Origin: a virus
Direction: 5' to 3' (one strand)
Length of the DNA stretch: 27,019 nt
Virus record (IMG/VR): IMGVR_UViG_3300036826_000154
Location: 1-27,019 of that record
Made by a program: the position numbers and the translations under genes. Under the pieces are notes generated by a model. That model was not told the DNA's origin, did not search any database, and worked only from the letters and a program-made list of their open reading frames with translations. Within the stretch, counting starts at the first letter, position 1; each line of letters begins with the position of its first letter. This document shows, piece by piece, positions 1 to 27,019 of the stretch.

Positions 1-281
1 AGGGTTCTCCAGACGGGATGGTCGGTGGGCGTCGCGGGCCGCGACGCACCCCGAGCAGAGGCGGACCCGGTCGCGCTGGGCTGATTCCGCGTGCGTGTTC
101 GAGTGTCATCCCGCGGCGCCTGACCGACCGCATAGCGTGCGGCCTTGCGCCGACGCTTGTGCAGATGGTCGAGGATCCGGCCGGACGGGTCGCGGCACGG
201 GGCGCCCGGGGTCTGTCCGCAGGACGGGCATCTCATTCGGAGGCCGCCGGCGGGAGTATCCTTGAGCGCGGTTTTCTTCAT
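1..281 (-). CDS. Small zinc-finger-like phage protein, partial
   Basis: A minus-strand reading frame opens with ATG at 281 and stays open to the left edge, so the C-terminus is missing. The visible 93 residues carry C18-P-x-C21-G, a P-G-x-P-C29 and H39, followed by an Arg/Lys-rich stretch. This is the pattern of the short CPxCG...PGxPC...H...R zinc-binding domains frequent in actinobacterial genomes and their phages, usually thought to bind nucleic acid. The rest is Arg/Thr/Ser/Pro rich and looks disordered. No convincing SD precedes 281; M16 at 236 is an alternative start. A perfect 11-bp hairpin lies just upstream (298-331). The gene follows the lysin in the same direction but 400 bases away, so it may have its own transcript. 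The motif is seen; DNA or RNA binding is inferred. Confidence 0.6.
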   Translation of the reverse strand, partial: MKKTALKDTPAGGLRMRCPSCGQTPGAPCRDPSGRILDHLHKRRRKAARYAVGQAPRDDTRTRTRNQPSATGSASARGASRPATPTDHPVWRT

Positions 282-297
282 CCAAGTCGGAAGCCAA

Positions 298-331
298 CCA
301 CGGGCCCCGGACTACCGTCTGGGGCCCGTGG
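298..331. other. Perfect 11-bp hairpin in leader of the left-edge zinc protein gene
   Basis: CCACGGGCCCC (298-308) and GGGGCCCGTGG (321-331) are exact inverted repeats around a 12-base loop. Neither strand has a T-run after it, so it is not a classic intrinsic terminator. It sits 17 bases upstream of the minus-strand ATG at 281, so it would lie in the 5' leader of that gene. It could instead end rightward transcription. The neighbouring bases 282-508 hold no gene; they also contain GTCGC-GG-GCGAC (416-427) and a hairpin TCGCCCG/CGGGCGA (465-471/486-492) in front of the gene at 509. Confidence 0.55.
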
Positions 332-508
332 CGTTGATGCGTCAATGAGTGGAGAGGCGTGGCAACGCGTGCCGACCGGCTTACCGGTTGGTTAGTCGGG
401 CGTCGGGTCGGCCGGGTCGCGGGCGACTAGGTCTGTTCGGGTTCGCCCGGCTCTAGAGTCCCGCTCGCCCGGCGGAATCGGCCGTCGGGCGAAACGAGGG
501 AGGTCAGG

Positions 509-580
509 ATGCGCGGCATCCTGATCGCTCTCACCGTCTACGTGGTGACGGTCTGGTTCGTCGCCCGTAGCCGGTCCTGA
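509..580 (+). CDS. 23-residue single-pass membrane peptide
   Basis: ATG at 509 follows a strong SD, GGGAGG (498-503), with five bases of spacing. The 23-codon frame ends in TGA at 578-580. Residues 4-19 are almost all Ile, Leu, Val, Thr, Tyr, Trp, Phe or Ala, flanked by Arg2 and a C-terminal R-S-R-S, so a single transmembrane helix with a positive tail is predicted. A hairpin (465-492) and a possible -10 box TAGAGT (454-459) lie upstream. It points against the long minus-strand structural operon. Peptides of this build occur four more times in the window on either strand. The function is unknown; a small holin-like or host-membrane modulator is possible. The SD and hydrophobic pattern support translation, but the ORF is short enough to arise by chance. 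Confidence 0.5.
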   Translation: MRGILIALTVYVVTVWFVARSRS

Positions 581-610
581 GCGATGCCCTCGGTCCTGGC
601 GTGAGTCGGG

Positions 611-633
611 GCCGGGGGCGCGCTCCGGCTTTG
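611..633 (+). terminator. Possible weak rightward terminator
   Basis: GCCGG (611-615) pairs with CCGGC (625-629) around a 9-base loop whose closing G616/T624 can wobble, followed by TTTG. It lies 30 bases after the small membrane peptide gene and before the 3' end of the convergent lysin gene. The stem is short and the T-run minimal, so this is only a candidate. Confidence 0.25.
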
Positions 634-692
634 TGGCCGGGCGCGTGGTGGATCCTAGTAGGTGCCGCCGAACTGGGTGGTGGATGTTGCGG

Positions 693-1805
693 TCAGCGGG
701 TGCGCCGGCCGATGTGCAGATGCGTGGTGTGGTTGCCCCAGCCGGGCGCGTCGGTGTTGAAGATGACTTGCCAGCCGCCGATGTTGAAGCCGCCGCCGGT
801 CTGTTTGCGGGCCTGGGCGGCGGGCATGCCGGCGGCGATCAGGGCGTCCTGGCCGGCGCGGATGAGCGAGCGGCCAGTCAAGGGGATGTCGGCGCCGTTG
901 CCTGACCAGTGGTCTGAGACGGTGCCGTTGATGGTCAGCCGGGAGTGGTTGGTGCCGGTGCCGATGGTCAGCGGCGAGCCGTAGAGGCCGGCGACGCGGC
1001 TGACGAAGTTGGTGACGGCCGGGTTGATGTTGACGCCGGCGCGGTTGGCGCCCGATGCGACCGTGACTTTGCCGCCGCCGCCGGTGGTGGTCGTGCCGGT
1101 GGTGGTCGTGCCGCCGCCGCTACCGCCACCGCCGGTCATCTGGCCGGATCCGCCGCTGAGCTGGTCGCCGCCCTGGGTGCGGACGAGCGCGAGCAGTTGG
1201 TTGATGTCGGGCTTGGCCTGCGCCGGTTCGCTGGAGACCGGGGCCTGGTAGCCGGACGGCATCACCGGTCCGGCGGTGAAGCTGGGGGTGGGGAGCGTGG
1301 CCGAGCTCGGCGGGCTCTTGGGGCTCTGGGTCAAAAGCGAGAGCAGTGCCGAGACGTCGGCCCCGGTGGAGTCGGGGCCGGCGGCGGTTGGTCCGCCGGC
1401 CCCGCTCGCGGGGGTGCTACCCGGTGCGGGTGACGAGGTAGTCCCCGGGCTTCTGCCGCCGAGGATGGCGTGGACGTACGCGTTGGTCTCGGCGTACCCG
1501 TGCGACTGCTTGACCGCGCCGGGGCCGGCGTTGTAGGCCCTGAGCGCGTCGGAGTAGTTGCCGAACGTGTTCAGTTGCTGGCGTAGGTAGCGGGCGCCGC
1601 CGAGCATGTTCTGCCACGGGTCGCGGGGGTTGACGCCGAGTCCGCGGGCGGTGCCGGGCATCAGTTGCGTGTAGCCGATCGCGCCGGCGGGGCTGATCGC
1701 GCCGGGGCGGCCGCCGGATTCTTGGCGGACGAGCCGGACGAAGATGTTTGGGTCCACGCCGGCCTGCCGGGCCGCGCGCTGGGCGAGCGTCTGCCAACTG
1801 GCCAC
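693..1805 (-). CDS. Bifunctional peptidoglycan hydrolase: SLT lytic transglycosylase plus M15-like zinc peptidase
   Basis: This 370-residue protein has two cell-wall domains. Residues 5-115 are a soluble lytic transglycosylase (SLT/goose-lysozyme-like) domain with catalytic Glu29 in Q-E-S-G-G, then GYTQLMP (44-50) and AYNAGP (90-95). Residues about 120-250 are a Pro/Ser/Gly/Thr linker including a GGGGSGGG/TTTTG low-complexity run. Residues about 255-370 look like an M15/LAS-type zinc peptidase: S-D-H299-W-x5-D306 and a terminal T-H-L-H-I-G (H362, H364) match the HxxxxxxD...HxH metal site. Such enzymes cut glycan strands and the stem peptide. The start is GTG at 1805 with no clear SD. It is the last minus-strand morphogenesis gene, separated from the internal proteins by 1.3 kb. 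It may be a virion-borne wall-penetrating enzyme or the endolysin; the absence of a signal peptide does not decide this. Confidence 0.87.
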   Translation of the reverse strand: MASWQTLAQRAARQAGVDPNIFVRLVRQESGGRPGAISPAGAIGYTQLMPGTARGLGVNPRDPWQNMLGGARYLRQQLNTFGNYSDALRAYNAGPGAVKQSHGYAETNAYVHAILGGRSPGTTSSPAPGSTPASGAGGPTAAGPDSTGADVSALLSLLTQSPKSPPSSATLPTPSFTAGPVMPSGYQAPVSSEPAQAKPDINQLLALVRTQGGDQLSGGSGQMTGGGGSGGGTTTTGTTTTGGGGKVTVASGANRAGVNINPAVTNFVSRVAGLYGSPLTIGTGTNHSRLTINGTVSDHWSGNGADIPLTGRSLIRAGQDALIAAGMPAAQARKQTGGGFNIGGWQVIFNTDAPGWGNHTTHLHIGRRTR

Positions 1806-1950
1806 GACGCGAAGTGTCGATGCTCACGCGGACGGTGCCGCGGCGGCTAACGCTGCGCGCGGTGGTTGGCCGAACTTGCGCGGCGCGTCACGCTGGTTGT
1901 CCGTGAATCGCCCAGACGCGCGGAGTCGGTGCCAGAACATGTGGCCAATT

Positions 1951-2003
1951 TGCGATCTGCGACTTGCAATGCGCGGTAACTGTCGGCAATCTTTGCCTAG
2001 AAT
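1951..2003 (+). promoter_or_regulatory. Candidate promoter for a structured RNA, with three upstream heptads
   Basis: TAGAAT at 1998-2003 matches the -10 consensus at five of six positions and is preceded by TGCC. The expected start, 6-7 bases downstream, falls on G2009/A2010, exactly the first bases of the 13-bp stem of the RNA candidate. No good -35 is visible at 16-18 bases. Upstream lie three tandem heptads, TGCGATC, TGCGACT and TGCAATG (1951-1971), and a GGCAA-TCT-TTGCC hairpin (1985-1997), which could be activator or repressor sites. The stretch is more AT-rich than its surroundings. Confidence 0.5.
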
Positions 2004-2008
2004 GACGT

Positions 2009-2146
2009 GAAGCGGAGAGGCGGTCTACGCCGTCTGCCCTGCCGTCCACACGGCGTCTCGCCCCCATATCGGCGAGTTCGGATTGGAACCTGGGGCCTGC
2101 GGCAAGACCGGACTAGTGGCCCGGGCATCGGCTGCCTCTCCGCTTC
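2009..2146 (+). ncRNA. Candidate structured noncoding RNA closed by a 13-bp perfect stem
   Basis: GAAGCGGAGAGGC (2009-2021) is an exact inverted repeat of GCCTCTCCGCTTC (2134-2146). Inside, nested pairings are possible without gaps: GGTCT (2022-2026) with AGACC (2105-2109), ACGCCG (2027-2032) with CGGCGT (2051-2056), CTCGCC (2057-2062) with GGCGAG (2071-2076) and GTTC (2076-2079) with GAAC (2086-2089). The result is a multibranched fold. It lies in a 680-base gap without credible genes (1806-2486). A -10 box (1998-2003) places transcription start at its first base on the plus strand. A hairpin CGCGGGA/TCCCGCG (2153-2159/2169-2175) follows. I do not recognise it as tRNA, tmRNA, RNase P or a known riboswitch. 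On the minus strand it would be in the leader of the lysin gene, an alternative reading. Confidence 0.5.
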
Positions 2147-2152
2147 GGCTTT

Positions 2153-2219
2153 CGCGGGAGTCTCATCATCCCGCGCCACGCTGACCGGCGTATCGACGAT
2201 TTCCCGCAAAGTCCGGGAA
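2153..2219. other. Two hairpins downstream of the structured RNA
   Basis: CGCGGGA (2153-2159) pairs with TCCCGCG (2169-2175), and TTCCCG (2201-2206) pairs with CGGGAA (2214-2219). Neither has a T-run. They may form the 3' boundary of the RNA at 2009-2146 or act as GC-rich terminators. The remaining bases to 2416 hold no convincing gene. Confidence 0.4.
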
Positions 2220-2416
2220 GTTGTTGCGCGCGCCCGGTTTCGCCACCGCTCAGCGACGCGACACGGGTGCTCGCTTTCGGGCTGCTGGACGACACCGGGC
2301 TGGCCGGCGGCGATGCGTTCGCTGTGGCTCTACGGCTGCACACCATGCGCTCATAGCCCTTCGGGCGCGACCCCTAGCAGCATTTGAGTCGTCACAGCAT
2401 TACACGGCAGCCATTG

Positions 2417-2480
2417 GCATTGCAATGCAACGAGCGCACGGTCGTGAATGCGCTCGCGCCAATGTTGGCGTCCGTAAATT
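2417..2480 (+). promoter_or_regulatory. Promoter/operator region of the XRE regulator
   Basis: Two palindromes precede the regulator start at 2487. GCATTGCAATGC (2417-2428) is a perfect 12-bp palindrome. CGCCAA-TG-TTGGCG (2457-2470) is a perfect 6-2-6 inverted repeat. TAAATT (2475-2480) is a good -10 box that ends six bases before the ATG, so transcription would begin at or next to the start codon (leaderless mRNA). The second palindrome lies directly upstream of the -10, where a bound repressor would block RNA polymerase. Autoregulation by the adjacent protein is the simplest inference. Confidence 0.5.
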
Positions 2481-2486
2481 GCGCCG

Positions 2487-2738
2487 ATGCTGCCCGACGG
2501 TGACCGCATGCTGTTCTGGATCGCGATCGCCTGCCGGGAGGCCCGGGAAAGCGCGGGGCGTCTCACTTCGCAGATCGCTGCCGAGCGTTACGTCGATCAG
2601 TCGACGGTCACGCGCTTTGAGACCGGGACCAAGCGCGAGATCGACGTGGACGCGATGGTGGCCGCCTACGCGCGCGATCTGGACATCGATCCGCGCGAGT
2701 TGTGGCGGCGCGCCTTGGAGCTCTGGCGGGATGCCTAG
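2487..2738 (+). CDS. Small XRE-type helix-turn-helix regulator
   Basis: An 83-residue protein, almost entirely one helix-turn-helix domain: R-E-A-R-E-S-A-G (17-24), then R-L-T-S-Q-I-A with the recognition helix in V-D-Q-S-T-V-T-R-F-E-T-G (36-47), and a helical tail ending L-W-R-R-A-L-E-L-W. This is the Cro/CI/XRE architecture, binding operators as a dimer. M1 at 2487 fits the leaderless promoter (-10 TAAATT six bases upstream); M8 at 2508 is the alternative. No SD is present. The palindrome CGCCAATGTTGGCG just upstream is a likely operator. It faces away from the structural operon, with the membrane protein gene at 2963 downstream. It could be an immunity-type repressor or a late-gene switch; the target genes are unknown. 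Confidence 0.72.
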   Translation: MLPDGDRMLFWIAIACREARESAGRLTSQIAAERYVDQSTVTRFETGTKREIDVDAMVAAYARDLDIDPRELWRRALELWRDA

Positions 2739-2962
2739 CGCGTGCGTCGCGGCCAAGGTGCTGAAGCCGACGCGGCGGTGCTGGCGTTGACGTAGGCGTA
2801 CGCGGTCAGCCGGCGGAAGTCGGGCAGACCGGTCAGGGGCGGGCGGGACGGTGACCGATGTCGTGCGCGCGCCGGCGCGGTGGTGGCCATGCGGGGCATG
2901 ATGCGCGCCGGGGCGGACGGGTGCGGGTATGGTTGGCGTCCACTTATCCCGGAGGGTTCACA

Positions 2963-3157
2963 GTGCTCGACTCGCTCGTCAATCTGCTCGACAACCTCGG
3001 CCTGCTGTACGGCATCGCCGTCCTGCTGGCGATCGTCGGCGCGGTGGTCGTCGGCACTGTCGAGCTGGTGCAGCACTTCGTGTGGTTGCGGCGCGAACGC
3101 CGGATGCTGCGCGAATCAGCGACCGAGCGTTTCGAGGATGGTCTGAGCCCCTGGTGA
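2963..3157 (+). CDS. Small single-pass membrane protein
   Basis: GTG at 2963 follows a strong SD (GGAGGG, 2951-2956; six bases spacing), which decides the start within a longer open frame. The 64-residue product has an amphipathic N-terminus, one transmembrane helix (about residues 14-37, rich in Ala, Val, Ile, Leu and Gly) and a charged tail with R-R-E-R-R and alternating acidic residues. The SD leader CGGAGGGTTCA matches that of the peptide gene at 25098. TATGGT (2928-2933) may be a -10 box. Its last 42 bases overlap, tail to tail, the end of the 1045-residue minus-strand gene. Holin-like or superinfection-exclusion functions are possible, but nothing in the sequence selects one. Confidence 0.6.
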   Translation: MLDSLVNLLDNLGLLYGIAVLLAIVGAVVVGTVELVQHFVWLRRERRMLRESATERFEDGLSPW

Positions 3158-6100
3158 CAGGCTCGGGCCGGCCGATCCCTGCATCGACTTCAGGATCTCC
3201 GACGCGCCCGGGCTCAGGTACGACGGCCGCTTGCTGCCGGTCCGGATGCCGAGCTGCTTCTCCACGGTGCGCGTCTGGTCGAGAACCCGCTGATAGGCCC
3301 GGGTCCGCGATCCGTCCGCGCGGTAGGCGTCGCCGTCGTGGCGCATCTGCGTCGCCTTGGCCTGGAGGTAGTTGTAGGTCGTCTGCCAGCGCTGCTGCTG
3401 GATCTGTGGCGTGGAGAACGGCGCGACCTTCAAGCCGGTGGCGTAACCGAACAGCTTCTGCCCGGTGGTCTGCCCGCGCGAGGTCGGCAACCCGGTCCCG
3501 AGTTGCAGCGCCACGCCCGATGCCGGCGTTTGCTTGAGCAGATAGTCCAGTTTGGCCGGCCAGCCCCAGACTCGTTTGCCGGTGGTCTTGTCGGTGTATT
3601 GGCGGATGTGCAGGTCACGCAGGATCGCGTCGCCTTGTCCGCCGGGGATCTTGCGGACCGCGTTGATCAGCCAGCCGGGCGCGGGCTTGAGCGTGCGGAC
3701 CGTCTCGCCGTGCGGGCCGGGATGGTTGAGCAGCTCGTCGATCGGCGCCCGGAAGAAGAAGTTGTAGTTCTGGCTGAGTTCGACCGGCGCCTTGATCAGC
3801 GGCGTGAGCATCGACATCAGGTAGTTGCCCTGGTCGCGGACCGTCAGCCGGGAGAGATCCATCGCCGGCAGCTTCGGGTAGAGCAGTTGGCCCGTGCCGG
3901 GCACCGGGATCGGCAGCCCCTGCTGCTCAAACAGCCGCAGGTTGCGCTCGTAGCCCTCCGGGGTCTGGGAGGACTTCTGCGCCTCTTCGCGCGCGAGCTC
4001 GAGGTTGGCGAACTTGCGCGGCTTCTCCAGCAGCGTCCGGATCTGCAGCGGCGTGTTGCGGGCGGTGAACGTGTAGAACGGGAAGATCCGCCGCAGTACG
4101 GTCCGCTCAAACGTGGTCAGGTCGGCATAGTCGAAGTGGTGGCGGGCCACCCATGCGCCGGCCTGATCGGGCGTCAGGCCGCGGCGGCGAGCGGCGATAT
4201 AGGTCATCAGCCGGACGCCGTCCTCGCGGTACTGGCTGATGTCGCGGATCGTGTCGATCGGGTGCGCGAGCTTGCCGGTCACGCGGCCGGTCCCGATCCT
4301 TCGGCCGGTCTCCCCGAGCCGCTTGGTGGCCTTGCCGCGCCCGACCTTCTCTGCCGCCTCCTTGCCCTGCGCGTCGAGCACGTCGGCGAGATCGCGGCCG
4401 ATGAATCCCTGGCCGATCGCGCCGTGGCGCTCGGCCTCCGCCAGCAGATCGGAGACCGGGACGCGCTGACCGCCGATCTTGATGCCCTTCCCACCCGGGT
4501 CGATCTGCCGGTCGAGCGTCTTGAGTGCCGCCTCCCGCTTGGCCTTGGCTGTCAGCACGCGCGCGCTGACGCCGAGACTGCGGGCGAGACTGAACACGTT
4601 GGAGCCGTGGTAGGCGTTGAACAGATCGCCGTAGAGGTTGGTCAGGTGGTACTGCGGGTTGGGGACGGTGAGGATCGTCTTGACCTTGCCCTGCGCGCGG
4701 TCCCAGGTCTTGAAGACGTCATCGAGCCCCTCGAGCCGCTGCGGCACGCCCTGGTTGGCCACCTTGACGAGGTTCGGGTGCAGCAGCCGGTACTCGTTGC
4801 GTCCGGGTGGCGCGCCGCCGGCGAGCAGGCTCTTGAGTTCGTCGCCCTCGACCTTGATCGGCATCTGGCGCGGAGCGAACTTGTAGAGCTCCTCGCCGGG
4901 GTTGGGGATGACCCCGGGATGCCAGACGCGGCCGTTGCGGTGCAGCGCCTGGATGACTTGGTTGCGGCCGAGCTTGACCGCTGAGTCACGCCCGCGCAGG
5001 TAATAGGCGAGCGCCGCATTCTCGGTGTAGATGTCATCCTCGCCGCCTCGGAACTCGGCGTACGGGCGGCGGTTGGTGCGCGCTTTGGATGATGCGAGCT
5101 GCGCTCCGCCCATCCGCCGGCGGCTTCCCTCACGTTCGAGTTCAGATAGAGGCCTGCGTGGGCTGTAGCCGAATTCGGGGAACTTCGCGCCGACTAGCCC
5201 CTCGGCGTGCTCGGCGCCGTGCATGGCGTCGTACTCGCCTCGCAAGAAGCCTGCGGCGCGCCGCTCATCCGGGTTCAGGAGTTCCGTGGAACGCGCCTCA
5301 AGCGCGTCGGTGATGCGCGGATGTTGGTCGCCCGGCAGGATGCGGGCGATGCCTTGCGCGGCATTGCGGACCCGGCGCTCCCCGGTCGCGGCGATTGCGC
5401 GACCGCGGCGCATCGCGTCCCGCACGTCCTGGAACGCCTCCGGGGTCACGCCGTGCGGGCGGATGTTCGGGTTGACCTGTTGCGCGAGCCGGATCGGGAG
5501 TGTGCCGCGCGCTCGCTCGGCGGCCTTGGCGGCGCCGGTGACCCTCGCGGTCTTGCCCAGCCCGGCGCGCAGCAGGCTGCCCTGGCCGAGATTGGCGAAG
5601 TTCACCGGGTCAAAGACGAAATCGAGCCCGAATCCGCCGAGCCCGCGCGCCCACTTGTTCTTGACGCCGGCGGCGGCGAGTACATCAGAGAACGTGTATT
5701 TGTCCTTGCCGGCGATCCCGCGGCCGAGTGCGCGCTGGCGCGCCTTCGCCGCCGGGCTGCCGGGCGCGTGGACGGCGAACACTTCGCTCGGCCCGCCGCG
5801 CTGGATGTCGCTCAGCGTCTCGCCCGCCACGGCATGAAGCGGCCGTGCCAGCGTCTCGAGCACGGCGAGCCCCGGCGCGAGACGGGCGGCGCGCTGCTTA
5901 CGGGCGCGTACCTGGAGCTCGCGCAGGTCAGGGCCGCGTACCTGTCCCGGCTGGATGCGCGCGTTGGAGGGTGTACGCAATCGCGGCGGGTTGATCGATG
6001 GCACCCCGGTGCCGCCGGTCACGATCTGGCGGACCAGCCGCTGGCGGTGATGGATGATCGCCTGCCGACGCGCCTCGCGGATCACGTCGGCCGTGTAACG

Positions 6101-6253
6101 GGCGACATACTGCTGCTGGGCCGGGGTGAGCTGGACGCGCTGATCCGGGTTGGGCTGCACCACCGATCGCCGCGGCGACAGCGACTCGCGCTTGCGGCGC
6201 CGGGGTGTGCGGACCGTGTACGGATGCCCGGTCGTCTGCCCGACGGCGGGCAT
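3116..6253 (-). CDS. Very large internal virion/ejection protein candidate
   Basis: A 1045-residue protein starting at ATG 6253, five bases after the upstream stop. The N-terminus is basic (R-R-R-K-R at 18-22). Residues 186-221 (Y-T-F-S-D-V-L...G-L-G-G-F-G-L-D-F...D-P-V-N-F) and 722-743 (F-P-F-Y-T-F-T-A-R-N-T-P-L-Q) are recognisable blocks found in giant phage proteins that travel inside the head or are co-injected, including polyvalent and internal-core proteins. Much of the rest is predicted helical and rich in Arg, Ala and Gln. No nuclease, polymerase or peptidase motif was seen. As the last and largest gene after the nozzle-like and two helical proteins, it fits an ejection protein of a short-tailed phage. 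The 3' end overlaps a convergent membrane protein gene by 42 bases. Function is by position and pattern only. Confidence 0.7.
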   Translation of the reverse strand: MPAVGQTTGHPYTVRTPRRRKRESLSPRRSVVQPNPDQRVQLTPAQQQYVARYTADVIREARRQAIIHHRQRLVRQIVTGGTGVPSINPPRLRTPSNARIQPGQVRGPDLRELQVRARKQRAARLAPGLAVLETLARPLHAVAGETLSDIQRGGPSEVFAVHAPGSPAAKARQRALGRGIAGKDKYTFSDVLAAAGVKNKWARGLGGFGLDFVFDPVNFANLGQGSLLRAGLGKTARVTGAAKAAERARGTLPIRLAQQVNPNIRPHGVTPEAFQDVRDAMRRGRAIAATGERRVRNAAQGIARILPGDQHPRITDALEARSTELLNPDERRAAGFLRGEYDAMHGAEHAEGLVGAKFPEFGYSPRRPLSELEREGSRRRMGGAQLASSKARTNRRPYAEFRGGEDDIYTENAALAYYLRGRDSAVKLGRNQVIQALHRNGRVWHPGVIPNPGEELYKFAPRQMPIKVEGDELKSLLAGGAPPGRNEYRLLHPNLVKVANQGVPQRLEGLDDVFKTWDRAQGKVKTILTVPNPQYHLTNLYGDLFNAYHGSNVFSLARSLGVSARVLTAKAKREAALKTLDRQIDPGGKGIKIGGQRVPVSDLLAEAERHGAIGQGFIGRDLADVLDAQGKEAAEKVGRGKATKRLGETGRRIGTGRVTGKLAHPIDTIRDISQYREDGVRLMTYIAARRRGLTPDQAGAWVARHHFDYADLTTFERTVLRRIFPFYTFTARNTPLQIRTLLEKPRKFANLELAREEAQKSSQTPEGYERNLRLFEQQGLPIPVPGTGQLLYPKLPAMDLSRLTVRDQGNYLMSMLTPLIKAPVELSQNYNFFFRAPIDELLNHPGPHGETVRTLKPAPGWLINAVRKIPGGQGDAILRDLHIRQYTDKTTGKRVWGWPAKLDYLLKQTPASGVALQLGTGLPTSRGQTTGQKLFGYATGLKVAPFSTPQIQQQRWQTTYNYLQAKATQMRHDGDAYRADGSRTRAYQRVLDQTRTVEKQLGIRTGSKRPSYLSPGASEILKSMQGSAGPSLSPGAQTILETLGR

Positions 6254-6257
6254 CGAC

Positions 6258-7346
6258 CTACCCGATGGCCCCGAGCGCCGCGAACAGCTTGCGCACCCAA
6301 TCCGGCTGTCCGGCGGCGCGCTGCTCAGCCAACTGCTCGGGCGTCAGATTCGGATGCTGGCCGACTTGGGCGTTGGTGACCGCGCCCGGCAGGTACTTCA
6401 CCTTGTAGCCCTGCCCGTGCAGCTTGCCGACGGTGACGCGGCTGAGCGCCTTGTCGAAATGCATGTCCAGCGCGGCGGAGAGGATCGTCTCCGGGATCGT
6501 CGGGATGCCCGACGCCTTGTCGCCCAGCAGCAGCAGTTCGGCGATGTTGTGCCGTCGCGCCTTGGGATCGGCCACCTTGGCGCGCGCCTTCGCATTGTCG
6601 AGCCGATTGATCCAGCCGCGCGCCTTCGCGAACTGCGATGCCGCCGTCCGGTCAGCGCCCGTCACCTTGCGTGGCTTGGGCTGCTTGGCCGGCGCGTCCG
6701 GGTCCAGCCGGCCGCCCGGAATCGGCTGGCCGGTCGACGGGTCGATGCCCGCGGCGATCCACGCGTTGCCGCGCGAAGTGGTCAACTGCGCCGTGAGCTT
6801 GTCCGCCGCGGCCTTGGCCTCGGCCGCCGAGCTGACCTGGTCGGATATTTGGGACGCGATGTACGCCCCGAGTTCGCGCTTGATGTCCAGGCCGCGCGCA
6901 CCGACCGTGCTCTGCGTATCCCGGAACGCGTCCCACGCCTGCCGGCGCGCGCCCGCGAACCCGGCGGCGGCACCGATCCGGTCGTTACTGAGATCGGTCA
7001 GCGCGGCCGCCTTCTCGCGGGCCAGGATGTCCTTCGTGGTCTGCTGCTCGATCGCCTGCGCGGCCCGCAAGGGGCTGTCGGCCGGGAGCGCGGCGAGCGC
7101 CGGGTCGGTGACCGCGTTCAGCGCGGTCGCGGTCTTGGCCGCGCCTCCATAGACGTTGCGGATCTCCGGGCGGGCGAGATCGGCGGCGTTCTGGATGGTC
7201 AGCATCCCGGTTCGGGCGCCCGCCACGCTGTGCTTGCGGGTCGTCTCGGCCTGCTTGAGGAGCGCGGTCAGCGCGCCGATCTCCGGGCCGTAGCGGACGA
7301 GGCCGAGTTCCTGAGCGTATTCCTTGTAGCGCTTGGGGACGGCCAT
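6258..7346 (-). CDS. Helical virion protein, probable ejection protein
   Basis: A 362-residue protein beginning at ATG 7346, three bases past the stop of the preceding gene (7350) and four bases before the next, so it is tightly packed in the tail/internal-protein cluster. It is rich in Ala, Lys, Arg and Gln with long predicted helices (about residues 20-60 and 90-190) and a Pro/Gly break near 205-230 (I-D-P-S-T-G-Q-P-I-P-G-G). No signal peptide, metal site or enzymatic motif was recognised. Size, helical character and position between the nozzle-like gene and the 1045-residue protein resemble the set of two or three internal proteins of podoviruses. No SD is obvious, so translation is probably coupled to the upstream gene. 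Confidence 0.65.
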   Translation of the reverse strand: MAVPKRYKEYAQELGLVRYGPEIGALTALLKQAETTRKHSVAGARTGMLTIQNAADLARPEIRNVYGGAAKTATALNAVTDPALAALPADSPLRAAQAIEQQTTKDILAREKAAALTDLSNDRIGAAAGFAGARRQAWDAFRDTQSTVGARGLDIKRELGAYIASQISDQVSSAAEAKAAADKLTAQLTTSRGNAWIAAGIDPSTGQPIPGGRLDPDAPAKQPKPRKVTGADRTAASQFAKARGWINRLDNAKARAKVADPKARRHNIAELLLLGDKASGIPTIPETILSAALDMHFDKALSRVTVGKLHGQGYKVKYLPGAVTNAQVGQHPNLTPEQLAEQRAAGQPDWVRKLFAALGAIG

Positions 7347-7349
7347 CGC

Positions 7350-8129
7350 TCAGACCCGTTTCTTGGAGATGATCTTGCCGGTCTTGTCGTAGGTGTAGCG
7401 GTAGCCGCCCGCCGTGACCGTCCGGACATGCTGGCCGCCCGGCAGAGTCCGCTCGTTCGCCGGTTTCGGCGGCGCGACCCACGGGTTGGCGAGCTGCTGG
7501 TTCTGGTAGGCCTTCTGCTTCTCGATCGCCTGCCCATAGAACGCGTTCTCCTTGCCGGCACGGGTGAGCGCGAGCGTCCGGTCATCCACGCCGCGGCCAT
7601 ACGCAGTTGAGAGCGCGCCGCGCTGTCCGAGCTCGGGATGCCCGGCGGGCCCCTCGATGCCCTCCCGGAACTGGCTGCGGGCCAGATCCAGCCCGCCCTG
7701 CTCGACCGCCTGATTGGCGGCACGCTTGGCCGCGGACTGCAACGCGGCGCCGCCGCCGGGCACAACGCCGTACGCGTTCTGGCGCTCGCCCTGCGCGACC
7801 CCGAGATTCTCGTAGCGGCGAGTCAGCAGCCCGACGTTGCGGTTATAGGTCTCGTCGTACTGGCGCTCGGCGAGATCGAGCTGCCCGATGCCGGTGTTGT
7901 AGTCCTCCAGCGCCCGTGTGTTGGCCAGCGTGGTGTCGCCCTGGGTCTGCAGGTAGCCGCGGTTAGCGGCGGCCTTCTGGTAGTCGAGTGCCGGGTCGTA
8001 GTAGCCGGGCGGGACCTGCGGGTTGTAGGGCTTGAAGCCCTGCGGGACCTTGCCGGTCAGCTTCACGAACGCCGGAATGTTCCATTGCGCGTGGTTGATC
8101 GTGACCCACGGGCTCGGCTTCTTCGCCAC
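7350..8129 (-). CDS. Virion-associated protein of unknown function (internal/tail cluster)
   Basis: A 259-residue protein with a GTG start at 8129, 32 bases after the nozzle-like gene. The N-terminus has P-P-G-Y-Y-D-P-A-L-D (41-50), a block common in small phage structural proteins, followed by an Ala/Gln/Arg/Tyr-rich helical stretch with many Asn-Tyr and Tyr-Asp pairs (60-130). The C-terminus ends in a Tyr-rich strand (G-G-Y-R-Y-T-Y-D-K-T-G-K-I) and a basic tail. No catalytic motif is visible. It may be a small ejection protein or tail-tip component. The alternative of a non-virion accessory is less likely given the tight packing on both sides. Confidence 0.65.
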   Translation of the reverse strand: MAKKPSPWVTINHAQWNIPAFVKLTGKVPQGFKPYNPQVPPGYYDPALDYQKAAANRGYLQTQGDTTLANTRALEDYNTGIGQLDLAERQYDETYNRNVGLLTRRYENLGVAQGERQNAYGVVPGGGAALQSAAKRAANQAVEQGGLDLARSQFREGIEGPAGHPELGQRGALSTAYGRGVDDRTLALTRAGKENAFYGQAIEKQKAYQNQQLANPWVAPPKPANERTLPGGQHVRTVTAGGYRYTYDKTGKIISKKRV

Positions 8130-8160
8130 GGCTGAGAGTGTGCCCCTACTGGCGGACGGC

Positions 8161-9645
8161 CTACGCCCGGCCCTGCTGGCGGACGAACATCTCGACCGAC
8201 TGGATGCTCGCCTTGGTGGACTCGCCGGGCCCGGTCACCTCGGGCACGGTCACCTCGAAATCGAAGTGCATCGCCCGAGTGCGCGCGTTCACCGGCCACG
8301 AGTGCGTGGAGAAGTCCCCGCCGGTGGCCGGCGCGGCAGGCGTCAAGTGCGTGATCGTGTCGCTCTCCGCGCGCGTACAGAACCCCGACACCACGGCATC
8401 CCCGTCGCTGTCGAGCCGGTAGCCGAGCCGGACGCTGGTCACCGTGTTCTGATTCAGCGACCCGGTCCGGTAGTCGCGGGTGGTCAGCATGAACTCGATC
8501 GGGGACCCGTCGCCGTCGGCCGCGTCGGGAAACCCGTCGAAATATCCCAGCACGCCGAGACTCGTGGCGCCCAGGTAGAGCGGCATGCCGCCCAGCAGCC
8601 GGCCCCCGTCCCGGCTTGCGGCCAGCGCCGCCGGGGCGCCCCAGCCGGCAAACTCCGTCCACGGCCGCGCGCGCCGATCCAGCCGGCAGACCAGCACCGT
8701 GGCCACCTCACCCAGCGGTGAGACCTCGGTCGAGTCCAGCAGCGGCAGCAGGTAATGGCCGCGGAACACGACGGCCTGCCCCGGCCGCAGCCCGCTGGTC
8801 GCCCCGTCGCGGTACTGCTCGGCCAGCGGCTCTGAGAGCAACTGCAGCGGCGGGACCTCGCCGATCGCGCCCAGCCGCACCAGCCACACCCCGTCGCGGG
8901 CCGGGACGATCAGCCCGCCCGCGTAACCGGCCACTCCGGCCGTGCCCGGGCTGCCCCACAACACCAGATCCGGGGAATACAGGTCCAGTCGCTGCTGGAC
9001 ATTGCCGTCCGGGTCGGTCAGGTTCAGCGCCATGTTGGACACGACGAACGTGCCCTGGTCGGTGAACCACATCGCGCTGTCACGCAGCGTGGCCAGCCCG
9101 AGCGTGTTCGCGCCGCCCGGCAGCTTCCAGAAATCGGTGGCCGCGAACGCCAGCGGATCCTTGTAGTCCGAGAAGACCAGCGTGTCCCCGGTCGCGCCGA
9201 CCAGCCGGTTGCTCACTGTCGTCCAGTGCGCCTGGCTGGGGATCCCGGACGCCGCGTACGCGGTCCCGTCGTACTTGACCGCCTGCCCGGGCAGGTACAT
9301 CACGCCGTTGCGGACCGTCGTGCGGTTCGGCCCGGCCGCCATCCCTGTGTAGCCGCCCAGGTTGGTGAACGTGTCCCCCGAGATCGAGTACAGCGCGGTC
9401 GCGGTGGCCAGCAGCGTCCGCGGCCCGCCCGCCAGCGTCCCGTCCCACACCCACAACGCCCGGTCCGCCGGCGCATTGGTGGCGGCGATCACCCCGGACC
9501 CGCCGCGACGGACCAGCCCGCCGACGTCGTCCACCAGCGCATTGGTGATCGAATATGCGCCGTTGGGCGGGATCCGCTCCGGATTGGTGTTCGGCCACTC
9601 CCCGCCCGAGAAGTCCGTCTGGGCGATCTTGGCCAGCCCCGGCAT
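8161..9645 (-). CDS. Tail nozzle / head-completion beta-propeller-like protein
   Basis: A 494-residue, beta-rich protein. The N-terminus (D-F-S-G-G at 11-15, N-P-E-R-I-P-P-N-G-A-Y at 21-31, N-A-L-V-D-D-V-G-G-L-V-R-R-G-G at 35-49) resembles that of phage nozzle or stabilisation proteins (T7 gp12 and P22 gp10 types), where an opening loop precedes repeated propeller blades. Repeated short strands of Leu-Val-Gly-x-Thr type and Trp/Asp turns continue to the end. Such proteins form a hexameric nozzle below the adaptor ring and close the tail channel. The start ATG (9645) abuts the stop of the adaptor gene (9646-9648), implying coupled translation. Assignment rests on N-terminal pattern, size and gene order; a tail spike base is a less likely alternative. 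Confidence 0.65.
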   Translation of the reverse strand: MPGLAKIAQTDFSGGEWPNTNPERIPPNGAYSITNALVDDVGGLVRRGGSGVIAATNAPADRALWVWDGTLAGGPRTLLATATALYSISGDTFTNLGGYTGMAAGPNRTTVRNGVMYLPGQAVKYDGTAYAASGIPSQAHWTTVSNRLVGATGDTLVFSDYKDPLAFAATDFWKLPGGANTLGLATLRDSAMWFTDQGTFVVSNMALNLTDPDGNVQQRLDLYSPDLVLWGSPGTAGVAGYAGGLIVPARDGVWLVRLGAIGEVPPLQLLSEPLAEQYRDGATSGLRPGQAVVFRGHYLLPLLDSTEVSPLGEVATVLVCRLDRRARPWTEFAGWGAPAALAASRDGGRLLGGMPLYLGATSLGVLGYFDGFPDAADGDGSPIEFMLTTRDYRTGSLNQNTVTSVRLGYRLDSDGDAVVSGFCTRAESDTITHLTPAAPATGGDFSTHSWPVNARTRAMHFDFEVTVPEVTGPGESTKASIQSVEMFVRQQGRA

Positions 9646-10341
9646 CTAGGCGTCCACGCCGCCGACCCGGATCTGCCGCGGCCCCTTGGTCCGGTAACGC
9701 CGCCGCGCCCGATCCCGCAGTTCCTCGCACCCGGCGCCGAAGATCGACTCCTGCGCCTGCGCCAGATCCGGGCGCGCCTCGTTCGGGCGGTTGAGCAGAC
9801 TCGAATACACGCCCGCCAGCAATGCGTCCTGGATGTCCGCCGGCACCCATACCCCCGCTCCGTCGGCCTCGTCGGTGGTCAGCGTCTGCGGCTCCAGCAC
9901 GCAGTCGGCCAGCACGCTCGTACCGTCCGCCACGCCCGGGTAGATGGCTAGCTTCATCGTCTCCGAGCCCGGCGAGTCGGTCTCGGTGCCGACCGGGATC
10001 TCCACGAACACGCCGCCGCGGCCACCCAGCAGCAGCGTCCCGTCGATCATCGCCGGGAAATCCTCAAACCGCGTCCGGTGATACAGCGCCAGCGCGTCAT
10101 TGGCGTTGTCCCCATACACGGTCAGCGAGAGCACCTCCACGATGACGGCCGGCAACGCGATCATCGCCGTGGCCCCGTTGGACCCCGCCCCCTCGGTCAA
10201 CAAGTCCAGCGGGCGGCGCACCCACCGGCTACGGGCCAGCATCAACTTGTGCCGGCGATCCAGCAACCGCAACGCGTCCTGCGGCGTGACATCGAACCCG
10301 GACGCCTGGATCTCTGCCACCAGATCGCTGACCGTGCCCAC
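9646..10341 (-). CDS. Head-to-tail adaptor / tail tubular A-like protein
   Basis: A 231-residue protein that starts with GTG at 10341. The N-terminal helix and D-A-L-R-L-L-D-R-R-H-K-L-M-L-A-R-S-R-W (22-40) are typical of connector proteins that dock under the portal (T7 gp11 or P22 gp4 type), followed by a mixed domain with D-F-P-A-M-I-D-G-T-L-L (94-104) and a helical, basic C-terminus. It lies directly upstream of the nozzle-like gene with no gap, and three bases after the 180-residue protein. The pair matches the adaptor-nozzle order of podoviruses. No enzymatic motif was seen. The exact family is inferred from these features. Confidence 0.62.
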   Translation of the reverse strand: MGTVSDLVAEIQASGFDVTPQDALRLLDRRHKLMLARSRWVRRPLDLLTEGAGSNGATAMIALPAVIVEVLSLTVYGDNANDALALYHRTRFEDFPAMIDGTLLLGGRGGVFVEIPVGTETDSPGSETMKLAIYPGVADGTSVLADCVLEPQTLTTDEADGAGVWVPADIQDALLAGVYSSLLNRPNEARPDLAQAQESIFGAGCEELRDRARRRYRTKGPRQIRVGGVDA

Positions 10342-10344
10342 CGG

Positions 10345-10887
10345 CTAGCCCTTCGCGCGCGCCTGCCGCTTGGCGTCAACCTTCTGCTGGGCCTCGAACT
10401 GCTCGGCCATCGTGCGCAGCGTTGACAGGCCCTGCTCGACGCCCTTGATGATCTCCGGCCGGTTCCAGCCCGAGCGTTCGGCCTCGAGCACCGCCTCCAG
10501 CCGCTCGGTGTCGCCCATCGCCACCGAGAGCATGATCTGGCTCATCTCATCCTCCGAGACGGGCGGCGCGGCCTGCGGCACCTCGAAGAACCCCTCATGC
10601 CGGTCGCCGTTGAGCCGGTGGGAGTCCAGGAACTCCAGTACTTCGGCGGCCGGGATCTCACGGCCCTGCTGCGTGGTGACCTTCCCCTTGAGCGGGACGC
10701 GCAACAGGCCGGCGCTGAACGCGACCCGGATCCCGGGCGTCAGATCGACCTGCTCGCCGGACGGGCCGCGGACCGGATACTCCGGCTTCATCACCAAGAT
10801 GAGCTCTGAGCGGCGCGCGGCGTAGGTCTTCAGTCGCGCCGGCTGGCTGACGATCGTGTCGCCGGGCGGGGCTGCTACTGCGGTCAT
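10345..10887 (-). CDS. Head-associated protein between capsid and adaptor genes, unknown
   Basis: ATG at 10887 is preferred over an upstream ATG at 10962 in the same frame, because the longer version would overlap the end of the capsid gene by 61 bases. The resulting 180-residue protein has a beta-rich N-terminal half (R-S-E-L-I-L-V-M-K-P-E-Y-P, 28-40; L-T-P-G-I-R-V-A-F, 49-57), then E-V-L-E-F-L-D-S-H and an acidic linker, and a helical C-terminus ending Q-K-V-D-A-K-R-Q-A-R-A-K-G. It lies 14 bases after the major capsid gene, a slot often used by decoration, vertex or head-completion proteins, but I do not recognise its family. Confidence 0.65.
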   Translation of the reverse strand: MTAVAAPPGDTIVSQPARLKTYAARRSELILVMKPEYPVRGPSGEQVDLTPGIRVAFSAGLLRVPLKGKVTTQQGREIPAAEVLEFLDSHRLNGDRHEGFFEVPQAAPPVSEDEMSQIMLSVAMGDTERLEAVLEAERSGWNRPEIIKGVEQGLSTLRTMAEQFEAQQKVDAKRQARAKG

Positions 10888-10901
10888 TGTTATCCCGGCG
10901 C

Positions 10902-12056
10902 TCAGCTCGTAACGCCAGTCAGAACAGCGTGCGTCTGCTGAATTTTGACCTGGCAGCCGCACTCGGAAAGCAACTCGTCCTTACGGCCGTCCTGATCGTT
11001 GGGCTGCCGGTTGGTGAGGATCTTGGTGTCGCGGCTCATCTCGTCGTTGGCGAGGTAGCGGTAGGCGACGTTGTCCATGTCGACCAGGATCCCGTAGCCG
11101 CCGTACTTGGTGCCCTGCAGCAGCCGGTGGTAGACCATCCGCAGCGTCCCGAACGGCCCCGTGTAGGTGCTCACGTTCATGCCGTAGGTGGTCTCGTTGT
11201 TGGTGGTCTGCTGCTTGGAGGCCGGGAACTTGGTGAGCGCGGAGACGACGGTCGCGGAGGCGAGGAACAGCTTGCGGGCGGAGCCGTAGCGGAACGCGGT
11301 GGCCATGAACGCGTTGAACTCGGCTTCGGAGAGGTCGCCGCCGGCGTCGGTCTGATTGGTGGTGGTGTGCGCCAGCACGCCGGCGGTGGTGCGATCGGCG
11401 GTCGAGCCGGGCGTGGTGGTGGAGCGCTTGCCCCAGATGAACGCGGACTCGATGTCGATCGAGTGCTCGATCCCCTTCATCTTGGCCTGGCGGTTCCATT
11501 CGGTCGGCTGGACCTGGAAGCCGCTGGCCCTGAGGGTGTCGGAGGCCTCGAACGGGGTGCGGAAGATCTGGGTGTTGTTGCTGACCTTGACCGGCACGTC
11601 GGAGCGCGCCGGCTTGGACGTGTCGTTCTCGGGCTGCGCGGTGCCGATGATCATCAGCTCGTCGCCCGAGTTCATGGCCACGCCGGTGCCGACGCCCGAC
11701 GGCGCGATGTTGCGGGTCACGGTCAGCACGTTGGTGGCGACCGAGTCCACGCGGAAGACCTCGCCGGTGCGGGTGTTCTGCACCAGATCCCATTGCGCGA
11801 AGTACGGGCCGTTGACCACCGTCACGCTGGTGGCGGTGGTGGTGGCGCTGGCGCCGGTGGCGTCAAAGCGGGCCTTGCGGGCATCCTCGACGTGGCTGTA
11901 CGTGGTGGCCACGGTGCGGCGCTTGTCGGCCGCGCGAGTGAGCAGCGTGAGCGGGTTGACATCGGGCTCGAGCAGCGCGATCTGATCGCCCAGATCGATC
12001 GCGAGCTGATCGGAGAGGACGTTGGTGGTCGTCATCGCGCCGGTGACGGTCGCCAT
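10902..12056 (-). CDS. Major capsid protein, SU10-like (DUF5309-type)
   Basis: A 384-residue protein. ATG at 12056 has a strong SD (AGGGGGTG, seven bases before it), the best in the structural operon and as expected for the most abundant virion protein. The sequence fits the SU10/DUF5309 capsid family: N-terminal L-L-E-P-D-V-N-P-L-T-L-L (28-39), F-Q-V-Q-P-T-E-W-N-R-Q-A-K (178-190), H-S-I-D-I-E-S-A-F-I-W-G-K-R (196-209), then D-R-T-T-A-G-V-L-A (218-226), with an A-domain-like C-terminal half (T-Y-T-G-P-F-G-T-L-R, 295-304). These proteins have the HK97 fold. The scaffold gene lies immediately upstream, 74 bases away. Family assignment is from remembered motifs. Confidence 0.85.
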   Translation of the reverse strand: MATVTGAMTTTNVLSDQLAIDLGDQIALLEPDVNPLTLLTRAADKRRTVATTYSHVEDARKARFDATGASATTTATSVTVVNGPYFAQWDLVQNTRTGEVFRVDSVATNVLTVTRNIAPSGVGTGVAMNSGDELMIIGTAQPENDTSKPARSDVPVKVSNNTQIFRTPFEASDTLRASGFQVQPTEWNRQAKMKGIEHSIDIESAFIWGKRSTTTPGSTADRTTAGVLAHTTTNQTDAGGDLSEAEFNAFMATAFRYGSARKLFLASATVVSALTKFPASKQQTTNNETTYGMNVSTYTGPFGTLRMVYHRLLQGTKYGGYGILVDMDNVAYRYLANDEMSRDTKILTNRQPNDQDGRKDELLSECGCQVKIQQTHAVLTGVTS

Positions 12057-12130
12057 GACTCACCCCCTTTACGGGTTGGTAGCTATGCCGGGTGTCCGGG
12101 TTGTGCGGGCGGACTCGCCTCGGGGCGCGG

Positions 12131-12817
12131 CTACGTGCGGAAATCCAGGACCTTCGAGCCCTGGCCGCCGGCCTCCATGATGCCCTTGACGATGTCCTCG
12201 TTGGTCTGCGCGGCCGGGCCCGGCCCGCCGCCTGATTCCAACGGTGCTGCTCCCGGGCTCTCGGACCCGTTCACGTTGGCGGCCTCCGCCGCCTTTGACG
12301 CCATGTACACCATCCGCCAGAACTTCGGTTCGGCGGCCAGGCCCGGCTGGTTGAGCTGCTGGGCCATCTGCTCGGCCAGCCCACCCGGGCCGGCCAGATG
12401 CTGCGCGATGTCGTGTTGCGCGAGTTCGGGGAACTCGGCGGCCAGGTCGCGCGCTTCCTGGTCGCGGCGCATCTCGGCCATCTGCTCGGCCATCGGCGCG
12501 ATCAGCGCCTGCGCGCGCTGATCGACCGCGCCGTTGATCTGGTCGTTCAAACGCTGCGCGACGACGTTCGGGTCCTCGTACGCGGTGTTCTGCGGGTCAA
12601 GCCACGACAGGTCAAGCGTCCCGTCGTCCTGCGGATCGGCGGCCTGCTCTTGCTGCTGCCACGGATTGGACGCCAGGAACTGGCGCATCTCCTCCTGCCC
12701 GGCGGCGATCTGGCCGATCTGGTCGACCATCCCGGAGAGGTCGGGGCCTTGGGCTTCGCCGCCCTGCGCCTGACCGTCGCCGCCTGCGTCGCCGCCTGCC
12801 TGACCTGGTGCGCTCAT
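12131..12817 (-). CDS. Capsid scaffold protein
   Basis: A 228-residue, acidic, Gln/Ala/Glu-rich protein. The first 27 residues are Gly/Gln/Ala low complexity; residues 30-175 form predicted helices or coiled coil with Q-I-G-Q-I-A-A-G-Q-E-E-M-R (34-46), and W-L-D-P-Q-N (71-76) interrupts. The tail is short and ends L-D-F-R-T. This composition and the position directly before the major capsid gene are those of phage scaffolding proteins, which guide procapsid assembly and then leave. ATG at 12817 has AGGAG seven bases upstream and overlaps the stop of the previous gene by four bases. The 74-base gap to the capsid gene (12057-12130) contains that gene's SD but no clear promoter. Confidence 0.78.
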   Translation of the reverse strand: MSAPGQAGGDAGGDGQAQGGEAQGPDLSGMVDQIGQIAAGQEEMRQFLASNPWQQQEQAADPQDDGTLDLSWLDPQNTAYEDPNVVAQRLNDQINGAVDQRAQALIAPMAEQMAEMRRDQEARDLAAEFPELAQHDIAQHLAGPGGLAEQMAQQLNQPGLAAEPKFWRMVYMASKAAEAANVNGSESPGAAPLESGGGPGPAAQTNEDIVKGIMEAGGQGSKVLDFRT

Positions 12818-13155
12818 GCCGCTGCTCCTAGCGCCGGCTCGGCGGCGCCCTCATGCCGGGCCTGCTGTTCCCGGCGTTTCTGCTCGGCCACCGCGACGAT
12901 CGCGTCGGCCGCCTGCCAGAACGCCCGCAGTCCGGCGCGCCTGCCGTGCAGGCTCGCGTACTCGCTGCGGGTGGGGAGTAGCCGCTCGTCGAGCTTGAAG
13001 TCGACCTCGGCGATCTCCTCCTCGATGACGCGGCTGAGCAGGGCCCAGCCCGGATGCGCCCGTAGTGACCGGACGTGCTCGCCCGCGCTGAACAACTCAT
13101 CCAGCGCAGGAAAGGCACGTCGCGCCAGGTTGGCGTACCTCGGATCGGAACCCAC
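12814..13155 (-). CDS. Small helical protein of head cluster, unknown
   Basis: A 113-residue protein with a GTG start at 13155. It is charged and helical (V-I-E-E-E-I-A-E-V-D-F-K-L-D-E-R, 42-57; K-R-R-E-Q-Q-A-R near residue 95), with an Ala-rich end. It overlaps the scaffold ATG by four bases. A possible -10 box TACTAT lies on the minus strand at 13165-13170, nine bases before the GTG, so internal transcription is possible. I do not recognise the family; position suggests a head-assembly accessory. Confidence 0.6.
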   Translation of the reverse strand: MGSDPRYANLARRAFPALDELFSAGEHVRSLRAHPGWALLSRVIEEEIAEVDFKLDERLLPTRSEYASLHGRRAGLRAFWQAADAIVAVAEQKRREQQARHEGAAEPALGAAA

Positions 13156-13186
13156 TAGGGCCGGATAGTACGGCCACAGCAGGCGT

Positions 13187-13399
13187 TTAGCGAGACGGGC
13201 GTCCCGGGCGGGTTGGCCGAGCGGGCCGGTACGGGCTGCGCTTGGTGCCTTGTCCGGCGCGAATCAGCCGTTGCGCGGCGCGCCGCAGGTCCTGCGGGTT
13301 GGTGCCGGCGAACGTGCGGCCGCGGGTCATCGCCGTCAGCGCCGGGCTCGGGTTGCGGGTGCCGCGACGGTAGGGCTGAACGAGTCTCGTCGCTCTCAT
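13187..13399 (-). CDS. Small very basic protein, unknown
   Basis: A 70-residue protein with about one quarter Arg/Lys and many Pro, Gly and Thr, largely disordered, with one possible helix (L-R-R-A-A-Q-R-L-I-R-A-G at 38-49). The ATG at 13399 overlaps the stop of the homing endonuclease gene by four bases, and 31 bases separate it from the next gene. Such basic peptides can bind nucleic acid or line the capsid interior, but there is no specific evidence. Confidence 0.5.
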   Translation of the reverse strand: MRATRLVQPYRRGTRNPSPALTAMTRGRTFAGTNPQDLRRAAQRLIRAGQGTKRSPYRPARPTRPGRPSR

Positions 13400-13920
13400 G
13401 CGGCCATCTTGAAAACGCGAGCAGCTCGCAACCCCTCGCAGAGTTCAGCCATCCGCGTCCAGTCTCGGGGTTTGGTGCTAACGGGAACCGACGTCCATTC
13501 GCGGACGCCCTCCGCCCATATGGCGAAGTCTCGCGCCTTCTTCGCCCTGAGCGGATAGCGCTCGAAGAACTCCATGAGTCTCAGGCATGGCTCGCGGCCA
13601 TCGACGGCCCAAGAGATGCAAGGGTTGGTCGTCTTGGATGCGGCGCTCGCCCAACCCTTCCGGTCTGCATAGATCCTGCCGATTCCAAGCCGCGCGTGTA
13701 TCTCGTCGAGAATCGGTTGGTCGTCTGCGCGGAGGCTGATTTTGGCAGAGCAGCGATAGCCATTGCCTCTTCCGACGCGGTAGGGCGGGAAGATGCCGAG
13801 AGTCCCTTCGCCATCGAAGAAACCGGAGAACCAGAGCCCGAACGCATCGGCGTCGCTCAAGACGTAAGGGCCTTCCGGGAGATCCAGCGGCGGTAGGGGC
13901 TTCAGCGGCAGAAGGGTCAT
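13396..13920 (-). CDS. Free-standing LAGLIDADG homing endonuclease
   Basis: A 174-residue protein from ATG 13920; an upstream in-frame ATG at 14019 is rejected because it would run 71 bases into the previous gene. The LAGLIDADG helix is at residues 29-39, W-F-S-G-F-F-D-G-E-G with Glu38 in the metal-binding acid position. It is followed by Y-R-C-S-A-K-I-S-L-R (beta strand), D-D-Q-P-I-L-D-E-I (helix), G-I-G-R-I-Y, and a second-half W-A-V-D-G-R-E-P-C-L-R-L-M-E-F-F. One motif means it would act as a homodimer cleaving a near-palindromic 20-bp site. It is an invader that propagates itself into a homologous target. It is packed between virion genes with a four-base overlap downstream, and no intron or intein is apparent. 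There is no clear SD. Confidence 0.85.
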   Translation of the reverse strand: MTLLPLKPLPPLDLPEGPYVLSDADAFGLWFSGFFDGEGTLGIFPPYRVGRGNGYRCSAKISLRADDQPILDEIHARLGIGRIYADRKGWASAASKTTNPCISWAVDGREPCLRLMEFFERYPLRAKKARDFAIWAEGVREWTSVPVSTKPRDWTRMAELCEGLRAARVFKMAA

Positions 13921-13948
13921 GTGTACGGTTACGTGAGCCGGGTGGTCT

Positions 13949-14368
13949 TCACGGGCTGGCCATCTTACGGCGCGCGGGCGTGGGCGCCGCGGCGCGTTCC
14001 CGGGCCTGCTCGAGCGCATGCATGCCGCTGGTCTGCGCGACCGCGACCTGCGTCTCGCCCTGGATGCGGGCCACGTTCTCCTGCGTCTGCCCGCGCTGCG
14101 CCTCGAGCATCACGTCGTGCTGCAACGGCGTGCCGCCCTGCGCCAGCGTCGGGTCGAGGATGACGATCGCCTGCGCGCCGTTCAAAGCGGCGGCCATGAA
14201 GTCCTTGGCGTCCTGCCCCGAGGCGGTGGAAGCACCGACCGCGCATTGCTGGACGGCGTTGAGCAGCGCGTTGGTGACAAGCCGCGGATCGATTTGAGCG
14301 GTGCCGTCGGGGAGCGGCGGGCCTGCCGGCCCCTGCGGCGGCTGTCCGTTCTGGATGGGCGCGGTCAC
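13949..14368 (-). CDS. Helical head/portal-cluster protein, unknown
   Basis: GTG at 14368 is chosen because it overlaps the previous stop (GTGA) and has GGGAG five to nine bases upstream; longer in-frame versions would run into the Cys-rich gene. The 139-residue product has a Pro/Gly-rich first 20 residues, then helices (I-D-P-R-L-V-T-N-A-L-L-N-A-V-Q-Q, 25-40; A-K-D-F-M-A-A-A-L-N-G-A-Q-A-I, 53-67) and a Gln/Ala/Glu coiled-coil tail ending in a basic cluster. It is adjacent to portal genes. The D-F-x-A-A-L-N-G-A-Q-A-I block looks familiar from phage head accessory proteins, but I cannot name the function. Confidence 0.6.
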   Translation of the reverse strand: MTAPIQNGQPPQGPAGPPLPDGTAQIDPRLVTNALLNAVQQCAVGASTASGQDAKDFMAAALNGAQAIVILDPTLAQGGTPLQHDVMLEAQRGQTQENVARIQGETQVAVAQTSGMHALEQARERAAAPTPARRKMASP

Positions 14369-14547
14369 GGCTTCTCCCGCTCCAGAATCACTCGCAGCGA
14401 TGCCTGCGAGCACTCCGCGCATGCGCTGCCCTTCGGCTCGTAGTAGTCGCCCTCCGGCCAGAACTTGCCGTGAACGCACTCGCAGAGCGCGGTTCCATTC
14501 GGCATCCAGCCGAGATAGTTGGTCACCGGGCCGTTAATGACCTTCAC
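14365..14547 (-). CDS. Small Cys-rich zinc-binding-like protein
   Basis: A 60-residue protein with C22-x-C24-x-H26 and C43-x2-C46, a plausible four-ligand zinc site, and several aromatic residues between (F29, W30, Y35, Y36). The GTG start at 14547 overlaps the portal stop (14544) and its own stop overlaps the next GTG by four bases, so the three genes are translationally coupled. Function is unknown; several other short Cys-pair proteins occur in this phage. Confidence 0.55.
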   Translation of the reverse strand: MKVINGPVTNYLGWMPNGTALCECVHGKFWPEGDYYEPKGSACAECSQASLRVILEREKP

Positions 14548-16526
14548 GCGTACGTCCCGTTCATCTCCGGTTGCGGCGCCTCTTGGGGTTGCGGGGCCAT
14601 CGCCTGCTCGACCTGCTGCTGGTTGGGGCCCTGCTCGGCGGCGTAGCGCGGGTCCTGTGCCTGCGCCTGCTGCACCGCGCGCTGGATCAGCCGCGGGTCG
14701 ACGCCCATGCGCTGCAAGAGTTCCAGCGTGACCGGCGGGATCGGCTGGTCCTGCTGCTTGAGCCAGCCGGCCGGATCATCGACGCCCATCAGTTCCAAGG
14801 CGCGCAGAGTGGCGCGGCGCCCGTCAACGTGCGGGTTCTGGGCGGCCAGGGCGAAGAACGCCTGCGCGTCCTGGCGGTCCTGCGGGACGTTGCGCGCCGC
14901 CATCGAGCCGCCCTCGGGCATGAACTCGAACTCGCCCATCAGCCCGGCCGGGCCGATGTCGTACTTGCGCCACGCACCCGCCTCGGCGGCCTGCTCGACC
15001 GTCATCCCCTCCTCGGGCAAGAGCAGCTCCCGGTTCTCCAGGATCATCCGCTGGTCGAGATACAGGAACTGACGGGCGGACTGGCGGACCACCTCGATCT
15101 CGAACCGCCGGCTGGAGAGCTCGACGCGGCGGCTGAGACTGGCCTGGACGAGGAACGCCTCGGTGGCGGTGGACGCGGCCGGCCCGTTGCTCGGGTTCAG
15201 CGCCTCGTTGATCCCCGGGATCGCGTCCATGTCGGACTTGATCACCTCCTCCTCGCGGTACCCGATCGCCGGCACCTCCGGGCGCGGCAGCGGGATCAGC
15301 GCGTCACCCGGCCGGGCGTTGCGGACCTCGATCGCCAAATTGGGCCGGAACACCAGATCCTCCTCATCGATCGCCGCCGAGTCATACGCCCAGCCGGCGG
15401 CCAAGGCGATCGTGGCGGCGTCGCGGCGCTGGGAGCGCAGCGTGTCCAGTTCGCGCTGGAGATGCTCGAGCGGCTCGAGGTCGCCGATCCCGACCATCTG
15501 ATGCTGCAGCGGGGTGGGCCGGTAGATGGTGAACGGCTTGTGCCCCATGCACGGGTTCTCGCCGTCGACCACCGGCAGTGAGCGGTCAAGGACCGTGTTC
15601 ACCCGCTCGCCGTCATGCCATTCCCAGACCTCGTGGATCTCGCCGCCCGTGGTCAGGTTCGAGGACGTGAACCCGGAGGCGAGCATCCGGTCCGCCCACA
15701 CCTCGTCGTAGCGGTTGCGTGACCCGAGCGAGCGGACCTGCTCCTCTTCGCGCCCGTCGGCCAGCAGGGCCTGCACGCTGGCGGTGTTCCACGCGCCGGA
15801 GCGCATCATCCCCAGGCAGTAGGCCAGCGACCGCCATGTGCGGTGGATGATCCAGCCGCAGGAGCGCAGGTCGTACCCGTACGGGTCCCACATGAAGTCG
15901 AACGGGTCGACGTCCTCGTAATCGGGGTCGTCGAACACCTTCACGCGCTGCAGATCGCCGGGCCGGTAGCGCGGCTCAAAGCGGACGTCTCGGCCGAACC
16001 CGGACAGCTTGCCGGCGAACGGGTGGCGCTGTACGCCGCGGCGCGTCGCCCATTCCTCGCGCCAGAGCACCTTGCCGACCCCGAGCCCGTAGATCCGCCC
16101 GGCCCGCATCTGCGCCTGGTAGGGCAGGTCGATGTCGATCTGGTCCTGCTGGACGTCGATCAGCACCCGGACGTTGGGCGCGTTCTCCGCCCATTGCTGC
16201 CAGCGCGGCAGGATCAGCATCCGCGGCCGCTGCGCGATCGCCGCCGGGACCAATGTCTCGATGGTGCGAAAGCTGAGCGGGATGTGGAGCTGGGCGCCCC
16301 AGGAGTCCTTGGCCTCCCCGAGCCCGGTGTCCCGATCCGGGGGACTGGCTTGAAGCCACGCGCTGCGCCAGCGGCTGAACGACCTATATTGCTGGTAGCG
16401 CTTATTACAGTTTTCTCGGAATTCGCGTCCGATCCCGCGCTCGAAACCCTCGCCGGACCCGATCACGCGGTCATACAGCGGCTTGTCGGCCTCCGCGGTG
16501 AACTGGCTCGGGGCGGCGGCGGTCAT
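14544..16526 (-). CDS. Portal protein
   Basis: A 660-residue protein of P22/SU10-like portal build. The N-terminal helical wing contains W-G-A-Q-L-H-I-P-L-S-F-R-T-I-E-T-L-V-P (76-94), the recurrent portal block where a membrane-like stretch leads to P-A-A-I-A-Q-R-P-R. Residues 138-160 (Q-A-Q-M-R-A-G-R-I-Y-G-L-G-V-G-K-V-L-W) match the stem region, with a clip and stem region around residue 360 (D-L-E-P-L-E-H-L-Q-R-E-L-D-T-L-R-S-Q-R-R-D-A), and the C-terminus is Gln/Pro-rich and disordered. The portal is a dodecamer at one capsid vertex through which DNA enters; the terminase docks on it. ATG at 16526 overlaps the preceding stop by four bases (ATGA). Confidence 0.88.
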   Translation of the reverse strand: MTAAAPSQFTAEADKPLYDRVIGSGEGFERGIGREFRENCNKRYQQYRSFSRWRSAWLQASPPDRDTGLGEAKDSWGAQLHIPLSFRTIETLVPAAIAQRPRMLILPRWQQWAENAPNVRVLIDVQQDQIDIDLPYQAQMRAGRIYGLGVGKVLWREEWATRRGVQRHPFAGKLSGFGRDVRFEPRYRPGDLQRVKVFDDPDYEDVDPFDFMWDPYGYDLRSCGWIIHRTWRSLAYCLGMMRSGAWNTASVQALLADGREEEQVRSLGSRNRYDEVWADRMLASGFTSSNLTTGGEIHEVWEWHDGERVNTVLDRSLPVVDGENPCMGHKPFTIYRPTPLQHQMVGIGDLEPLEHLQRELDTLRSQRRDAATIALAAGWAYDSAAIDEEDLVFRPNLAIEVRNARPGDALIPLPRPEVPAIGYREEEVIKSDMDAIPGINEALNPSNGPAASTATEAFLVQASLSRRVELSSRRFEIEVVRQSARQFLYLDQRMILENRELLLPEEGMTVEQAAEAGAWRKYDIGPAGLMGEFEFMPEGGSMAARNVPQDRQDAQAFFALAAQNPHVDGRRATLRALELMGVDDPAGWLKQQDQPIPPVTLELLQRMGVDPRLIQRAVQQAQAQDPRYAAEQGPNQQQVEQAMAPQPQEAPQPEMNGTYA

Positions 16527-16903
16527 CGCGCCGGCGTCGGCTCCTCGGCGTCCTCGGCCTCCAGCTTGCCGTAGTCGAATCCGTCCGGTTCGGCGGCTCC
16601 GTTCTGCACGACCTCCGGCTCCGGTTCGGGCGCGGGCTCGAGCTGCTCGTCCAGCGCGGTCTGCCCGGGGATCGGCGCCGGGGCTTCCGGCTGCGGCTTG
16701 GCGTCAGTCCGGTCGCGCCACTCCAGCACCGCGCCGGTCATCACCATCTCGCCCGGCAGGTTGGTCGGCGCGCGCCCCACCACCACCGAGAGCGTCCCGC
16801 CAGCGATGTCCAGGATCGCCGCGCCGTCGACCAGCGCCTCGATCAGCGCCTCGCGGCTCATGATCCCGGTCGGATCGGGCTGGACCTGCCACCTTCGCTG
16901 CAT
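16523..16903 (-). CDS. Small protein with acidic tail next to portal, unknown
   Basis: A 126-residue protein, ATG at 16903 with GAGG six bases upstream. Residues 15-65 form a mixed domain with I-L-D-I-A-G-G-T-L-S-V-V-V-G-R (31-45); residues 70-126 are Pro/Glu-rich (E-P-A-P-E-P-E-P-E), acidic and probably disordered. It overlaps the portal start by four bases, so it is probably made in fixed ratio with it. No family recognised. An acidic tail could mask DNA-binding or be a scaffold-like element. Confidence 0.6.
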   Translation of the reverse strand: MQRRWQVQPDPTGIMSREALIEALVDGAAILDIAGGTLSVVVGRAPTNLPGEMVMTGAVLEWRDRTDAKPQPEAPAPIPGQTALDEQLEPAPEPEPEVVQNGAAEPDGFDYGKLEAEDAEEPTPAR

Positions 16904-16958
16904 GCGCTGCCTCGCTCTGGAATGGAAACCCGCGGCAGAGCGTAAACCGCGGGGCGGA

Positions 16959-17243
16959 CTAGAAGCCCGCGCGCTCGGACGGCTTGACCTCCCACCGGCG
17001 CTCCGCGCGCATCCGGCGCCCGACCCGTTTCATGTGCGCCTCGATCTCCGGATCGCCCCACTCCGGGTCATAGAACACGGCGAGCCGCTGGTTGCGTTGC
17101 CGGCGGGCGGCCATCTCCGCCGCCATGTTCAAACGATGCTCGCTGCCGCGCAAGTGCGCGACCGTGTCCCGGTTGGAGTAGAACGGGACCTCGCAGATCG
17201 TGCAATGCCCGATCGGCTCGCGGTCCAGGATCACGTAGAGCAT
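16959..17243 (-). CDS. Small protein with U1-like (matrin/JAZ-type) C2H2 zinc finger
   Basis: The ATG at 17243 shares its A with the terminase stop (TGATG), so translation is coupled. The 94-residue product has C14-x2-C17-x12-H30-x5-H36, the spacing of U1/matrin-type C2H2 fingers, which bind double-stranded or structured RNA or DNA in other systems. Residues 37-94 are very basic and helical (A-A-R-R-Q-R-N-Q-R near 50-58, R-V-G-R-R-M-R-A-E-R-R near 75-85). The function is unknown; a DNA- or RNA-binding accessory to packaging is an inference from its place immediately after the large terminase gene. Confidence 0.62.
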   Translation of the reverse strand: MLYVILDREPIGHCTICEVPFYSNRDTVAHLRGSEHRLNMAAEMAARRQRNQRLAVFYDPEWGDPEIEAHMKRVGRRMRAERRWEVKPSERAGF

Positions 17244-19177
17244 CAGTACCCCGAGACGTCGTCGGTGGCCCGCCAGCGCTCCCGGCGGCGCTTGGTGTCG
17301 CGCGGCGCCAGCTCGGCCGCCACCCGGTGGCAGCCCATGTAGCTCATGAGCAGATCGTCGTACGCGCCGGCCTGCGCGCCGTGCTTGGCCGGGTTCTTGG
17401 GGTCGATGACGTATGTGTTGGCCTCCCGCGCGGTCTGCACGCACCGCAGCCCGTGCGTCCCCTCCCGTAGCGCCTGCCCGAACGTCTGCTCCATCAACGG
17501 CTTGGTCCGTAGATCCGTGCTCCAGCCCAGCAGCCGCTCGCGGGCGTCGGCGCGCTCGTCATCGCCGGCGCGGTGCCGGCGATAGAGCAGCCGGTAGCGG
17601 TAGTCCTTCGCCAACGCGTCCAGCACCCCGATACCCAGGCCCGTGACCTCGACCGCCAGCCACGCCTCGTTGTAATACAACGCGGTCAGGTAGAACAGCA
17701 GCGGCAAGTCGTGGATCGGCACCCGCGACCGGTACGAGCAGACCTGCCGGCGGGTGAGATGGTCGAGCACCTGGATCGCCGAATAGTCGCCGTCGCCGGT
17801 GCCGCCCGAACCCTGCGCCACGTCGGCGAACACCACGTACTGCCCATCGGGGCGGCGCTGGTCGGCCGCCAGCCCGGCCTGCGTGTGCTCGTTGACCGGG
17901 TGCGCCCACACCCGCAGCCGGTGCGTCGCGCCCCACCGGTCCAGGTCGACCGGCTCGATCTGATCCGCCGGCACCCACATCGCAATGCCGGGCACGTCCA
18001 CCGTCCCCGCGCGCGTCTTGCGTTCATGCCAGTCCAATCCGCGCAGCACGCCCTCCACTGGCGCGCTGGCCGCCGCCGCCTCACGAATCGCCCGGGCCAC
18101 GAGAATCCCGGGAAATACGGGGCGTCCTGACCCAATGAATGACTGATCTGGGGTGCAGGGATGTTCTTGATGGAACCATTCGACCGACCCGCCGGCCTCC
18201 GGGCCGTTGATGATCGCCCGACGCCAGTTGAGCTGCTCCAGCGTCACGCCGTAGGACTCGACCAGTTCCGTCTCCTCCGGATCCCCGCCGCCGTCCTCGT
18301 CGCCCAGCGTGCGCTCGAACCGCTCGCGTGCGTGCTCGGAGATGAACGGCAGCGAGTTGCGCGGATTGTCCTGCCACCCGTAGAACACCGGCTCCCACAC
18401 CGCGCCGGTGTCCGGGTCCTCCGCGCCGCGGACCGCCATCTCCCACAGCTTGTGAAAGTGGTTGAACCCGTTGGCCGTGGACTCGATCACCCCGATCGTC
18501 TCGGGCTCGAGCGGCAGCGCGTTGAACAACCCGACGCCGTAGTCCGGGTCTTCGTAGTGCGCGTACTCCGACGCGTGCACGATCGACGGGGTCGCGGCGC
18601 GGCCGCCGCCCTTCGCGCCGGCGGTCATCGTCCGGTAGACCGACTTCTCCGACTTGCGGTGCTTTGACCCGAGCTCCATGAACCGGATCCCGTTGCGGCT
18701 GGTGCCGGCGGCGATCACGGCGGGGCGGACATTGAACGGCGCCGCGTTGCTGGTTCCTTCCCCGTAGATCAGTTCGGCGAGCATATGGTCGGTCGGCAGC
18801 CGGTCATACATCAGTGCGGCCATGTCCGCCAGATCAACCGTCGCGTCCGCGCGATGGCAGACCGTCAACGCGGACTGGAACGGCAGTTGCGTGACGCGCT
18901 GCAAGGCCTTGGCCTGAATCCAGGTCGAGGTGCCGAGCTTGCGGGCCTTGCAGACGATCAGTCGCATCGGGCGCCCGGCGGCGCGCTGACGCTCCAGCGC
19001 CTCGTCCAGCGGCGTCATGTGCGCCGGCGTCTCCGGGGTGCGGGCCTGCCACGGCAGCGGGTCCAGTCGCTGCAGTTTGCGTTCCTTGTTGACGATCCAC
19101 AGGCAGTGGCGGGCGAAGAACGGCGTGTCATAGGCCAGCCGGCGGCGTAGTTCCTCGATCTCCCGCTCGGCCGGCAT
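17243..19177 (-). CDS. Terminase large subunit
   Basis: A 644-residue DNA-packaging motor. The ATPase domain has a Walker A-like K-A-R-K-L-G-T-S-T (77-85) of the R-Q-x-G-K-S-T type, and a Walker B region S-I-V-H-A-S-E-Y-A-H (198-207) with Glu204 in the catalytic acid position. The C-terminal RNase H-like nuclease has F-A-D452-V-A-Q-G, D464-Y-S-A-I, V-E510-V-T-G-L-G and Y-D-D608-L-L-M-S, giving the usual acidic metal-binding triad. It translocates DNA into the procapsid through the portal and cuts it. ATG at 19177 lacks an SD; TAGCGT (19184-19189) ends six bases upstream, suggesting a leaderless internal promoter. The ORF upstream (19219) may be a partner; no confident small terminase was found. 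Confidence 0.93.
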   Translation of the reverse strand: MPAEREIEELRRRLAYDTPFFARHCLWIVNKERKLQRLDPLPWQARTPETPAHMTPLDEALERQRAAGRPMRLIVCKARKLGTSTWIQAKALQRVTQLPFQSALTVCHRADATVDLADMAALMYDRLPTDHMLAELIYGEGTSNAAPFNVRPAVIAAGTSRNGIRFMELGSKHRKSEKSVYRTMTAGAKGGGRAATPSIVHASEYAHYEDPDYGVGLFNALPLEPETIGVIESTANGFNHFHKLWEMAVRGAEDPDTGAVWEPVFYGWQDNPRNSLPFISEHARERFERTLGDEDGGGDPEETELVESYGVTLEQLNWRRAIINGPEAGGSVEWFHQEHPCTPDQSFIGSGRPVFPGILVARAIREAAAASAPVEGVLRGLDWHERKTRAGTVDVPGIAMWVPADQIEPVDLDRWGATHRLRVWAHPVNEHTQAGLAADQRRPDGQYVVFADVAQGSGGTGDGDYSAIQVLDHLTRRQVCSYRSRVPIHDLPLLFYLTALYYNEAWLAVEVTGLGIGVLDALAKDYRYRLLYRRHRAGDDERADARERLLGWSTDLRTKPLMEQTFGQALREGTHGLRCVQTAREANTYVIDPKNPAKHGAQAGAYDDLLMSYMGCHRVAAELAPRDTKRRRERWRATDDVSGY

Positions 19178-19183
19178 CGCCCG

Positions 19184-19189
19184 ACGCTA
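19184..19189 (-). promoter_or_regulatory. Possible leaderless -10 box before the terminase gene
   Basis: On the minus strand TAGCGT is followed by six bases and then the terminase ATG at 19177. TANNNT boxes at this distance drive leaderless mRNAs in actinobacteria. No SD is present, which supports the reading. The -35 position is weak (GTGGAT at 17 bases spacing). Confidence 0.35.
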
Positions 19190-19218
19190 AGCGCGTGCCC
19201 GCATCAATCCACCGGGGC

Positions 19219-19524
19219 TCACGGCGTTACCGGCACCCCCGCCAAAACCTGAACTGCCGCCAAAATTTGGCCGTCCGTGATGACGGCGGGGTCCTTGCCG
19301 GGCTCGTAGGTGTCATCGTCGGGGTGTCCGGCGAGCGCGGAGTCCCACGCGGCGCCCCAGCCGGGGCTGGAAGCCCAGACGTAGCGGTTGAGCGTGACCC
19401 ACGTGTACACGTCATCGACGGCGATGGTCCGCAGATACGACTGTTGCGTGGTGGCCGCCATCATGCGCTCGAACATCCACTTGTCGCTGGCGATCTCGCT
19501 GATCGACAGGTAGGAGTCAGCCAT
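19219..19524 (-). CDS. Small conserved-looking phage protein, unknown
   Basis: A 101-residue protein. The sequence ends with D-P-A-V-I-T-D-G-Q-I-L-A-A-V-Q (80-94) preceded by W-A-S-S-P-G-W-G-A-A-W-D-S-A-L-A (50-65); I recall blocks of this kind in hypothetical proteins of about 100 residues in many actinobacterial phages. The N-terminal half is helical (E-I-A-S-D-K-W-M-F-E-R-M-M, 10-22). ATG at 19524 has AAAGGA eight bases upstream. It precedes the terminase by 41 bases, so a small-terminase or packaging role is possible but not shown. Confidence 0.65.
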   Translation of the reverse strand: MADSYLSISEIASDKWMFERMMAATTQQSYLRTIAVDDVYTWVTLNRYVWASSPGWGAAWDSALAGHPDDDTYEPGKDPAVITDGQILAAVQVLAGVPVTP

Positions 19525-19539
19525 CGGAGCGGTCCTTTC

Positions 19540-19830
19540 TCATGGCAGGAAGATCGCGGTGAAGTCGATGTTGGCGTCCGCGCCCGCGCCCGAGTAGTTG
19601 AGATTCTGAAGCGTCACGGCCCCCGGACTACCCGCCGCCTGTACGGCGACAAAGTTCTGCCCGCTGGCGCTGTTGGCAGTCACGCCGAGCAGCGCCTTCG
19701 GGGTGGGGAAGGGCCGGACGACATACTGTCCGGCGGCGAGTCGGGTGACGGTGAAGTCGGTGCCGCGTGCCACGGTGCCGGTGGAGCCGATCTGGCCGGT
19801 GACGATTCGTTGTGGTGGTGGCGTTCTCAT
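19540..19830 (-). CDS. Small beta-rich tail-fibre accessory protein, unknown
   Basis: A 96-residue protein directly after the fibre gene (nine bases between the stop codon and ATG 19830; a GGGGG run serves as SD). It is rich in Thr, Val, Gly and Ala, with alternating strands such as T-D-F-T-V-T-R-L-A-A-G-Q-Y-V-V-R-P-F (24-41), characteristic of the small C-terminal beta modules of phage fibres. It may be a receptor-binding tip or a fibre-folding partner. The assignment is by composition and place. Confidence 0.55.
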   Translation of the reverse strand: MRTPPPQRIVTGQIGSTGTVARGTDFTVTRLAAGQYVVRPFPTPKALLGVTANSASGQNFVAVQAAGSPGAVTLQNLNYSGAGADANIDFTAIFLP

Positions 19831-19839
19831 CCCGGCCCC

Positions 19840-22152
19840 CTAGCTCACGGTCAGGTCAACGTAGCTCGTGGCGTCGAGTGTGTCCCCGATGAACAGCACA
19901 CTCCCTGAGTCCACGGCCTCCACGTGGTCGCCCGCGTTTTTGGGGCTCGCGCTCATGGTTTGCCCCGCGCGGTTGTAGAGGCGCGCGACCTCATCCGCCT
20001 GCATCGCGTAGCCCGTAACGAACGCACCGTCGATCTGGCCAGTGAAGGGCAAGGTGCCGTCGGCCGCAGCGCCGACGCGAAAACGGTTGGCGCCGCCCAG
20101 CGACACCGCGTTGAGCACCATCGCGCCCGCCACCAGGCGCCCGTCCAGGTAGAGCTTGCGCCGTACGCCGTCGCCCGCCGCGTTGTCCTCGATGACTACG
20201 AACTGGTGCCACTGGCCGTCCGCCACGAACGGCCCGACTATGGCGTCCCCCGCGCAAGAGTTGTTCAGTGCGCCGTTCTGGGTGTGCGTGCTCACGCCCT
20301 GCCCCGACGCCCCATAGGCCACGACAGACTGCGTGGTCGCGTCTGTGCGCGTCGTCTTGAACCAGCAGCCGTAGGAGCGGGCGTTGGTCCCGGACGGCAA
20401 CCCCGCATCCGTCGCTGACAGCGACTGCGCCCCCGCGAAACTGAACCCGCCGCCGAGCGTCCCGTCCGCCCCCGCCACCGCGACAGCCGAGCCGTTGTTC
20501 GTCAGCGCCGTGCCGTTGGACCCCTGATCCGTCAACGCCCCGGCCGTGAAGTTGTGCAACCTGAGCGGTGTCGTGGTGAAGTCCGTGGTGGCGAGCGGGG
20601 CGCCGCGGCGTTGGCGGCGGACGTTCAGGCTCACCGTCTTGGGTTGCGCTCCCAGGGTGTGGGGGATGCGGGCGGCGTAGAGGGTGCGGATTTGGTCTTC
20701 GGTGAGGATGTCGGCGCTGACGAACGCCTCATCGACGCGACCGAACCACGGGCTGCCCGCTGCCGTCGAGCCGTCCGCCTGCTGCGCCCCGATGTTCAGC
20801 GGGCCGCTACTGGCAAACGCCGTCCCGGCAGTGGACACGACCGCCTCCATCACGCCGTCCACGTAGCCGCGCAGCGCCGTGCCGTCGAACGTCACCACCA
20901 CCTGATGCCAGCGATCATCCGCCACGTCGGAGACGCCGTACGCCTGCGTCAGGGCTGAGCCGTCCAGGCTGACCCAGCCGTTGAATACGTTGTTGACGTT
21001 GATCGCCAGGGCGTAGCCGTACTGTCCCGCCGCTCCCAGCTTGGTCACCAGCGTCTGTACCGTCCCCCGCTTGGCCGTGCGAAACCAGCACCCCCACGAC
21101 CCCGTCGAGATCCGGAACGGATCACCAGCGCCCGTGTCTGCGACATACAGCGCCTGCGACGTCGAGCCGGTGAACTGCGCCGCCGTGCTCGCGGCCCCGT
21201 TGATGCCGGGCGCGAACGTCACGCCGCCCTTGTTCGCCAGGTTGCGGCCGTTCCCGCTCGCGTCCGTGAGGTCGGACAGGTTCCACAGGCCGCGCGGCGC
21301 GCTCAACCCGAGGTTGGTGAAGTCCGAGAGCGCGAGTTGCCGTCCGGCGCGGACCTGCCCGACCTGACCGACGTCGGAGACGAGCGCGCTGACCGTCGGC
21401 CCCGTCGGGCCAGGGATGCCCTGCGGTCCGGTCGCGCCGGTATCGCCCTTCGGCCCCTGCGCCCCGGTCGCGCCCGCCGGTCCGGTCGCGCCGGTCGGTC
21501 CCGCCGGCCCCTGCGGCCCCTGCGGCCCGATGCTCCCCGGGGTGCTGACCAGCGCGATGTCCTGCCAGCCCGTGGCGGTACGCACCCGGACCGCATGGTC
21601 CTGCGGCACGGCCACGCGCGGCGACTCGTCGGTGTCGATCCACACCGAGCCCTGCGCCTGCGCGCCCGGGTCGGCGGGCTGCTCGAACACCGTCACCGCC
21701 CCCGGCGCCCCCGGCGGGCCGGGGCTGACCTTGACCCACACGCCGTCCACATAGACGTATTCGCTCTGGTCGGGGCGCAGGAACACCTCGTCGCCGTTTG
21801 AGCCGGTGGCCGGCAGCACGTCGACCACCGACAACCCGTGGCCGCCCGGGACGCCGTCGGTGCCGATCTCGTCCTCCAGCGCCTTGATGCGCTCACGGTC
21901 AGTCAGCGCCGGGCGCGTGAACCGCTGGCTGGGATAGGTGACAAAGCGCACCCCCCGCCCCAGCGCGTACGCCACGTATCGCTCCCCGTCGGCCAAGTTG
22001 TCGAACGACAACTGGCTCTGAGGCCCGACCGTGGCCGTGGCCGCCGGCTGCCCGTTCGGCTTGGAGTTGGGGTCCGGCCACTGGCGCGCCGGGTAGACCG
22101 ACACGTTCTGGCCGACCGGCCACGGCACCGAGCCGATGGTGAACGACGCCAT
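19840..22152 (-). CDS. Tail fibre with collagen-like stem and two LamG-like lectin domains
   Basis: A 770-residue protein. Residues 1-80 form a small beta domain with G56-E-R-Y59, shared with the neighbouring 222-residue protein. Residues about 90-200 form a linker; 206-252 contain 15 or so Gly-x-y collagen repeats (for example G-P-Q-G-P-A-G-P-T-G), which trimerise. Two tandem LamG/concanavalin-like domains follow: residues about 287-495 (G-C-W-F-R-T at 354-359, W-H-Q-V-V-V-T-F at 415-422, Y-V-D-G near 430, G-R-V-D-E-A-F at 471-477) and 530-730 (G-C-W-F-K-T at 595-600, W-H-Q-F-V-V-I, L-Y-L-D-G-R, G-Q-I-D-G-A-F). Such domains bind cell-surface sugars. A C-terminal 40-residue cap follows. ATG 22152 has no SD; coupling to the gene ahead is likely. 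Confidence 0.87.
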   Translation of the reverse strand: MASFTIGSVPWPVGQNVSVYPARQWPDPNSKPNGQPAATATVGPQSQLSFDNLADGERYVAYALGRGVRFVTYPSQRFTRPALTDRERIKALEDEIGTDGVPGGHGLSVVDVLPATGSNGDEVFLRPDQSEYVYVDGVWVKVSPGPPGAPGAVTVFEQPADPGAQAQGSVWIDTDESPRVAVPQDHAVRVRTATGWQDIALVSTPGSIGPQGPQGPAGPTGATGPAGATGAQGPKGDTGATGPQGIPGPTGPTVSALVSDVGQVGQVRAGRQLALSDFTNLGLSAPRGLWNLSDLTDASGNGRNLANKGGVTFAPGINGAASTAAQFTGSTSQALYVADTGAGDPFRISTGSWGCWFRTAKRGTVQTLVTKLGAAGQYGYALAINVNNVFNGWVSLDGSALTQAYGVSDVADDRWHQVVVTFDGTALRGYVDGVMEAVVSTAGTAFASSGPLNIGAQQADGSTAAGSPWFGRVDEAFVSADILTEDQIRTLYAARIPHTLGAQPKTVSLNVRRQRRGAPLATTDFTTTPLRLHNFTAGALTDQGSNGTALTNNGSAVAVAGADGTLGGGFSFAGAQSLSATDAGLPSGTNARSYGCWFKTTRTDATTQSVVAYGASGQGVSTHTQNGALNNSCAGDAIVGPFVADGQWHQFVVIEDNAAGDGVRRKLYLDGRLVAGAMVLNAVSLGGANRFRVGAAADGTLPFTGQIDGAFVTGYAMQADEVARLYNRAGQTMSASPKNAGDHVEAVDSGSVLFIGDTLDATSYVDLTVS

Positions 22153-22164
22153 CGCGGCGGGCGG

Positions 22165-22833
22165 CTAGTCGCCCTTGGCCGGCTTGTGGTCCTTGGGCTC
22201 GGCGGTGCGCGCCGGGTCGCCCTCGGCCTCCTCCTGCGGCTGCACGGTGGCCGGCGGCTCGAGGATCGGGTCGGTCGGCTCCTGCTTGCGCCACTGCCGG
22301 GTCGCGCGCTCGCGCTCCTGCGCCGAGATCGGGGTCGCCGCGCCGCGCAGCGTCGCCGAGCGCTGCGGCACGTCATCGCCGACCTGGTCCTGCGCCAGCC
22401 ACGTCTGCCCCTCGATCTGCTGCTCGTCATGCTTCTCGCGCTTGACCGGCTCGTCCGCCCAGGACCCGTCGGCCAGCTTCTGGCGCTCGCGCGGCTGCGG
22501 CTCATAGCCGGCCAAGAACGAGTCCTCCGGGTCCTCGCGCCCCGTCAACCGGACGTCGACCGGCTGCCCGTCCACGTACCCGGACGCGAAGTAACGCTCG
22601 CCCGGCTCGGTGCCGGAGAACGTCAGCTCCCCCTCGCCGGACACCGTCTGGGTGTCGACCACCTCGTCCGCCGGGCCGGGCCGCTGCTGCTCCGGGCCCG
22701 ACGCCCTGGTCAGCCGGACCTCCGAGCCCGGGGTGAAACGGCCGCGAAGGGTCAGGCCCTTGGTCTCCGAGCCCTTCTCGCTCCTACCGGCCTTCTCGCC
22801 GTTGCCGTCATCCTGATCCTTCTTGGTCGCCAT
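22165..22833 (-). CDS. Fibre-associated protein sharing the fibre N-terminal domain
   Basis: ATG at 22833 is chosen over an upstream in-frame ATG at 23184 because it has a strong AGGAGG (22844-22849, ten bases upstream) and the longer version would run into the lysozyme gene. The 222-residue protein starts with a charged, low-complexity tail (residues 1-26), then a beta domain (about 27-98) with L-T-L-R-G-R-F, G-E-L-T-F and G78-E-R-Y81 that aligns with the fibre N-terminus, then a Glu/Gln/Pro/Arg-rich helical tail (100-222). It precedes the fibre gene by 12 bases and probably helps attach fibres to the virion or to each other. No known family was recognised. Confidence 0.6.
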   Translation of the reverse strand: MATKKDQDDGNGEKAGRSEKGSETKGLTLRGRFTPGSEVRLTRASGPEQQRPGPADEVVDTQTVSGEGELTFSGTEPGERYFASGYVDGQPVDVRLTGREDPEDSFLAGYEPQPRERQKLADGSWADEPVKREKHDEQQIEGQTWLAQDQVGDDVPQRSATLRGAATPISAQERERATRQWRKQEPTDPILEPPATVQPQEEAEGDPARTAEPKDHKPAKGD

Positions 22834-22843
22834 GGCGGACAAG

Positions 22844-22873
22844 CCTCCTGCTGGGTGGACTGAAACCAGCAGG
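22844..22873 (-). promoter_or_regulatory. SD-overlapping hairpin in front of the fibre-associated gene
   Basis: CCTGCTGG (22847-22854) and CCAGCAGG (22866-22873) are exact inverted repeats around 11 bases. On the minus-strand mRNA the 3' arm ends in AGG, which is the first half of the AGGAGG SD (22844-22849) for the ATG at 22833. Folding would therefore hide part of the SD, a possible brake on translation. No gene lies in 22834-22886. Confidence 0.45.
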
Positions 22874-22886
22874 GATGATTGCGCCG

Positions 22887-22982
22887 CTAGCGGACGAGCG
22901 CGAACACCATCGCCGCCAACACCAGCGCCAGCGCGCCGGCGAGCAGCGCCCAGCCCAGCACCGGCCCGCCCCTCAAGCGCAC
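22887..22982 (-). CDS. Small hydrophobic membrane peptide following the transglycosylase
   Basis: A frame open to 22887 encodes, from GTG 22982, 31 residues: V-R-L-R-G-G, then an uninterrupted hydrophobic helix of Leu, Ala, Val, Met and Gly ending in Arg. A shorter form from GTG 22961 (24 residues) has AGGGG eight bases upstream. The start overlaps the end of the transglycosylase gene by ten bases. A single-helix membrane peptide next to a wall hydrolase suggests a holin-like partner, but the size is at the lower limit and no family is recognised. Confidence 0.4.
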   Translation of the reverse strand: MRLRGGPVLGWALLAGALALVLAAMVFALVR

Positions 22983-23347
22983 GACCACTGATAGGACAGC
23001 CCCCGCGAGAACGCGTACGCCGCGGCCAGGCTCGACCACTTGGCGCTGAACCGCGAATAGCGGCGGTATCTGAGCGCGTTCCACAGCGTGGGCCCGAACT
23101 GGAACAGCCCCGCGTAGATGCCGTTGGTGGCGTAAGGATCAAACCGCGACTCACACCACGCCACCGAGCGCAGCCACGATTCACTCACCTTTCGGTGAAG
23201 CGCGGCCCGTCTGATACACGCGCGCGTAGACCCGTGGTCGCATTGGATCCTGGCGTGACGGATCTCACAGCCATGCGGCCGCGAGGAATGACAACCGTCA
23301 ACGGCGGCAGGTGAGAGCAACAGGGCGCTGACGGCCAGGGCAAGCAT
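22973..23347 (-). CDS. Secreted transglycosylase/lysozyme-like protein
   Basis: ATG at 23347 with GGGAGG six to eleven bases upstream is preferred over ATG 23395. The 124-residue product has a hydrophobic N-terminal signal (residues 1-17), Cys19 just after it (weak lipobox V-D-G-C), a Cys-rich spacer, then a transglycosylase-like domain at 55-124: S-W-L-R-S-V-A-W-C-E66-S with catalytic Glu66, N-G-I-Y-A-G-L-F-Q-F (75-84) and A-A-Y-A-F-S-R-G-L (109-117), ending W-S-C-A. This matches the RPF/lysozyme-like domains of actinobacterial proteins. It cleaves the glycan and, being exported by its own signal, would act outside the membrane or be a virion-associated enzyme. It overlaps a membrane peptide frame. 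Confidence 0.72.
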   Translation of the reverse strand: MLALAVSALLLSPAAVDGCHSSRPHGCEIRHARIQCDHGSTRACIRRAALHRKVSESWLRSVAWCESRFDPYATNGIYAGLFQFGPTLWNALRYRRYSRFSAKWSSLAAAYAFSRGLSYQWSCA

Positions 23348-23415
23348 GGGACCCTCCCGGGGACTGGAACCTGCCGGCAAGGGTGACGCGAGCATCGGAC
23401 GGGTAGGGCTAATCC

Positions 23416-23490
23416 ATGAGCCTGCTCACCCTGCTGATCGTGATCGCGCTGATCGTCCTGATACTCAGCGCCTTCGGCTACGCCCGCTAG
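23416..23490 (+). CDS. 24-residue membrane peptide, antiparallel to the operon
   Basis: ATG at 23416 opens a 24-codon frame ending with TAG at 23488-23490. The product is M-S-L-L-T-L followed by Ile/Leu/Val-rich residues to residue 17, then S-A-F-G-Y-A-R: one short transmembrane helix with a C-terminal Gly-Tyr-Ala-Arg. The SD is weak (GTAGGG, ending seven bases before the ATG). It resembles tiny membrane proteins such as the DUF3309 type in layout only. Its stop shares CTAG with the stop of the convergent gene at 23487. A lone hydrophobic ORF of this length can arise by chance. Confidence 0.35.
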   Translation: MSLLTLLIVIALIVLILSAFGYAR

Positions 23491-23672
23491 CGCTCGATCG
23501 CCGTCAAGCGCCAGTCCACCTCGGAGTCGACGCGGATCAGGCCCGCATCGCTGAGCAGCGTCACCGGCTCATCCAACTCGCGGGCATGCTCGAGCAGCAG
23601 CCACACGCTCGCCGGCTGCCCGAGAACGACCAGGCCCATCCCCGGCACCTCCAGCGCCGTATGCGTAGTCAC
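23487..23672 (-). CDS. Small protein, unknown
   Basis: A 61-residue protein, GTG at 23672 overlapping the preceding stop (GTGA). It has a mixed alpha/beta pattern (G-L-V-V-L-G, 13-18; W-L-L-L-E-H-A-R-E-L-D, 24-34; D-S-E-V-D-W-R-L at 49-56). Fourth gene of the regulator transcript. No family recognised. Confidence 0.5.
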   Translation of the reverse strand: MTTHTALEVPGMGLVVLGQPASVWLLLEHARELDEPVTLLSDAGLIRVDSEVDWRLTAIER

Positions 23673-23884
23673 GGCGACCCGGCGTTACGCGCCCGCAAGC
23701 GCTCCACCGGCCGGCCCGCGAACTCATCCGCCGCCCGGCCGGCCACCCAATCCGGCCCATAGAGCAAACTGACCTCGCGCATCAGGCTGCCCAGAGGCAC
23801 CCCGGCCACGCGGGCGCAACGATCCAGGCGCTCCCTGTCGGCGCCGCCGAGACGAACCACGACCCGCGGCTCACCCGCCCGCAT
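23669..23884 (-). CDS. RHH-like small protein
   Basis: A 71-residue protein from ATG 23884, with GGAAGG upstream (three-base spacing). The first 45 residues (E-P-R-V-V-V-R-L, then A-D-R-E-R-L-D-R-C-A-R and P-L-G-S-L-M-R-E-V-S-L-L) have the strand-helix-helix layout of RHH (Arc/MetJ/CopG-type) DNA-binding domains, followed by a charged tail. It overlaps the previous gene by 14 bases and the next by four. It would act as a dimer binding short repeats; the match is by layout only. Confidence 0.5.
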   Translation of the reverse strand: MRAGEPRVVVRLGGADRERLDRCARVAGVPLGSLMREVSLLYGPDWVAGRAADEFAGRPVERLRARNAGSP

Positions 23885-24095
23885 GACCCTTCCACGCCTT
23901 CACGCTGTCGGGCTGGGTGAGGTGGCGAAACAGCTTCGCCCGCTCGCCGGTGGCCTGCGCGAAATAGTCGCGGCCCGATGCGCCGCAGTAATGACACGGA
24001 TTCTCCCGATCTCCCGTAGCCATCGCCCCGGCCCACACATGCCCCAGCCCCTCGGGGCGCTTAGGGCAATCCCCCACACCCGGACCGTCGATCAT
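23871..24095 (-). CDS. Small Cys-pair protein, unknown
   Basis: A 74-residue protein, ATG at 24095 overlapping the stop of the RHH regulator (ATGA). It has C34-H-Y-C37 within P-C-H-Y-C-G-A-S-G-R-D-Y-F and a single N-terminal Cys (C10), plus H64-area residues less clearly placed; a mononuclear zinc site or half of a dimer site is possible. It lies between two RHH-like genes. No function assigned. Confidence 0.5.
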   Translation of the reverse strand: MIDGPGVGDCPKRPEGLGHVWAGAMATGDRENPCHYCGASGRDYFAQATGERAKLFRHLTQPDSVKAWKGHAGG

Positions 24096-24367
24096 CGCGC
24101 CGCCCTCGCCTTGGCCTCGTTGAGCTTGGCCTGGCGGGCCAAGTGATAGCCCTGCACGCGCTCATAAGCCTCGCGCTCCTCATCACGATCAGGCACAACG
24201 GGCTTGGGCACCACCGGGCGAGCAGGCAACACGGGGCGAACAAGCCCGGCCTCGATGAACGCCTCCATCACCACCTGACGAGACGTACCGTTCGCCTTCG
24301 CCAGCGCATCGATACCGGCAATCACCTCCTCACGCAAACGAACCGCCACAGCAGGCCGAACAGGCAT
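24092..24367 (-). CDS. RHH transcriptional regulator
   Basis: ATG at 24367 is chosen because GAGGTG ends six bases before it and the promoter at 24399-24427 lies within the alternative N-terminal extension (ATG 24427). The 91-residue protein begins M-P-V-R-P-A-V-A-V-R-L (strand), then R-E-E-V-I-A-G-I-D-A-L-A-K-A (helix) and T-S-R-Q-V-V-M-E-A-F-I-E-A-G-L (helix): an RHH fold. A Pro/Val-rich linker leads to a charged coiled tail. RHH dimers bind tandem or inverted short repeats; the 18-bp tandem repeats at 24401-24436 overlap its promoter, so autoregulation is likely. First gene of the leftward transcript. Confidence 0.72.
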   Translation of the reverse strand: MPVRPAVAVRLREEVIAGIDALAKANGTSRQVVMEAFIEAGLVRPVLPARPVVPKPVVPDRDEEREAYERVQGYHLARQAKLNEAKARAAR

Positions 24368-24398
24368 GTATTCACCTCGAGGATCGGAACCAACCCGA

Positions 24399-24436
24399 AG
24401 CGTATTCGGCCGCCCAAACGTATTCAACGGCCCAAA
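24399..24436 (-). promoter_or_regulatory. Leftward promoter overlapped by an 18-bp tandem repeat
   Basis: On the minus strand TTGAAT (24427-24422) is followed by 17 bases and TACGCT (24404-24399), a fair sigma-70-like promoter that puts the RNA start about 25 bases before the regulator ATG. On the plus strand the same bases form two tandem 18-bp units: CGTATTC-GGCCG-CCCAAA (24401-24418) and CGTATTC-AACGG-CCCAAA (24419-24436), identical at 15 of 18 positions. A third CGTATTC-like copy (TGTATTC) lies at 24367-24373. Such repeats suit binding by the RHH product of the adjacent gene. Confidence 0.6.
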
Positions 24437-24518
24437 ACGGAGGGTGCGAGCGGGAGGGAGACTGATTCAGCGCGCGCGCGTGGGGCCCCCGGGATGGGGT
24501 GGCCGGCCCCCGATTTTC

Positions 24519-24530
24519 CCGTTTGAACGG
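24519..24530. repeat. CCGTT-TG-AACGG inverted repeat, copy 1
   Basis: CCGTTTGAACGG is a perfect 5-2-5 inverted repeat. Related copies in this region are at 24761-24770, 24796-24805, 25040-25048, 25956-25965 (reverse orientation) and 26888-26897. Common core: CGTTTGAACG. Two further matches lie inside coding sequence (12544-12553, 17127-17134) and may be chance. Inference: operator of a phage regulator. Confidence 0.6.
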
Positions 24531-24755
24531 TCACCCCCGGGGGTGGGGGCTCGAGGCCGCGGCGGATGCCCCATCCGCCGCATTGCACGCTGCAGAGCCA
24601 GATACGCGCATATGACGCCGAGGATGACGCCACCTGCGCCCGCTACAGCATCCCCGCGCGAGCAGCGGTATTCAATGCATAATCTGGAGCCGAGCCGCGC
24701 GCCCTCGCGCCGCCGGTTGTGCGAGCTCGGCCGAGCTGCTGCGCGATTGGCGCCG

Positions 24756-24815
24756 TTGTCGTTTGAACGGTCGGGTTGGCGTGCTGGCTCTTGTCGTTTG
24801 AACGGCGGGTTTGGC
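24756..24815 (+). repeat. Two 25-base direct repeats containing GTTTGAACGG
   Basis: Unit 1 (24756-24780) and unit 2 (24791-24815) share TTGTCGTTTGAACGG, then a related CGGGTT-TGGC end; the period is 35 bases. Each includes the 4-2-4 inverted repeat CGTT-TG-AACG. The phased arrangement upstream of the rightward operon suggests cooperative protein binding or an iteron-like function. Confidence 0.6.
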
Positions 24816-25028
24816 TTTGTCTCGCGCGCGTGTTCGCGTCTTGGCGCGGCGCGTTGTCTCGCGCGTAATCGCGCGCTCTGGTTCGTGGGGCTTTGAGAGC
24901 CTGGCCGGGGAGCTTCTGGCCGGGCATGCTCTCGCCGTGCGCCGGCCTCGCGCGTGCGGGATGTGGTGCGCCTGGCCGCGGCCGCCCTCTCACCCTTGCC
25001 TGTTGTGCCATCCGTTGGCATGGATTAC

Positions 25029-25058
25029 TTGACATGCCCGTTTGAACGATGGTAGGTT
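25029..25058 (+). promoter_or_regulatory. Rightward promoter with the operator motif in its spacer
   Basis: TTGACA (25029-25034), an exact -35 consensus, is followed by 18 bases and TAGGTT (25053-25058), a fair -10. The spacer holds CGTTTGAACG (25039-25048), the motif repeated elsewhere, so a bound protein would block the promoter. It would start transcription about 30 bases before the first small gene at 25098. Confidence 0.65.
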
Positions 25059-25097
25059 GGTGATGGTTCCAGTCCACCCGCAGTAACGGAGGGTTCA

Positions 25098-25184
25098 ATG
25101 CGTGATTACCTGTTCGGCCTCGTGATCGTGTTCGCGCCCGTGGCCGTGTTCACCGCCATCGTCGGCGTGGGCCTGTTCGCATAG
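25098..25184 (+). CDS. 28-residue membrane peptide, first gene of the rightward operon
   Basis: ATG at 25098 with GGAGG (25088-25092) and a five-base spacing; TAG at 25182-25184. After M-R-D-Y, the peptide is almost wholly hydrophobic (Leu, Val, Ile, Phe, Ala, Gly, Thr), with one Pro at residue 14, giving a single kinked transmembrane helix that ends at the C-terminus. A palindrome TAGGCGCCTA (25182-25191) covers the stop. The leader CGGAGGGTTCA is the same as that of the membrane protein gene at 2963. The presence of promoter and SD makes translation likely. Function unknown; early host-takeover membrane peptides are a precedent. Confidence 0.6.
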   Translation: MRDYLFGLVIVFAPVAVFTAIVGVGLFA

Positions 25185-25255
25185 GCGCCTAGCCGTATCT
25201 CGCGCGCCTGAGAGGATCGCCACCCGTTCGCTACGGGAGGCGCGCACTACGCAAG

Positions 25256-25315
25256 GGGCCCGCCGCGGCTGCAACCGTGGCGGGCCCGACATCCCAAGAG
25301 GCTTAGGAGGCCTTG
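25256..25315 (+). promoter_or_regulatory. Structured leader A with conserved SD block
   Basis: GGGCCCGCCGCGG (25256-25268) pairs with CCGTGGCGGGCCC (25275-25287), a 13-bp stem with one G-T wobble and a six-base loop, followed by AAGAGGCTTAGGAGGCCTTG (25296-25315), in which AGGAGG is the SD for ATG 25318. A near-identical block follows different hairpins at 26604-26663. An additional short hairpin CCCGT/ACGGG lies at 25223-25237. The hairpin may stabilise or separate the mRNA, or regulate translation. Confidence 0.55.
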
Positions 25316-25317
25316 AG

Positions 25318-25512
25318 ATGCACGCCGAGAGTACACCTGTCGTTGGGCAGCCGTCCGCGCATGGCCACGCGGTCACCTGTATCTGGTGCGGCTGGACCGA
25401 TAGCCATAGCCAGCACCTGTGGTGCGAGTGGGAAGACGCGCGCGGGTGGGAGTGCGAGAACGAGTCCGCGTGCCACGTCCGCTTTGACGCGCGCCACGAG
25501 GCCACGTCGTGA
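25318..25512 (+). CDS. Small Cys-rich zinc-binding-like protein
   Basis: A 64-residue protein starting at ATG 25318, seven bases after AGGAGG. It has C21-I-W-C24-G-W, then C36, C46 and C52 plus several His, enough for one or two zinc sites. It ends with a TGA that overlaps the GTG of the next gene. Its mRNA has the structured leader A. Very likely an early phage regulator or DNA/RNA-binding adaptor, but the family is not recognised. Confidence 0.65.
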   Translation: MHAESTPVVGQPSAHGHAVTCIWCGWTDSHSQHLWCEWEDARGWECENESACHVRFDARHEATS

Positions 25513-25610
25513 TCGCCCTGGCCACGATGCTCGGCCTGGTCGTGCCGTTGGTTGCGGGTGGCTTTGCCGCCACCCGCGGCGCGCGCCCGGAGAATCGCCA
25601 TGGCCGCTAG
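25509..25610 (+). CDS. 33-residue membrane peptide with basic tail
   Basis: GTG at 25509 overlaps the previous stop (GTGA), so translation is coupled. The peptide has a hydrophobic helix (residues 2-21, Ile/Leu/Val/Ala/Gly/Met with Pro13), then a hydrophilic tail with R-G-A-R-P-E-N-R-H-G-R. The last 11 bases overlap the ATG of the next gene (25600). It has the layout of a single-pass membrane peptide with a cytoplasmic positive tail. Function unknown. Confidence 0.5.
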   Translation: MIALATMLGLVVPLVAGGFAATRGARPENRHGR

Positions 25611-26010
25611 CCGCAAGCCTCGCCCGTTCACGCGCGCCGGCCTGCACAAGGTCGCGTGCCACGACTGCGGCCACTACACCTATGAGGCCGTGGCGCAGCT
25701 GGAACGCCGCGGCCTGCTGCCGTGCCCGGATTGCGGCGTGCGGATGGTCCCGGACGAACTCGAGCTCGCATTGCTGCTCGGCCTGGAGGATCTCCCGATC
25801 GTCCGGGAGTGGCAGCGGATCGCGGCCAATAAAGAGGCCTCGCAACGCCGCTCGCTGGGCTGGAATGAGGCCGCGGCGCGCCATAGCGCCGGGACCCTGG
25901 CCAGCATGGAACAGGCGGCCGCGGATGAGATGCGCGCCGATCGGCGCGCGCGTTGCCGTTCAAACAGGTTGCAGGCGCTCTTGCCCGTGGCCGAACCCCT
26001 TCCGTTCTAG
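25600..26010 (+). CDS. Zinc-ribbon protein with helical tail
   Basis: ATG at 25600 has GGAG seven bases upstream and is preferred over the in-frame ATG at 25552. The 136-residue protein has C20-H-D-C23-G and C42-P-D-C45-G, a classic zinc ribbon, between a basic N-terminus and a long charged helical tail (50-136). Zinc ribbons of this type bind nucleic acid or partner proteins. The gene overlaps the peptide gene upstream by 11 bases. Near its end the reverse motif CCGTTCAAAC (25956-25965) occurs. The identity of the family is unknown. Confidence 0.68.
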   Translation: MAASRKPRPFTRAGLHKVACHDCGHYTYEAVAQLERRGLLPCPDCGVRMVPDELELALLLGLEDLPIVREWQRIAANKEASQRRSLGWNEAAARHSAGTLASMEQAAADEMRADRRARCRSNRLQALLPVAEPLPF

Positions 26011-26023
26011 CCGATTCCGTTTT

Positions 26024-26029
26024 TAGAGT
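26024..26029 (+). promoter_or_regulatory. Possible leaderless -10 box before the HNH gene
   Basis: TAGAGT lies seven bases before ATG 26037, with no SD in the 26-base gap. It resembles the boxes before the XRE and terminase genes, although the -35 is weak. The same hexamer occurs at 454-459. Confidence 0.35.
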
Positions 26030-26036
26030 CTGCCCC

Positions 26037-26408
26037 ATGCCACCTAAGCCCAAATGCCTCTGCGGAACCTGCAAACGCTGCAAGCAGCGCGAATACATGC
26101 GCGCCTGGTATCGGCGCAAGAGTCCCGAGCAACGTCGCGCGTGGGTTGCGCGCCGCGATCGGGAAAAGATCCGCCAGCGCGAGCGCGAGGCCTACGCGAA
26201 CGATCCTGCCGTCAAGGCACGTAAGCGCGCCTATGGTCGCGTCAAGGTGAAGATGGACTCTGGGCGCCTAGTGCCGTCTCCGTGCGAGATGGCCGGCCCG
26301 GATTGCGTGGGCTCGATTGAGGCCCATCACGAGGATTACGCGAGGCCGTTGAACGTGCGCTGGCTTTGCCGATTCCACCATGCCCAGCATCACGCGAGGA
26401 GAAGCTAA
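26037..26408 (+). CDS. Small HNH endonuclease
   Basis: A 123-residue protein from ATG 26037. It begins with a Cys-rich knuckle C7-L-C9-G-T-C12-K-R-C15, then a basic helical linker (20-70). C83 and C90 precede the HNH core I-E-A-H97-H98-E-D-Y-A-R-P-L-N106-V-R-W109-L-C111-R-F-H114-H115-x2-H118-H119. This is the layout of small phage HNH proteins (nicking or homing endonucleases, some with packaging functions). Here it lies in an early-type operon away from the terminase, so a homing or host-DNA-degrading role is more likely than packaging. The TAA overlaps the ATG of the next gene (TAATG). Confidence 0.82.
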   Translation: MPPKPKCLCGTCKRCKQREYMRAWYRRKSPEQRRAWVARRDREKIRQREREAYANDPAVKARKRAYGRVKVKMDSGRLVPSPCEMAGPDCVGSIEAHHEDYARPLNVRWLCRFHHAQHHARRS

Positions 26409-26587
26409 TGCCCGTCGAACATTGCCCGCGATGCCATCAGATCATGGCCCTGGATCCACGGCCCGACGCACCGTGGATATCGGTTGTGTGCGAGACCTGC
26501 CGCGCCATCGAGCGCGCACCTCAGGGTGAGGCCGTGCGGTTGTTCGCGCCCGCGCCGAATCAGATCACCGGACAACTGACGTTCTAG
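26408..26587 (+). CDS. Small zinc-ribbon protein
   Basis: ATG at 26408 shares its A with the HNH stop. The 59-residue product has C6-P-R-C9 and C28-E-T-C31, a minimal zinc ribbon, with a disordered tail of Ala, Pro and Gln. Translation is coupled to HNH. Ribbons of this size occur in many phage operons as DNA-binding or protein-interaction units. A palindromic leader follows. Confidence 0.65.
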   Translation: MPVEHCPRCHQIMALDPRPDAPWISVVCETCRAIERAPQGEAVRLFAPAPNQITGQLTF

Positions 26588-26603
26588 CCAGGGGTGCGGC
26601 TAG

Positions 26604-26685
26604 GCGCCGCGGCCGCCCGGGGTTAGCCCGGGTCCGGCCGCGGCGCGTGGCAATCCCGCCACGGCAAGAGGCTTTGGAGGCCTTG
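26604..26685 (+). promoter_or_regulatory. Structured leader B with conserved SD block
   Basis: GCGCCGCGGCCG (26604-26615) is the perfect reverse complement of CGGCCGCGGCGC (26635-26646), with an inner CCGGG/CCCGG stem (26617-26621/26627-26631). A second hairpin CGTGGC-AATCCC-GCCACG (26646-26663) follows, then AAGAGGCTTTGGAGGCCTTG (26666-26685) ending two bases before ATG 26688. The block is the same as in leader A except for one base. GGCAAG/CTTGCC around it can also pair, which could occlude the SD. Confidence 0.6.
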
Positions 26686-26687
26686 CC

Positions 26688-26870
26688 ATGAGTCGGAAGG
26701 ATTACGAATTGATCGCCGCATGCCTCGCCAATGCGCCGCAGGGCGCCGATCCCGAGGCCGACCGCGCGAGCGTCGCGCTGGCGTTCGCGCTGGAGATGGA
26801 ACTCGACAATCCGCGATTCGATCGCGAGCGGTTTCTCACCGCCTGCGGCATCGAGCCCGATCGCCGCTAG
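26688..26870 (+). CDS. Small conserved-looking phage protein (NPRFDRxRFLxACG type)
   Basis: A 60-residue protein starting at ATG 26688 after the structured leader B. It begins K-D-Y-E-L-I-A-A-C-L-A (4-14) and ends with N-P-R-F-D-R-E-R-F-L-T-A-C-G (41-54), a block I have seen in many tiny phage and plasmid proteins of unknown function. It is predicted to be helical with a single Cys pair (C12, C53). Last gene of the rightward operon, followed at 26892 by a strong terminator hairpin. Confidence 0.68.
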   Translation: MSRKDYELIAACLANAPQGADPEADRASVALAFALEMELDNPRFDRERFLTACGIEPDRR

Positions 26871-26891
26871 CCCGGGGTTAGCTCGCGGTTT

Positions 26892-26925
26892 GAACGGCCC
26901 GCCTAGTTGCGGGCCGTTCGCGTTT
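26892..26925. terminator. Intrinsic (bidirectional) terminator
   Basis: GAACGGCCCGC (26892-26902) and GCGGGCCGTTC (26909-26919) are a perfect 11-bp stem with a six-base loop, followed by GCGTTT on the plus strand. It ends the rightward operon after the 60-residue gene. On the minus strand it precedes the last bases of a frame ending at 26926, so it may also end leftward transcription. It includes the motif GTTTGAACGG (26888-26897), whose AACGG lies inside the stem. Confidence 0.7.
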
Positions 26926-27018
26926 CTAGCCCGCCGCCGCGCACACCGCCCACGCCGTCAGACTCCACGCGCCCGCGCCCACGGCCGCCGCCTGGGCGTT
27001 CCATACGCTCGAGCCCAG
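26926..27018 (-). CDS. Partial small frame, C-terminus of a possible leftward gene
   Basis: The minus strand is open from the right edge (frame starting at 27018) to TAG at 26926-26928, giving 30 codons: W-N-A-Q-A-A-A-V-G-A-G-A-W and a hydrophobic Trp/Ala/Val-rich end. It could be the C-terminus of a membrane protein convergent with the rightward operon. The terminator lies between the two. The fragment is too short to test, and a chance frame is possible. Confidence 0.3.
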   Translation of the reverse strand: MGSSVWNAQAAAVGAGAWSLTAWAVCAAAG

Positions 27019-27019
27019 C

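Follow-up and report, generated by a model that had tools for sequence, protein, structure and literature searches.

The stretch of DNA analysed here, called the window throughout, comprises 27,019 nucleotides of an incomplete virus record from a podovirus-like soil phage with 69% G+C. Its genes are read leftward, starting with the terminase gene and continuing with those for a portal-like protein, the major capsid protein, tail proteins, a protein of 1045 aa and a transglycosylase lysin. An intergenic gap of 681 nt (1806-2486) separates the lysin gene from a small rightward gene of the XRE type, and for this gap a sequence-only reading had proposed a structured noncoding RNA with its own promoter. 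The accompanying statement that the gap holds no credible complete gene is borne out by codon scoring in all frames. The codons of one plus strand reading frame at 2232-2356 (…SDATRVLAFGLLDDTGLAGGDAFAVALRLHTMRS, stop at 2356) are mildly coding-like; this frame lacks a usual start codon and matches no protein. The gap is, tentatively, best read as a lineage-specific control region between the leftward lysin gene and the rightward genes for the XRE protein and a small membrane protein. The features of the locus are the following:

693-1805, minus strand: transglycosylase lysin gene (Pfam SLT, E 1e-21; PHROG endolysin, E 9e-28), directed away from the element
1951-1971, plus strand: three contiguous heptads, read from the sequence, in an A+T-richer stretch upstream of the -10-like box
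1998-2003, plus strand: -10-like box TAGAAT, the sole hexamer in 1806-2486, both strands considered, that agrees with TATAAT at five of six positions
2009-2021, plus strand: 5' arm of the 13-bp inverted repeat (closing stem), pairing probability about 1
2022-2133, plus strand: interior of the stem, no more stable than shuffled sequence
2134-2146, plus strand: 3' arm of the 13-bp inverted repeat, found by repeat search, pairing probability about 1
2153-2175, plus strand: predicted hairpin CGCGGGA-9 nt-TCCCGCG
2194-2226, plus strand: 13-pair hairpin with G-U pairs and no U-tract, stable on the plus strand only
2475-2480, plus strand: TAAATT, agreeing with TATAAT at only four of six positions, its end six bases upstream of the XRE start codon (ATG)
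2487-2738, plus strand: small helix-turn-helix gene of the XRE type, encoding 83 aa (Pfam HTH_25, E 8e-5, slightly short of the cut-off)

The perfect inverted repeat of 13 bp lies where it had been described, from 2009 on, as does the box, TAGAAT, which ends five bases ahead of it. Perfect inverted repeats of at least 13 bp with arms within 350 nt occurred in 3 of 400 shuffled versions of the gap (0.75%), and a box of this kind, in the right orientation and 4-8 bases outside an arm, in 0.5% of shuffles (p about 0.005), values that are optimistic because the features were noticed first and tested afterwards. In a Markov sequence of the size of the window (27 kb, dinucleotide content matched), about 0.8 perfect inverted repeats of at least 13 bp are expected, a figure summed over the 13, 14 and 15 bp classes. 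A longer perfect repeat, of 14 bp, is found at 20497-20510/20712-20725, within a tail-fibre-like gene.

Compared with shuffled sequences, the element as a whole folds with pronounced stability, with z values of -4.08 on the plus strand and -4.20 on the minus strand for 2009-2175, and of about -4 on both strands for 2009-2146. The former ranks sixth by z among 299 fold windows, and equally extreme windows exist. Against -4.2/-4.1 for the whole element, z was -0.4 (plus) and -0.6 (minus) when the arms were held fixed and the interior was shuffled, and the interior folded alone gave -0.5 and -1.1, respectively. The z of about -4 is thus due to the 13-bp repeat alone, and nothing in the interior points to selection for a fold; as regards stability over shuffled sequence, the proposed structure holds for the whole element and fails for its interior. 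This carries a lesson of method, as a single 13-bp repeat in 69% G+C DNA suffices for a fold z of -4, and the interior therefore needs testing with the arms held fixed.

The nested inner stems that had been listed for the element fare unevenly. On the plus strand, where the closing stem has a pairing probability of about 1.0, CTCGCC/GGCGAG (2057-2076, also about 1.0) alone among the listed inner stems is secure, while GGTCT/AGACC (0.03) and ACGCCG/CGGCGT (0.01) are essentially unformed and GTTC/GAAC (0.26-0.36) is minor. The nesting was not confirmed as a special feature. The minus strand fold of the element is more clearly branched than the plus strand fold. Searching Rfam at gathering score returned no match to the element, and relaxing the threshold to E 10 yielded chance-level matches only; a tRNA/tmRNA search found none. 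A hammerhead-like string on the minus strand (2146-2175) was discarded, as its stem II is unformed and no Rfam ribozyme matches. What would mark a conserved structured-RNA family, a fold stable throughout or a match to a described family, was not observed.

For the gap as a whole, 0.7 hexamers that agree with TATAAT at five or more positions are expected, and one is seen. No consensus -35 element was found for TAGAAT, no hairpin with a T-run that could act as intrinsic terminator occurs within 1500-3200, and the minus strand of the gap has no -10 box. The run of heptads, TGCGATC TGCGACT TGCAATG, was confirmed; the stretch 1926-2000 that includes them is enriched in A+T, with 45-50% around the heptads, whereas most of the gap has about 30%. 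The gap has two copies of the nine bases TTGCAATGC, at 1964-1972 and at 2420-2428. The second belongs to a palindrome, GCATTGCAATGC, which precedes the XRE gene and could be an operator; by my own estimate, about one nine-base repeat such as TTGCAATGC is expected by chance.

The stability of the gap is biased with regard to strand, the whole gap giving z -3.1 on the plus strand and -0.9 on the minus strand. Upstream of the repeat, 1806-2008 is less stable than shuffled sequence (z +1.6/+1.8), and downstream of it the stretch 2175-2260 gives -2.7 (plus) and +0.4 (minus). The hairpin at 2194-2226 holds on the plus strand only because of its G-U pairs, and is possibly a 3' end or a processing structure. 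The XRE gene has no evident ribosome site, and from its position and sequence TAAATT may be the promoter of a leaderless XRE gene, in which case a transcript starting at 2009 would not have to serve as the XRE leader.

No DNA matching the element stretch was found by blastn in the phage collection, and no similar DNA over this stretch in the plasmid collection, where one match covers 40 bases outside the element (2263-2302, in the reading frame that stops at 2356; the matching part of a Streptomyces clavuligerus plasmid is unannotated) and a second covers 35 bases in Pseudoroseomonas. The stem pattern has eight matches among 2.9 million viral contigs, none with similarity beyond the stem. An internal 17-mer had one match in the viral contigs, which was set aside as an unrelated, A+T-rich and coding-looking stretch. 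A covariance model, which being built from one sequence has little reach and gives weak evidence of absence, recovered the element and no other locus from about 530 kb of sequence belonging to relatives and to contigs that carry the lysin; another 20 records gave no match.

Searches with the major capsid protein identified twelve viral contigs in which it is 58-69% identical, besides a few with lower similarity. Among public phage records, matches to the capsid are distant, at no more than 33% identity, and the portal-like protein has no match. For seven relatives, the comparison with the window covered the entire contig. The order from the large structural gene to the lysin gene is kept in contigs G002 and G007 and in the contigs reached through the lysin, and nothing resembling the gap of the window lies between these two genes in the relatives. 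The folds of the lysin-side gaps are weaker than that of the window, with z about -2.5 in G002 and -2 to -2.7 in G010, and at chance level in G007 and G008. The corresponding gaps in the relatives carry repeats of 8-10 bp that are at or near chance level, and as their folds are weaker and their closing stems of 8-10 bp proved not robust, the lysin-side gaps of G002, G010 and G008, which had at first looked similar, were dismissed as structural counterparts.

A small membrane protein is encoded on the strand opposite to the lysin gene at the junction of the large structural gene and the lysin in the window, in L002/L099, L098, G002 and G008:

Window, 2962-3157, plus strand: junction membrane protein
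L002, 5735-5947, minus strand: junction membrane protein
L098, 4342-4901: junction membrane protein, holin-like
G002, about 22465 onward: junction membrane protein
G008, 41870-42195: junction membrane protein

The junctions of L098 and G008 were considered as counterparts of the RNA and rejected, since they encode a small, holin-like membrane protein instead. On the lysin strand, directly before the lysin gene, G002 has a strong terminator-like hairpin of 14 pairs with TTTCGTT (22041-22076, the same as 2041-2076 of L063, minus strand); the hairpin of G010, at about 4337-4378, is GC-rich and has TTTT after it.

As a single well-placed box goes together with a folding bias towards the plus strand, the leading reading is a short, lineage-specific untranslated plus strand RNA that starts at the stem, which I put forward tentatively, as plausible rather than probable. 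A sigma-70-type promoter with TAGAAT as its -10 box would give a plus strand RNA from about 2009 that would open directly with a stem of 13-17 bp (2009-2146), shielding its 5' end, and would continue into the hairpins at 2153-2175 and 2194-2226, where it would end or be processed. Such a product would be a stable small RNA or a short leader, separate from the XRE gene; its transcription, its ends, its stability and any role are what I infer from these features. An RNA with its own promoter and its 5' end on the stem, as had been proposed, retains the placement of the box and the strand bias in its favour, and has against it the missing -35 element and T-run terminator, an interior at the level of shuffled sequence and the failure to find a homologue in the collections searched. 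Roles as scaffold, antisense or packaging RNA, suggested at the same time, found no support, for packaging because the phage has an ordinary large terminase (17243-19177, conventional type; PHROG 24361, E 4e-16; PHROG 2, E 2e-6). That a lineage-specific phage small RNA of about 140-220 nt, with its own promoter between the lysin gene and the unit of regulator and membrane-protein genes, times lysis or the lysis-lysogeny choice in this uncultured podovirus lineage seems quite unlikely.

Alternatively, a 13-bp repeat may have come to lie beside a -10-like hexamer by chance, in a G+C-rich and weakly constrained gap, with no product at all. This explanation ranks second, only just behind the first, and I take it to be a serious possibility, in keeping with the number of perfect repeats of at least 13 bp expected per 27 kb (about 0.8) and with the 14-bp one inside the frame of a tail gene, with the lack of excess structure in the interior, and with the relatives, none of which (among those examined) keeps the repeat and whose equivalent gaps have only repeats of 8-10 bp at or near chance level. 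However, two coincidences would be needed, each of less than 1% by the optimistic values above: the location of the repeat in the main non-coding gap and its position right beside the only good -10 box there. The folding bias of the plus strand adds to both. If the repeat is not accidental, it could also act as DNA, its arms being inverted sites for a regulatory protein, for example the product of the adjacent XRE gene, or the ends of a decayed miniature mobile element. The arms are perfect inverted duplicates beside a regulator gene, the repeat itself is the only feature beyond chance, and the spacing of the arm centres, 125 bp or about 12 helical turns, makes DNA looping possible. A role of this kind is nevertheless unlikely, as the window has no third copy of the arm (10 matches with at most three mismatches against 18 expected), a target-site duplication is absent (the element is flanked by GACGT and GGCTT), and the phage and plasmid collections are without similar DNA over this stretch. 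Least probable, to the point of being very unlikely, is a role on the minus strand, with the stem in a leader or attenuator of a late transcript running into the lysin gene. The fold of the element is equally stable there, and its branching clearer, and the pre-lysin hairpins of G002 and G010 on the lysin strand would fit. However, the window has no such hairpin between 2009 and the lysin start, where 1806-2008 is even less stable than shuffled sequence, and the minus strand has neither a -10 box nor a gap z beyond -0.9.

Known systems resemble the putative plus strand RNA in part. The lambda 6S/PR' leader, an example of a phage small or promoter-proximal leader RNA, adjoins the lysis genes, and the element is likewise short, apparently untranslated, provided with its own promoter-like box and adjacent to lysis genes; unlike such RNAs it is without a T-run terminator, is read away from the lysin and has no relative among the sequences searched. 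The phi29-type pRNA goes with a gp16-type packaging ATPase instead of a large terminase; it shares with the element the closure of a predicted phage RNA by end pairing, whereas this phage has a conventional large terminase and the element has no Rfam match. 6S RNA is a long rod with a central open bubble, in contrast to the branched interior of the element, which has no Rfam 6S match. A miniature inverted-repeat element (MITE) would similarly be a short stretch bounded by 13-bp perfect terminal inverted repeats, but here the target-site duplication is absent and neither the phage and plasmid collections nor the viral contigs (stem pattern) hold further copies. In phage HK022, the put RNA is a cis-acting antitermination RNA of about 70 nt with two stem-loops downstream of early promoters (PMC9378689). 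As in put, the stem-loops of the element start at or near a phage promoter, if the box is one, whereas the element has a closed domain of 138 nt and two hairpins, lies at a lysis-gene junction and precedes no long downstream operon.

Were the element transcribed, it would add a further case to the untranslated RNAs that phages encode at lysis-gene junctions, here in a lineage of soil podoviruses with no close members in culture. An inverted repeat beside a promoter-like box is in itself a finding of limited weight, at most modest and as yet unproven.

Elsewhere in the window, several other fold windows have z values similar to that of the element, some by virtue of short GC-rich hairpins. Two of these, strong and perfect and without T-run, at 298-331 (11 bp) and 26604-26646 (12 bp), are probably terminators or insulators. 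A homing endonuclease of the LAGLIDADG type (Pfam PF00961, E 2e-10) is encoded on the minus strand inside the block of structural genes (13396-14019); PHROG labels its product HNH (E 4e-7). On the plus strand at 509-580, a frame of 23 codons, MRGILIALTVYVVTVWFVARSRS, has a strong ribosome site, GAGGGAGG, and a start codon buried in a stable hairpin (fold window at 478, z -5.6); its predicted product is a small membrane peptide, perhaps involved in lysis or similar to a type I toxin.
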